The notes beneath the pieces are model-generated. The model was not told the origin of the DNA and did no database searches. It saw nothing but the letters and a program-made list of their open reading frames with translations. The translations under genes were made by a program, and so were the position numbers. This document shows positions 1 to 47,865 of a stretch of 47,865 nucleotides of DNA, in pieces (position 1 is the first letter of the stretch; each line of letters opens with the position of its first letter). The DNA is from Ruminococcus sp. (GTDB taxonomy: Bacteria; Bacillota; Clostridia; Oscillospirales; Ruminococcaceae): the NCBI GenBank assembly GCA_017470905.1, contig JAFUXL010000020.1, forward strand, positions 1-47,865. Direction: 5' to 3'.

Positions 1-95
1 CGCCTGCTGTAAAGTCAGCACGAACTATACCATGGCTGTCATAAATTCTGGTATCTTCGGACATAAATTCTGTCACATTATCCGCTTGTGTCAAG

Positions 96-123
96 AGAAT
101 ATCCTATCCTGAAGATATTCTTT
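96..123 (+). terminator. Stem-loop with short T tract at left edge
   Basis: An 8-bp inverted repeat (AGAATATC and GATATTCT) is followed by TTTT on the plus strand, so it could end a transcript entering from the left. It also lies downstream of the zinc-ribbon gene on the minus strand. The rest of bases 1-167 shows only a direct repeat of CATAAATTCTG (near 40 and 61). I see no gene in it. Confidence 0.35.
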
Positions 124-167
124 TCTGTCTGTATATTTTCACCCTGTTCAGTAACTCCTTTCTTTGA

Positions 168-1850
168 TTATTCTATTCCAACCTCGGGAAGAGAGGGGAT
201 TTCCGCCTTGTCTTCCTTAACGGTTTTCTTAGCCTGCATATAGTCGGGAAGCTCGATAAGGTCAAGCTCATCGACATACGCCTCTTTCCTCTTGGGCATA
301 GCCTCGACAGCGTGGTCAGCCTCTGCCATGAGAGCCTTTTTGTGTTCGGGTACATATGCCGCAAGGTCATCTGCATTGACATCGGCTGTGGTATACATTT
401 TTATGTTGGTTTTATATCTTTCGGCTGATGCAAGCCTGGACACATCGACTTCTTTGGTAACGCCCATTATATCCTGCTTTTTTTCGTGTTTATTAGCCTG
501 AAGATTACTTGCGTCAACCTGTTCGGTCTGTCTCATGTAGAATTTATTTAATTTATTCGCATCGTTCTGCTTTAATTTTGAGGCATCGACAAGGGGAGTG
601 TCTCCCATGTAGTCTGTTTTTTTCTTTTCATTGCGTTTAAGCTTTGAAAAGTCGAGACCGTCCGCCGAGAGGTCGCCCATATCTGTGACACTGTGCGAGG
701 ATTTTCCGAAGAAATCATCTGCGGAGTCGTCATGCTTTTTAGGCTTTCCGCCGTCAAAGAAATCCCAGAAATCATCGCCCGAGTTCTTTTTCTTTTCAGG
801 TTCGATTTTTTTCGGTTCAGGCGGAGCATTTACCTGCGGAATATTCACTGCGGCATTCTGAGGCTGACCGTATATCGGCATATCGCTCTGGTCATAGCCC
901 ATTATCTGCGGCTGGTTATTGTACATCATCGGCTGACCATATATCGGCATACCGCTCTGGTCGTAGCCTATTATCTGCGGCTGGCTGTACATCATCGGCT
1001 GACCGTACACAGGCATACCGCTGCGGTCATAGCCTATTATATGCGGCTGGTTATTGTACATCATCGGCTGACCGTATATCGGCATACCGCTTGGGTCATA
1101 GCCCATTACCTGCGGCTGGCTGTACATCATCTGCTGATTTTGCACACCCTGCATATTCATATTGGGCATATTCTGCATATTACGGTTTGCATTCATCTGT
1201 CCGTTCTGCATACCCTGCATATTCATGCCGGGCATATTCTGCATATTACGGTTTGCATTCATCTGTCCGTTCTGCATACCCTGCATATTCATGCCGGGCA
1301 TATTCTGCATATTACGGTTTGCATTCATCTGCCCGTTCTGCATACCCTGCATATTCATATTGGGCATATTCTGCATATTACGGTTTGCATTCATCTGTCC
1401 GTTCTGCACACCCTGCATATTCATATTGGGCATATTCTGCATATTACGGTTTGCATTCATCTGTCCGTTCTGCATACCCTGCATATTCATCTGCGGCATA
1501 CTGCGGTTGTTATTAATCTGCCGGTTAGGCATTGAAACTCTTGCGGTATCAAGCTTCGGAATATAAGGCTCGTCATACATACTGAAATCAAATTCCTCGT
1601 CGGTATCATTCAGTTCGTCAGCCGTATATATATCGGAGGCTGCGTTTGACGGTGCAAGGTCTCTTATAACGAAAGTGCCTGCGCCGAAAGTAAATCCCGA
1701 TTTATTGTCGGAAAATTCTTCTTCGGTATGATAGCCGCCCATATCGACCTGTTCATAATTGACCTCCTGCGGATTTTCAAGGCTGCTTCCGCATTTCACG
1801 CAAAACTTGAAACCTCTTTCGTTATTTGTTCCGCACGAATGGCAAACCAT
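168..1850 (-). CDS. Zinc-ribbon protein with Met/Asn/Gln-rich tandem repeats
   Basis: 560 residues starting at ATG 1850, with a GGGGGGA-like ribosome site just upstream. The N-terminus has two CxxC pairs (CHSC near residue 4, CVKC near residue 18), the signature of a small zinc ribbon. An acidic region follows, then five 22-residue repeats rich in Met, Asn and Gln plus a partial sixth, then four ~22-residue repeats of the form QPMMY..QP..GYD.SGMP.YG. A lysine-rich linker comes next. The C-terminal part holds about five degenerate ~24-residue units containing VDAS.L (for example VDASKL, VDASNL, VDVSRL). There is no signal peptide or membrane segment, so it is probably cytoplasmic. I do not recognise a function. 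The low-complexity repeats suggest a scaffold or self-associating protein, which is inference. It appears monocistronic with its own promoter. Confidence 0.8.
   Translation of the reverse strand: MVCHSCGTNNERGFKFCVKCGSSLENPQEVNYEQVDMGGYHTEEEFSDNKSGFTFGAGTFVIRDLAPSNAASDIYTADELNDTDEEFDFSMYDEPYIPKLDTARVSMPNRQINNNRSMPQMNMQGMQNGQMNANRNMQNMPNMNMQGVQNGQMNANRNMQNMPNMNMQGMQNGQMNANRNMQNMPGMNMQGMQNGQMNANRNMQNMPGMNMQGMQNGQMNANRNMQNMPNMNMQGVQNQQMMYSQPQVMGYDPSGMPIYGQPMMYNNQPHIIGYDRSGMPVYGQPMMYSQPQIIGYDQSGMPIYGQPMMYNNQPQIMGYDQSDMPIYGQPQNAAVNIPQVNAPPEPKKIEPEKKKNSGDDFWDFFDGGKPKKHDDSADDFFGKSSHSVTDMGDLSADGLDFSKLKRNEKKKTDYMGDTPLVDASKLKQNDANKLNKFYMRQTEQVDASNLQANKHEKKQDIMGVTKEVDVSRLASAERYKTNIKMYTTADVNADDLAAYVPEHKKALMAEADHAVEAMPKRKEAYVDELDLIELPDYMQAKKTVKEDKAEIPSLPEVGIE
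868..1133 (-). repeat. Four tandem coding repeats, Tyr/Pro/Gly-rich
   Basis: Four copies of a 66-69 bp unit inside the zinc-ribbon gene encode QPMMY..QP..(G)YD.SGMP.YG. Variation between copies (NN or S after MMY, P/R/Q before SG) shows divergence after duplication. Confidence 0.85.
1140..1500 (-). repeat. Five-plus tandem 66-bp coding repeats, Met/Asn/Gln-rich
   Basis: Near-identical 66-bp units encode MNMQG(M/V)QNGQMNANRNMQ and the following NMP(N/G). Copies differ by a few bases, so the array is recent or actively homogenised. The 66-bp register keeps the reading frame when unit number changes. It ends in a truncated sixth unit. Confidence 0.9.
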
Positions 1851-1904
1851 AGAAATCCCCCCTCAGAAGCTAATCATTTAATTGTCATATCCGCACTACT
1901 TTTT

Positions 1905-1933
1905 ATTATATCATCAGATATTAAATAATGCAA
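1905..1933 (-). promoter_or_regulatory. Promoter of the zinc-ribbon gene
   Basis: Minus strand reads TTGCAT (1928-1933), 17 bp spacer, TATAAT (1905-1910), about 55 bp before the start codon at 1850. Confidence 0.65.
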
Positions 1934-2017
1934 GAGTTTTTCGCAAAATTATGCATATCATAAAAAAATAGCAAGTATCATTTGTACATATTGCATACCA
2001 GAGAGTATACAGTAATT

Positions 2018-2054
2018 TTTATATTTTGTCCTCTGACTGCGGTGGTGGGACAAA
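2018..2054. repeat. Dispersed GC-rich palindrome family, copy A
   Basis: Carries the shared flank TTTTATATTTTGTC followed by an imperfect palindrome whose outer arms TTTGTCC and GGACAAA pair (2025-2054). It belongs to the intergenic family described in the findings. The rest of 1851-2270 is AT-rich, with a TATAAT at 2214-2219 that probably belongs to the vanY promoter. No gene is seen. Confidence 0.55.
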
Positions 2055-2243
2055 GACAAAATACAGAAATTTTTGGAGATACCGAAGATTTTTCCGTCCG
2101 CAGAAAATACGCCGCATTGTCAGTTTTGATAAATATGAATTATATATAATGCCGTTTTTCGGTAAAGATATAAAAATTTTCCTTACCCCCTGTATTTTTA
2201 AAAAAAGGTATGTTATAATGTAATTCAGAGATAATTTAACTTT

Positions 2244-2254
2244 CCGCAAGGCGG
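2244..2254 (+). other. Small hairpin just upstream of the vanY ribosome site
   Basis: CCGC-AAG-GCGG sits directly before the GGAG ribosome site (2261-2264) of the carboxypeptidase gene. The same arrangement recurs before yajC and before the solute-binding protein gene. Confidence 0.4.
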
Positions 2255-2270
2255 AGGACTGGAGACAATT

Positions 2271-3377
2271 ATGGCAGAGAAAAAAAATAACACTGCAAAA
2301 ATCGTCATTGAATTTCTGCTCTGTATCGGTTTAATCGGAGCAGGAGTGTATTTCATCAAGGGCGCAGTGGACAAAACCGGCGACGTAGGCTCTACCGAAC
2401 CTACAGAGGCGGACTATGAGGTTATAACCGAGCCTGTCACGGAAGAGCCGGACCCTATGGATATGTATGATACATACAATGTCCGTAAGGAGAATATGTT
2501 CAGGGGCGACCTTATCCTCGTGAACAACGACCACGCATATATCGCCACGGGCGATGAGGAGCTTATCGAAATAGGCGAGGAAAATCAGAAAACGGGAAGA
2601 GATTATGTAAGTGTAGTTCAGGACGATTACGAGATACTCAAGGTTGTATATGAGCCTATGGCTGATATGATGCATGATTTCATCGAGGCGACAGACCTTT
2701 ACAATGTAATGCTCTACGGCACATACAGAACCACGGAATTTCAGAGGGAGCTTTATGAAAACGACCTTGCGATAAACGGCTCGGAAGAGTCCACTCTCGT
2801 TGCAAAGCCCGGCTACAGTGAGCATGAAACGGGATATGCCTTTGACTTTACGACAATTCCCGACTATGACTATGACGGAACGGGCGAATATGAATGGTAT
2901 ACCAAAAACTGCTATAAATACGGCTTTATCCTCCGCTACCCGGAGGGCAAGGAAAATATAACCTATATAGAGTATGAGCCCTGGCATTTCAGATATGTGG
3001 GCATACCCCACGCAACGTATATGACAAGATACAACATATGCCTTGAAGAATATATTGATATGCTCCGCAGTTATACCTATGACGGCTCAAAGCTCGAAAT
3101 AATATGCGATGACGGCGCAAATTACGAGGTATATTTCGTCCCCGCAGACAGCTCCTCGGATATTACCGCAGTCCCCGTGCCTAAAGACGAAGAGTACGAA
3201 ATATCGGGAAACAATATTGACGGCTTTATAGTTACCGTATTAAAATCACCTGCATCCTTCGTTCCCGAAGAAAGCACGGAGGAAATGGCGGAAGATACCG
3301 AAGACAGTGAATATTCGGAGGATACCGAAGATAACGAATATATCGAAGAAAACGCAGAAGAAGAATTTTACGAATAA
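2271..3377 (+). CDS. VanY-type D-alanyl-D-alanine carboxypeptidase (M15 family)
   Basis: 368 residues. A basic N-terminus and one hydrophobic segment (about residues 10-27) form a signal anchor, and a ~60-residue acidic linker leads to the M15 peptidase domain (about 90-250). The zinc-site motif SEHETGYAFD (SxHxxGxAxD) and the later EPWHFRYVG (catalytic Glu, zinc His) are both intact. Enzymes of this family remove the terminal D-Ala from peptidoglycan stem peptides outside the membrane. A ~100-residue C-terminal region follows, ending in a Glu/Asp-rich tail after residue 325. The start has GGAG seven bases upstream. The gene is alone on its strand and ends in a strong bidirectional terminator. 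No vanR, vanS or vanX neighbour is present, so a housekeeping wall role is likelier than glycopeptide resistance. Confidence 0.88.
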   Translation: MAEKKNNTAKIVIEFLLCIGLIGAGVYFIKGAVDKTGDVGSTEPTEADYEVITEPVTEEPDPMDMYDTYNVRKENMFRGDLILVNNDHAYIATGDEELIEIGEENQKTGRDYVSVVQDDYEILKVVYEPMADMMHDFIEATDLYNVMLYGTYRTTEFQRELYENDLAINGSEESTLVAKPGYSEHETGYAFDFTTIPDYDYDGTGEYEWYTKNCYKYGFILRYPEGKENITYIEYEPWHFRYVGIPHATYMTRYNICLEEYIDMLRSYTYDGSKLEIICDDGANYEVYFVPADSSSDITAVPVPKDEEYEISGNNIDGFIVTVLKSPASFVPEESTEEMAEDTEDSEYSEDTEDNEYIEENAEEEFYE

Positions 3378-3391
3378 TAATAACAAAATAT

Positions 3392-3435
3392 AAAGTCCGT
3401 ATCTCTCCGCCGAAAAGGTCTAAGATACGGACTTT
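3392..3435. terminator. Bidirectional terminator between vanY-type gene and sigma-like gene
   Basis: Perfect 13-bp inverted repeat AAAGTCCGTATCT and AGATACGGACTTT with an 18-base loop, placed between two convergent genes. The loop contains TCTCCGCCG, resembling the core of the dispersed palindrome family. Confidence 0.85.
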
Positions 3436-3440
3436 CTGCA

Positions 3441-3731
3441 TCATATGTAGTATTTGAGTATGCGGAATATTTTAAGCCTTGCCCTTGACATGAGCGCACA
3501 GACCGCCTGCGGAGTTATTTCGAGTACCTCCGATATTTCCTTTGTGTTCATTTGCCTGAAATAGTACATATCCGTTACTTCCTTTTGTCTGGGTGTGAGT
3601 TCGTTCTGTATAATTTTTATGAGTATTCTTTTGAGCCGTTCCGACTTACGGTTTTCATCGTCAAAAAGTATCGAACGGATATTTGCATCGGCTTCACCTG
3701 TGAAAGTATCCGTATATGTATTACGTATCGC
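3441..3731 (-). CDS. Sigma-70 region 4-like DNA-binding protein
   Basis: 96 residues from a GTG start at 3731. I chose GTG because AAGGAGGG lies about nine bases upstream, and the start then overlaps the end of the preceding coiled-coil gene by only 11 bases. A longer ATG frame from 3764 has no good ribosome site. The C-terminal ~55 residues (LTPRQKEVTDMYYF, then TKEISEVLEITPQAVCALMSRA) form a classic sigma-70 region 4 helix-turn-helix. There is no region 2, so it cannot be a complete sigma factor. Similar truncated sigma-like proteins (ArpU, Xpf) act as late-gene activators in phages, and UviA-type factors control bacteriocin genes. It is the second gene of a two-gene operon under LexA-type boxes. 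Its target genes are not visible here. Confidence 0.75.
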   Translation of the reverse strand, partial: AIRNTYTDTFTGEADANIRSILFDDENRKSERLKRILIKIIQNELTPRQKEVTDMYYFRQMNTKEISEVLEITPQAVCALMSRARLKIFRILKYYI

Positions 3732-3954
3732 CACGTTCTTCAACCCTCCTTGAATAAAGCTCAAGATGTTCGATTATCTCCTGCATTTCACGGTGTTCGC
3801 AGTAGAGGAGATTTATTCTCCTGCTGAGGTCGAGTTCCGCTATCCTGAGTTCGTCACCCTGTTCTTCGAGTAATTTTTCGAGCCGTCTGAGTTCGAGTAT
3901 GCGTTTTTTCACGACAACACAGCTTTGGCGGTAGGCTTTTATCATATTTTTCAT
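3721..3954 (-). CDS. Small coiled-coil protein, partner of sigma-like factor
   Basis: 77 residues, ATG at 3954 with GGAAGGAGAT eight bases upstream. It is highly charged and helical throughout (heptad-like Leu spacing in RILELRRLEKLLEEQ and INLLYCEHREMQEIIEH). No domain is recognised. It is the first gene of the operon and is translationally coupled to the sigma-like gene by overlap, so the two products probably act together, for instance as regulator and cofactor or anti-factor. That role is inference. Confidence 0.65.
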   Translation of the reverse strand: MKNMIKAYRQSCVVVKKRILELRRLEKLLEEQGDELRIAELDLSRRINLLYCEHREMQEIIEHLELYSRRVEERGDT

Positions 3955-3972
3955 AAAAACATCTCCTTCCAG

Positions 3973-4043
3973 TTAAGAACAGTTGTTCTTAATATATTAT
4001 AGAACAACTGTTTTGTTTTGTCAATACCCTGGAACAAATGTTT
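3973..4043 (-). promoter_or_regulatory. Three LexA-type boxes over one promoter
   Basis: Three matches to the Gram-positive SOS box GAACNNNNGTTY occur: GAACAGTTGTTC (3977-3988, inside the near-perfect palindrome TTAAGAACAGTTGTTCTTAA at 3973-3992), GAACAACTGTTT (4002-4013) and GAACAAATGTTT (4032-4043). They lie over the predicted transcription start, in the -10/-35 spacer and just upstream of -35 respectively. That is the geometry of tight repression. Confidence 0.65.
3996..4024 (-). promoter_or_regulatory. Consensus promoter of the coiled-coil/sigma-like operon
   Basis: Minus strand TTGACA (4019-4024), 17 bp, TATAAT (3996-4001): full consensus. Expected start is near 3989, inside the first LexA-type box. 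Confidence 0.85.
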
Positions 4044-4062
4044 TTATTTTAACTTAAAATAA

Positions 4063-4122
4063 TATCTCCCAACCTGCGGCGGAGAGACAAAAAAATAAAA
4101 ATATCCCACGCATTTCTGTGGG
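4063..4122. repeat. Dispersed palindrome family, copy B, plus adjacent hairpin
   Basis: TCTCC..CCTGCGGCGGAGA (4065-4085) followed by GACAAAAAAATAAAAAT, the reverse complement of the family's TATTTTGTC-type flank. A second small stem CCCAC/GTGGG lies at 4105-4122. Confidence 0.55.
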
Positions 4123-4130
4123 AGACAAGG

Positions 4131-4171
4131 AAAAGACTCCGCAGTATAGGAGGAAACTGCGAAGTCTTTTT
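4131..4171 (-). terminator. Terminator downstream of cytidylate kinase-like gene
   Basis: Long inverted repeat AAAAGACTcCGCAGT and ACTGCGaAGTCTTTT with one mismatch, flanked by T tracts on both strands. It isolates the cytidylate kinase-like gene from the strong promoter at 4000. Confidence 0.75.
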
Positions 4172-4193
4172 AAGAAGAGAGATATATTTCAGT

Positions 4194-4236
4194 GAGTATC
4201 TGAAAAACCGCCGTATCTCAGCAGCTTTTCAGATAC
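4194..4236 (-). terminator. Second stem-loop after cytidylate kinase-like gene
   Basis: AGTATCTGAAAA and TTTTCAGATACT form a 12-bp stem ten bases after the stop codon. It lacks a clear T tract, so it may be a 3'-end stabiliser with the true terminator at 4131-4171. Confidence 0.5.
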
Positions 4237-4246
4237 TCCGAAGATT

Positions 4247-4870
4247 TTATTTTTCAAACCGGCTGTTATATTCATTGTAAGCCTTTACGATAATTTCCGC
4301 ACAGAGTTCGTCACCAAGCTCCGCACTGTTGAGACAGAGTGAATACATATCCTTATCCTGCCAGCTCCTGCCCGTGTTGACATTGAAGAAGGTTTCACGG
4401 CGTTTGTCGGCTTTTTTAAGGATAGTCTCCGCCTTGTTGGGAGCAAGACCGTATTCCTCTATTGCCCTCCTGACCCTTGCCTCGTGGGGGGCATAGATAT
4501 AGACGTTGAAACAGCCCTTTTCCTCAAGGATATAGCTGCCGCATCTTCCGACAAGGACGAAGCTTTTCTCTCTGTCGGATATTTCTGAAATTATTCTGCT
4601 TTCCATTATAAAGACCTTATCGGAGAGTGGGAGATTTTCCTCCATTGACCTGCCGGGATTTGCGGAGAGAAGAAGAGAATAGATAAAGCTTGTGGGAACG
4701 CTCTCCTCCGCCGTTTCGAGATAGTCGGCGGATATTCCGCATTTTTCGGCGGTCATTTCGAGTATCTGCCTGTTATAGCAATTTATTCCGAGCTTTTCGG
4801 CGGCAAGCTTGCCGATAACGCTTCCTCCGCTTCCGTACTGACGTTCTATTGTTATAATGGACTTCCTCAT
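4247..4870 (-). CDS. Cytidylate kinase-like family protein
   Basis: 207 residues from ATG 4870, which has AAAGGCGGT seven bases upstream. A TTG-started extension to 4900 has no ribosome site. The N-terminus IITIERQYGSGGSVIGKLAA is the GxxGSGGxxIGxxLA-type P-loop of the cytidylate kinase-like family (Pfam 13189). FVLVGRCG follows near residue 95, and an Arg-rich lid region (HEARVRRAIEEYG, ADKRRETFF) near 130-160. Members are nucleoside-monophosphate-kinase-like, but most have no proven substrate. It is probably not the main Cmk, which is usually beside rpsA or plsC. Monocistronic. Confidence 0.8.
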   Translation of the reverse strand: MRKSIITIERQYGSGGSVIGKLAAEKLGINCYNRQILEMTAEKCGISADYLETAEESVPTSFIYSLLLSANPGRSMEENLPLSDKVFIMESRIISEISDREKSFVLVGRCGSYILEEKGCFNVYIYAPHEARVRRAIEEYGLAPNKAETILKKADKRRETFFNVNTGRSWQDKDMYSLCLNSAELGDELCAEIIVKAYNEYNSRFEK

Positions 4871-5161
4871 CGGTATTACCGCCTTTCCCCACAGAACCAA
4901 GTGTATTCTGTATCTTTAATTATATTATACCACATTATGCATAAAATTCAATACAATTTTCAAAAAATATCGTCACGGTATAGAATTTCTGTGTTTTCAA
5001 CAACGCAAAGCTTGATTTATTGTATATTATGACGAAAAATAAAATTACGGATTAAAATTTTAGTTAGTATCGTAAAACAAAATTTATTTCAAAAATCCTG
5101 TGTTCTTTGTGCAATTCCTGAAAATACATACCGATATGATAAAAAAATATCATTCCTGCTA

Positions 5162-5190
5162 TTGACAGCTTGACAAAAATTGTATATAAT
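5162..5190 (+). promoter_or_regulatory. Promoter of pckG
   Basis: TTGACA (5162-5167), 17 bp, TATAAT (5185-5190). A second TTGACA overlaps at 5170. The remainder of 4871-5281 is AT-rich without a gene. A small CGGC/GCCG hairpin lies at 5233-5245 in the leader. Confidence 0.85.
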
Positions 5191-5248
5191 AATATCTGAG
5201 GAACAATTTTATTTTGTTCACTTTCTTCAATTCGGCTGTCTGCCGATA

Positions 5249-5262
5249 TGAAAACGATTATT
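5249..5262 (+). promoter_or_regulatory. Possible CcpA cre site
   Basis: TGAAAACGATTATT agrees with the cre consensus TGWNANCGNTNWCA at 12 of 14 positions, missing the last two. It lies between the predicted transcription start and the ribosome site of pckG, where a roadblock repressor would act. Confidence 0.35.
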
Positions 5263-5281
5263 TTTTAGGAGGTATACAAAA

Positions 5282-7099
5282 ATGTCACTGACAAACAACC
5301 CCAATGTGTTAAAATGGGTTGACGAGATGATTGCTCTCTGCAAACCCGAAAATGTTGTGTGGATTGACGGCTCTCAGGAGCAGATTGACGCACTTATCGA
5401 AGAGGTTACTTCGCTCCCCGATGACAGCTGGGACAAGATGTATAAGCTCAATCAGGAGAAATACCCCAACTGCCTCTACCACAGAACCCGTGCAAATGAC
5501 GTTGCCCGTGTCGAGGACAGAACTTTCATCTGTTCAAAGGAAAAATCAGGCGCAGGCCCCACAAATAACTGGATGGCTCCCGATGAAATGAAAGCTCTCC
5601 TTACTCCCATGTACGACGGCGTTATGAAGGGCAGAACCATGTACGTTATCCCCTATTCAATGGGTCCCATCGGCTCTCCTCTCGCTAAGGTCGGCGTTGA
5701 GGTAACTGACTCAATCTATGTCGTTCTCAATATGAATATCATGACAAGAATGGGCAGACAGGCTTTCGAGAACCTCGGCGATACTTCGGACGATTTCGTA
5801 AGAGGTCTGCACTCAAAGGCTGACGTTGACCCTGAAAAGAGATACATCGTTCAGTTCCCCGAAGAAAATACTATCTGGTCAATAAACTCCGCTTACGGCG
5901 GAAACGTTCTCCTCGGAAAGAAGTGCTTCGCTCTCCGTATTGCATCATTCCAGGGCAAGAACGAGGCTTGGATGGCTGAACATATGCTTATCCTCGGTGT
6001 TAAGAAGCCCGACGGCGACATCAAGTACATCACTGCTGCTTTCCCGTCTGCCTGCGGAAAAACCAACCTCGCTATGCTCATTCCTCCCGAAGGATACAGA
6101 AAAGACGGCTATGAGGTATTCACTGTCGGCGATGACATCGCTTGGATGAAGCCCGGCAAGGACGGCAGACTCTACGCTATCAACCCTGAAAACGGTTTCT
6201 TCGGCGTTGCTCCCGGTACTAACGAAAAATCAAACTACAACGCTCTTGCCTGCACAAAGGAGGGCGCAATCTTCACAAACGTTGCACTCGACAACTCCGA
6301 CAATACTCCGTGGTGGGAAAAGCTTACCGAAAATCCCCCCAAGGACGCTACTGAATGGAAGGGCGCAAAGGTTGACGGTGAGGCTTATACAGCCGAGGGC
6401 AACAAGCTCGCTCACCCAAATTCAAGATTTACTGCTCCTGCTAAGAACTGCCCCTGCATAAGCCCCGAATTTAACAATCCCGAGGGTGTTCCCGTATCGG
6501 CTATAATCTTCGGCGGCAGACGTGCTACAACTGCTCCCCTGGTTTATCAGTCGTTCGACTGGATGCACGGCACATATATCGGCTCTGCCGTTTCTTCCGA
6601 GACAACTGCTGCCGCTACGGGTGCAGTAGGTGTTCTCCGTCATGACCCTATGGCTATGAAGCCTTTCATCGGCTACAACGTAGGCGACTACTGGGCTCAC
6701 TGGCTCGAAATGGGCGCAAGACTCGGCAGCAAGGCTCCCAAGATTTTCAATGTAAACTGGTTCAGAACAGATGACGAGGGCAATTTCCTCTGGCCGGGAT
6801 TCGGCGACAACATGAGAGTTATCGACTGGATTATCAAGAGAGTTGACGGCGAAGTTGATGCTGTTGAAACTCCTATCGGATATCTCCCCAAGCCTGAGGA
6901 CATCAATATCAGTGGTATCGAGGACGAGGTTTCTCCCTCTGCTCTTGAGGCTCTCCTTACAGTTAATAAGGACGAGTGGAAGAAAGAAATCGCTGAGATG
7001 AGAAGATACTATGACGAGGACATCAAGGCTAAGGGCGGCAATATACCGCAGGCTCTCTATGATGAACTTGACATGATTGAGGCTAATCTCAGCAAGTAA
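5282..7099 (+). CDS. pckG: Phosphoenolpyruvate carboxykinase (GTP)
   Basis: 605 residues, the usual length of the GTP-dependent class. It interconverts oxaloacetate plus GTP with phosphoenolpyruvate, CO2 and GDP in the cytosol. The kinase-1 loop FPSACGKTNLAML (about residue 250) and the metal-binding segment GDDIAWMKPG are intact. FGGRRATTAPLVYQ and the later nucleotide-site region are also present. The ATP-dependent Firmicutes enzyme (pckA) has a different sequence, so this is clearly the GTP family. AGGAGG lies nine bases before ATG 5282. Codon use is strongly biased to CTC, TCC and GAC, consistent with high expression. In fermentative Clostridia the enzyme may run in the carboxylating direction toward oxaloacetate, which is inference. 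Single-gene unit with its own promoter, possible cre site and terminator. Confidence 0.96.
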   Translation: MSLTNNPNVLKWVDEMIALCKPENVVWIDGSQEQIDALIEEVTSLPDDSWDKMYKLNQEKYPNCLYHRTRANDVARVEDRTFICSKEKSGAGPTNNWMAPDEMKALLTPMYDGVMKGRTMYVIPYSMGPIGSPLAKVGVEVTDSIYVVLNMNIMTRMGRQAFENLGDTSDDFVRGLHSKADVDPEKRYIVQFPEENTIWSINSAYGGNVLLGKKCFALRIASFQGKNEAWMAEHMLILGVKKPDGDIKYITAAFPSACGKTNLAMLIPPEGYRKDGYEVFTVGDDIAWMKPGKDGRLYAINPENGFFGVAPGTNEKSNYNALACTKEGAIFTNVALDNSDNTPWWEKLTENPPKDATEWKGAKVDGEAYTAEGNKLAHPNSRFTAPAKNCPCISPEFNNPEGVPVSAIIFGGRRATTAPLVYQSFDWMHGTYIGSAVSSETTAAATGAVGVLRHDPMAMKPFIGYNVGDYWAHWLEMGARLGSKAPKIFNVNWFRTDDEGNFLWPGFGDNMRVIDWIIKRVDGEVDAVETPIGYLPKPEDINISGIEDEVSPSALEALLTVNKDEWKKEIAEMRRYYDEDIKAKGGNIPQALYDELDMIEANLSK

Positions 7100-7125
7100 T
7101 ATTCTCACGATAATATAAAGCTTTT

Positions 7126-7170
7126 AAGTCACGGCATTTCTGACAATTTTCGGAAATGCCGTGGCTTTTC
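7126..7170 (+). terminator. pckG terminator
   Basis: CACGGCATTTC and GAAATGCCGTG (7130-7140 and 7153-7163) form an 11-bp stem followed by GCTTTTCT. Confidence 0.85.
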
Positions 7171-7172
7171 TG

Positions 7173-7210
7173 CTTAATTCATAATTCATAATGCATAATT
7201 AAGAATTATT
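7173..7210. repeat. AT-rich ATTCATAATTCATAAT repeat
   Basis: Reiterated TTCATAA/TGCATAATTAAGAATT units. A shorter copy (GATTCATAATTCATAATTA) occurs at 26572. The following bases to 7339 hold only an interrupted inverted repeat (AAATACAC and GTGTATTT). No gene is seen. Confidence 0.5.
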
Positions 7211-7339
7211 GAAATAAACTGAAATTTAAGTCGGAAAAATACACACAGCTCCACATGCCGCACACGTCATGGCGTGTATTTCATATGCCATTTCAGGAAA
7301 ACAACGGCAAATTGTAAATTATGCAGGCAACTGAATAAT

Positions 7340-7378
7340 ACTCCCGACACGGTATATTTAAAGCCGTATCGGGAGTTT
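7340..7378. terminator. Terminator downstream of mazF
   Basis: ACTCCCGA.ACGG and CCGTaTCGGGAGT with a T run on the plus strand, lying immediately past the mazF stop codon on the minus strand. Probably bidirectional. Confidence 0.75.
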
Positions 7379-7379
7379 T

Positions 7380-7727
7380 TCATATTTCCAGACCGAAGCT
7401 TATGGAAAGCGCAGTATTGACCTTGTTCATGGAACGCAGGTCAAGTTCGCCCATTTTGTCACGCAGACGCTTTTTGTCTATCGTGCGTATCTGTTCAAGC
7501 AGGACTATACTGTCCTTTGCAAGACCGCATTTATCCGCCTGTACCTCTATGTGGGTCGGCAGATGATTTTTATCCCTCTGGCTTGTTATGGCGGCGGCTA
7601 TGACGGTCGGGCTGTGCTTGTTGCCGACATCATTCTGAACGATAAGTACAGGTCTTACTCCGCCCTGTTCAGAACCCACTACGGGGCTTAAATCTGCATA
7701 GTAGATTTCTCCTCTTTTAACTGACAT
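7380..7727 (-). CDS. mazF: MazF/PemK-family endoribonuclease toxin
   Basis: 115 residues, the length of Bacillus NdoA/MazF. It matches that family through [21 protein letters not shown] (start of the SH3-like fold), the conserved [18 protein letters not shown] and the Leu/Glu-rich C-terminal region. Such enzymes cut single-stranded mRNA at short sequences in the cytoplasm. The start has GGGAGAT eight bases upstream. A MazE or CopG-type antitoxin gene normally lies just upstream, but bases 7728-7955 contain no frame that looks like one. The antitoxin may be encoded elsewhere, or this MazF may be a solitary chromosomal regulator. Confidence 0.92.
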
Positions 7728-7783
7728 AATAATCTATCTCCCGATAATTTATTTGCATATCTATAAATAAGCACCTGTATTTT

Positions 7784-7812
7784 CCGTACCCTCCGCCGAC
7801 GGCGTGGATACA
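7784..7812. repeat. Dispersed palindrome family, copy C
   Basis: CTCCGCCGACGGCG core with ATACAGACAAAT after it (reverse complement ATTTGTCTGTAT), in the leader of mazF. The rest of 7728-7922 is AT-rich and shows no gene. Confidence 0.45.
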
Positions 7813-7922
7813 GACAAATCTGCTCAGTCATAGTGCATATATTGCTGATATTATTATTGACAGCACTGTTATTTTTATACTGTCCCGTTTATTATATGCG
7901 GAGAATTATTTTGAGGACACAA

Positions 7923-7955
7923 AAAACGGAGCTGTCAGATACTCCGTTTTTATTT
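7923..7955. terminator. Terminator after leucine-rich-repeat gene
   Basis: AAAAACGGAG and CTCCGTTTTT with T runs on both strands, directly after the stop codon of the minus-strand gene. Confidence 0.8.
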
Positions 7956-9098
7956 TTATTTCCTGCGAATGACCTTTGTGCTGCTGTCAAAAGAGGGATA
8001 ATCACCATATGAAATTTCGCAGTTTTTCGGTATTGTTACTGATGTGAGACTGTCACAATTTTTGAATGCACCTGCAAGAATTTCCTCAACGCTGTCAGGG
8101 ATTATTACTGATGTAAGGTTTTTACAACCATAAAAAGCTTCACTCTTTATACTTTTAACACCGTTCGTTATTGTTACTGATGTAAGGTTCATACAATTGT
8201 AAAAAGCACTATCACCGATACTTGTAACGCTGTTTGGTATTGTTATTGATGTAAGATTTTCACAATTAGGAAAAGCATATCCATTGACACTTCTAACCTT
8301 ATGCGGAATGATAACATCACCTCCGGAACCCTTGTATTCAATTAAAATTCCGTTTATTGTCACAAAGTCATCGGGATAGCTTTCAAGCCATTTTGTGCCT
8401 GTAAAAACATAGCCACCAATACTTGTAACATTGTTCGGTATTGTTACTGATGTAAGGCTTACACAACCATAAAAAACACCGTCACCGATACTTGTAACAC
8501 TGTTTGGTATTGTTACTGATGTAAGGCTTTCGCAATATTCAAAAGCATCCTCACCGATACTTGTAACACCGTCGGGGATTACCACATTTCCACCCGAACC
8601 CTGATATTTTTTCAGAACTCCGTCCTCTATAATAAAATTACTCGGATAAAATGAAACCGCAGGAATTTTCTTATCACTGTCTTTGCTGACAGGATTCGAT
8701 ACAAAGTCTGTGGAAATATAAACCTTTTTCAGACCCTCACCGCCTGCCTGTACATCTTTGTTTTTATCAGGTGCTGACGGAAATCCTATGGGAATGTTGA
8801 CCCTTCTTGAAACATTGTTTTCGTTTTCTGCTTTCTTCCTGCCGATTTCCGCCATTAACTCCTCAATTTCTGCCTTTAATGCATTCACGCTGTCCGAGAG
8901 GGATTTTTTTGCCCCGGCTTGTGTTCTCATTTCGTTGATTTCTGCCTTTAAGGACTGCATTTCTGCCTTTAATGTACTCACATCATCGGACAACACTTTT
9001 TCCTCCGCAGACAATTTTGCAATTGTCTGCCTGATTTCGTGAATTTCGTCCTGACAAATCTTTAAAGCCGTGTCTGAATTTTTACCTAAAAATCCCAT
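7956..9098 (-). CDS. BspA-type leucine-rich-repeat protein with coiled-coil N-terminus
   Basis: 380 residues from ATG 9098, which has GGAGGT seven bases upstream. An upstream frame to 9131 lacks a suitable site. Residues ~10-95 form a coiled coil with reiterated LKAEI.EL heptads, then a ~50-residue linker. From about residue 145 to 370 there are 23-residue LRR_5 repeats of the form SVTSIG..AFYGC.SLTSVTIPN, interrupted by two YKGSGG(D/N)VVIP turns. LRR_5 proteins are usually surface adhesins, but I see no signal peptide, anchor or membrane segment, so this one may be cytoplasmic or exported another way. It lies 53 bp behind polA on the same strand and may be cotranscribed with it. No function can be assigned. 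Confidence 0.8.
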   Translation of the reverse strand: MGFLGKNSDTALKICQDEIHEIRQTIAKLSAEEKVLSDDVSTLKAEMQSLKAEINEMRTQAGAKKSLSDSVNALKAEIEELMAEIGRKKAENENNVSRRVNIPIGFPSAPDKNKDVQAGGEGLKKVYISTDFVSNPVSKDSDKKIPAVSFYPSNFIIEDGVLKKYQGSGGNVVIPDGVTSIGEDAFEYCESLTSVTIPNSVTSIGDGVFYGCVSLTSVTIPNNVTSIGGYVFTGTKWLESYPDDFVTINGILIEYKGSGGDVIIPHKVRSVNGYAFPNCENLTSITIPNSVTSIGDSAFYNCMNLTSVTITNGVKSIKSEAFYGCKNLTSVIIPDSVEEILAGAFKNCDSLTSVTIPKNCEISYGDYPSFDSSTKVIRRK

Positions 9099-9151
9099 GA
9101 TTTTTACCTCCATAATTCCGAATTTAATCATTCCTCCGGCTCGCTGTTTTG

Positions 9152-11677
9152 TCAGCCCTTTGCATCATACCAGCTTATGCCCTTGTTTACGTCAACGACA
9201 AGCGGCACTTTCATTTCGTATACGTTCTGCATCTCCTCCTTCAATATTTCTGCACAGCGGTCTGCACATGAAATATCCGACTCTATGATAAGCTCATCAT
9301 GCACCTGAAGTATAAGCTCCGCATTGAGATTTTCGGCTTTAAGACGGCGGTATACGTTTATCATTGCCATTTTAATCAAATCCGCAGCCGTACCCTGCAC
9401 AGGGGTATTCATGGCAATTCTCTTTCCTGCCGCCTTTGCGATTTTGTTTGATGACTGAATTTCGGGTATATATCTCCTGCGCCCGAACATCGTGGTTACT
9501 ATGCCCGTTTCCTCGGCATTTTTGACGGTATTCTTCATAAACTCGTCTACTTTCGGATATTTCGCAAGATAATAATTTATATATCTTTTCGCCTGCGGAA
9601 CGGATACGCCTATATCCTTTGAGAGCGAATATGCGCCTATCCCGTAGATTATGCCGAAATTTACCGCCTTTGCCGCACTTCTCATTTCCGATGTGACCAT
9701 TATGGCAGGCATATCGAAAACCTGCGCCGCCGTTGATGTGTGAATGTCCTCGCCTGTTATAAATGCCTCTGTCATGTTTTTATCTCCGCACAGATGCGCC
9801 ATAACACGCAGTTCTATCTGACTGTAATCGGCATCGACAAGGATTTTTCCCTCGCCTGCCGTGAAGAATTTTCTCATCTGAGAGCCGAGTTCCGTTCTCA
9901 CGGGGATATTCTGCATATTTGGTTCGGTTGAGGATATTCTGCCCGTTCTCGTTTCGGTCTGTCGGAAAGATGTGTGTATTCTGCCGTCCTCTGATACTTT
10001 ATCGAGCAGTCCTGTTACATAGGTAGATGTTAATTTCGTATACTGACGGTATTTAAGAACATTTTCGACAATGGGCGCACGGCTGCGCAGTTCTTCGAGT
10101 GACTCCGCATCGGTGGAATATCCGCTCTTGTTTTTCTTTGTCGGAGGGAGGTTCATCTCTTCAAACAGCACAACTCCGAGCTGTTTCGGGGAGGATATAT
10201 TAAATTCATGTCCTGCCTCGTCATATATCATCTGCTTTATATTCTCCGTCATTTTGTTGATATTTTCCCCGAATTTCTTCACGCCGTCCTGATTTATCGT
10301 TATGCCGATATGCTCCATTGAGGCAAGCACCTCGATAAGCGGCATTTCTATATTGTCAAGCAGTGAGGTCATGCCCTGATTTTCGATTTCTGCCCTTAAT
10401 TTTCCGGCAAGTCTTTTTATTGAAACGAGGTCGGCATATTCTCCGTTTTCCTGATAATAATGCACTCCGTATTCACCGCAGAGTTTATTCACGGCATAGT
10501 CCGATGCGGAGGTATTCAACAGATAGCCGCATATTTCAATATCGGTTTTAAGATTTTTCAACATTGTGTTATGAGACATAGCCCAGCGGTAATGAGGTTT
10601 TGCACATACTGTTGATTTTTCGCAGTCCGAATTGAAAAATTTACGGATAATATCTTCATCTGTGCTTATATATGCATTATCTCCGTCACGGACGGATAAT
10701 TTTTCCCCGTCGAAAATATAATCAGCGGTTCTTAAAGATGATATTATATTTTCGTCAAGCGCAGATACTCCAAGGTTTATTTCTTCGTATTCCTCTTCTT
10801 TGATTTCAGGGGAATGCACGTCTATATTCATCTTCTGCATGAGCTTGTACATTTCGAGTTCGGTCAGGAATTTTCCTATGCCTTTCTTATCGGGGGCGGA
10901 TATTTTATAATTATTTATATCGGTATCGACAGGCACATCACATTTGACAGTCGCAAGCCATTTGCTTTCATCTGCGGCTTCTCTGCCGCTTTCAAGCTTT
11001 GCCTTTACTCCCTTTGAGAGTGCGGAGCCTTCATAATTTTCATAGAGGTTTTCAATGGTTTTATATTCCTGTATGAGCGTTGATGCGGTCTTTTTGCCTA
11101 TGCCTGCAACTCCTGATATATTATCGGAGCTGTCGCCCATTAGTGCCTTGTAATCTATCAAATTAACTGGCTCAAAGCCGTATTCCTGCACAAATCTTTC
11201 GTGATTAAAGCATATGGTTTCCTTGTTTGTCGCAAGCATTACAGTAACTTTGTCATTGATTAGCTGCAAGCTGTCCCTGTCGCCTGTTAGTATGAAACAT
11301 TCATCGCCGTTTTCCGAACACATCTTTGAGAGCGTGCCTAAAATATCATCAGCCTCGTAGCCCTCGCATTCACACACACTGACCCCCATTAGTGTTAAAA
11401 GATTCTTTATCAGCGGCATCTGCTGTGCAAGTTCATCGGGCATACCCTTTCTGTTCGCCTTGTATGTGGATACAGCCTTATGCCTGAATGTCGGTTTTCT
11501 CATATCAAATGCAACCGCCGCACATTCGGGCATGATTTCAGCCGCAATTTTAAGGTATATATTCATAAAGCCGAATATTGCACCCGTATGAATGCCGTTT
11601 TTATTCGCAAGCGGTGTTTTTATTCCGTAATAAGCACGGTTCATTATGCTGTTTCCGTCTATCGCAAGAAATTTCAT
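9152..11677 (-). CDS. polA: DNA polymerase I
   Basis: 841 residues from ATG 11677 (GGAGGT seven bases upstream); the 33-residue upstream extension is not supported. The 5'-nuclease domain (about 1-290) opens with MKFLAIDGNSIMNRAYYG and has GDRDSLQLI. The middle ~310-470 region corresponds to the 3'-5' exonuclease fold but lacks the DxE and other acidic motifs, so proofreading is probably absent, as in Bacillus and Taq enzymes. The polymerase domain has motif A (DYSQIELRVMAHL), the O-helix motif B (KAVNFGIIYG) and motif C (QVHDELIIE), all intact. It processes Okazaki fragments and fills repair gaps. It has its own promoter and is divergent from the 11827 gene. Confidence 0.96.
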   Translation of the reverse strand: MKFLAIDGNSIMNRAYYGIKTPLANKNGIHTGAIFGFMNIYLKIAAEIMPECAAVAFDMRKPTFRHKAVSTYKANRKGMPDELAQQMPLIKNLLTLMGVSVCECEGYEADDILGTLSKMCSENGDECFILTGDRDSLQLINDKVTVMLATNKETICFNHERFVQEYGFEPVNLIDYKALMGDSSDNISGVAGIGKKTASTLIQEYKTIENLYENYEGSALSKGVKAKLESGREAADESKWLATVKCDVPVDTDINNYKISAPDKKGIGKFLTELEMYKLMQKMNIDVHSPEIKEEEYEEINLGVSALDENIISSLRTADYIFDGEKLSVRDGDNAYISTDEDIIRKFFNSDCEKSTVCAKPHYRWAMSHNTMLKNLKTDIEICGYLLNTSASDYAVNKLCGEYGVHYYQENGEYADLVSIKRLAGKLRAEIENQGMTSLLDNIEMPLIEVLASMEHIGITINQDGVKKFGENINKMTENIKQMIYDEAGHEFNISSPKQLGVVLFEEMNLPPTKKNKSGYSTDAESLEELRSRAPIVENVLKYRQYTKLTSTYVTGLLDKVSEDGRIHTSFRQTETRTGRISSTEPNMQNIPVRTELGSQMRKFFTAGEGKILVDADYSQIELRVMAHLCGDKNMTEAFITGEDIHTSTAAQVFDMPAIMVTSEMRSAAKAVNFGIIYGIGAYSLSKDIGVSVPQAKRYINYYLAKYPKVDEFMKNTVKNAEETGIVTTMFGRRRYIPEIQSSNKIAKAAGKRIAMNTPVQGTAADLIKMAMINVYRRLKAENLNAELILQVHDELIIESDISCADRCAEILKEEMQNVYEMKVPLVVDVNKGISWYDAKG

Positions 11678-11707
11678 ATTATTACCTCCGGGAATAAGTA
11701 TATTTTT

Positions 11708-11736
11708 ATTATAACATAAGCCATTTAAAATAGCAA
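11708..11736 (-). promoter_or_regulatory. Promoter of polA
   Basis: Minus strand TTGCTA (11731-11736), 17 bp, TATAAT (11708-11713), about 30 bp before the start codon. Confidence 0.7.
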
Positions 11737-11769
11737 GTATGACGAATAATTTATTTGGCAAACATTCTC

Positions 11770-11799
11770 TTGACATTTGTCCCTGTGGTGTGATATAAT
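11770..11799 (+). promoter_or_regulatory. Promoter of the 11827 gene
   Basis: TTGACA (11770-11775), 18 bp, TATAAT (11794-11799), divergent from the polA promoter. Confidence 0.8.
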
Positions 11800-11826
11800 T
11801 TTTATAAATCCCTAAGGAGGAATATT

Positions 11827-12531
11827 ATGGAACACGATAAAACCCCCATTCAGGAGGACAGAATTTCGGGCAGCGGCAATGACAGCATTTTCGTTGACCC
11901 CGTTGTCGATGAAAAAACCAGAGTTACAGTATCCCGTGCAAACGAAACTTATCTTATTACGAAACATCTCGTCATACCGAAAGAAAAGCAATGGAAAGCC
12001 CTCGGCGGCAGTACTCCGCTTTCCGTTCTGATAAGGAACGATATTTTTGAACTCTCGGCTTTTCTCGCCGCACTTTCGGGCGGTGTCGGAAATTATGTCC
12101 TCACCGTGGTGAACGGCGTATGCTCGGTTGACGGGTACACGGCTGGCAGCCAGAAATTTATTGAATATGCCGAAAAGCTCGGTCTTAAAGAGCTGCTTGA
12201 AACTCAGTCATCCTCTCCGCAGACGGAAAAGGCTCTCAATGATTTTACGGGCAGAAAAACCTCTTTCCTCGATGCGCTCACAAAATTTGAGGACAGTGAC
12301 GATATGTCCATGATATATTTCATGTACGGCAGTCTTATTACTGCGGTCGGCGATTTGCTTTACGGCAGCAGCCGAACGGTGCAGTCCGTTGTCGGCTGGA
12401 ACAATTACCTCAGAACGCAGTACACCGTCCTTTCGGAACATCTCACGGGTCTTGCTGGAAAGCAGTTTGACAAGGTACTTTTCCCGTATTTACAGAAGAT
12501 AAATAAAGAAATGAAAGAATATATGCAGTAA
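11827..12531 (+). CDS. Uncharacterised cytoplasmic protein
   Basis: 234 residues, ATG 11827 with AAGGAGGA seven bases upstream. No domain is recognised. It has no signal peptide and only one mildly hydrophobic stretch (FELSAFLAALSGGVGNYVLTVV, residues ~77-98), and is otherwise a balanced soluble composition with predicted helices at the C-terminus. It is transcribed from a consensus promoter divergent from polA and is followed 62 bp later by yajC, probably in the same transcript. The real reading frame is supported by promoter, ribosome site and length; the function is unknown. Confidence 0.7.
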   Translation: MEHDKTPIQEDRISGSGNDSIFVDPVVDEKTRVTVSRANETYLITKHLVIPKEKQWKALGGSTPLSVLIRNDIFELSAFLAALSGGVGNYVLTVVNGVCSVDGYTAGSQKFIEYAEKLGLKELLETQSSSPQTEKALNDFTGRKTSFLDALTKFEDSDDMSMIYFMYGSLITAVGDLLYGSSRTVQSVVGWNNYLRTQYTVLSEHLTGLAGKQFDKVLFPYLQKINKEMKEYMQ

Positions 12532-12563
12532 AATCCCTGCATTATTCATTCACTTATGAACAA

Positions 12564-12577
12564 GCCGCATATGCGGC
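12564..12577 (+). other. Palindrome immediately upstream of the yajC ribosome site
   Basis: GCCGCATATGCGGC is a perfect 14-bp palindrome five bases before GGAG (12583-12586). Compare the hairpins at 2244 and 44286. Confidence 0.5.
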
Positions 12578-12593
12578 GGATTGGAGATATTTT

Positions 12594-13100
12594 ATGAAGA
12601 AAAATTTCAAGACCGTACTTATTTCAGCCCTTTCAGCAGCATTTGCCGCATCACTTTCGGCAATGACGGCTTTCGCCGATGATGCATCTGAAACAGCAAA
12701 TGCCGCACAGCAGTCTACCGGTTCAGTGTTTACTACGCTGGTTCTTCCGCTGGTTATCGTTTTCGCCCTCATGTATTTCATGCTCATACGTCCCCAGAAG
12801 AAACAGGAGCAGGAATTGAAGAATATGCAGCAGAGCATAGAGGTCGGCGATGAAATTGTCACCCGTGACGGAATAATCGGAATGGTTGTGCGCATAGGCA
12901 AGGACAGCATAGTTGTCGAAACGGGCGGCGACAGAAATAAAATCCGCCTCAAGACATGGGCTGTTGCGGAAAACGTCACCGCCAAAGAGAGAGCCGCCGC
13001 CGCTCCCAAAAAGGATAATAATCCCCTCGCCGCCGCAGGTCTTTCCGATGAAAGCGGCTCAAAAAAATCCAAAAAGAAAAAGGATAACTCCGAGGAATAA
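12594..13100 (+). CDS. yajC: Preprotein translocase accessory subunit YajC
   Basis: 168 residues, longer than the ~100 usual. An extra N-terminal segment resembling a cleavable signal peptide (basic start, hydrophobic core, AMTAFA near residue 28) precedes the typical YajC helix (about residues 45-65) with the family hallmark MLIRPQKKQEQE. The soluble domain follows (VGDEIVTRDGIIGMVVRIG, IVVETGGDRNKIRLKTWAV). The C-terminal ~50 residues are Ala- and Lys-rich low complexity. YajC associates with SecDF at the membrane. It is followed by a TIGR04086-type gene, a pairing common in Clostridia; the usual next genes there (SCIFF peptide and its radical SAM maturase) are not present. Confidence 0.92.
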   Translation: MKKNFKTVLISALSAAFAASLSAMTAFADDASETANAAQQSTGSVFTTLVLPLVIVFALMYFMLIRPQKKQEQELKNMQQSIEVGDEIVTRDGIIGMVVRIGKDSIVVETGGDRNKIRLKTWAVAENVTAKERAAAAPKKDNNPLAAAGLSDESGSKKSKKKKDNSEE

Positions 13101-13109
13101 TAATACAAG

Positions 13110-13150
13110 CCTCCGAATAGAATTTTAAAAAGTTCTGTTCGGAGGTTTTC
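13110..13150 (+). terminator. Terminator-like stem carrying the next gene's ribosome site
   Basis: CCTCCGAAtAGAA and TTCTgTTCGGAGG, followed by TTTTCT. The 3' arm contains the GGAGG (13140-13144) that serves ATG 13152 seven bases on. The same structure could therefore end transcription after yajC or hide the ribosome site. Confidence 0.7.
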
Positions 13151-13151
13151 T

Positions 13152-13550
13152 ATGCGCCGTAAACATAAAAATATTCATCAAAATAAAATTTTAAGCAATG
13201 CGGCTGCCGTTGTGCTTTCGATATTTATTGTCATTGTATGCTGTATAATTTTTTCTGCCGCAGAATTATTTTTCATCGGAAATATGAAGTTTTCGATGTT
13301 TTTCTCGGCGGCTGCGCTGATAACGGGCTGTTATACGGGGAATTTCATATGCGGAAAATACCGCCGCCGCATGGGGCTTTTATACGGCACGGTATCGGGA
13401 ATAATTATATATATCATTATTACTGCGGCAGGAATACTGATTCTTGAAAATATCCCTGACATAAAAAAGCTCCTCCTGCTTGCGGTTTCGGGTGCGGCAG
13501 GAGGAGTTGCAGGCGTAAATTCAAAACGCCCGGTGAATTTAAGGGATTAG
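13152..13550 (+). CDS. TIGR04086-family membrane protein
   Basis: 132 residues with four hydrophobic segments (about 16-38, 47-65, 73-96, 103-121) separated by short basic loops, a small polytopic inner-membrane protein. Pattern and position after yajC match the TIGR04086 family of Firmicutes, whose function is unknown. Its start lies directly downstream of a terminator-like hairpin containing the ribosome site. It ends with a 4-bp tail-to-tail overlap with the htrA gene. Confidence 0.75.
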   Translation: MRRKHKNIHQNKILSNAAAVVLSIFIVIVCCIIFSAAELFFIGNMKFSMFFSAAALITGCYTGNFICGKYRRRMGLLYGTVSGIIIYIIITAAGILILENIPDIKKLLLLAVSGAAGGVAGVNSKRPVNLRD

Positions 13551-14917
13551 AAATTTCCCGATGTATCTTCCATGAGTTCAAATTCTATATCGTAATATTC
13601 GATTTTCTTGTCCTCGGTAATGCGTGCGCAGGTGGCAGGAACTTTATCTCCTGCCTTGAAATTTTCGCTTATTACTTTATAGAGTTCGCTGTAATTCTTA
13701 ACGGGCTGACCGTCCACTTCGGTTATGAAATCGCCCTTTTCAAGCTCGGTATTGTATATATCGCAGTCCTTGCTTATATCGGTGATATAAATTCCCGTGA
13801 AATCTTCGGGGAGGTCGAAATCTATTTCAGCCTCTATTGCCTCGATGAGCGACTGCTTATCCATGCTCGTGAAGGTTATGCCTATCCTGAAGCGTCCCGA
13901 CATATAGCCCTTGTCGATAAGCTCCTCTATTATGGGCTTTACAGCATTTATGGTTATCGCAAAGCCAAGCCCCTCATAACTGCTGCTGACATATTTCGAT
14001 GAAGTAATGCCTATTACCTGACCGTACATATTCACGAGTGCGCCGCCCGAATTTCCGGGGCTTATTGCGGCATTGGTCTGTATGCATTCCATTTCAAAGC
14101 CCGTTGAGTCGCTTTTTATTTTTCGGCTCACGGCGGAGACAATTCCGTCAGTGACGGAGCTTGAAAGTCCTGCGGGATTTCCTATGGCGATAACCTGTTC
14201 GCCGACTATTACTTCATCGGAGTCGCCCAGCACGGCAGGAGTGAGATTTGAACCGGTTACTTTTATTACGGCAATGTCCGTTTTTGCATCTCTGCCGATT
14301 ATTTTTGCATCGAGTATTCTTCCGTCAACGGTGTGAACCGTATGATAGCCGTCAGCCTGCAATACATGGGCATTTGTGACGATATATCCGTCCGCCGAAA
14401 GAATAACTCCCGAGCCTGTTCCGTACAGCTCGTTTTTAAGAGAGTCGCCGTATGTATATATCTCCACGATTGAGGGCTTCACCGCTGCGGCTGCGCCCTC
14501 GGTGGTATATTTCCCGTTATCGTCAACGAAATTTTCGAGGTCGTTTGCGCCCTCCGGCTTTGAATTCTGATAAAGCACTATATGCTCATCGGGAACGAGA
14601 TTTTCTATATTTCCGCTTCCCCTTGATATATCGGCAGCTATCCCGTACACCGCAAGGGCGGCTGAAATGAGGAATATCAGCGCAAAGAGGACGAATATTC
14701 CCCTTTCACGTCTTTTCCTGATTATTTTTTCCCTGCGTTCCTCGGCGGCTTTCATGGCATCTGCGGCGGCTTTGTCGAAATCGCTTATTCCGACGGGTTC
14801 ATACATAAAGGGATTGTAATTATTATAGGGTGCGGAGGTATTTGTATTTGCCGTTTGTACAGGCTGCTGATAGGACGGAATATTACTTTCCTGCACTGAG
14901 GTTCTTTCTTCGTCCAT
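13547..14917 (-). CDS. HtrA/DegP-like membrane-anchored serine protease
   Basis: 456 residues from ATG 14917 (AAAGGAG six bases upstream, better spaced than the ATG at 14923). A ~70-residue Asn/Gln-rich, then charged cytoplasmic N-terminus is followed by one membrane helix (about 74-95) and an extracytoplasmic trypsin-like domain. The triad is visible: His in VTNAHVL, Asp in KTDIAVIKV, Ser in SPGNSGGALVN. A PDZ domain follows (about 330-445, GIYITDISKDC..., GDFITEVDGQPV). It degrades or refolds misfolded exported proteins. It is the last gene of a response regulator-kinase-protease operon, 21 bp after the kinase stop, an arrangement reminiscent of CssRS-controlled htrA. Confidence 0.93.
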   Translation of the reverse strand: MDEERTSVQESNIPSYQQPVQTANTNTSAPYNNYNPFMYEPVGISDFDKAAADAMKAAEERREKIIRKRRERGIFVLFALIFLISAALAVYGIAADISRGSGNIENLVPDEHIVLYQNSKPEGANDLENFVDDNGKYTTEGAAAAVKPSIVEIYTYGDSLKNELYGTGSGVILSADGYIVTNAHVLQADGYHTVHTVDGRILDAKIIGRDAKTDIAVIKVTGSNLTPAVLGDSDEVIVGEQVIAIGNPAGLSSSVTDGIVSAVSRKIKSDSTGFEMECIQTNAAISPGNSGGALVNMYGQVIGITSSKYVSSSYEGLGFAITINAVKPIIEELIDKGYMSGRFRIGITFTSMDKQSLIEAIEAEIDFDLPEDFTGIYITDISKDCDIYNTELEKGDFITEVDGQPVKNYSELYKVISENFKAGDKVPATCARITEDKKIEYYDIEFELMEDTSGNF

Positions 14918-14938
14918 AGGCATCTCCTTTCGTTTCGG

Positions 14939-16381
14939 TTATTTTTTTCCGTCATCGTTACTTTTCCGGGGGTCTTCGGGTATCTGAATTTGAAACTCCG
15001 TGTACTCGCCGTAGATGCTCTTTACAACGATATGACCGTTGTGAAGATGGACTATACGCCTTGAAATGGAAAGTCCGAGACCAAGCCCCGTGGTATCCTT
15101 TCCCCGTGACGAGTCGGCTTTGTAAAATCTGTCGAATACCTGCTGTATTTCGGAGTCCTGCAAGCCGCCGCCCGTATTTCTTATGCCGACTATGCATATG
15201 CCGTCCTTTTTCTCGAATGTGAAAGAAAGCGTTCCGCCGTCATTGACGAATTTCACGGCATTTTCAACGAGGTTGTATATAACCTGCTTCATGAGGTCGG
15301 CATCCGCAACGGCTACAAGGCGGCTGCTGTCAAGCTCCTCTATGTTCAGGTGTTTGTCCTCTATTCTCTTCTCAAACATCAGGACTATCTGTATAACGAG
15401 GTCTGTGAGGTTGGTTTCACGGAAATTGGGGGTAAGCGTTCCCGACTCGAATTTTGTCATATTGAGCATTGAGCTTATAAGCATACGCAGTCTCTGTATC
15501 TCCTTTGAAACGAGAACGAGATATTCCGTCTGTCTTGATTTTTTTATAGTACCGTCAAGTATGCCGTCAACAAATCCGCCTATGGTTGTCATGGGAGTTC
15601 TTAACTCGTGGGATACGTTTGCGATAAAGGTCTTGCTGGTTTCCTCGCTCGTTTCCACATCTGCGGCGAGGGAGTTTATATGCTCCGCAATATCCTTCAG
15701 CATACCTGGCTTGTCGGTATTTATTTTTTTGGTGAAGTCTCCCTTTGCATATTTTCCGCTTATTTCATAAAATTCATTTTCATATTCGCAGTATCTGCGT
15801 ATTCTGTTCTTGATGACAGCATACACAGCCAGTATGCAGGCTGCGGATATTACGACATAGACAAGCGCAATTTTAAGGCTGAATATATCTATATCGTCAA
15901 CATCGCCGTATGCAAGCACATATGCCGCCGAGGGCTTGGATATGCCGTTTTTGAGATACAGCTTTGAACCGTAAAGCAGATACGGTTCGTTCGAGGATAT
16001 GACAGCGGTGTTGAGATGCAGATATTCGTCATCGTCCGTCACTGTCATAAATCCCGCATCGAGGTCGGATTTGTCGCCGTTTCCCGACATTATGCATTTT
16101 CCGTCTGCATCGTACACATTGACCGTAAAGCCGTATGAATTGAAGATATTCTGCTGCAATTCGGCTGAATAGTCCGTATCGACAGTGCCTTTCCTCTTGT
16201 ATTCGTCCTTTATGCAGCTTATGAACATATCCCCTGCGGCTTTCAGTTCGTTCAGCTTTTCACGTCTGAAATCATACGAGGCAAAGCTCAGTGTAATTAT
16301 GCCCGATATGACTGCAACGGAAACAATCATGAAGAGCATATATCCCGACAGCCTGTAATATGTACTTTTTTTATTGTCCAA
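14939..16381 (-). CDS. Membrane sensor histidine kinase
   Basis: 480 residues from a TTG start at 16381 with AGAGATG upstream. First membrane helix about 12-34, ~130-residue extracytoplasmic sensor, second helix about 167-192, HAMP-like linker to ~247. The HisKA domain has FIANVSHELRTPMTT (phospho-His). The ATPase domain has N box NLVENAVKFV, GIRNTGGG, F box region FDRFYKADSS and GLGLGLSIS. It autophosphorylates and passes phosphate to the regulator encoded just upstream. Because htrA follows in the operon, envelope protein stress is a plausible signal, which is inference. Confidence 0.93.
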   Translation of the reverse strand: MDNKKSTYYRLSGYMLFMIVSVAVISGIITLSFASYDFRREKLNELKAAGDMFISCIKDEYKRKGTVDTDYSAELQQNIFNSYGFTVNVYDADGKCIMSGNGDKSDLDAGFMTVTDDDEYLHLNTAVISSNEPYLLYGSKLYLKNGISKPSAAYVLAYGDVDDIDIFSLKIALVYVVISAACILAVYAVIKNRIRRYCEYENEFYEISGKYAKGDFTKKINTDKPGMLKDIAEHINSLAADVETSEETSKTFIANVSHELRTPMTTIGGFVDGILDGTIKKSRQTEYLVLVSKEIQRLRMLISSMLNMTKFESGTLTPNFRETNLTDLVIQIVLMFEKRIEDKHLNIEELDSSRLVAVADADLMKQVIYNLVENAVKFVNDGGTLSFTFEKKDGICIVGIRNTGGGLQDSEIQQVFDRFYKADSSRGKDTTGLGLGLSISRRIVHLHNGHIVVKSIYGEYTEFQIQIPEDPRKSNDDGKK

Positions 16382-16430
16382 TATATCATCTCTTTTCGTT
16401 CTGTGATGAGAACAGGTCTATATAATTCAA

Positions 16431-16449
16431 GGCGGAAAAAATATCCGCC
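16431..16449 (-). other. Intercistronic hairpin between regulator and kinase genes
   Basis: GGCGGA and TCCGCC around a 7-base A/T loop, lying in the 76-bp gap after the regulator gene. It may be a partial terminator or processing site that lowers kinase expression. Confidence 0.45.
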
Positions 16450-16457
16450 CTGAAACA

Positions 16458-17165
16458 TTATTCGTCCTCTTCGGCTTCAAATTTATAGCCAACGCCCCAT
16501 ACCGTTTTTAATGACCATTTGTCCGAAACGCCCTCAAGCTTTTCACGCAGTCTCTTTATGTGTACATCTATCGTCCTTGAGTCTCCGTAGTATTCAAAGC
16601 CCCATACCTCATCGAGAAGCTGGTCACGGGTATAGACCCTGTTCGGATTTGATGCAAGATAGAAAAGCAGTTCGAGTTCCTTCGGAGGGGTATCGACAAC
16701 CTTTCCGTTTACCTTGAGTTCGTATCTTGTCATATTGACGGAAAGCTTGTCGTAGCGCATTTCCTGTATTTCAGGTTCGACATTTACATTTCCGACACGT
16801 CTTGTAACGGCATTTATACGTGCGATTACTTCCTTTGCATCGAAAGGCTTTACGATATAGTCGTCCGCACCGAGTTCAAGACCGATAACCTTGTCGATGG
16901 TTTCGCCCTTTGCGGTAATCATAATTATCGGGACATTTGATTTTTTTCTTATTCTGCGGCACACCTCCCAGCCGTCAATGCCGGGGAGCATTATATCGAG
17001 CAGAACCATATCGGGGTTAAGCGCATTGAATTTAACGACAGCTTCTTCGCCGTCATGTGAGAGGATAACGCTGTAGCCGTCCTTTTCGAGGTAAAGTCTG
17101 AGCAGGTCGCATATATTCTTATCATCATCTACGATAAGGACTTTCAGGCTTTTTTCATTTGCCAT
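16458..17165 (-). CDS. OmpR-family response regulator
   Basis: 235 residues. The receiver domain (1-120) has VLIVDDDKNICDLL, the phospho-acceptor Asp in PDMVLLDIMLPGIDG, Thr in MITAKGE and Lys in DDYIVKPFD. A winged-helix DNA-binding domain (about 140-230) follows, with PPKELELLFYLASNPNRVYT and SRTIDVHIKRLREKL. First gene of the RR-HK-HtrA operon, with a consensus promoter 50 bp upstream. ATG 17165 has GAAGGT upstream. Confidence 0.95.
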   Translation of the reverse strand: MANEKSLKVLIVDDDKNICDLLRLYLEKDGYSVILSHDGEEAVVKFNALNPDMVLLDIMLPGIDGWEVCRRIRKKSNVPIIMITAKGETIDKVIGLELGADDYIVKPFDAKEVIARINAVTRRVGNVNVEPEIQEMRYDKLSVNMTRYELKVNGKVVDTPPKELELLFYLASNPNRVYTRDQLLDEVWGFEYYGDSRTIDVHIKRLREKLEGVSDKWSLKTVWGVGYKFEAEEDE

Positions 17166-17212
17166 TTTTTTATTACCTTCTTTCTCTGCATATTATGCAT
17201 ACCATTGATTTT

Positions 17213-17241
17213 ATTATAACTCATATTGCGAAAATTGTCAA
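17213..17241 (-). promoter_or_regulatory. Promoter of the RR-HK-HtrA operon
   Basis: Minus strand TTGACA (17236-17241), 17 bp, TATAAT (17213-17218). Confidence 0.85.
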
Positions 17242-17267
17242 TTAAAAATCAATAAATTATGAACAAA

Positions 17268-17313
17268 AATTTTATATTTTGTCTTTACTCCCCCTCGCCT
17301 GCGGCGGAGGGGG
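17268..17313. repeat. Dispersed palindrome family, copy D
   Basis: AATTTTATATTTTGTCTTTA flank followed by CCCCCTCGCC-TGC-GGCGGAGGGGG (17290-17313, one bulged base). It is the clearest single copy of the family and lies between recG and the regulator promoter. Confidence 0.7.
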
Positions 17314-17386
17314 AACAGTATTTTTTATTGTATATTATCAGGAAAAATTTTAAATTTGCTCAATAATAGAATTTAACCTGAAATTA

Positions 17387-19423
17387 TCAGCCCGTTATTT
17401 CCTTGTCGAAAAGCCGCAGGGTATCCACGCGCAGGGAATGATTTTCGGGATTTTTAAGTTCGGGGTCATCACGGAGAATTTCAGCAGCACACATCTGCGC
17501 CTTTTTCATGAGTTCCGTATTGCAAGCAATATCGGCTATTTTAAGCGGAGGAAGTCCGTGCTGTGCGCTGCCGAAAAAATCTCCCGGTCCTCTCAGCTTC
17601 AAATCCTCCTCCGATATTTTAAAGCCGTCCGCAGTGGAGGACATTATTTTCATGCGCTTTATACATTCGTCCGTTGTATTGTCGGTTATCAGGATACAGG
17701 TGCTTTCAAATTCTCCTCGTCCTATGCGCCCTCTTAGCTGGTGGAGCTGTGAAAGCCCGAACCTTTCGGCATTTTCGATTACCATAACCGCCGCATTCGG
17801 AACATCTACACCAACCTCAACGACTGTCGTGCAGATAAGAGCCTGTATTTCTCCGTCACGGAATTTTTTCATTACCTCTTCTTTTTCGGCGGATTTCATT
17901 CTGCCGTGGAGGAGTGCCGTGGTATAGCCCTTCAAATCCTGTTTCTGTGCATTTTCGGCATAGGATTTAACGGCGAACAAATCGCTTTCGCTGTCCTCAA
18001 TCATGGGGCATACGACATAAGCCTGCCGCCCCTCGTTTATTCGGTCACGCACGAAATTAAATGCACGGTGACGCAGCTTTCCCGTCACAGCATAGGTCTT
18101 TACGGGCTTTCGTCCTTTGGGCAGCTGAGTTATTGCCGATATATCCAAATCGCCGTAAATAATAAGCGCAAGCGTCCTCGGAATGGGAGTTGCCGACATT
18201 ACAAGCCTGTGGGGAGAGTCGCCCTTTTCGGCAAGTGCCGCCCTCTGATTAACTCCGAAACGGTGCTGTTCATCGGTTATCACGAGGGCAAGCTTTTTAT
18301 ATTCAACGTCTTTCTGGATTATGGCATGAGTTCCGACAACAACATCAATCTCGCCCGACAGTATCCGTTCACGGATAATTCTTTTATTCTTTGCGGTGAC
18401 AGAACCAGTCAGCAGACAGATTTTAAGTCCGAACGGTTCAAGAAATCCCGACAGTGTTTTATAATGCTGCATGGCAAGTATTTCCGTCGGTGTCATGAGT
18501 GCGGACTGCAAGCCGTTTTTCGCCGCAAAATAACAAGCCGCCGCCGCAACGACAGTCTTTCCGCTGCCGACATCGCCCTGCAAAAGTCTGTTCATGGGAA
18601 TATTCCTGCAAAGGTCTGAAAGTATCTCCCCTGTCGCCCTGGACTGCCCCTCGGTCAGTTCAAAGGGCAGTCCGCTTAGAAATTCCGTTATATCCGTTTT
18701 ATCGTCCATCTTATAGGCTGTACTGCATCGTGCGCGTGTTTTCATAAGAGACATTCCGAGCTGCAATTTTAGAAGTTCATCAAAGGCAAGCCTTTCCCTC
18801 GCAAGCTGTGCCGCCTCATCGCTTTCGGGAAAATGAATATTTTCCAAAGACCACATGAGGGGCTTCAATTCATATTTCTGCATTATATTTTCAGAAAGCG
18901 TTTCAAAGGGCTGGGATTTCATCAGCTGCAAAGCCTGCTGCATATTGGTTCTTACCATAGCCGCCGTAAGTCCCTGTGTGAGCCTGTATACGGGCTGTAT
19001 CAGGACTTTTTCATCGTCCTTTATATATACGGGAGAATTTATCTCCTTGCGCATAAAACCGCCTGTTACTTTTCCGTACATATAATATCCTGCTCCCTCG
19101 CTGAGAGCATGGAATGCATAGACATTATTGAAAACAGTTATTATAATATCGTCTATTCCGTCTGTTGCGACTGCCTTGCAGATGACAAGACCGCTTCTTA
19201 TTTTCTGGGGCTGTAATTTACGTGTTACAGTAAGCTTAAGAAAGCAGTATTCATCAGGCTTTGCCTGTGCTATGGGGATATGCGCCCTGAAATCCATATA
19301 TGAACGGGGAATATGATATATAAGCTCATAGGGGGATTTTATGTCGAGCCTGCGGTATTTTTCGCCCCTGGCTTTTCCCACGCCTTTAAGGTATTCTATT
19401 TCGCCGAATAAAGTAACTGACAT
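17387..19423 (-). CDS. recG: ATP-dependent DNA helicase RecG
   Basis: 678 residues, normal length. The N-terminal wedge/OB domain (about 1-165) opens with EIEYLKGVGKARGEKYRRLDI. The helicase core has Walker A LLQGDVGSGKTVVAA, the DEQH box (VITDEQHRFGVNQRA), motif III MSATPIPRTLAL, motif V region VVEVGVDVPNA and motif VI QLRGRIGRG. RecG remodels stalled replication forks and branch-migrates Holliday junctions. Monocistronic with a perfect promoter, divergent from the decarboxylase gene. Confidence 0.96.
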   Translation of the reverse strand: MSVTLFGEIEYLKGVGKARGEKYRRLDIKSPYELIYHIPRSYMDFRAHIPIAQAKPDEYCFLKLTVTRKLQPQKIRSGLVICKAVATDGIDDIIITVFNNVYAFHALSEGAGYYMYGKVTGGFMRKEINSPVYIKDDEKVLIQPVYRLTQGLTAAMVRTNMQQALQLMKSQPFETLSENIMQKYELKPLMWSLENIHFPESDEAAQLARERLAFDELLKLQLGMSLMKTRARCSTAYKMDDKTDITEFLSGLPFELTEGQSRATGEILSDLCRNIPMNRLLQGDVGSGKTVVAAAACYFAAKNGLQSALMTPTEILAMQHYKTLSGFLEPFGLKICLLTGSVTAKNKRIIRERILSGEIDVVVGTHAIIQKDVEYKKLALVITDEQHRFGVNQRAALAEKGDSPHRLVMSATPIPRTLALIIYGDLDISAITQLPKGRKPVKTYAVTGKLRHRAFNFVRDRINEGRQAYVVCPMIEDSESDLFAVKSYAENAQKQDLKGYTTALLHGRMKSAEKEEVMKKFRDGEIQALICTTVVEVGVDVPNAAVMVIENAERFGLSQLHQLRGRIGRGEFESTCILITDNTTDECIKRMKIMSSTADGFKISEEDLKLRGPGDFFGSAQHGLPPLKIADIACNTELMKKAQMCAAEILRDDPELKNPENHSLRVDTLRLFDKEITG

Positions 19424-19453
19424 TCTATTACCTCTCTCTCAGATTATAATATT

Positions 19454-19482
19454 ATTATAAATATAATCGGCTTTTATGTCAA
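19454..19482 (-). promoter_or_regulatory. Promoter of recG
   Basis: Minus strand TTGACA (19477-19482), 17 bp, TATAAT (19454-19459), about 30 bp before the start codon. Confidence 0.85.
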
Positions 19483-19503
19483 GTATTATATTTTCGGCAA
19501 TAT

Positions 19504-19527
19504 GCCGCTCCCCGTCTGCGGCAGGGA
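19504..19527. repeat. Dispersed palindrome family, copy E
   Basis: GCCGC-TCCCCGTCT-GCGGC followed by AGGGAAATATAAATTAAAT, between the divergent recG and decarboxylase promoters. Confidence 0.45.
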
Positions 19528-19547
19528 AATATAAATTAAATATTCTA

Positions 19548-19576
19548 TTGACAAATTGACAGATTACATCTATAAT
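19548..19576 (+). promoter_or_regulatory. Promoter of the decarboxylase gene
   Basis: TTGACA (19548-19553), 17 bp, TATAAT (19571-19576). Confidence 0.85.
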
Positions 19577-19606
19577 TTTATTATAATATCTTTAAAAGGA
19601 GTTACT

Positions 19607-20923
19607 ATGAATACCCCGATATACGATTTTCTTTTGAAATATTCATCGTCCGATATTCTCCGCTGTCATATGCCGGGGCATAAGGGACGGTTTAAATACC
19701 TCGAAAATATATGCAATACAGACATTACGGAAATAAAAGGTGCGGACAGTCTTTTCGAGGCTGACGGAATAATCCTGCAAAGCGAAAAAAATATGTCAGG
19801 GCTTTATAATACCGCCGCAAGCTTTTATTCCGCAGGCGGTTCAACTCTCTGCATTCAGGCTATGCTTGCCGCCATGAAATACGAAAACCGCAAAGTTATA
19901 GCCGTTCGCAATGTTCACCGTGCATTTCTGAATGCCGCCGCCCTGCTCGATATTGATGTTATCTGGCTTATGCCGAAATACAACGGCGGTCTGCTTTCGG
20001 GAGAAATTGATATTAACGATGCCGAAATGCTCCTGAAAAAATATCCCTCGTCATGCCTCTATATAACCTCTCCCGACTACACGGGGAAAACTGCCGATAT
20101 TAAAAAATTATCCGAAATCTGCCATAAATATGACAGCGTACTCCTCACCGACAATGCGCACGGAGCGCACCTGCATTTCTTTGAAGAAAGTATCCACCCG
20201 ATATATCTCGGTGCGGATATATGCTGTGACTCGGCGCATAAAATGCTTCCTGCACTCACGGGAGCTGCCGTCCTGCATACTTCCTCCGAAAAATATGCAA
20301 AAATACTGAGACAGTGCATGAGTATCTTCGCATCAACAAGCCCCTCTTATCTAATAATGGCTTCTCTCGATTTATGCAATAAATATATTTCCGAAAGCAT
20401 AAGAGAGGATATTAAAAATAATCTTGTGTTCATAGATAATTTCAGGAATAATTTCCCCGATATAAAATTTGCGGACGGCGAACCCTTTCATATAACGCTC
20501 AAAGCCTCGGAGTCGGGCTATAACGGAAACAGGCTTGCAGAGCTTATGAGGATTAATAATGTCGAATGTGAATACTCCGACAGCGATATTGTAATTTTTC
20601 TTATGTCGCCTATGAACTGCCGTGAGGATTATGAAAAACTCTCGGACAGCCTGGCGAAAAGTTTAACATCTGCTGAAAAGCATGAAAAAATATCCCCCCT
20701 GTTTTCAACACATCTGCCCGAAAGGGCTACGTCGATAAGAGACGCAGTATTTTCGGACTTTGAGGAAATACCTGTTGAAAACTCCCTCGGAAGAATATGC
20801 GCATCGGTGAAAGTTCCCTGTCCTCCTGCCGTGCCGATTGCCGCAAGCGGAGAGATAATTGACGAAATCTGCATAAATATTTTCAAAAGGTATGGCATTT
20901 CGTCTGTGATTGTGGTAAAATAA
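19607..20923 (+). CDS. Orn/Lys/Arg decarboxylase family PLP enzyme
   Basis: 438 residues from ATG 19607 with AAAAGGAG upstream. The N-terminus RCHMPGHKGR and TDITEIKGADSLF are typical of the short, wing-less basic amino-acid decarboxylases of Firmicutes (SpeA/YaaO type). The PLP-binding region shows TDNAHGAHLHF (cofactor Asp and His) and CCDSAHKMLPALTG, whose Lys should form the Schiff base. Such enzymes remove CO2 from arginine, lysine or ornithine for polyamine synthesis or acid resistance. Substrate cannot be told from sequence alone. No speB or speE is adjacent. In many Firmicutes a YaaO-like gene lies near tmk, holB and ricT; here holB-ricT follow 1.2 kb later, so the association is partly kept. 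Confidence 0.88.
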   Translation: MNTPIYDFLLKYSSSDILRCHMPGHKGRFKYLENICNTDITEIKGADSLFEADGIILQSEKNMSGLYNTAASFYSAGGSTLCIQAMLAAMKYENRKVIAVRNVHRAFLNAAALLDIDVIWLMPKYNGGLLSGEIDINDAEMLLKKYPSSCLYITSPDYTGKTADIKKLSEICHKYDSVLLTDNAHGAHLHFFEESIHPIYLGADICCDSAHKMLPALTGAAVLHTSSEKYAKILRQCMSIFASTSPSYLIMASLDLCNKYISESIREDIKNNLVFIDNFRNNFPDIKFADGEPFHITLKASESGYNGNRLAELMRINNVECEYSDSDIVIFLMSPMNCREDYEKLSDSLAKSLTSAEKHEKISPLFSTHLPERATSIRDAVFSDFEEIPVENSLGRICASVKVPCPPAVPIAASGEIIDEICINIFKRYGISSVIVVK

Positions 20924-20926
20924 TAA

Positions 20927-20951
20927 GAGCCGCTGTTTTTCACAGCAGCTC
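20927..20951. terminator. Hairpin between convergent decarboxylase and HTH genes
   Basis: GAGCCGCTG and CAGCAGCTC (one mismatch) around TTTTTCA, starting three bases after the stop codon. Confidence 0.6.
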
Positions 20952-20957
20952 CCATGA

Positions 20958-21170
20958 TTATTCCTCGTCATTTACATATTCGAGAATATCCCCCGGCTGA
21001 CAGTCAAGTGCCTTGCATATTGCACTGAGTGTTGAAAAACGTATTGCACTTGCCTTGCCTGTTTTTAACTTTGAAAGATTTACATTGCTTATTCCCACAC
21101 GTTCGCTGAGTTCGTTGAGACTGATTTTTCTGTCAGCCATTACACGGTCAAGTCTTAATATTATCGACAT
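20958..21170 (-). CDS. XRE-family HTH regulator (YozG-like)
   Basis: 70 residues from ATG 21170 (AGGTGA upstream); ATG 21185, overlapping the preceding stop, is an alternative. Almost the whole protein is a Cro/CI-type helix-turn-helix (KISLNELSERVGISNVNLSKLKTG, then TLSAICKALDCQPGDILEY). Small regulators of this type are nearly always paired with a DUF2975 membrane protein, as here. Immediately downstream of that gene in a two-gene operon. Confidence 0.88.
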   Translation of the reverse strand: MSIILRLDRVMADRKISLNELSERVGISNVNLSKLKTGKASAIRFSTLSAICKALDCQPGDILEYVNDEE

Positions 21171-21181
21171 AATCTCACCTC

Positions 21182-21853
21182 TCATACAGTTTCGTCCGAC
21201 TGCTTCTGAAGCTCTGCGCCGTATGCGAAAATATTTATTACCATGATGATTACAAGTACGAGAAGTGCCATTATGAGAAGTGAACCGTTTGTAATTCCGC
21301 CGAATACTGCAAGGGGTATGAGCGAATAGCCGAATTTCTTCATCTTGCCGATTATCTCCTCTGTGAAAGGCGTTTCGGATTTTTCAACGGATTTTGCAAG
21401 CGATGCGGCAAATCCAAAAACTATTGCCATGCATACAAGTTCAATAAATCCAGACAAGATATTCATTGAAATTTCGCTTATTATCTCTTCTTTGCTGAGC
21501 TGTGAAAGGTCGCCCGAAATATTTATCTGAGCCTGGTTTTCGTCAATTTCAACTATCTCGTAATCGAGGTCGATAAAATTATCAATTTTGATTTTGTCCT
21601 TTTCGATAACGCCCTGTGCGCTCATGATATTTTCGGCATTTTCCTCACTTATGGGCATATCGCTGAAATCAAGCTCGATTTTTGCGTCAGCCGTACCTGT
21701 TACATGGATTTTGTCGGCAGGTATCATTCTCACGAACACAACAGCCGCAAGCATGAAAACCGCTCCGATAATGCAGAATACCATTGCAATTCTGCTTATT
21801 ATCCTGCAAGCCTTGCCCATGCCGTTTACTCTTTTGATGTTTACATTTTCCAT
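21182..21853 (-). CDS. DUF2975 membrane protein
   Basis: 223 residues from ATG 21853 (GGAGGAATTAATT before it). Four hydrophobic segments: about 19-42, then an extracytoplasmic ~90-residue acidic domain, then about 127-150, 168-190 and 195-215. This is the architecture of DUF2975 proteins, which occur with small XRE regulators. The function is not known; a membrane input for the regulator is a reasonable guess. The stop codon is 12 bp from the regulator start. Confidence 0.8.
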   Translation of the reverse strand: MENVNIKRVNGMGKACRIISRIAMVFCIIGAVFMLAAVVFVRMIPADKIHVTGTADAKIELDFSDMPISEENAENIMSAQGVIEKDKIKIDNFIDLDYEIVEIDENQAQINISGDLSQLSKEEIISEISMNILSGFIELVCMAIVFGFAASLAKSVEKSETPFTEEIIGKMKKFGYSLIPLAVFGGITNGSLLIMALLVLVIIMVINIFAYGAELQKQSDETV

Positions 21854-21895
21854 AATTAATTCCTCCATTGAGTATTTTTCCCTTGCGGTGATTAT

Positions 21896-21924
21896 ATGAT
21901 AACACATGGTTTTACGTTTGTCAA
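21896..21924 (-). promoter_or_regulatory. Promoter of the DUF2975-HTH operon
   Basis: Minus strand TTGACA (21919-21924), 17 bp, TATCAT (21896-21901). Confidence 0.7.
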
Positions 21925-21936
21925 TAGTTTTTTAAT

Positions 21937-22036
21937 GTTTATCATTAAATATTGTATGTTTGCATATAAATAATTATCGTTTTATATGTTTTAGCTGTGA
22001 AATATGCACGATAAATATTTATCGTTTATCATTAAA
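21937..22036. promoter_or_regulatory. Candidate operators: repeated GTTTATCATTAAA and an 18-bp palindrome
   Basis: The 13-mer GTTTATCATTAAA occurs at 21937-21949 and again at 22024-22036. Beside the second copy is the perfect palindrome ACGATAAATATTTATCGT (22008-22025). TTATCGTTTTATATG at ~21974 is a further related half-site. All share the core TTTATCRTT and lie upstream of the DUF2975-HTH promoter, a natural place for autoregulation by the XRE protein. Confidence 0.5.
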
Positions 22037-22073
22037 AATATAATCCCGGACATAAAATATATCAGAAGCCGTG

Positions 22074-22093
22074 TTCTCCGCCTGCGGCTGGGA
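22074..22093. repeat. Dispersed palindrome family, copy F
   Basis: TTCTCCGCC-TGC-GGCTGGGAA, about 30 bp upstream of the holB start codon. Confidence 0.5.
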
Positions 22094-22125
22094 ATACAAG
22101 AATATATAATTTTAAGGTGAATATA

Positions 22126-23106
22126 ATGAAAAAAATCTACGGAAACAGACCGCTCCTGTCAACCATTGAGAATATGACCAAAAATAACCATACCGTAAAT
22201 TCGGTCATATTCTTCGGCGAAAAAGGCAGCGGAAAAAAACTTATCGCCGACTATTATGCAAATACCCTCCTGTGCGAAAATCCCGAAGACGACAAGCCCT
22301 GCGGCATTTGCAATTCGTGCAGAAATTTCCTCGCAGGAAACCACCCCGATGTAAAATATCCCGAAACCAGCGGAAAGCTTGAGGGATATTCCGTCGATAC
22401 CGTAAGAAATATAATTTCCGATGCTTTCATAAAGCCCAACAACAAAACGGGACGAAAAATATATATCTTCCGTGACTGCCGGAATATGGACACAAGACCG
22501 CAGAATATGCTGCTGAAAATCATTGAAGAACCGCCTGAATATGCTTTTTTTATATTCACAGCAGAGTCAAAATATGAATTTCTCCCGACAATTATTTCAC
22601 GCTGCATATGCTTTCCGACATCTCCGTGCAGTGAGGAGGATACCATATGCGCACTTAAAGAAAACGGCTTTTCCGAAAACGAAATAACCTCCGCCGTTGA
22701 GTGCTTTCACGGAAATATAGGTATGTGCATTGATTATATAAAAAATGACCGCCTTGGGAAATATGTGGATTTGACAAAACGCATATCCGATAGTATAATA
22801 AGAAAGGACGAGTATTCTCTCGGTCATGCACTGTGTTCGGCAGGCAGCGACAGAAAAAATATCTTTTCCGTTCTCTCAATGTTCGATAAGCTTATGAGAG
22901 ACTGCGCCGTGCTTAATAAGGACAAAAACGCACAAACCATAGGCTGCTGCCGTGAAAGTGCCGAAAGGCTTTCCGAAAGAATTACCCCCTGTCAGGCGGA
23001 AAAAATCCACATAAGCATAGAAAATGCAGCAAGTGCAGTAAGATACAATGTGAGTGCGCCTGTCGCTCTTTCCGCATTGTGTGCGGAAATAAGCGACATT
23101 ATCTGA
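22126..23106 (+). CDS. holB: DNA polymerase III delta' subunit
   Basis: 326 residues from ATG 22126, five bases after AAGGTGA. The clamp-loader AAA+ fold shows VIFFGEKGSGKKLIADYYA (P-loop variant), the zinc-binding cysteines CGICNSC (about residue 60), FRDCRNMDTRPQNMLLKIIEEPPEY (sensor region, equivalent to the A..NALLKTLEEPP motif) and FIFTAESKYEFLPTIISRC. With gamma/tau and delta it loads the sliding clamp. It heads the run holB-ricT-queH-ybaK-DUF4274; holB-ricT linkage is conserved in Firmicutes. A palindrome CTGAAATATTTCAG (23103-23116) overlaps its stop codon. Confidence 0.93.
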   Translation: MKKIYGNRPLLSTIENMTKNNHTVNSVIFFGEKGSGKKLIADYYANTLLCENPEDDKPCGICNSCRNFLAGNHPDVKYPETSGKLEGYSVDTVRNIISDAFIKPNNKTGRKIYIFRDCRNMDTRPQNMLLKIIEEPPEYAFFIFTAESKYEFLPTIISRCICFPTSPCSEEDTICALKENGFSENEITSAVECFHGNIGMCIDYIKNDRLGKYVDLTKRISDSIIRKDEYSLGHALCSAGSDRKNIFSVLSMFDKLMRDCAVLNKDKNAQTIGCCRESAERLSERITPCQAEKIHISIENAASAVRYNVSAPVALSALCAEISDII

Positions 23107-23126
23107 AATATTTCAGAAAGCTGTAA

Positions 23127-23148
23127 TCCTCCGCCTGCGGCGGCAGGA
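23127..23148. repeat. Dispersed palindrome family, copy G
   Basis: TCCTCCGCC-TGC-GGCGGCAGGA, in the 91-bp holB-ricT gap. Confidence 0.6.
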
Positions 23149-23197
23149 TACAGGATATAAAATTATTGATTACAATACTTTGATAAGGAGTTGAAAA

Positions 23198-24064
23198 ATG
23201 AAAGAAATAGTCGGAATACGCTTTAAGGACGGCGGAAAGGTATATTATTTCTCCCCCGCAGATATTAAGGCGAAAACAGGCGATATGGCTATAGTCGAAA
23301 CCGTAAGGGGCATAGAATGCGGCGAAGTCGTGATAGCAAACAAGCAAATAGACGACAGCGAAATAAATTCCCCCCTTAAACCGATAATAAGGATAGCCGA
23401 TGAAAAAGACCTCGAAAATGTCGCCAAAAATAAACAGCGTGAAAAGGAAGCTTTCAGAATATGCGAGGAAAAAATACGTCTGCGCAAGCTTAAAATGAAC
23501 CTCGTTGACGTTGAGTGTACCTTTGACAATAACAAGCTGCTTTTCTATTTCACTGCGGAAAGCCGTGTGGATTTCCGTGAACTTGTAAAGGATTTGGCAT
23601 CTGTTTTCAGGACGAGAATTGAACTGCGTCAGATTGGTGTGAGAGATGAGGCTAAAGTCCTCGGCGGTCTGGGCATATGCGGCAGAGAATTTTGCTGCAA
23701 AAGCTATATGGGCGATTTCCAGCCCGTATCAATCAAAATGGCTAAGGAACAGGGGCTTTCACTCAATCCCACGAAAATTTCAGGCACCTGCGGACGACTT
23801 ATGTGCTGCCTGAAAAACGAACAGAACGCTTATGAGGCTCTGCTCAAAATTACTCCGAAGGTCGGCGCACTGGTGGTAACTCCCGACGGAGTCAAGGGCA
23901 AGGTCGAGGACTCAAACCTCATAACGGGCAAGCTGCGTATTAAAACGGAAAAATCAGAAGTACCCGTAACCCTCGACAGAAGCGAAGTAAAGCTACTGAA
24001 GGATGCCGAAATAAAACTGAACCGTGAGGAGCTTAAAGCCCTCAAAAAACTTGAGGATAAATAA
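23198..24064 (+). CDS. ricT: PSP1-domain protein RicT (YaaT)
   Basis: 288 residues, ATG with AAGGAG upstream. The PSP1 domain covers about residues 60-145. The cysteine-rich hallmark region is GGLGICGREFCCKSY (about 160) and KISGTCGRLMCCLKNE (about 190). In Bacillus RicT joins RicA and RicF in a [4Fe-4S] complex that controls RNase Y-dependent mRNA processing and affects sporulation and biofilm formation. The conserved cysteines are present. The C-terminal ~70 residues are a KOW-like/lysine-rich tail. It lies directly behind holB, as in Bacillus, and overlaps queH by one base. Confidence 0.92.
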   Translation: MKEIVGIRFKDGGKVYYFSPADIKAKTGDMAIVETVRGIECGEVVIANKQIDDSEINSPLKPIIRIADEKDLENVAKNKQREKEAFRICEEKIRLRKLKMNLVDVECTFDNNKLLFYFTAESRVDFRELVKDLASVFRTRIELRQIGVRDEAKVLGGLGICGREFCCKSYMGDFQPVSIKMAKEQGLSLNPTKISGTCGRLMCCLKNEQNAYEALLKITPKVGALVVTPDGVKGKVEDSNLITGKLRIKTEKSEVPVTLDRSEVKLLKDAEIKLNREELKALKKLEDK

Positions 24065-24711
24065 TGAAGAAAATCAACTACGGAAAAATCCTCGATGATA
24101 AAATACAGGAGTTAAAAACATCGGGGCATAAGCCCTCTCTCCTGCTCCATGCCTGCTGTGCGCCGTGCAGCAGTCATACACTTACGGTGCTTTACAATTA
24201 TTTCGATATAATATTATATTTCTTCAACCCGAATATTTCCCACGAAGAGGAATACCTGTACCGCTGCGGTGAATTAAAACGCCTGGTTTCCGAAATGAAT
24301 ATGAATATAAATATCATCGAGGAAAGCTATGACCCTGCACCCTTTTACGAGCTTGCAAGGGGACTTGAAAATCTCCCCGAAAGGGGCGAAAGATGCAGGA
24401 AATGTATATCGTTCCGATTGGAAAAAACCGCAGAAAAGGCTAAAAGTATCGGTGCGGATATGTTCACCACAACCCTTACCATAAGCCCTCACAAGGACTG
24501 TCAGTTCATAAACCAATGCGGAGGGGAAATATCGAAAATATACGGCATTGAATATCTGTATTCGGATTTCAAGAAGCATGACGGATATAAGCATTCAGTA
24601 GAGCTTTCAAAGAAATATAATCTTTACAGACAAGATTACTGCGGCTGTGTATACAGCAAGCTTACAAAAAACAATATCTCCGCCGCCGCAGACGGAGGAG
24701 ATAAAATTTAA
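24064..24711 (+). CDS. queH: Epoxyqueuosine reductase QueH
   Basis: 215 residues. QueH converts epoxyqueuosine to queuosine in tRNA and substitutes for QueG. The Fe-S and zinc cysteine motifs are present: HACCAPCSSH near residue 29, ERCRKCISFR near 110, and YCGCVYS near 193. TTTLTISPHKDCQ is also family-typical. The start overlaps the ricT stop codon by one base. The last ~15 residues (AAADGGDKI and preceding) are encoded by a copy of the dispersed GC-rich palindrome, so the natural C-terminus probably used to end earlier. Confidence 0.92.
   Translation: MKKINYGKILDDKIQELKTSGHKPSLLLHACCAPCSSHTLTVLYNYFDIILYFFNPNISHEEEYLYRCGELKRLVSEMNMNINIIEESYDPAPFYELARGLENLPERGERCRKCISFRLEKTAEKAKSIGADMFTTTLTISPHKDCQFINQCGGEISKIYGIEYLYSDFKKHDGYKHSVELSKKYNLYRQDYCGCVYSKLTKNNISAAADGGDKI
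24676..24702. repeat. Dispersed palindrome family, copy H, inside queH
   Basis: ATCTCC-GCCGCCGCAGACGGA-GGAGAT. It supplies the last codons of queH. Confidence 0.55.
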
Positions 24712-24726
24712 TTACCGGTGATTATT

Positions 24727-25215
24727 ATGGGTAAAGAAGTTAAAACAAACGCTATGCGTTTTCTCGATAAAAATAAAATAGATTACGAAATACGGGTTTA
24801 TCAATGCGATGAGTTCATTGACGGGATAACCGTCGCAAATGCTCTTGGTCAGCCATTGGAAGAAACCTTCAAAACTCTTGTCGCAAAGGGAAAATCGGGA
24901 AATTATTACTGCTTTCTGATACCCGTTGCCCTTGAGCTTGACCTCAAAAAAGCCGCCGGAAGTGTCGGTGAAAAATCTGTCGAGCTTATCCATGTAAAGG
25001 ATATAAACCGGGTAACGGGCTATGTGCGTGGGGGCTGTACTCCGATAGGAATGAAAAAGCAATTCATGACGGTGATACATAATTCGGCTCAGTCTCTGCC
25101 ATTATTCTATATAAGCGGCGGAAGAATAGGCACACAGATAAGACTTTCCCCCGAAAAACTAACCAATGTAATAAGAGGAAAATTTGACGACATTATTCTT
25201 ATACAGGGTGAATGA
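24727..25215 (+). CDS. ybaK: YbaK/EbsC-type Cys-tRNA(Pro) deacylase
   Basis: 162 residues from ATG 24727 (GGTGAT five bases upstream). The fold-defining motifs of the YbaK family are present: KTNAMRFLDKNKIDYE, EETFKTLVAKGKSGNYY (with the catalytic Lys of the F.TLV..G segment), TGYVRGGCTPIGMKKQF and ISGGRIGTQIRLSP. The protein hydrolyses cysteine mischarged onto tRNA(Pro). Tightly packed with queH upstream and the DUF4274-like gene downstream, so almost surely cotranscribed. Confidence 0.92.
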   Translation: MGKEVKTNAMRFLDKNKIDYEIRVYQCDEFIDGITVANALGQPLEETFKTLVAKGKSGNYYCFLIPVALELDLKKAAGSVGEKSVELIHVKDINRVTGYVRGGCTPIGMKKQFMTVIHNSAQSLPLFYISGGRIGTQIRLSPEKLTNVIRGKFDDIILIQGE

Positions 25216-25216
25216 A

Positions 25217-25540
25217 ATGGATTACTCAATGCTAAAGCAAATACTTATGATGTACAACTGGAACGGCGGAATGGAAATTCCAAAGCGCATACTCTGCGAA
25301 CCTGCCTGCGACCTTGCCCTTGCAATGGAGATATTCTATCTCTGCAACGGCTACGGATATTTCCTGAACAGCAATTCTGGTTCAAAGGAATGGCTTGAAT
25401 TTATAAGCCGCCTGTACGGAGATATAATTATCGGGAAATATCCCGAATCGGAAAATCACTATGAAATACCTCTCACGCAGTCGCAGAAGCTTGCCATGAA
25501 AGAAAATAATATACCCGAAATATTTTTAAAGGATATATAA
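25217..25540 (+). CDS. DUF4274-like small protein
   Basis: 107 residues, ATG 25217 one base after the ybaK stop, so translationally coupled. The pattern YNWNGGMEIPKRILCEPACDLALAMEIFY, then GYGYF, W and the C-terminal Y.IPLTQSQKLAMKENNIPE region resembles DUF4274, a domain of unknown function found singly in many bacteria and sometimes as an immunity-type protein. No membrane segment. Ends immediately before a strong terminator. The family call is from memory of the pattern. Confidence 0.65.
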   Translation: MDYSMLKQILMMYNWNGGMEIPKRILCEPACDLALAMEIFYLCNGYGYFLNSNSGSKEWLEFISRLYGDIIIGKYPESENHYEIPLTQSQKLAMKENNIPEIFLKDI

Positions 25541-25582
25541 AAAGAACACCGCCGCAAGCTCTTGCCTGCGGCAGCGTTCTTT
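25541..25582. terminator. Bidirectional terminator
   Basis: AAAGAACaCCGCCGCAAG and CCTGCGGCaGcGTTCTTT form a long stem. It ends the holB-DUF4274 operon on plus and the candidate small RNA on minus, where TTTTTATAT follows. Confidence 0.85.
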
Positions 25583-25695
25583 GAAAAGGTGTGGTATATA
25601 TAACGCCCGGAGGTATAGGGCGCAGAAACGGTTGTGAGCAGCATATACTCCATAGGCTTTCCCCGACCCGTGAAGTAATTATATCTCTCTGCTGT
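25541..25695 (-). ncRNA. Candidate ~155-nt structured small RNA
   Basis: A minus-strand transcript from the promoter at 25702-25730 would run about 155 nt to the strong terminator at 25541-25582, and the interval has no credible reading frame or ribosome site. It can fold: stem ATATAAT/GTTATAT encloses ACGG/CCGT and a hairpin GCGCCC/GGGCGT (25603-25623). Size and isolated position would suit a 6S-like or other regulatory RNA, but I cannot match it to a known family. SRP, tmRNA and RNase P hallmarks are absent. Confidence 0.5.
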
Positions 25696-25701
25696 AATTA
25701 T

Positions 25702-25730
25702 ATTATAGCCTATATTTTTGCAATTTGCAA
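25702..25730 (-). promoter_or_regulatory. Promoter of the candidate small RNA
   Basis: Minus strand TTGCAA (25725-25730), 17 bp, TATAAT (25702-25707). No protein-coding gene follows within 300 bases on this strand. Confidence 0.65.
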
Positions 25731-25925
25731 TAACAGGCTTATTTCAGTTATAATACAAATCAGTGAAAAGGTTACATATTTGTAACAAAATTTAACGTTT
25801 TAATGCACTAAACTGTTTTTTCCCACGCAATCGGAAAACACATGAAAATATATGAAAAAACGTGATATTCAAGGATATATCCAAAAAAATGCGGATTTTT
25901 TCACATAAACATCAAAAGACAGTGC

Positions 25926-25954
25926 TTGCAGGTCATATGAACTTATGATATAAT
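25926..25954 (+). promoter_or_regulatory. Promoter of the DUF1836 gene
   Basis: TTGCAG (25926-25931), 17 bp, TATAAT (25949-25954). Between here and 25740 the DNA is AT-rich with no further feature seen. Confidence 0.7.
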
Positions 25955-25984
25955 CAAATCATCGTCAGAAAGGAGTTGATGAAC

Positions 25985-26563
25985 ATGAACAGACTCATAC
26001 CCGCAACTACTCTGAAATATTCGGACAGTATCAGAAACTCGGCTTTTGACGCAATATCTCCCGTTCTTGAAGCTACTGGAGGACTTACCCTCTCCCAGCT
26101 TTCAAACCTCACGGGGCTGGAGGGTTCTACTATCCAGAACTGGATAAAACGAGGCTGGGTTCCCTCGACTAAGGGAAAAAAATATTCCGAGCGTCAGATA
26201 CTCCGCATACTGCTGATAAATATGCTAAGAGGTGCTATGAAGCTCGAAAATATAATAAAGCTTATGACATATATAAACGGTGACGTTGAAGATACCTCCG
26301 ATGACATAATCGAGGAAACGCTGCTCTATAACAGCCTTTGCAGAATTATCTTCACAGTCGAGGAGGAGAGCGCATTTGACAGCAATTCCGTAAGAAATCT
26401 CGTTGCCCGTGAAATCGAAAACGCCGCCGACAGCATAAAGGACGAGCATAAATTAAAAAAGGCTATGTTCGTTATGGTCATGGCTTACAGGAGTGCCTGC
26501 ATAAAATCCGAAATGGAAGAAACTCTGACAGACATTCTCAACGAAATGGAAAAGACTGATTAA
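25985..26563 (+). CDS. DUF1836 putative DNA-binding protein
   Basis: 192 residues. ATG 25985 is about ten bases after AAAGGAG; ATG 25979 is possible but close. Residues ~30-75 (GLTLSQLSNLTGLEGSTIQNWIKRGWVPSTKGKKYSERQILRILLINML) form a MerR-like winged helix-turn-helix, the DUF1836 core, followed by a helical C-terminal domain. These Firmicutes proteins are presumed transcription factors with unknown regulon. It has its own promoter and appears monocistronic. Confidence 0.82.
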   Translation: MNRLIPATTLKYSDSIRNSAFDAISPVLEATGGLTLSQLSNLTGLEGSTIQNWIKRGWVPSTKGKKYSERQILRILLINMLRGAMKLENIIKLMTYINGDVEDTSDDIIEETLLYNSLCRIIFTVEEESAFDSNSVRNLVAREIENAADSIKDEHKLKKAMFVMVMAYRSACIKSEMEETLTDILNEMEKTD

Positions 26564-26571
26564 TGCAGATT

Positions 26572-26590
26572 CATAATTCATAATTATTGT
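26572..26590. repeat. AT-rich ATTCATAATTCATAATTA repeat, second copy
   Basis: Same sequence type as 7173-7210, just after the DUF1836 stop codon. Confidence 0.4.
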
Positions 26591-26634
26591 TTAGATTGTT
26601 TGTGATAATATACAGAAAATATTATAAAAGCAAC

Positions 26635-26675
26635 ATCTCCCCTCGCATGAGGCGAGGGGAGATAAAGACAAATAT
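26635..26675. repeat. Dispersed palindrome family, copy I (inverted orientation)
   Basis: Perfect 12-bp arms ATCTCCCCTCGC and GCGAGGGGAGAT (26635-26663) followed by AAAGACAAATATAAAAAT, the reverse complement of the family flank. It lies in the leader of the 36-residue peptide gene. Confidence 0.7.
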
Positions 26676-26692
26676 AAAAATGGGGAATTTAC

Positions 26693-26803
26693 ATGAAGCT
26701 TAAAGAAAAGAAACCAAAAAGCAGAGACAATTCATGGTTTATAACCGATGTAATAGGATTTATATTTGAATTTATACTCGAATTAATTTTCGAGTTCCTG
26801 TAA
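26693..26803 (+). CDS. 36-residue basic/hydrophobic peptide
   Basis: ATG 26693 has TGGGGA eight bases upstream and the frame ends at TAA 26801. Residues 1-13 are strongly basic (MKLKEKKPKSRDN). Residues 15-36 (starting WFITDVIGFIFEF) are hydrophobic with regularly spaced Glu, consistent with an amphipathic or membrane helix. A possible promoter (TTGTTT, 18 bp, TATTAT) lies near 26600 and a good terminator follows. It could be a small membrane protein, a type I toxin or a host-directed peptide. No antisense partner is evident. Coding status is likely but unproven. Confidence 0.5.
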   Translation: MKLKEKKPKSRDNSWFITDVIGFIFEFILELIFEFL

Positions 26804-26842
26804 CTCATCTGTTAATATAGGGAAAGGCTTTGGGGAAAGCCG

Positions 26843-26872
26843 AAAACGCAGCCGCAATGACTGCGTTTTTAT
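26843..26872. terminator. Terminator between the small peptide gene and tsaD
   Basis: AAAACGCAG and CTGCGTTTTT around CCGCAATGA, T run on plus. An extra small hairpin GGCTTT/AAAGCC lies at 26826-26841. It serves both convergent units. Confidence 0.8.
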
Positions 26873-27888
26873 TATTTGAATGATTTTTCTATCGAAAGAC
26901 TTGCCGCTGCGTTAAGACTTTCATCTGCGGTTATCCCGGCAAGGAAATTATAGCTACCCTGACAGGCTATCATCGCTCCGTTGTCTCCGCACAGGGATTT
27001 TTCGGGCATATAAAATTCAAAGCCGTTTTTCACGCAAGCCGCCGAAAGTGCCTCACGCACCCCCGTATTCGCCGAAACTCCGCCTGCAAGGGCGATTTTT
27101 TTATATCCGTATGCTTTCGCCGCATTTATCGTCTTTTCCGTGATAATATCCGATATTGCCGTCTGTATTCCTGCGGAAAGGTCGTTCGTATCGAGACTTA
27201 TTCCCTTTTGTGAGGAATTGTGTATCATATTTATTACTGAAGTCTTTAACCCCGAAAAGCTGAAGTCAAATTCATTCTCCGCAACAGTCGGGTGAGGAAG
27301 CTTATATTTCGATGCATCGCCGTTCCTTGCGGCATTGTCGATATGCACTCCCCCGGGATAAGGGAAACCCATAGCCCTTGCGCATTTGTCGAAACATTCC
27401 CCTGCCGCATCGTCACGGGTGCGCCCTATGACATGAAAATCCGTATAGGACATGACTTCAATTATATTGCTGTGACCTCCGCTTGCAACCGTGCAGAGAA
27501 AGGGCGGTTCAAGATTTTTGTGAGTGAGATAATCCGCAGCTATATGTCCTGCTATATGATGTACGGGAATCAGGGGCTTGCCGCATGCCATTGCAAGCGA
27601 CTTTGCAAAGCTTACCCCCACAAGCAGTGCGCCTATAAGTCCGGGGGCATAGGTAACGGCTATGCCGTCAAGGTCATTGAGGGTTATTCCTGCATCGTCA
27701 AGAGCCTTGCGCACAACTCCAAGGATATTTTCACAGTGGCGGCGTGAGGCTATTTCGGGGACAACTCCGCCGTATTTCTTATGTTCTTCAATCTGCGTGG
27801 AGATTACCGAGGACAAAATCTCACGGCAGTCCTTTACAACGCTTGCGGCTGTTTCGTCGCATGAGCTTTCTATTCCGAGTATAAGCAT
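26872..27888 (-). CDS. tsaD: tRNA N6-threonylcarbamoyladenosine synthase subunit TsaD
   Basis: 338 residues, normal length. TsaD transfers the threonylcarbamoyl group to A37 of ANN-decoding tRNAs, with TsaB and TsaE. Family signatures: ILGIESSCDETAASVV at the start, the metal site HHIAGHIAADYL (about residue 108), LLVGVSFAKSLA, CTVASGGHS, DDAAGECFDKCAR and ALAGGVSANTGVR. The gene is last in the DUF4214-glycosyltransferase-rimI-tsaD operon, one base after the rimI stop codon. tsaB and tsaE are not in the window. Confidence 0.97.
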   Translation of the reverse strand: MLILGIESSCDETAASVVKDCREILSSVISTQIEEHKKYGGVVPEIASRRHCENILGVVRKALDDAGITLNDLDGIAVTYAPGLIGALLVGVSFAKSLAMACGKPLIPVHHIAGHIAADYLTHKNLEPPFLCTVASGGHSNIIEVMSYTDFHVIGRTRDDAAGECFDKCARAMGFPYPGGVHIDNAARNGDASKYKLPHPTVAENEFDFSFSGLKTSVINMIHNSSQKGISLDTNDLSAGIQTAISDIITEKTINAAKAYGYKKIALAGGVSANTGVREALSAACVKNGFEFYMPEKSLCGDNGAMIACQGSYNFLAGITADESLNAAASLSIEKSFK

Positions 27889-27889
27889 A

Positions 27890-28348
27890 TTATTTCATTC
27901 TCTTTCGCATTACTATGGCATTTTCATCGGGCATAGCATAAAAATTTTTTCTGACGGATATTTTTTCAAATCCGCATTTTTCATAAAGCTTTATTGCAGG
28001 AGTATTGCTTTCACGCACTTCGAGGAATATCTCCTCCGTGTCGTGGGGTATCTGCAATTCAAATATCTGCATGAGACATTCCGCAATATGCTTTCTGCGG
28101 TAATCGGGGTGTACGGCAATGCTTGTTATATCAGCCTCGCCGCCTGCGAAATATCCGCATATAAGCCCCGCCATTCTTCCCGATGAAGAACAGCAAAGGA
28201 CTATGCCGTTTTCCTTTTCGGCTTCCGACCTGAACGACTCCGCCGACCAGCCGTCTGCGCCGATACAGAGCCTGTCAAGCTCCGAAAGTCTCTCATATAT
28301 TTCCCTGTCGCTTTCGGGGATAACATAATAAAACATACTCTCTTCCAT
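27890..28348 (-). CDS. rimI: RimI-type ribosomal protein alanine N-acetyltransferase
   Basis: 152 residues from ATG 28348, one base after the glycosyltransferase stop codon. ATG 28336 is another possible start. The GNAT fold is clear: GLICGYFAGGEADITSIAVHPDYRRKHIAECLM (acetyl-CoA R/QxxGxG-type loop as YRRKHIAE), then LEVRESNTPAIKLYEKCGFEKI. RimI acetylates the N-terminus of ribosomal protein S18 and is typically next to tsaD or tsaB. Translationally coupled on both sides. Confidence 0.88.
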   Translation of the reverse strand: MEESMFYYVIPESDREIYERLSELDRLCIGADGWSAESFRSEAEKENGIVLCCSSSGRMAGLICGYFAGGEADITSIAVHPDYRRKHIAECLMQIFELQIPHDTEEIFLEVRESNTPAIKLYEKCGFEKISVRKNFYAMPDENAIVMRKRMK

Positions 28349-28349
28349 A

Positions 28350-30755
28350 TCACACCACATTCGCAATCATAACCGCATCAGCCGCAATATTTTTATCCTC
28401 GGGCATTACCCTGAAATTGAAAACACACTGTCGTTTAAAGGGGGGTGTCACAACGGGCAGGAGAAATTCAGGCTGATTTATATCGACCTGCTGTTTTGCC
28501 ACGGCTGAAATATTGTTTCCGTTTTCATCGGAAAACCAGTACATCAGAAGTATTTTTTCCGATTCTGTTTTTAATCTCATTTTTACAGGTATTCTTGTCC
28601 AGCCCGAATTTTTTAAAACTATATATTCGGGCGCATTGATAACCATGCTGTCATCTTCTCCCAATGTCACAACAAAGGACGGTATCTCACGGTACTGCAA
28701 AAGATAGCCCTCGCAGTACGAATTATATACCTCCCTGCCGATGAGCTGTTTATTGAGTTCTTCGGAATATCTGAGTATTTTAATCTGATTTTCTTCGGCT
28801 GTATTTTCGTTTAATTCCTCGCTGAGTCCGTAAAATACCCGACCCTTTTCGTAGAGTACGCTGTAATGATTTTCAAAAAGAAATTCCTTCGGCTTCACGT
28901 ATATATCCCAGTCGCTTCTTGCTCCCGGCCAGCCCATAGAAACATAGGGAACAGTCATATACATATCGGGATATGTTCCTATGCCGTAATTGAAATAGCT
29001 GCACCATTCGCAAAGCCCCTGAGATATTATATCGGGGTATTTTTCGGTCATTTCGTTGAATATCCTCTTGTCAATCACCTGCGGCTGATGTGATGAATAC
29101 ATCATTGTCGGGTAATTGTTATTTCCGAGAAATTCACGGCTTTTTTTCATGCTCACATCAAAGGAAGTGGGGTTTCCGTATGTACCCTGCCATTCGTTCA
29201 GGTCATAGCAGTAATATGCAAGATATTTGCCGTCCCTGACGAAATCCTCCTGCCTGATGGTTCTCAGGGGTCTGTAGTCGTCGTCCGTCATTATGAAAAC
29301 ATCGTCTATAACCGGATTTTTCATCGCAAGACAGCGCAGGAAAAAATTCCTTGTCGAGTGGTCATCGGGGAGGGAATTGCCGTTTAATATCTCGCTGTCC
29401 GTCAGAAACTTTATTTCCAGTCTGCCCTTGTACAGTTCTTTAAGTTCGTCTGCGTTTTTATCGGGAGTGCATAGCACCATTTCTTTTATAAACGGCATGA
29501 ATTTTTCGATATACGGCAGAGTGGAGAGTATATCCTCATTCCTTGCGGTAAGGCATACCATTTGTTTTATATCAAGATTACCGGGTACGGACTTTTGCTT
29601 TTCACTGACCGACATTACGGCATTTTCCATAGCCTCGGCAGCCTGATTCCATGTGAAAGGCACGTATTTTTTAATCTTCCCTTTAAGTAAATTGTATGCG
29701 TTCTCATCGTCTGCAAGACGGCTGACACATCTTATGAAATCGTCCTTATCCGTGGGGTCGAAATATTCAGCCATATCGCCTGCGACCTCATGCAGTACGC
29801 CTATATCCGAGGCTATTACGGGAGTACCTCTCTGGAAAGCCTCTATGACGGGCAGTCCGAAGCCCTCGTTGAAGGTCGGGAACGCAACCGCAAAGGCATT
29901 TTTATAAAGCATATCGACAGTCGCATCGCTGGGCTTTTCTATGAAGAACAGATTTTTCCCGAACAGGGGGTGAGACTTTATTCTCTTTTCAAGCTTTTCC
30001 ACATTCCAGCCTATGCGCCCCGCAAAGATAACGCTTATGCCCTTTTCAGAAAGACCGTTTTCGAGGGCATCTATGACGAGACTGTGGTTTTTTCTCGGCT
30101 CGACAGTTCCCACCATGAGGATATATCTGCGGTTCCGTGCGATTTTAAGTACATTTTTATCGGGAGCCTCGGAGGAATTGCCGCTGCGTGCGAAATCACT
30201 TCCGAGGGGAACGACAAGGGTTTTCTTCCGCTGCATATGCAGTCTGTCCGTGAGTTCATCAAGAGCCTTGACTGTTGCATCTGCGGAGGTAATTATCAAA
30301 TCCGCATATTTTATATTAGCCCCCGTGTATATCATGAAATTCATAACAGTATTTTCATGGCAGAATTGGGGATGAGTTATCGGTATGAGGTCATATAGCT
30401 GAGTAACGATTTTAACGCCGTTCTGTTTGAGAACGGGAAAGATATAACTTCTTTTAAGTCTGCTGTTCCATACGCTGTCTATATCGAAAAAAACAGCACC
30501 GGACGGAATATCCGTGAGGTTTATTTTTTCGGCTGTAACGGCAGCCTCTCTGCTGCCTTTTCCGTATGCGAAGAAATCGTGGAATTTTTTATTGTCTATC
30601 CTCCTGTAGACGTTTATCACATGGGAATATGTCATAAGAATAAGCTCGTTTTTCCCGTTTTCCGTCATTCTCACGACTATTTCCTTAACGACACGCTGTA
30701 TGCCTGTGAGGAAATCGACAGCCATAAGATTTGAAAGGTCGATATATATTTTCAT
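28350..30755 (-). CDS. Bifunctional glycosyltransferase (GT4 domain plus second domain)
   Basis: 801 residues. Residues ~1-385 are a GT-B glycosyltransferase family 4 module: MKIYIDLSNLM, EPRKNHSLVIDALE and the donor-site FPTFNEGFGLPVIEAF with the E-x7-E motif. Residues ~395-660 form a second module beginning VCLTARNEDILSTLPYIEKF and containing MTDDDYRPL, like the metal-binding DxD of GT-A or Stealth-type transferases. I do not recognise its family exactly. Residues ~665-801 look like a beta-rich accessory domain. It likely builds a surface glycan, with two sugars added by one polypeptide. It is followed by rimI and tsaD and preceded by a DUF4214-like gene 14 bp away. Confidence 0.8.
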   Translation of the reverse strand: MKIYIDLSNLMAVDFLTGIQRVVKEIVVRMTENGKNELILMTYSHVINVYRRIDNKKFHDFFAYGKGSREAAVTAEKINLTDIPSGAVFFDIDSVWNSRLKRSYIFPVLKQNGVKIVTQLYDLIPITHPQFCHENTVMNFMIYTGANIKYADLIITSADATVKALDELTDRLHMQRKKTLVVPLGSDFARSGNSSEAPDKNVLKIARNRRYILMVGTVEPRKNHSLVIDALENGLSEKGISVIFAGRIGWNVEKLEKRIKSHPLFGKNLFFIEKPSDATVDMLYKNAFAVAFPTFNEGFGLPVIEAFQRGTPVIASDIGVLHEVAGDMAEYFDPTDKDDFIRCVSRLADDENAYNLLKGKIKKYVPFTWNQAAEAMENAVMSVSEKQKSVPGNLDIKQMVCLTARNEDILSTLPYIEKFMPFIKEMVLCTPDKNADELKELYKGRLEIKFLTDSEILNGNSLPDDHSTRNFFLRCLAMKNPVIDDVFIMTDDDYRPLRTIRQEDFVRDGKYLAYYCYDLNEWQGTYGNPTSFDVSMKKSREFLGNNNYPTMMYSSHQPQVIDKRIFNEMTEKYPDIISQGLCEWCSYFNYGIGTYPDMYMTVPYVSMGWPGARSDWDIYVKPKEFLFENHYSVLYEKGRVFYGLSEELNENTAEENQIKILRYSEELNKQLIGREVYNSYCEGYLLQYREIPSFVVTLGEDDSMVINAPEYIVLKNSGWTRIPVKMRLKTESEKILLMYWFSDENGNNISAVAKQQVDINQPEFLLPVVTPPFKRQCVFNFRVMPEDKNIAADAVMIANVV

Positions 30756-30769
30756 TCTGGTTTATCCTT

Positions 30770-31264
30770 TCAGTCAACGCCCATAATTTTCTTTGCCGCC
30801 TTTTTCATTGGTGCGGGCATTTTCCTGTACATATTCATAAGCTTTTCGGGCATGGTGACAGCCGAGGCTTTTCTTATGCTCCCGATATTTCCGCCGAAAG
30901 CGTTTTTCTCTGAATAGATATTATTTTTCACTTTTATTTTTGTATTTGCAAATTCCGCCGAACGGAGAATACTCCTCGTGACGAGCTTCTGAAATTCGGG
31001 AGCAGGCAGCCCGTAACGGCTCTCCCATGATTTTATTGCATTATCGTCGATATTTCTTTGCAGGAGTATTCTGTATGCGGTTTCGAGGAATATACTGTTG
31101 TCGGATATTTCTGCAAGTTCGGAAATATCTGCAATTATCGGGTCTGAAGAGGCGATTTTCCCAAAGCATATTTCCGATGTCCGAAAAGCTCCGCCTGCAT
31201 TCTGCATATTTTCGCTTACTGTGTTATATATATCCGTATAGATACTCATATCGTTCATTGACAT
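30770..31264 (-). CDS. DUF4214-like protein linked to glycosyltransferase
   Basis: 164 residues from ATG 31264; ATG 31258 or 31249 are possible and no ribosome site is strong. Residues ~60-105 (FLETAYRILLQRNIDDNAIKSWESRYGL..., LVTRSILRSAEF) match the DUF4214 pattern (YR.LLGR..D..G...W), a short helical domain common in proteins encoded beside surface-polysaccharide glycosyltransferases. The C-terminus is basic (PEKLMNMYRKMPAPMKKAAKK). First gene of the operon with its own promoter. No membrane segment. The role is unknown; recruitment or scaffolding of the glycosyltransferase is inference. Confidence 0.65.
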   Translation of the reverse strand: MSMNDMSIYTDIYNTVSENMQNAGGAFRTSEICFGKIASSDPIIADISELAEISDNSIFLETAYRILLQRNIDDNAIKSWESRYGLPAPEFQKLVTRSILRSAEFANTKIKVKNNIYSEKNAFGGNIGSIRKASAVTMPEKLMNMYRKMPAPMKKAAKKIMGVD

Positions 31265-31304
31265 CACCGTTTTTAATTACTGACACCGCACAGCGGCTAC
31301 TTTA

Positions 31305-31333
31305 ATTATATATTATATATTTCGTCTTGTCAA
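31305..31333 (-). promoter_or_regulatory. Promoter of the DUF4214-GT-rimI-tsaD operon
   Basis: Minus strand TTGACA (31328-31333), 17 bp, TATAAT (31305-31310). A small CCGC/GCGG hairpin follows in the leader near 31287. Confidence 0.85.
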
Positions 31334-31380
31334 GCTTGAATTTAAGCATTGCTGTAAATGAGTATTTTAAAACCATGCAC

Positions 31381-31477
31381 AAAAATTTTTATATTTTGTT
31401 TTTCTTCCCCCTCCACGGCGGAGAGAACAGTATCTTTTATATTTTGTCTTTCTCCCTCCGCCAAGGGCGGAGGGAGA
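31381..31477. repeat. Dispersed palindrome family, two tandem copies (J1, J2)
   Basis: J1: TTTTATATTTTGTTTTTCTT, then CCCCCTCCACGGCGGAGAGAACAGTATC (31401-31433). J2: TTTTATATTTTGTCTTTCTC, then perfect arms TCTCCCTCCGCC and GGCGGAGGGAGA (31451-31477). The shared 5' flank defines the unit as more than a bare hairpin. The rest of 31334-31524 is AT-rich with no gene. Confidence 0.75.
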
Positions 31478-31524
31478 GTTTCTTTTATATTATAAATAAT
31501 AATTTTATTTATTCAATCACAGTA

Positions 31525-31553
31525 TTGACTAACGGTCATTTTTATGGTATAAT
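31525..31553 (+). promoter_or_regulatory. Promoter of the CmpB-type gene
   Basis: TTGACT (31525-31530), 17 bp, TATAAT (31548-31553), then GAGGTGAT before ATG 31571. Confidence 0.85.
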
Positions 31554-31570
31554 ACCCGTGAGGTGATAAT

Positions 31571-32283
31571 ATGAATAATTTTCTGACAATAACCTTTATA
31601 TTCGCCACAGGCGGCATATGCGGCTGGATACTCAAAGTATTCTACCGCAGGTTCGTTTCACAGAAACACTGGGTAAATCCCGGATTTCTCGTGGGTCCGT
31701 GCCTGCCGCTTTACGGCGAAAGCCTTTGCATACTCTATTTTCTCGCAGGGCTTGAGGACGATATAGACACAGAAAAATATGGCTGAGAAAGCTCATTCTT
31801 TTCATACTCATGGCGGCTGCGATAACAGCCCTCGAATTTATAGTCGGGTCGCTAACTATAAAATATGCGCATATCCGTCTTTGGGATTATACGGAATGTT
31901 TCGGAAACATAAAGGGAATAATCTGTCCGCTTTATTCATTTTTCTGGATAATTCTCAGTGCGCTGTACTATTTCTTCATTCATTCTCATATTATCTATGC
32001 TTTTGAATGGCTTTCGAGAAATCTTGCGTTTTCGTTCGGAGTGGGATTTTTCTACGGGATATTTGTAATAGACCTTTGCTATTCGGCGCAGATAATTGTA
32101 AAAATACGGAAATATGCAGACGAAAAGCAGATTATCATACGTCTTGAACGTCTGCGTGAGGAGATAAATTATAACCTTGACAAGCACAAGCCCCGTTTTC
32201 TGCTCTCATTCAAAACGGAGCTTCCCCTGAATGAGCTTCTCGAAAAATATGCCGAAAAATTAAAGTCGGAACTAAAGCATTAA
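31571..32283 (+). pseudogene. CmpB-type ABC-permease-like membrane protein, frameshifted
   Basis: The N-terminal half (31571-31786) reads to NPGFLVGPCLPLYGESLCILYFL and then stops at TGA 31784. The continuation is in the -1 frame: IWLRKLILFILMAAAITALEFIVG onward to 32283, with the family's LWDY, G.ICPLYSF.W and the C-terminal membrane helices and charged tail. Together they give a ~237-residue protein of the putative ABC-transporter permease family (ABC_trans_CmpB). The frames meet at a five-A run (GAAAAAT, 31772-31778); one extra A would restore a single frame. Promoter and ribosome site are intact, so this is either a recent mutation, a sequencing or assembly error, or programmed slippage. 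Confidence 0.75.
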
Positions 32284-32327
32284 TTACGGACGAATATTTT
32301 TAAATTTGCTGAATTACAGCATTAAAA

Positions 32328-32354
32328 ATCCGCCCCCGAACACCGGGGACGGAT
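32328..32354. terminator. Terminator between convergent CmpB-type gene and ABC operon
   Basis: ATCCGcCCCCG and CCGGGGaCGGAT form the stem, just past the end of the large minus-strand operon. Confidence 0.75.
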
Positions 32355-32359
32355 AAATT

Positions 32360-33385
32360 TTATGCAACAAGACCGCTTCTTTCGATACCCTCCGTGAAAT
32401 ATTTCTGCAAAAAGGTATAAAGCAAAAGAATTGGCGCAATTGATATGAGACAGCCTGCCTCTTTCCATACTATCTGTTCACGGGGCGATATTTCAACCGT
32501 TGCCGAATTGAAAAGCCTTAATTTCAGCTCCGTGTCGAGATTTTGCAGCATGAGGGCGATTGTCTTTGTATTTGTGAAAAAGGTTGCGCTTACATAATAA
32601 TCATTCCAGTACCACACAACCGAAAAAAGAAATACGGTCAAGAAAGACGATGCCGCATTGGGTATCATTACTCTTACAAAAGTCATAAAAGGACCGCAGC
32701 CGTCTATATAAGCCGCATCCTCAAGCTCCTTTGGCAGACCCTTGAAAAACTGTCTGAAAATAAGTATCATAAGTCCCGAACGTATGCCGTTTGCGGTGAG
32801 TGCAGGAAGATACATTGTCGCCTTTGTGTCGATGAGATTTATCGAGAATGAACCTATTCCGAAAAATCTGAACTGCGTATACAGCGGAAGTGATATAACC
32901 TGTGTGGGGACAAGTATCATCATGATAACTATTCCGAAGAGCAGCCCCTTGCCCTTGAATTTGAACCTTGCGAAGCCGTAGCCCGTTATTGCACACGATA
33001 TTACCTGTACGAACGAACAGCCTATATTCAGCACAAGGGTGGTTTTGAGCGTATTCCAGAAATCCATTGCGACTATAGTCTCTTTGAGTACATTGAGCGT
33101 ATAGTTTCTCGGAATCCACATTACGGTCGGGTCGTTCATATCCGTTCTTTCCCTGAAAGTACAGCTTACCATATATATAAGCGGATAGAGTATTACAAAT
33201 CCGAGTCCGAAAAGTATGACAAATCTGAAAAACGGCCATATCTTTTCGATTACCGAACGCCGTCTGAGGTAGGCTTTTTCTTCCTTTGTCATACCCTGCA
33301 TACGTATCTTTTTAGCTTCTTTTTTACTCATGCCGCCGCCTGTATTTTTTTCGATATTTACGGCCGCAGCCGATACCTCTGCCAT
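32360..33385 (-). CDS. Carbohydrate ABC transporter permease (MalG-type)
   Basis: 341 residues from ATG 33385, seven bases after AGGAGGT. A ~45-residue charged N-terminus precedes six membrane helices. The cytoplasmic EAA loop reads ELEDAAYIDGCGPFMTFVRVMIP, contacting the ATPase. The VSCTFRERTDMNDPTVMWIPRNYTL segment after helix 1 is typical of the second (MalG) permease of CUT1 sugar importers. It is the last gene of the 12-kb operon, 13 bp after its MalF-type partner. No ATPase gene is present; CUT1 systems often share one multi-task ATPase (MsmK/MsiK) encoded elsewhere. Confidence 0.92.
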   Translation of the reverse strand: MAEVSAAAVNIEKNTGGGMSKKEAKKIRMQGMTKEEKAYLRRRSVIEKIWPFFRFVILFGLGFVILYPLIYMVSCTFRERTDMNDPTVMWIPRNYTLNVLKETIVAMDFWNTLKTTLVLNIGCSFVQVISCAITGYGFARFKFKGKGLLFGIVIMMILVPTQVISLPLYTQFRFFGIGSFSINLIDTKATMYLPALTANGIRSGLMILIFRQFFKGLPKELEDAAYIDGCGPFMTFVRVMIPNAASSFLTVFLFSVVWYWNDYYVSATFFTNTKTIALMLQNLDTELKLRLFNSATVEISPREQIVWKEAGCLISIAPILLLYTFLQKYFTEGIERSGLVA

Positions 33386-33398
33386 AAAGCGCACCTCC

Positions 33399-34316
33399 TC
33401 AGTCTACCTCATAGTAAATAAGCTTGTTTACTATGAGAGTTATCAATCCTATTGCCGCAAGGACTATCAAGAAATATATCCATGCCATAGCAGATGCCTC
33501 GCCGAATTTCCAGTCCTCTTTCATTGAGAGAATACGTCCCATTACAGTATTTGTCGGGCTTGTGAACGAGTCTATTACGGTGAATATTAAATTTGCAAGG
33601 ATAAACGGGCTCACATAGGGGAATGTTATCTTCCAGAAATATTCCCATGCGGTTGCTCCCTCAACCTGTGCGGCTTCCTTTGCCGAGGGGGGAATATTCT
33701 GCAATGCCGCAAGAAATATAAGTATCTGTATGCCGCTTGCCCACACGATGCCGAATATATTGTCCGCAATGGTTGAAATCATCGTACTCATATTGTCGCT
33801 AAGTCCGTAAATTCCGAGGAACTGCAAAAGCTCGCCCACAAGGTCTGTCGAGAACATCGTTGAAAACTGTGCCGCACCTGTATTTCCCGTTGAATTCATA
33901 TCGCCGTTGATTATCTTATACACGGGACCCGTTGCGATTATTACGGGGAGGAAGAATATCGCCCTCGCAAGCGTTCTGCCTCTGAATTTCTGGTTGAGTA
34001 TTACTGCGATAAAGAGTGAAAATATTATTACCAGCGGAGTTTTCCAGAGCGTTTCTATCAGCATATCTTTAAGATATTCCGTGTAGTGTTCGTCCACGGT
34101 AAGAACATAGTCATATTTATCAAGTCCGACCCATTTTGTGACCATTTTTCCCGTTCCGATTGATACCTCGTTGAAAGAGTACCAGAGGGATTTTACCAGC
34201 GGGATAAGAAAGAAGAAAAGCGTTCCGAGCATCCAGAGGGATATGAAACCGTAGCCGTACATAGCCTTGCGTTTTTCGTAGGGCATTTTTCTTCCCGTTT
34301 TTTTATTTTCTTCCAT
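33399..34316 (-). CDS. Carbohydrate ABC transporter permease (MalF-type)
   Basis: 305 residues, six predicted helices, with the opening helix GFISLWMLGTLFFFLIPLVKSLWYSF typical of MalF-type CUT1 permeases. The EAA loop is AAQVEGATAWEYFWKITFPYVSP. A ~20-residue Gly/Asn insertion-like stretch lies in the middle periplasmic loop. Start and DUF5696 stop overlap by one base. It pairs with the downstream MalG-type permease as the second permease pair of this operon. Confidence 0.9.
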   Translation of the reverse strand: MEENKKTGRKMPYEKRKAMYGYGFISLWMLGTLFFFLIPLVKSLWYSFNEVSIGTGKMVTKWVGLDKYDYVLTVDEHYTEYLKDMLIETLWKTPLVIIFSLFIAVILNQKFRGRTLARAIFFLPVIIATGPVYKIINGDMNSTGNTGAAQFSTMFSTDLVGELLQFLGIYGLSDNMSTMISTIADNIFGIVWASGIQILIFLAALQNIPPSAKEAAQVEGATAWEYFWKITFPYVSPFILANLIFTVIDSFTSPTNTVMGRILSMKEDWKFGEASAMAWIYFLIVLAAIGLITLIVNKLIYYEVD

Positions 34317-37177
34317 CAGAACTGTACGCCTCCTTTGTTGTCATAATCGGAAAGCTTTATCAGGCTTCCGTTGAAATCAATGGTTTTTTCCTCAAAGTCC
34401 ACTTTAACGACTGTTCCGTTTGAATAGCTTGTTGTTATGTATTTTCCGTCATTTTCAACCTCATAGCCCGTTATGGTGCTGTCGCTCACGTTTTCGAGAA
34501 CGGGCTGTATGAGCTTGTATTCAGCCGCCGCAGTATCCGTCCAGTTGGCGTAATTCGCGTAATAATATATGTCAAATTCGGTATCTTTCAGGACGCTTGT
34601 CTCTTCATAGAGCATATCGTAATTCAATGAGCTGCCCGTAGCCGCCGCCATAAGCAAAAGCTTTTCGGAATCCGCATCGCCGTTCACAGCTGTTGTCGAA
34701 TACGGGATAATTCCGTGCACTACTATCTGATAGAATGGTATATCCTCGTTGAAAAGGTCAAACCTGCTCGAAGTCATGGGGACATTGGTTATGTGGCTGA
34801 CATACGGGAGGGCATATGCGTTTGCGCCGTCCGCAAGCATACCGTCCGAAAGGCTGTCCGTGATGTTCTTGTAAGCCTCCGTTTCAAGGTTCATGGCATC
34901 ATACCGTGAGATATTCTTCTTTCCGTAATCACCGTAAAGAGAGGTTGTGAGGTTTCCTATTGAAACGCCCGTAAGACCAGCCTTTGAATAATTTGACGAA
35001 ACCGCCGAGAATACATCTCCGAAGCTGTCGGGCGAAAGCAGCGACATATTTTTCTTGAATCCGTCGGGTATTCCGTATGCCCTGTCGTAGCTTATTATTC
35101 TTGAATATGCGCCCGATATTCTGACGGAGGTATCTGAGAACGAATAATAACTGTTGCCCGAATAGAAATCCCTGTTATCCGATACGGGATAGAGTTCAAT
35201 TCCGTTTTCGGACATGAAATTCGTCAAATCTCTGAAATCGCTTTTTCCGCCGAGAGTACCCGATGCCTTTGCGCCCTTGTCAATCTGATTTTTTATTCCG
35301 TCATTCGTCCAGTTGTTATATGATACGACCATATCATCAACACCGTTGTCCTTTAGTCTGCCGAGAATTTCCTTAGCCTCGCCGTACTTTGTGACGGACT
35401 GTTTCATGGTTACGGGTATGCCGAGGACGGGTTTTTTCTTCTCTGTACCGCCGTAGAGGTCAACATACATGGGTGCTTTATTCTGCTGAGTGCGCTTCTC
35501 AACACCTGCCTGTAATGTGAGATACTCCCTGTATTTTGCGGCAACATCGACATAATCGGCATTTTCCCGTGAAATGGGATAATAGAGCAGTTCAATGTCA
35601 TCGGATTTTATTTCGCCCCTCTCAAATACAGTTATCTTATCGCCGATATTTCCCGACATATAGAAAGTATCCGTACCCCTGAGCATGAATGTAAAGCTGC
35701 AAAGATTGTAAGAGCTGTTGGACTGTCCTGAAACCTGTGCCGTAAGGTATGCGTTCGAGTCGCCCTTTGATGCGACTACGAGCATTGCATTGTCCTCTTT
35801 TACTATTCCGTAGACGGGAAGATATATCTGTTCCGTTACAGAACCCTTGCTTGTGGGAACGGATGTTACATCGTCTCCGTAAACTCTCTGTGTATAGGCA
35901 TTTGTATCCATTGTCCTGTTGTTGTTGAACCTGACGAGTGCGCCGCTGCCGTCAGGGATTACGAAATATCCGTCCTCCTCGGCGGAGGCTGCTCCGAAGC
36001 TGCTCATGAGGGTTATTTCCGTTGCGATATTCGAGGGGTTAGTCTCCTGAATATCGTCCGTTCTGAGACTTGCCTTTAAGTGGTCGCCCTCAAGGGTATA
36101 TTCAACGGGGAATTTAAATCCCGCCTTTGAGTAATTATATTCGATTTTTATGCCGTTTTTAATATCCGACACTTTCATTTCGCAGTCGTCCGTTCCCGAA
36201 CGGAGTACGTTATTGTTTGAATATTTTTCGGGTATGCCGTATCGGAGTATATTCGAGGAGCGCAGCTCGTCCACAAGCAGAGGAGTGGCAATTTTGTCCC
36301 TCGTTACACCGAGGGGAGATGACCACCATATATAGCCCGTTTCGAGGTTTTCAATGCCGAAAATTCCGTGCCTGTTGTCAATAAGCATACGCATATTTTC
36401 ATTTTCCGCACCGTATCGGAGAACCGCAAGAACCTGTGAGCCGTCCTCCGTGAGCCATACGACATTTTCGCCGTCCTCTGCGAAATACATTCTCTTGCCG
36501 TCAAATACTCCGCCGTTGTAATATGTTCTGACGACTTTCTTGAAATCATCGTCCATGAGTTCAATTTCCCTGCCGTCAGCTGTGCGGAATACATGGGGGT
36601 CGTCAACAGTGGAAATCACCTGCGTTATTTTCAGGGGTTTTTCCCCGTCCTTGTCGGTTGTGAGGAGGTATCTTCCGCCGTCGCTGAGATATATTTTTCC
36701 GTCATCGCATTTTTTTCCCTTGTCGAAAACAGCGGCAGCCTTTCCCTTTTCGGGGTCAACGGCGACAAATTCGCCGAGCTTTTTGACTATGGATATTTCT
36801 TCCTCTGCGGCATCCTTTTCTTTTTGCTGTTTTTCGGTAAGCTCCGCCTTTTTTTCGGGTTTGCCTCCGTGGGATTCCCATATTCTGTCCTCATAATCCT
36901 TGTCAGCCTTGTATATGTCAAAGCCGTCTGTACTGCCGATAAATTCAAGGAGAGCCTTTGCCTGTTTTTCGGTCAGCTCAACCTTTTCCTCGGATTCCTT
37001 GATTTTTGAAGCCTTTTCCTTCGGGGCTTCACTGTCCTCCCCGGAGGATTCTTCTTCGGTTTCGGTATCGGCTGCGGCGGTATCTTCATCATTATCGTCC
37101 GCATAGACCGTTCCGGACATGGTCAGGGTTGAAACGGCAAGCAGACAGAGCAGAAATCTTTTTATTTTCTTTCCCAT
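34316..37177 (-). CDS. Secreted DUF5696 protein, possible glycoside hydrolase
   Basis: 953 residues. Signal peptide (KKIKRFLLCLLAVSTLTM, cleavage near TVYA-DD at residue ~27), then a ~90-residue acidic Lys/Glu linker. A beta-rich N-terminal region (~150-540, e.g. EDGYFVIPDGSGALVRFNN) is followed by a region (~560-850) that reads like a TIM barrel: PVTMKQSVTKYGEAKEILGRLKDNGVDDMVVSY, SDFRDLTNFMSENGIELYPVSD, EDIPFYQIVVHGIIPYS. This is the DUF5696 pattern found beside sugar ABC genes in Firmicutes. The barrel resembles glycan-cleaving families such as GH101-like enzymes, but catalytic residues are not assigned. No lipobox or anchor. It sits between the YIP1 gene and a permease pair. Confidence 0.75.
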   Translation of the reverse strand: MGKKIKRFLLCLLAVSTLTMSGTVYADDNDEDTAAADTETEEESSGEDSEAPKEKASKIKESEEKVELTEKQAKALLEFIGSTDGFDIYKADKDYEDRIWESHGGKPEKKAELTEKQQKEKDAAEEEISIVKKLGEFVAVDPEKGKAAAVFDKGKKCDDGKIYLSDGGRYLLTTDKDGEKPLKITQVISTVDDPHVFRTADGREIELMDDDFKKVVRTYYNGGVFDGKRMYFAEDGENVVWLTEDGSQVLAVLRYGAENENMRMLIDNRHGIFGIENLETGYIWWSSPLGVTRDKIATPLLVDELRSSNILRYGIPEKYSNNNVLRSGTDDCEMKVSDIKNGIKIEYNYSKAGFKFPVEYTLEGDHLKASLRTDDIQETNPSNIATEITLMSSFGAASAEEDGYFVIPDGSGALVRFNNNRTMDTNAYTQRVYGDDVTSVPTSKGSVTEQIYLPVYGIVKEDNAMLVVASKGDSNAYLTAQVSGQSNSSYNLCSFTFMLRGTDTFYMSGNIGDKITVFERGEIKSDDIELLYYPISRENADYVDVAAKYREYLTLQAGVEKRTQQNKAPMYVDLYGGTEKKKPVLGIPVTMKQSVTKYGEAKEILGRLKDNGVDDMVVSYNNWTNDGIKNQIDKGAKASGTLGGKSDFRDLTNFMSENGIELYPVSDNRDFYSGNSYYSFSDTSVRISGAYSRIISYDRAYGIPDGFKKNMSLLSPDSFGDVFSAVSSNYSKAGLTGVSIGNLTTSLYGDYGKKNISRYDAMNLETEAYKNITDSLSDGMLADGANAYALPYVSHITNVPMTSSRFDLFNEDIPFYQIVVHGIIPYSTTAVNGDADSEKLLLMAAATGSSLNYDMLYEETSVLKDTEFDIYYYANYANWTDTAAAEYKLIQPVLENVSDSTITGYEVENDGKYITTSYSNGTVVKVDFEEKTIDFNGSLIKLSDYDNKGGVQF

Positions 37178-37193
37178 ATTATCACCGCCGTTT

Positions 37194-37823
37194 CTATACT
37201 CTTATTCTGTAGGAAATTTCGGTATATATTGTCGAGATGAAAATATATACCTGCTGTATGAGCGACATGAAGAGAACAAGCAGGAAAAGCATTATGAACA
37301 TTGCCGCTATTGTGAGAATTATTGCGAATATCGTCTTTCCGAAGGAATACTGATGCACGGATTTTATGGCGGAAAAAAGCAGTATCGCCGACCAGCCCGT
37401 GCCTATTATGCTTATCGCCTGAATAAATACAGCCTCGTCCCTTATCAGGATATGAGAGAGTATCAGATTTATGAATATCTGTACTATATACGGAATAAGC
37501 GCATATGCACTGTATATGCATATATTTTTCATGGTTCCCTCGCCGTCAAGAAGCGTGCATACAGACCAGTTTCCCACGACCCATGCGGCAAAAAGCACTA
37601 TGCTCTGCACTATGTAGGGGATTATATTGAATGTCTTGTCGTATGCGACACCAAACTGAAAGCCGTAAAGTCTGCCGTCCGCTATCTGTGCAAGGAAGAG
37701 CAGGAAAACTATAAGAAAGGCTATTTTCAGCGAGCCTGATTTTTTCCAGCGCATATCCTCAAAGCCCTCAACGGGGTGATATACTGCGTGTCTGACCCAT
37801 TCAGCGGGTTTTAAATCCATCAT
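37194..37823 (-). CDS. YIP1-family membrane protein
   Basis: 209 residues from ATG 37823, nine bases after GAGGAGG; this start lies inside the 3' end of the NHL gene (23-bp overlap). The long open frame to 37964 is not supported. A short cytoplasmic start (HAVYHPVEGFEDMRWKKSGS) is typical of YIP1 proteins, followed by about five membrane helices (34-54, 70-92, 105-130, 140-160, 172-200). Function unknown. YIP1 genes recur in these DUF5696/NHL ABC clusters, so it probably helps localise or assemble the system. Confidence 0.8.
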   Translation of the reverse strand: MMDLKPAEWVRHAVYHPVEGFEDMRWKKSGSLKIAFLIVFLLFLAQIADGRLYGFQFGVAYDKTFNIIPYIVQSIVLFAAWVVGNWSVCTLLDGEGTMKNICIYSAYALIPYIVQIFINLILSHILIRDEAVFIQAISIIGTGWSAILLFSAIKSVHQYSFGKTIFAIILTIAAMFIMLFLLVLFMSLIQQVYIFISTIYTEISYRIRV

Positions 37824-39426
37824 ATCCGCTTTCCTCCTCTCCGTTTTCTTCATCGTCATTATTGCTGTTTTCTGTGAGTATTTTGGCTTCTTCGAGTATT
37901 CTGCGCTGTCTGTCGAGAATTGCAAGCTGGTCCTGTTCGTCAAGCCTTGCCTTTTCTGCCGCAAGACGGCGTTTTTCCAATTTCTTTCTTATATACACAA
38001 GTACTGATATTATGACGATAAGAATTAATACCATAAAGCCGAAATTCTTTTTGAGGTAATTCATTCTGTAGCCCTCGAAAGCCTTGTTGTATATCTTCGG
38101 GGAATCCGCAAGCTTTGAGTATTTCATTGAACCCTCATAGTCGCCCTTGCGCAGAAGTGCGGAGGCTACACCGATATATGCCCTCCTGTAGTTTCCGTCA
38201 CGCTTCAGGACTTCATACCACGGGTCGAGAGCTTCTTCATAGTAGCCGGCATTGTGGAGTGCCGTAGCCTCATGGACTATTTTTCCGAAATCAGTTTCGG
38301 CGAATATCGTGACTGTATCTTTCTGCGAATCGACTACATAGAGGTTGTCTCCCCTTGATTCAAGGGCGGCGGCATGGTCAAAGCCGCCCACCTGCTTTGC
38401 AATTGTACCCGTTATGAAAAGTAAATTGCAGTCCTCGTCATACTGGAATATTCTTCCCGTGGTGAAATCGAGGACGTTTATATTTCCGTCCTCCGCTATG
38501 TCAATATCGCATATTGCAGGCTTTAAAATTTTATTCTGTGACGTATCGTACATGGGGGTATAGTCTCCGAAAGAAAGCTCCATATTTGCGAAAATATTAT
38601 TTCCTGCGGCATTCAGCTTCTTTACGGTATCGGTGGTCTGTGTCGAGGACTGCGTACAGGTGAATATAAAATCTCCGTCAATATCGAAGCTGGTTATGCC
38701 CGTGGGGACGTTTCTCGCACGTCTTGCCTTTTTCTCCTCGGATATGAAAAGATTTGTGAAATAATTTCCTATTATCTCCGCCGTGGGCTGTACACGGTTT
38801 GCGCCGTAAAATCCCGTAAATTCACCCTGCGGATTGAACATCGCCGCACCTGTGGTTATATTGTTTAGAACGACATAGACATTTCCTGCCTTGTCGGCTA
38901 TGACCCTCTGCGGGAGAAAGGTTCTTTTCTGGTCGTAGACATCGGAAACGGGCTTGGTTATTTCGCTTATGACATTTCCGTCCCTGTCGCTTATGAGTAC
39001 ACGGGAATTTTCGCTGTCTGCAATGTACATATAGTCATTCTCTGCGGAGACATATATTCCCATCGGCTTTTTGAGCGAGGTTTTTGAGCCGTCGGGCATT
39101 GTGAACTTGTCATATACCTCAATTACCTTGTCAAAGTCTGAATTTACCGCCGCTATGCGGTTATTGTTCGTATCAACGATGTAGAATATATCGTTGTGGT
39201 CATAGAATATATCGTTCGGGGTATCGAATGCACCAATTCCAAGGTCATAGCCCGAAACCGTCCTTTCTGCGATATATCCTGCCTGTGAGGGGATAGCCTC
39301 CCCCCAGCGGTCATAATTGTAAACGTCATACGGTTCACCTGCGGACGCTGTGAGGGAGGTCACAAAGCTCCCTGAAAGCACACATGAGCAGACGAGCATC
39401 AAAAGCTTTTTCAATCTTTTTTTCAC
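37801..39426 (-). CDS. NHL-repeat beta-propeller protein with TPR and C-terminal membrane helix
   Basis: 541 residues from a GTG start at 39426 (AAAGGGTGA at good spacing; the GTG at 39435 is too close). Signal peptide about 1-28 (SLTASA). An extracytoplasmic NHL propeller (~50-390) shows repeated GxYVS..., YIADSENSRVLISDRDGN and LYVVDSQKDTVTIF blades. A TPR-like stretch (ALHNAGYYEEALDPWYEVLKRDGNYRRAYIGVASALLRKGDYEGSM, ~395-445) comes next, then a membrane helix (~470-490, FGFMVLILIVIISVLVYI) and a ~55-residue charged cytoplasmic coiled coil. It looks like an extracellular binding or sensing module tethered to the membrane within the sugar ABC operon. Specific ligand unknown. Confidence 0.8.
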   Translation of the reverse strand: MKKRLKKLLMLVCSCVLSGSFVTSLTASAGEPYDVYNYDRWGEAIPSQAGYIAERTVSGYDLGIGAFDTPNDIFYDHNDIFYIVDTNNNRIAAVNSDFDKVIEVYDKFTMPDGSKTSLKKPMGIYVSAENDYMYIADSENSRVLISDRDGNVISEITKPVSDVYDQKRTFLPQRVIADKAGNVYVVLNNITTGAAMFNPQGEFTGFYGANRVQPTAEIIGNYFTNLFISEEKKARRARNVPTGITSFDIDGDFIFTCTQSSTQTTDTVKKLNAAGNNIFANMELSFGDYTPMYDTSQNKILKPAICDIDIAEDGNINVLDFTTGRIFQYDEDCNLLFITGTIAKQVGGFDHAAALESRGDNLYVVDSQKDTVTIFAETDFGKIVHEATALHNAGYYEEALDPWYEVLKRDGNYRRAYIGVASALLRKGDYEGSMKYSKLADSPKIYNKAFEGYRMNYLKKNFGFMVLILIVIISVLVYIRKKLEKRRLAAEKARLDEQDQLAILDRQRRILEEAKILTENSNNDDEENGEEESGYDGFKTR

Positions 39427-39446
39427 TGCAATCACCCTTTCTGTGC

Positions 39447-40331
39447 TTAGTCCTTTATGCCCGAATGAGCCATGGTTTCGATTACCTGTCTCTGTGCAAG
39501 CATGAATACAAGTATAGGAGGCACGAGCATGAATACCGCCGCCGCCATTGCAACGCCTGCCCTTGCAAGTCCTGCCGATGCCGCCTGAGTTACGACTGTC
39601 GGGAGGGTTTTATACTGCTCCTGAAATACTACCGTACCCGTCTGGATATTCCATGCCGCCTGAAATGCGAATATTATAAGCGTCATAAGTGCGGGCTTCT
39701 GGTTAGGCATTACTATCTGCCAGCATATTCTGAAAAGTCCTGCGCCGTCAACCTTTGCGGCTTCTATCATGGCATCGGGTATCTGACCTATCGACTGACG
39801 CATGAGGAATAATCCCATAGGCGATGCTATCGAGGGAAGAACAAGCGCAAGCGGATTGTCTATAAGTCCGAGCCTCGCCATTACGATATACTGCATTATG
39901 TAAATTACATTGCTCTGATAGAGGAGCGACACAACTATAATGCTGTTTATTATCTTGCTGCCTGGGAATTTGCATTTTGCAAGGACAAATGCCGCCATTG
40001 ATGCGAATATGCACTGCAACACCGTAACGGAAACCGTAACCGCTATGCTGTTGAAAACATATCTCGAAAAGGGTACCCTGTTGCTGTTGAGCGCATCGAA
40101 CATATCCCCGAAATTGCTTAAAGTCGGGCGCATTGCATATAATTTGGGCGGAAATATGAAAAGCTCCTCAACAGGCTTTATCGACATTATAATCGTCAGG
40201 TATATTGGCAGCACCATGAATAATCCGAGGACTGTGAGGAAAATAAATATCGCCACCGTACCGCCGATTTTTTTGCCTGCCTGTCTGTTGGAGGCTTTTA
40301 TCCTGTCGGTGTTGATTACTGTCTGAGCCAT
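39447..40331 (-). CDS. Carbohydrate ABC transporter permease (MalG-type)
   Basis: 294 residues, six helices. The EAA loop is MIEAAKVDGAGLFRICWQIVMPNQKP. Post-helix-1 segment IMSIKPVEELFIFPPKLYAMRPTLSNF fits the MalG-type CUT1 permease. GGAGGTGAGGAA precedes ATG 40331. It pairs with the permease immediately upstream as the first permease pair, next to the solute-binding protein gene. Confidence 0.93.
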   Translation of the reverse strand: MAQTVINTDRIKASNRQAGKKIGGTVAIFIFLTVLGLFMVLPIYLTIIMSIKPVEELFIFPPKLYAMRPTLSNFGDMFDALNSNRVPFSRYVFNSIAVTVSVTVLQCIFASMAAFVLAKCKFPGSKIINSIIVVSLLYQSNVIYIMQYIVMARLGLIDNPLALVLPSIASPMGLFLMRQSIGQIPDAMIEAAKVDGAGLFRICWQIVMPNQKPALMTLIIFAFQAAWNIQTGTVVFQEQYKTLPTVVTQAASAGLARAGVAMAAAVFMLVPPILVFMLAQRQVIETMAHSGIKD

Positions 40332-40343
40332 TTCCTCACCTCC

Positions 40344-41285
40344 TTAATCCATATACTTGCTTAACAGGCGGCTTATGAGGTTATTCAGTATATACATGAC
40401 GATAAACAATATCATGCATATTGCCGCCGAATATCCCATTTCGTAACGAACCCAGCCGTAATCGTAAGCGTGCGTCATTATCGTGTGCGCCCTGTAGTCT
40501 GTACTCGGAAATCCCACAAGGTTCTGTGCTACCGTTCCCGCAGTGAAAGAGCTTACTATCTGCATTACCGCCGCAAACATAAGCTGCGGCCCCATGGAGG
40601 GGATAACTATGTAGATAAGCTCCTGCCATCGGGTCTTTATGCCCTCTATTGCTCCTGCCTCATACATCGAACGGTCTATATTCTGAAAACCTGCTCTGAG
40701 GGCGAGGAAGCCTGCTCCGAGTGAAATCCAGAGCTGTACGACTATCGTAACGCCGAGGACGTAATTTGCGTCCGTGAGCCATTGTATCGGCGAGTTGATA
40801 AGTCCGAGATTTATCAGGAAGGAATTTATATATCCGTTCATGTCGCCGCTGAAAATAAGCTGCCATACGGTATATACATTAGCCATTGACGGCGCATAGA
40901 ATATGAGTGTGAAAACTGTTTTGAGCTTCGGGTGGAGTTCGTTTATGAGCCATGCAAGCAGAAAGCAAAGCACATAGCTGACAGGTCCCGTGAACAGTGC
41001 GAACACTATCGTTACCCTTATGGATTTTATGAATATCTTATCCGAGAGGAAGAGTGTCGTGTAATTTGAAAGTCCTATGAATTTCGGAGCCTGTGCCATA
41101 TTGAAATCCGTAAAGCCCATAGGCAATGACATTACTACAGGCACAACCGTGAATATGATGAAAAATATCATAAACGGTGCTATCATGGCATAGCAGGCTT
41201 TATTCTGCTTAACGGAGAGCCACATCAGGCGGCGTCTCTCCTCCTTGGATTTTCTGCCGATTTCATCGGCTGAAAGCTTTGCCAA
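40344..41285 (-). CDS. Carbohydrate ABC transporter permease (MalF-type)
   Basis: 313 residues from a TTG start at 41285, nine bases after AAAGGAGG. The open frame extends to 41339, inside the preceding gene, without a ribosome site. Basic cytoplasmic start, then six helices beginning CYAMIAPFMIFFIIFTVVPV; EAA loop YEAGAIEGIKTRWQELIYIVIPSM. Sixteen bases after the solute-binding protein stop codon. Confidence 0.92.
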   Translation of the reverse strand: MAKLSADEIGRKSKEERRRLMWLSVKQNKACYAMIAPFMIFFIIFTVVPVVMSLPMGFTDFNMAQAPKFIGLSNYTTLFLSDKIFIKSIRVTIVFALFTGPVSYVLCFLLAWLINELHPKLKTVFTLIFYAPSMANVYTVWQLIFSGDMNGYINSFLINLGLINSPIQWLTDANYVLGVTIVVQLWISLGAGFLALRAGFQNIDRSMYEAGAIEGIKTRWQELIYIVIPSMGPQLMFAAVMQIVSSFTAGTVAQNLVGFPSTDYRAHTIMTHAYDYGWVRYEMGYSAAICMILFIVMYILNNLISRLLSKYMD

Positions 41286-41301
41286 AACCAAATTCCTCCT
41301 T

Positions 41302-44268
41302 TCACTGTTCCGCTTCGATATCAAGACCGAGATTTTCACGTTTTCTTGTTATTTCGTCATTGATGTCACGGTTATACCAGACAAGCGTATCACGGGGATT
41401 TTCGAGTTCGTTTACAACTTCTCTGAATGCGTTCATGATATTTCTCGTAACGGCATACGATGACGGGATAACGGGTATTTCGACGAGTTCCTCCTGCTGG
41501 TCGGCAAGCCTGTCGTATTCGCTGTGTGACCATGAAAGTTCGGGGAGAGCCTCAAGATTTGCGGTGTCGAAACGTCCCATAGTTCCCAAAAGTCCCTCTA
41601 TCTGCGTGCCGTATTCTATCTGTGTTTCTTTTTCGGTGAACCATTTTATAAATTCCCATGCATTCTGTTTGTTCTTTACTTTCTTGAATATAACCGCACC
41701 CGAACCCGTTGAATTTGCGGCATGGGAGATATTTCCATTTTCGTCCGCCGTTCCGGGAACCTGACAGAAATCCCACAAGCCCTTTATTTCGGGCGATGCA
41801 ACGGAAAGCTGATTAAAGAAAGTATAATTCGCTATAACTATCGGATATTCGCCCGTTCTGAAACGGCTGAATGCATCGTATGACTGAACAAAGCTGTATT
41901 TTGTATAAAAATCCGTCCACTCCTCGAAAGCCTGAACCGCCTCTATTGTATCGAATGTCGAGGCTGTCTGTGCGGCATTGTAATAATTCTTTCCTTTCTG
42001 GAGAAGAAGCATTGCAAAGGTATGACCTGCCTCCGTTGCGGGGGAGATGTTCGCAGGCGGAAGTATAAGTCCGACAGACATATAATTTCTCTGGAGAGCC
42101 GGGAGCATATCTATCAAATCCTCCCATGTTTCGGGCGGTGAATTGTAGCCCAGCTCCGTGAGTACGTCCGTGCGGTAGAAGAGCATGGGGAAGGTCTGGC
42201 TTATCGGAAGTCCGTAGGTTCCGCCGTTATACTGATAGGGTGTCATTGCATTTTCCTGAAAACGCTTTTCTACTTCGGGATAATCCGCAAACTGCGACAA
42301 ATCCGAAATATCCACAAGCAAATCACGGGCGGCAAGGTTTACGGGAAACTCTCCGCCGAGGAACAGCGCAACATCAGGACCTTTTCCTGCAAGAGTAGCC
42401 TCGACTACACCGCCGACTACGAGATTTACCGCTATCGGGATACCTGTTTCCTGCATAAATTCATTCTCCGCCATTTCCTTTACGACCTGTGCCTGGTCAC
42501 GTCCGAGAGATACCCATACATTTATTGCGTCCTGTCCCGTAACGTCCGAAAGCGTAGTATAATCCTCAAAGAATGAGCCGAAAAATGCGCTTGTGCTGAA
42601 GCTAAGAGATTTGCCAAAGCTTTCCTTGCAGCTTTCAAAATCCCTGTCCTGAGATGCAAATTCTATATAATCAACTTCAAGCGGCTGGTCACGGTAATCT
42701 CTCATCCATGACGAGACAGATGCGATATTGTCCTTTATCTGCGAAAGGTAATCGGGTATTCTCAGGGGCTTTTTAACGCATTTGTCGAGAATTACCGTCA
42801 TGGTTTCGAGGGCTGCCGCCTCCGAACCCGAAGAACCGGAAAGCTCCTCTATTCCGCCCTGTATATCTTTCAGAGCCTGTGATATGCGCTGAAATTCGCT
42901 CACAAGGTTCGGTATCTTCTCATGCACATAATAATCCGTATACTGGTCGGGGGAAGGTCCCGTTATCATAAGTATCTTTCGGTAATATGTATTCAAATCC
43001 GTCACAACGTCATCGAGCTTTCTCAGATATTCGCCTATCTCTCCGGGAACACATTCCATTGTGATGGTATGGTCGCTGTCGGCATCGAGATATACATACA
43101 CATAATCTCCGCTTTCGGTCATGGGGCTTACGATATTCCAGTCGTTATCGTAATAGAATTTAACCTGTTCCATTTCACTGCACGGTACTTCGCCGTCTAT
43201 GTATATTCTCCTGTTCGAGTAAAAGCCTCTCATCTGGTTCTGACGGGATTTTATTCCTATCTTGTACCAGCCGCTGCTGCCTATGTTTTCCTTCGGGATA
43301 TTCCATGTAACCGACTGCAAAGCTTTCTGCCAGTTGCCTGCTCCGAGGGTGTTATATACAACCTTGCGGGGGTCTGAGGGAGATACGAGATAGCTTGTAT
43401 TGTCATACGTGGGATAAAGCGTTGAGTCGGATTTGTATGCGGCAGCTTCTCCCTCTATCCTGAATATATTTGACGGTGTGCTTTCCTTTGAGACAGATGC
43501 ATTTACTTCGGAGGAATATTCGCTGTAGACGTCAGCCTCTGCGGGATTGTAAAGCTTAAAGCCTTCTATCGCAAGCTGCGCCCTTTCGGAGGTGAATGCA
43601 ATATCATGCCTGCCCTTTTCGAGATAGAAAAACAGCGGCTGCCCGAAAAGACCGTCAATATCTCCGAAAAAACTTTTTTTCCACATACCCTTCTGTATCT
43701 GTGAGGGGCGCACCTGATTTCCTCTTGAGTCGGTATATATATCCGTTTCGTTGACCCATACTCTGCCGAGAGTTATCCTCGATGCGGTATCATAGGGAGT
43801 TTCGCCGTCTATCAGCATTGAAAGCTCAATTGCCGAGCTGTTGGACTCTATCGGAAAATAACTCATTTCAAGGCAATATATACCCGTTTCGGGTATATCG
43901 ACGGAATATGTCAGCTCGCCGTCTGCGCTCTCCCATATGAGGACATCGTTTCTTACATCTCCGTCCGAGCCGTATGAGCCTGTTGAAAAATCGCCGTTTT
44001 CGCAGGATTTATAATCGCTGCCCGAAACCCCGACAACGGCAGAGGGGCGGTTTTCATTGCAGTATTCGTCATAATAATCGCTGTATGTCGGAATGCCCGT
44101 ATCTATCGGTTCTATGTAATAATAATCCTCCTGCATTGCCGCAAGGGTCTGTGCAGATACATCGTCATCCGCCGCAAAAGCCGAAAAAGTCCCCGAAAGA
44201 CCGTAAAATGCAAAAACGCATGACAATGCGCCCGAAAAAATATTCCGGTAAATTTTTTTAACGTTCAA
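41302..44268 (-). CDS. Very large secreted extracellular solute-binding protein
   Basis: 988 residues from a TTG start at 44268 (AAAGGCGGAT upstream). Signal peptide with AFA-A cleavage near residue 33 and no convincing lipobox (ALSC at 14-17 lacks the hydrophobic residue at -3). Residues ~90-270 and ~275-430 look like two beta-sandwich, carbohydrate-binding-type modules (e.g. GIYCLEMSYFPIESN, RIEGEAAAYKSDSTLYP). Helical linker ~435-590. Residues ~600-960 are a family-1 sugar-binding protein: INVWVSLGRDQAQVVKEMAENEF, GKGPDVALFLGGEFPVNLAARDLLVDIS, YGLPISQTFPMLFYRTDVLTELG, PPETWEDLIDML, EAGHTFAMLL. Typical binding proteins are ~430 residues, so this one is more than doubled by the N-terminal modules. 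First gene of the operon. Confidence 0.88.
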   Translation of the reverse strand: MNVKKIYRNIFSGALSCVFAFYGLSGTFSAFAADDDVSAQTLAAMQEDYYYIEPIDTGIPTYSDYYDEYCNENRPSAVVGVSGSDYKSCENGDFSTGSYGSDGDVRNDVLIWESADGELTYSVDIPETGIYCLEMSYFPIESNSSAIELSMLIDGETPYDTASRITLGRVWVNETDIYTDSRGNQVRPSQIQKGMWKKSFFGDIDGLFGQPLFFYLEKGRHDIAFTSERAQLAIEGFKLYNPAEADVYSEYSSEVNASVSKESTPSNIFRIEGEAAAYKSDSTLYPTYDNTSYLVSPSDPRKVVYNTLGAGNWQKALQSVTWNIPKENIGSSGWYKIGIKSRQNQMRGFYSNRRIYIDGEVPCSEMEQVKFYYDNDWNIVSPMTESGDYVYVYLDADSDHTITMECVPGEIGEYLRKLDDVVTDLNTYYRKILMITGPSPDQYTDYYVHEKIPNLVSEFQRISQALKDIQGGIEELSGSSGSEAAALETMTVILDKCVKKPLRIPDYLSQIKDNIASVSSWMRDYRDQPLEVDYIEFASQDRDFESCKESFGKSLSFSTSAFFGSFFEDYTTLSDVTGQDAINVWVSLGRDQAQVVKEMAENEFMQETGIPIAVNLVVGGVVEATLAGKGPDVALFLGGEFPVNLAARDLLVDISDLSQFADYPEVEKRFQENAMTPYQYNGGTYGLPISQTFPMLFYRTDVLTELGYNSPPETWEDLIDMLPALQRNYMSVGLILPPANISPATEAGHTFAMLLLQKGKNYYNAAQTASTFDTIEAVQAFEEWTDFYTKYSFVQSYDAFSRFRTGEYPIVIANYTFFNQLSVASPEIKGLWDFCQVPGTADENGNISHAANSTGSGAVIFKKVKNKQNAWEFIKWFTEKETQIEYGTQIEGLLGTMGRFDTANLEALPELSWSHSEYDRLADQQEELVEIPVIPSSYAVTRNIMNAFREVVNELENPRDTLVWYNRDINDEITRKRENLGLDIEAEQ

Positions 44269-44285
44269 TAATTATCCGCCTTTCC

Positions 44286-44295
44286 CGCATATGCG
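44286..44295 (-). other. CGCATATGCG palindrome upstream of the solute-binding protein ribosome site
   Basis: Ten-base perfect palindrome just before AAAGGCGGAT. It has the same core as the yajC palindrome (GCATATGC). Confidence 0.45.
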
Positions 44296-44301
44296 TGAAA
44301 T

Positions 44302-44546
44302 AAAAATGCTCTCCCGCTTTCAGGGGCAGGACAGCAGGAACCAGGTTTTATCCCTGTGCATCCGAGGGAAAATGCACACGGGAAAAACTGTAAAGACCTC
44401 CTCACCGCAGACACGGACAGCCGCCTGTTAAATTCTCACGAACAAATGAACTTAGGCTGCCTACGCCCGAGGTTCAAAATATGCAGCCTGCCGCTGATTT
44501 TTAATCTGCTCAGTCATAATAATTTGCCAAACTGCATAAATCCTTA
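44302..44546 (-). ncRNA. Structured leader RNA of the sugar ABC operon, possible riboswitch
   Basis: The operon transcript should start near 44546, giving a ~278-nt leader without a credible reading frame. Visible pairings: a long-range closing stem between 44487-44496 and 44321-44330 (9 of 10 bp), a hairpin GGCAGCC/GGCTGTC (44455-44461 with 44416-44422), and a hairpin with 7+3 bp and one bulge at 44352-44382. A terminator-like stem with bulges (44308-44335) is followed by TTTTTATTT. The closing stem and the terminator share 44321-44330, so they are mutually exclusive, as in riboswitches. Near the 3' end CTGTCC.GCC.CTG.AAGCGG faintly recalls part of cobalamin riboswitches, but the B12 box is absent. 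Unclassified. Confidence 0.5.
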
Positions 44547-44552
44547 TCAATA

Positions 44553-44581
44553 AGTATAACAAATTTATTCCTTATTGTCAA
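44553..44581 (-). promoter_or_regulatory. Promoter of the 12-kb sugar ABC operon
   Basis: Minus strand TTGACA (44576-44581), 17 bp, TATACT (44553-44558). Confidence 0.8.
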
Positions 44582-44682
44582 GAGAAAATGTATGTGTTTT
44601 ATGGAATTTAAAACCAAACATATCTCCGCCGCAACAAGGCTTTTTTACAATATTAAAAAATACCCGTTATATTAACAATATC

Positions 44683-44711
44683 TTGACTATTCCCGTCTTT
44701 TGTGATAAAAT
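44683..44711 (+). promoter_or_regulatory. Promoter of the 44749 gene
   Basis: TTGACT (44683-44688), 17 bp, TAAAAT (44706-44711). A partial dispersed-palindrome core (ATCTCCGCCGCAACAAGG) lies upstream near 44621. Confidence 0.7.
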
Positions 44712-44748
44712 GTATATGCCGTATTCTGATGATGTAAGGAGGGTGTCA

Positions 44749-45384
44749 ATGAGCATATACGATATTACCGAAAGAATTGGTCTGCGACCCGATATATACC
44801 TCGGCGGAAAATATATTATTCTTCTGAAATCGTTTCTTGACGGCTACCGTGCCTGCGAGCTTGACAGCGGCAGCTACAGAAAAGAGTCATTCAGGCTTTT
44901 TCCGCTTGATTTCGGCAATATCCGTGATTTTATAAGCCTAAAGACAAATGCCTATTCCTCCGAAAGCTGGGACAGACTGCTCATGCGCCTGTACGGTTCG
45001 CAGGAGGCTGCTTTCGATAAATTCTTCGAGATTTTCGCCCAGTTCAGAGATTTAAGAATGTCAAGGGGCTGGAGAGCGGAGCTGGTTCAGGACAATATCG
45101 ACCATAACAACAGCATGAGATACGGCTATATTCAGGTTTCGGCGGCAGAAAGAAAACCCGTGTACACCGACCCCGTATCGGTCTGTATAGTCGAGCTTTC
45201 GCAATCTTCGGGATATATGCTGCTAATCGAAACAGAAACAGAGGTTCTGTGTGACGGGGGATTTCTGCCGTCCGCAAATCATGCTGTGCAGCGTGTTCAT
45301 AATCTTTTCGGCATCGTCAAGGGCTGGTATCCCATAGAGGACGACAAAAATAATATAGAATTTGAAAAACCCGTTCACGTCTGA
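44749..45384 (+). CDS. Uncharacterised protein upstream of cysS
   Basis: 211 residues from ATG 44749, with TAAGGAGGG six to seven bases before it. The longer frame to 44575 starts before the promoter and is rejected. Soluble and mixed alpha/beta, no signal peptide or membrane segment. Features: FRLFPLDFGNIRDFISLKTNAYSSESWDRLL, RSRGW-like MSRGWRAEL and a C-terminal GIVKGWYPIEDDKN. I do not recognise a family. It is 59 bp before cysS on the same strand and probably cotranscribed with it. A short hairpin CGTTCA/TGAACG overlaps its stop codon. Confidence 0.65.
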   Translation: MSIYDITERIGLRPDIYLGGKYIILLKSFLDGYRACELDSGSYRKESFRLFPLDFGNIRDFISLKTNAYSSESWDRLLMRLYGSQEAAFDKFFEIFAQFRDLRMSRGWRAELVQDNIDHNNSMRYGYIQVSAAERKPVYTDPVSVCIVELSQSSGYMLLIETETEVLCDGGFLPSANHAVQRVHNLFGIVKGWYPIEDDKNNIEFEKPVHV

Positions 45385-45398
45385 ACGAGTAAAAAATC

Positions 45399-45423
45399 AT
45401 CTCTCCGCAAACGGCGGAGGGAT
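45399..45423. repeat. Dispersed palindrome family, copy L
   Basis: ATCTCTCCGC and GCGGAGGGAT around AAACG, in the leader of cysS directly before its ribosome site. Confidence 0.6.
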
Positions 45424-45443
45424 TAAATAAAAGGAGAATGTTT

Positions 45444-46856
45444 ATGCAGATTTACAATTCACTTTCGCACAAAAAGGAAGAATTTATCCCCGTTCAGGAG
45501 GGCAAGGTCAGTATGTACACCTGCGGCCCTACGGTCTATCACTATGCCCATATCGGCAATCTGAGAAGCTATATAATGGAGGATATACTCGAAAAATATC
45601 TCAGGTTCACGGGCTTTGACGTAAAAAGGGTCATGAATATAACAGATGTAGGTCATCTCACAAGCGACGGCGATACGGGCGACGACAAAATGCTCAAGGG
45701 TGCAAAGCGTGAGCATAAGACCGTCATGGAAATTGCAAAATTCTATACCGATGCATTCTTCTCCGACTGCAAAAAACTCAACATCAAGACCCCCGATGTC
45801 GTAGTCCCGGCGACCTCATATATAGACGAATTTATCCGTGTAATATCCGTACTCATGGACAAGGGCTATGCCTATGGAGCAGGCGGAAACATCTATTTCG
45901 ACACCTCAAAGCTTGAAAACTACTACGTTTTCAACGACTTCAGGGAGGAGGATTTGGCTGTCGGTGTGCGTGAGGGCGTTGAAGAGGATAACAATAAGAA
46001 AAACCAAGCCGATTTTGTTTTATGGTTTACCAAATCCAAATTTGACGACCAGGAACTTAAATGGGAAAGTCCGTGGGGCATAGGCTATCCGGGCTGGCAT
46101 ATCGAGTGTTCGTGCATAAGCATGAAAAATCTCGGCGAATACCTCGATATTCACTGCGGAGGAATTGACAATGCTTTCCCCCACCATACAAACGAAATTG
46201 CACAGAGCGAAGCCTATCTCGGTCATAAGTGGTGCAATTACTGGTTCCATGTTCTTCATCTCAATACAAATTCGGGAAAGATGAGCAAATCAAGCGGAGA
46301 ATTTCTCACAGTCTCACTCCTCGAAGAAAAGGGTTATGACCCCTTGGTATACAGATTTTTCTGCCTACAGTCGCACTACAGAAAATCCCTCGTTTTCGAC
46401 TGGGAAAACCTCAATAACGCAAAGGCTGCATATGAAAAAATCCTCGACAGGATTATACCGCTTTTATCAGAAAACAATTCCGGAAATACAGATAATGCGG
46501 AATATGACCGCCTTATGAAAATTTTCTGCGATGCGCTCGACAACGATTTGAATACCGCTATGGCAGTAACCGCCGTTTACGATGTGCTGAAATCCAATGC
46601 AAACGCAGCAACAAAGCTTGCGCTTATCAGGAAATTTGACGAGGTTCTCGGACTTGACATGATTAAAAACGCAGAAATCAAAAACAGCGAAAATTCAGAC
46701 GATATTCCGCAGGAAATACTCGACCTCGCAGAACAGAGAAAACAGGCTAAGAAAGACAAAAATTTCGCCCTCGCTGACGAAATAAGAGACAAAATTTCCG
46801 CCCTCGGCTATAATATCAAGGATACAAGACAGGGTACGGAGATAAGCAGAAAATAA
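45444..46856 (+). CDS. cysS: Cysteinyl-tRNA synthetase
   Basis: 470 residues from ATG 45444, eight bases after AAAAGGAG; the ATG at 45438 is too close to it. Class I synthetase that charges tRNA(Cys). Family marks: MYTCGPTVYHYAHIGN (zinc Cys plus the HIGH-type motif as YAHIGN), PGWHIECSCISM and GGIDNAFPHHTNEIAQSEA (further zinc ligands), and GKMSKSSGEF (KMSKS). The C-terminal anticodon-binding helical region ends with QRKQAKKDKNFALADEIRDKISALGY. The mshC and cysE neighbours common in other genomes are absent. Confidence 0.97.
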   Translation: MQIYNSLSHKKEEFIPVQEGKVSMYTCGPTVYHYAHIGNLRSYIMEDILEKYLRFTGFDVKRVMNITDVGHLTSDGDTGDDKMLKGAKREHKTVMEIAKFYTDAFFSDCKKLNIKTPDVVVPATSYIDEFIRVISVLMDKGYAYGAGGNIYFDTSKLENYYVFNDFREEDLAVGVREGVEEDNNKKNQADFVLWFTKSKFDDQELKWESPWGIGYPGWHIECSCISMKNLGEYLDIHCGGIDNAFPHHTNEIAQSEAYLGHKWCNYWFHVLHLNTNSGKMSKSSGEFLTVSLLEEKGYDPLVYRFFCLQSHYRKSLVFDWENLNNAKAAYEKILDRIIPLLSENNSGNTDNAEYDRLMKIFCDALDNDLNTAMAVTAVYDVLKSNANAATKLALIRKFDEVLGLDMIKNAEIKNSENSDDIPQEILDLAEQRKQAKKDKNFALADEIRDKISALGYNIKDTRQGTEISRK

Positions 46857-46871
46857 TAACGGAGCAGCACT

Positions 46872-47531
46872 ATGGCTTTTGATGACGAAATAATAAAAAA
46901 TGCCGTCAGAATGAAAAAATGCAAAAAAGTATGGGGAGCTGTATTTTCTTCCTATCTCACAGGCGGTATCTTATTGATACTCTATTCATTCTTAAGCATT
47001 ACGGGTGCAAGCTGGGACTGGCTGTTTGCAAAGCTCGGCACGGATACGCTCTCCCCGATTGCAATGATGATGATTCTTGACTCAATAATTATATGTCCTG
47101 CTGCGTTTTTCCTTGCGTTAAGGGGCAGCTACGGTCATAATGATTTATGCTCCATGCTTGCGCCTGCGCTTCTTATTGCAAATTATGTGTTTATGGTAAT
47201 TCTTAAAATCCGCCGTGTATTCGATGTAAACCCCGTTCCATTCATTTTATGTACTGTATATTCCGCAGTCTGCATAACTGCGTCAATATTGAATATACGT
47301 GCGAATATAATCTATCACAAGCTTGAACAGGCAAGGGGTTTCCCTCATTTCAGCGAAAGATTTGTCGAGAGAGAGGACGAAAGAAATATCAGGGAAAGAA
47401 TGAAAGAATACAGGAACACCCATAAATCCGACAAAAAAATTATATCCGATATGGATGATGTTGCAATTCCGCAGAATACACTCGAAAAATATGAACAGGT
47501 TCACAAGCCCGGTACAATGGACGATATATAA
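46872..47531 (+). CDS. Uncharacterised four-helix membrane protein
   Basis: 219 residues, ATG 46872 fifteen bases after cysS with GGAGC upstream, so in the cysS operon. Four hydrophobic segments (about 20-42, 62-83, 94-114, 120-143) and a ~75-residue charged cytoplasmic tail (ERFVEREDERNIRERMKEYRN). No family recognised. Confidence 0.7.
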   Translation: MAFDDEIIKNAVRMKKCKKVWGAVFSSYLTGGILLILYSFLSITGASWDWLFAKLGTDTLSPIAMMMILDSIIICPAAFFLALRGSYGHNDLCSMLAPALLIANYVFMVILKIRRVFDVNPVPFILCTVYSAVCITASILNIRANIIYHKLEQARGFPHFSERFVEREDERNIRERMKEYRNTHKSDKKIISDMDDVAIPQNTLEKYEQVHKPGTMDDI

Positions 47532-47536
47532 ATACA

Positions 47537-47565
47537 GTGTCTCTCCGCCGCAGACGGGGAGACAC
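47537..47565. repeat. Dispersed palindrome family, copy M, doubling as a terminator-like hairpin
   Basis: GTGTCTCTCCG and CGGGGAGACAC (one G-U) around CCGCAGA, right after the cysS operon. No T tract follows. Confidence 0.6.
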
Positions 47566-47604
47566 ATTATGACACAAGGAGTTACAAAATAAGTAGCAAA
47601 AGCA

Positions 47605-47633
47605 TTGACAAAAGTAGTTAAATGTGGTAAAAT
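47605..47633 (+). promoter_or_regulatory. Strong promoter at right edge
   Basis: TTGACA (47605-47610), 17 bp, TAAAAT (47628-47633). Confidence 0.8.
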
Positions 47634-47640
47634 ATGCTCA

Positions 47641-47865
47641 TATAAATCAAGGTACAATCAGGATATTGTACTTTCGTGTGCCTGTATCACAATAAGCGAA
47701 AACCAAGCGTTGATACAGAGAATTAAGAAGGGAGAACGGATTAGGGGTAATCATTCCTCTATGATAAGGGTTTTGCAGGTTATCCTCTTTATGATACCGT
47801 TATCGGACAGCCGGTCGCTGTAGCCAGTCAGCAGTAAATCAGTGCGAAGTCAGTGAGAGAGAGCA
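47641..47865 (+). ncRNA. Apparently non-coding transcript or leader, cut by window edge
   Basis: At least 225 nt downstream of the strong promoter contain no ribosome site followed by a sensible frame; the only open frame begins before the -10 box. Visible structure: hairpin GTACAAT/ATTGTAC (47652-47671), an 8-bp stem CTGTATCA/TGATACAG (47682-47718), a stem ATCAT/ATGAT near 47750, and repeated CCTCT.ATGATA. It could be the leader of a gene beyond the window or a larger structured RNA. The 3' end is not in view. Confidence 0.4.

What the first reader, a model, noticed from the sequence alone, without database searches (positions are those of the whole stretch)
17268..17313. A dispersed GC-rich palindrome family with AT-rich flanks across the window
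Seen: at least thirteen short palindromes with the core CTCCGCC-TGC-GGCGGAG occur near 2025, 4065, 7790, 17290, 19504, 22074, 23127, 24676, 26635, 31401, 31451, 45399 and 47537. Several share a TTTTATATTTTGTCTTT flank on one side (2018, 17268, 31385, 31435), reversed at 4085 and 26664. They are almost confined to gaps between genes, often in 5' leaders, while surrounding DNA is AT-rich. This density (about one per 3.7 kb) suggests a REP/MITE-like element or a shared RNA processing or protein-binding site. Copies near 25541 and 3392 may have been adopted as terminators.
Basis: seen in the sequence. Interest (0 to 1): 0.72.

Follow-up and report, generated by a model that had tools for sequence, protein, structure and literature searches.

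The report
Mini-transposon family with self-rewriting hairpin
The scattered GC-rich palindromes are the centres of a 140-base mini-transposon that has filled many gaps between genes of one species (probably a Ruminococcus); its hairpin changes sequence quickly while its two halves keep matching, and between genes read in one direction it nearly always lies with its terminator-like side pointing backwards.

Summary
All 13 positions match one profile above a reversed-window control, two of them marginally; the two "adopted terminators" (25541, 3392) do not clearly. The palindrome is the centre of a ~140-bp element: 132 copies in 833 kb of this genome, none in the reversed control, about 320 extrapolated. 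It is a MITE, not a REP: target duplications mostly of 7 bp, a short gap without it at holB-PSP1 in seven congeners, and ends matching a 1.34-kb IS4-type insertion sequence of congeners that was not found in this incomplete genome. No full-length match in 124 congeners.

Two properties are unusual. Stems differ among copies about 2-3 times more than the flanking arms, yet the halves change together, and 36 of 56 loops are TGC (15) or its exact reverse complement GCA (21): the footprint of template switching. The sense strand resembles an intrinsic terminator (57 of 74; antisense 1 of 74), and between co-directional genes 58 of 65 copies are antisense. Transposition is well supported; template switching and purging are inferred.

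The parts
17254..17365 (+). best copy in the window: model positions 17-136 of 138; hairpin about 17289-17314; left end missing
   Evidence: 77.8 bits; lies antisense between two - strand genes (response regulator and RecG)
31355..31439 (+). copy with intact left end and a weak hairpin, right arm lost
   Evidence: 58.9 bits; hairpin score 5.25
31435..31519 (+). second copy, adjoining the end of the first; perfect 12-bp stem, right end kept
   Evidence: 37.8 bits; stem (e65)
26591..26681 (-). copy with a perfect 12-bp stem
   Evidence: 41.8 bits; stem (e58)
2004..2076 (-). decayed copy; the flanks on both sides of the hairpin are nearly inverted copies of each other
   Evidence: 27.0 bits; inverted repeat I6
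24651..24711 (-). decayed copy overlapping the 3' end of the queH reading frame, which ends in codons from the element
   Evidence: 23.6 bits; none of the 9 congener queH tails printed shows the hairpin (by eye)
23107..23167 (-). decayed copy in the holB-PSP1 gap
   Evidence: 19.8 bits; gap 91 bp here, 13-27 bp in 7 congeners
22055..22113 (-). decayed copy upstream of holB
   Evidence: 18.5 bits
47516..47565 (-). decayed copy, hairpin GTGTCTC...GAGACAC
   Evidence: 15.2 bits, E 0.0007 in the window alone
4054..4102 (-). decayed copy
   Evidence: 14.4 bits, E 0.0013
45391..45448 (-). decayed copy between a + strand ORF and cysS
   Evidence: 13.9 bits, E 0.0017
7786..7818 (-). hairpin remnant, marginal
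   Evidence: 10.8 bits, E 0.016; reversed-window maximum 2.3 bits
19507..19540 (-). hairpin remnant, marginal
   Evidence: 9.0 bits, E 0.058

Best explanation
The palindromes are the centres of a non-autonomous mini-transposon (MITE) of about 140 bp. Shown: its outer parts are versions of the left and right ends of an IS4-type insertion sequence found in congeners, and insertion duplicated mostly 7 bp of AT-rich target. Inferred: that element's transposase spread the MITE in trans in this species. The middle is a GC hairpin in AT-rich DNA. In the copies the stem has diverged more than the flanks while the halves stayed complementary, and the loop exists in two exactly inverted forms; I infer that replication stalls at the hairpin and template switching copies one arm onto the other and flips the loop. 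With the run of T after it, the hairpin resembles a one-way intrinsic terminator; I infer that copies whose terminator pointed along transcription between co-transcribed genes were mostly purged, which leaves antisense copies. My odds: MITE of IS4-type parentage 0.93; DNA-level template switching as the main cause of stem change 0.6 (lowered from 0.65 when I rechecked that the four inner pairs are largely conserved); terminator purging as the main cause of the orientation bias 0.55.
For: Copies: 132 in 833,450 bases, 0 in the reversed control. Ends: left 33 nt 91-94% identical to ends found in G048, G112, G124 and G079, running into a transposase gene in G124 and G079; right end shares CTATRATTGAGC...TGTTCGT...CACAAAA-like sequence in position with the insertion-sequence right ends (aligned by eye). 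Duplications: 7 of 32 copies with a strict 7-bp direct repeat, 0.10 expected; 3 of 32 with 6 bp, 0.06 expected. Gap without element. Stems: self-complementarity 8.72 versus 5.95 for swapped arms, 0 of 2000 permutations; 53 cells changed on both sides versus at most 28 in 1000 shuffles; pairwise edits per nt 0.31/0.35 in stem arms versus 0.10/0.19 in AT arms, Mantel r 0.71. Loops: GCA 21, TGC 15 of 56, differing at all three positions; the inverse pairs TAC 4/GTA 2 and, once each, ACA/TGT, ATA/TAT and GCC/GGC also occur. Orientation: 58 antisense, 7 sense between co-directional genes, p 4e-11; no bias relative to the regional coding strand for divergent (18:22) or convergent (6:8) gaps. Terminator asymmetry: 57 versus 1 of 74.
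Against: No transposase of this type was found in this genome, though it is only 74% complete. The stem pairs nearest the loop are largely conserved (pairs 1-4: 44, 41, 37 and 38 of 45), so a constraint on the core is possible. Element density per kb of gap is nearly equal in co-directional (65 in 47.9 kb), divergent (40 in 30.0 kb) and convergent (14 in 9.7 kb) gaps, whereas pure purging should thin the co-directional ones. The orientation bias is already present in full-length copies (14:3) and not clearly stronger in partial ones (44:4). RNA-level selection on the stem is not excluded: among antisense copies wobbles lean 14:8 the way it predicts, not significantly. The arms tree is star-like and cannot count loop flips. 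The profile contains the hairpin, which favours finding copies that keep it; by the left arm alone (446 kb) 9 of 13 copies have a strong hairpin, 3 a weak one and 1 none. Stem edits are anchored at loops of differing length, which inflates them somewhat; the unanchored measure (nine copies) gives 0.35 versus 0.12 and 0.21.
Confidence: 0.73

Rival explanations
1. The hairpin is kept by selection on an RNA (mRNA stabiliser, processing site or terminator) or on a bound protein; paired changes are ordinary compensatory mutations.
For: Paired changes; inner four pairs largely conserved; hairpin scores do not fall in copies with decayed arms, though the profile favours that; 32 of 58 antisense copies lie within 60 bp of a predicted start; wobbles in antisense copies lean 14:8 that way.
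Against: Stems as a whole differ more than the flanks, not less; the loop occurs as its exact reverse complement, which stem selection does not predict; T:G and C:A mismatches are equal overall (32 versus 34).
Confidence: 0.28
2. REP or REPIN elements moved by a RAYT (TnpA-REP).
For: Short GC palindromes, hundreds of copies, intergenic.
Against: Only a 75-aa Y1 transposase ORF beside TnpB pieces in the genome; IS4-type ends and 7-bp duplications; no GTAG or CGTC tag noticed by eye at the base of the hairpins listed, not scanned for.
Confidence: 0.02
3. The orientation bias comes from directed insertion (for example the left end preferring to face a ribosome-binding site), not from purging of sense copies.
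For: Nearly equal density in all gap types and bias already in full-length copies (14:3).
Against: No integration mechanism of this kind is known to me for IS4-type elements (recall); the terminator asymmetry gives a direct reason for purging.
Confidence: 0.35
4. The GC hairpin is an independent mobile element that also inserts by itself, and sits in the MITE by chance.
For: Many hairpins have no obvious arms, and one MITE copy lacks the hairpin (L022).
Against: Many hairpins without obvious arms still carry remnants of MITE arms in register; only 5 of 124 congeners have any match to the core at one mismatch, 1-2 each.
Confidence: 0.05

Closest known systems
Insertion sequences of the IS4 family, subgroup ISPepr1 (De Palmenaer 2008, PMC2266710, passages read)
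   Same: Relative of the parent: YREK signature read by eye (YVSRWEIEVYFRDCK), 5'-CT ends, AT-rich targets, 7-bp duplications at two copies
   Different: 1335 bp instead of 1500-1600; terminal consensus YT-AA-YTT not matched; 9-bp repeat at one copy; the best NCBIfam model is IS701, far below its cut-off, but IS701 duplicates 4 bp
Bacterial MITEs in general (definition from recall)
   Same: Short, non-coding, terminal repeats of an insertion sequence, target duplications, many copies, intergenic
   Different: Hypervariable self-matching central hairpin and one-way terminator-like structure with strong orientation bias; no such description turned up in searches (listings only, of an open-licence library)
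REP elements and RAYTs (PMC3733652, abstract and outline read)
   Same: GC palindromes, intergenic, hundreds of copies
   Different: No intact RAYT found, DDE-type ends and duplications
Template-switch footprints in inverted repeats (PMC8604942 passages; PMC8794818 abstract and start of introduction)
   Same: Arm homogenisation and spacer inversion
   Different: There inferred from compared strains or reconstructed gene histories; here seen across many paralogous copies in one genome

Membership tests
MITE | short, no coding capacity, defined ends | tested here: met
   138-nt consensus; 32 nearly full-length copies among 132 in 833 kb
MITE | terminal inverted repeats shared with an autonomous element | tested here: met
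MITE | target-site duplication | tested here: met
   of 32 copies with both ends, 7 at exactly 7 bp and 3 at 6 bp; 0.10 and 0.06 expected; 11 of 32 show no repeat of 5 bp or more
MITE | insertion polymorphism or empty site | tested here: met
   one locus, between species: of 22 loci examined, 1 is the window's own (gap 91 bp), 7 congeners have 13-27 bp, 2 have 388 and 105 bp, 7 gave negative values, 4 no upstream gene, 1 of another family 29 bp. A second locus gave no synteny. Strains of the species itself were not available
MITE | transposition in trans by the parent transposase | not testable with these tools
   needs an assay; transposase not found in the assembled genome
IS4 family, ISPepr1 subgroup (parent) | YREK motif | tested here: met
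   read by eye in the 393-aa ORF of L091
IS4 family, ISPepr1 subgroup (parent) | 7-8 bp duplications, CT ends | tested here: met
   two insertion-sequence copies with 7 bp and one with 9 bp, by eye; MITE copies
IS4 family, ISPepr1 subgroup (parent) | size 1500-1600 and end consensus YT-AA-YTT | tested here: not met
   1335 bp, CTATAAATGAGC; so filed as IS4-type, not as an ISPepr1 member
IS701 (parent) | 4-bp duplication; NCBIfam cut-off | tested here: not met
   7 bp; 61 bits against a cut-off of 150 (N-terminal 268 aa only)
REP | associated RAYT | tested here: not met
   genome 74% complete
REP | GTAG or CGTC tag | tested here: inconclusive
   none noticed by eye; no scan made
template-switch footprint | arm homogenisation | tested here: met
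template-switch footprint | spacer (loop) inversion | tested here: met
   GCA 21/TGC 15 of 56; 5/5 of 17 among copies with at least 60 nt of arms, whose orientation is surest
template-switch footprint | repeated flips on a tree | tested here: inconclusive
   star-like tree of 35 copies, 28 of 32 inner branches open

The most novel reading that the evidence does not exclude
One genome carries about 320 copies of one mini-transposon hairpin, and many of them have been independently rewritten and flipped by replication template switching faster than the surrounding sequence mutates: a natural replicate experiment showing that stem-preserving double changes can arise in bulk without RNA-level selection.
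Probability: 0.47. Interest if true: 0.72.

Novelty: new variant of a known kind. Interest (0 to 1): 0.57.

Why it matters
Paired changes in stems are usually taken as proof of a functional RNA. Here many copies of one short element show paired changes and loop inversion with more divergence than their flanks, which makes the template-switch alternative directly testable and warns against reading covariation in repeat families as RNA function. The orientation bias may also show how a mobile element that resembles a terminator becomes tolerable between co-transcribed genes.

Tried and rejected
REP/RAYT: rejected. Rfam: no match in the window at gathering thresholds. Genome-contig scan with a 43-nt pattern (one N): nothing. 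The G002 match (L071) lies inside an ORF and I take it as unrelated. cysS synteny test: no upstream homologue in 24 of 24 loci. Replication-strand cause of the orientation bias: not supported. Wobble test for RNA-level selection: no preference overall (32:34). Loop flips on a tree: unresolved. One script timed out with no output and one stopped on an error after printing its binomial tests. A simple hairpin scan was superseded by the profile. Rows dropped: hits not spanning model positions 40-88 or under 30 bits, and 1 of 89 as overlapping, one of 19 young copies with a stem under 7 pairs; one search read loops only where the three inner pairs were intact (56 of 126). Literature searches returned no paper; others gave listings in which I saw nothing on this element.

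Full report
Observation. The window holds 18 matches to CTCCGCC-NNN-GGCGGAG with up to three mismatches, 0.95 expected. In the whole assembled genome (2,035,711 bases, 32 contigs, 73.75% complete) the core with up to two mismatches has 102 matches, at least four places being listed on both strands, and its reversed control 0; the flank TTTTATATTTTGTCTTT with one mismatch has 43, control 1. Fetched copies (displayed) showed that the flank belongs to a longer element. An iterated nucleotide profile gave a 138-nt consensus that begins ATAAATGAGCATTTT and ends TTTGCTCAATCAT, with the GC hairpin in the middle. In an 833,450-base sample of the genome (three whole or nearly whole contigs C1, C4, C6, parts of C8 and C28, and the window) there are 132 elements at E 1e-3, 32 of them nearly full length, and 0 in the reversed control; 8 of the 132 lie in the window. 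This extrapolates to about 322 in the assembly; the elements fill 12.5% of the bases outside predicted ORFs.

What it is. The 141-nt element was sought in all 125 genomes held for the genus, the window's own included (E 1e-5, the six best candidates of each genome scored). Full-length matches occur only in the window's genome; five of the 124 others have a single-end or partial match. In four of these (G048, G112, G124, G079) the match is to the outer 33 nt of the left end; G079 has a second, of 37 nt. In G124 and G079 it leads directly into a transposase gene, cut short in G124, and in G048 it carries the same upstream stretch at a contig end. In G112 the end lies near a contig edge and I read it as the same element. 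The fifth, G002, is inside an ORF. The transposase was found in 3 of 125 genomes and not in the window's own, where PF01609 also finds nothing; that genome is incomplete. In named genome contigs 12 loci encode relatives, with titles of Ruminococcus, Oscillospiraceae or Clostridia metagenome-assembled genomes; one title names a rumen. L145 (Ruminococcus sp. RGIG5027) carries the same protein, 100% identical, and the same flanks as the copy in G017, a congener of the window's genome, so I infer that the genus is Ruminococcus; the source of the window's own genome was not shown. The complete copy in L091 runs from 1075 to 2409, 1335 bp. Both ends read CTATAAATGAGC or a close variant, and the subterminal sequences (AATGCACAAAA on both sides, GTTCGT on the right in several copies) lie at about the same distance as their counterparts in the mini-element (aligned by eye).

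Insertion. Of 32 copies with both ends, 7 have an exact 7-bp direct repeat at the predicted boundaries against 0.10 expected from swapped flanks, and 3 have 6 bp against 0.06; allowing small offsets, 21 of 32 have a repeat of 5 bp or more against about 3 expected, and 11 have none. Two insertion-sequence copies show 7-bp repeats (L151, L153) and one 9 bp (L145) (by eye); for the others a flank was missing or no repeat was seen. The holB-PSP1 gap that holds the element at 23107 is 91 bp here and 13-27 bp in seven congeners; of the other 14 loci examined, two had longer gaps (388, 105 bp), seven gave negative values that I could not use, four had no upstream gene, and one of another family had 29 bp. 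The element at 24651 overlaps the end of queH, so that the predicted protein ends in codons from the element. A second synteny test at cysS failed for lack of synteny in 24 of 24 loci.

Which transposase. The N-terminal 268 aa of the G079 transposase score 61 bits with NCBIfam IS701 (cut-off 150) and are just under the cut-off of Pfam DDE_Tnp_1. The 393-aa relative in L091 carries Y-(2)-R-(3)-E-(6)-K by eye. De Palmenaer et al. (PMC2266710, passages read) give YREK for IS4; 7-8 bp duplications, 5'-CT ends and AT-rich targets for its subgroup ISPepr1; and 4 bp and no full YREK for IS701. Size and end consensus do not fit ISPepr1, so I file the parent as IS4-type only.

The hairpin. In 88 copies pooled from loci chosen by the hairpin and loci not so chosen, the best self-complementarity of the middle is 8.72 on average and 5.95 when right arms are swapped among copies; none of 2000 permutations reaches the observed mean. 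In 45 distinct copies with 3-nt loops, 94.9% of cells in ten pairs are paired (shuffle mean 85.7%, maximum 88.0%), and 53 cells changed on both sides (maximum 28 in 1000 shuffles). Stem boundaries were chosen per copy, which favours pairing somewhat. The four pairs nearest the loop are largely conserved (44, 41, 37 and 38 of 45); change is concentrated further out, at pairs 5, 6, 9 and 10. Among 18 copies whose AT arms are at least 90% like the consensus, 17 left stems are distinct, and pairwise edits per nucleotide are 0.305 and 0.350 in the stem arms against 0.102 and 0.189 in the adjacent AT arms; left and right stem distances correlate (r 0.71, p 0.0002). These stem segments are anchored at loops of differing length, which adds edits; the unanchored middle of nine copies gives 0.347 against 0.118 and 0.206. 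Finding copies by the left arm only, in 446 kb, 9 of 13 have a strong hairpin (score 10 or more), 3 a weak one (5.3-6.3) and 1 none (the last is the same place as L022). The loop, read in the element's orientation where the inner three pairs are intact (56 of 126 copies with a readable middle), is GCA 21 and TGC 15, then TAC 4, GTA 2, AAA 2 and twelve singletons. GCA and TGC are reverse complements and differ at all three positions. Among copies with at least 60 nt of arms, whose orientation is surest, they are 5 and 5 of 17.

Reading of the hairpin. Template switching between arms of an inverted repeat homogenises the arms and inverts the spacer (PMC8604942, passages), and can create and maintain RNA stems (PMC8794818, abstract). 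Both signatures are present. Selection on an RNA would explain paired changes and the conserved inner pairs, but not greater divergence than the flanks or exact loop inversion. A wobble test found T:G and C:A mismatches equal (32 and 34 in 70 copies) and 8 to 14 among antisense copies, not significant. A tree of the arms is star-like and cannot show repeated flips, so two ancestral loop forms followed by amplification are not excluded.

Orientation. The sense strand has a T-run of at least 4 within 12 nt after the stem in 57 of 74 copies with a good hairpin, the antisense strand in 1 of 74; the terminator scan reports the element's hairpin on the sense strand only in the three copies tried. 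Of 132 elements, 119 lie between ORFs by a crude rule (ORFs of at least 90 aa) and 13 inside. Between co-directional genes 58 are antisense and 7 sense (p 4e-11). Relative to the regional coding strand, elements in divergent gaps (18:22) and convergent gaps (6:8) show no bias, and where local and regional strands differ the elements follow the local one (14:4, p 0.03), which speaks against replication as the cause. In divergent gaps 26 of 40 are antisense to the nearer gene (p 0.08). Against simple purging: densities per kb of gap are nearly equal in all gap types (65 in 47.9 kb, 40 in 30.0 kb, 14 in 9.7 kb; gaps of 60 bp or more), and full-length copies already show 14:3.

Verdict. A new mini-transposon family of a known kind, seen in one species of 125 examined, with an unusually informative hairpin. 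The transposon reading is firm; template switching and terminator purging are the best but unproven mechanisms.

Noticed in passing
window 1061-1566: Tandem 66-nt units (90-93% alike in the middle, 66-69% at the ends) inside the long ORF 168-1850 on the - strand, which begins with a zinc-ribbon domain.
   Followed up: no
window 7956-9131: BspA-type leucine-rich-repeat protein with 69-nt repeat units.
   Followed up: no
L085 1444-2777 (G000 contig C28): Degenerate IS200/IS605 element: a 75-aa TnpA ORF beside TnpB pieces in more than one ORF.
   Followed up: partly
L089 407-475 (G079): Sequence with the same left end (TATAAATGAGC...TGCACAAAAA) lies between two ORFs that both look like parts of an IS982-type transposase (that name from recall); it may be another mini-element of the family.
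   Followed up: partly
L022 166-270 and L139 8178-8276 (same place): A copy of the element that lacks the hairpin, 105 bp, with arms 93% like the consensus.
   Followed up: partly
L219, holB-PSP1 gap of G001: A 388-bp gap, half GC, with a long imperfect hairpin at the place used for the empty-site test in another congener.
   Followed up: no
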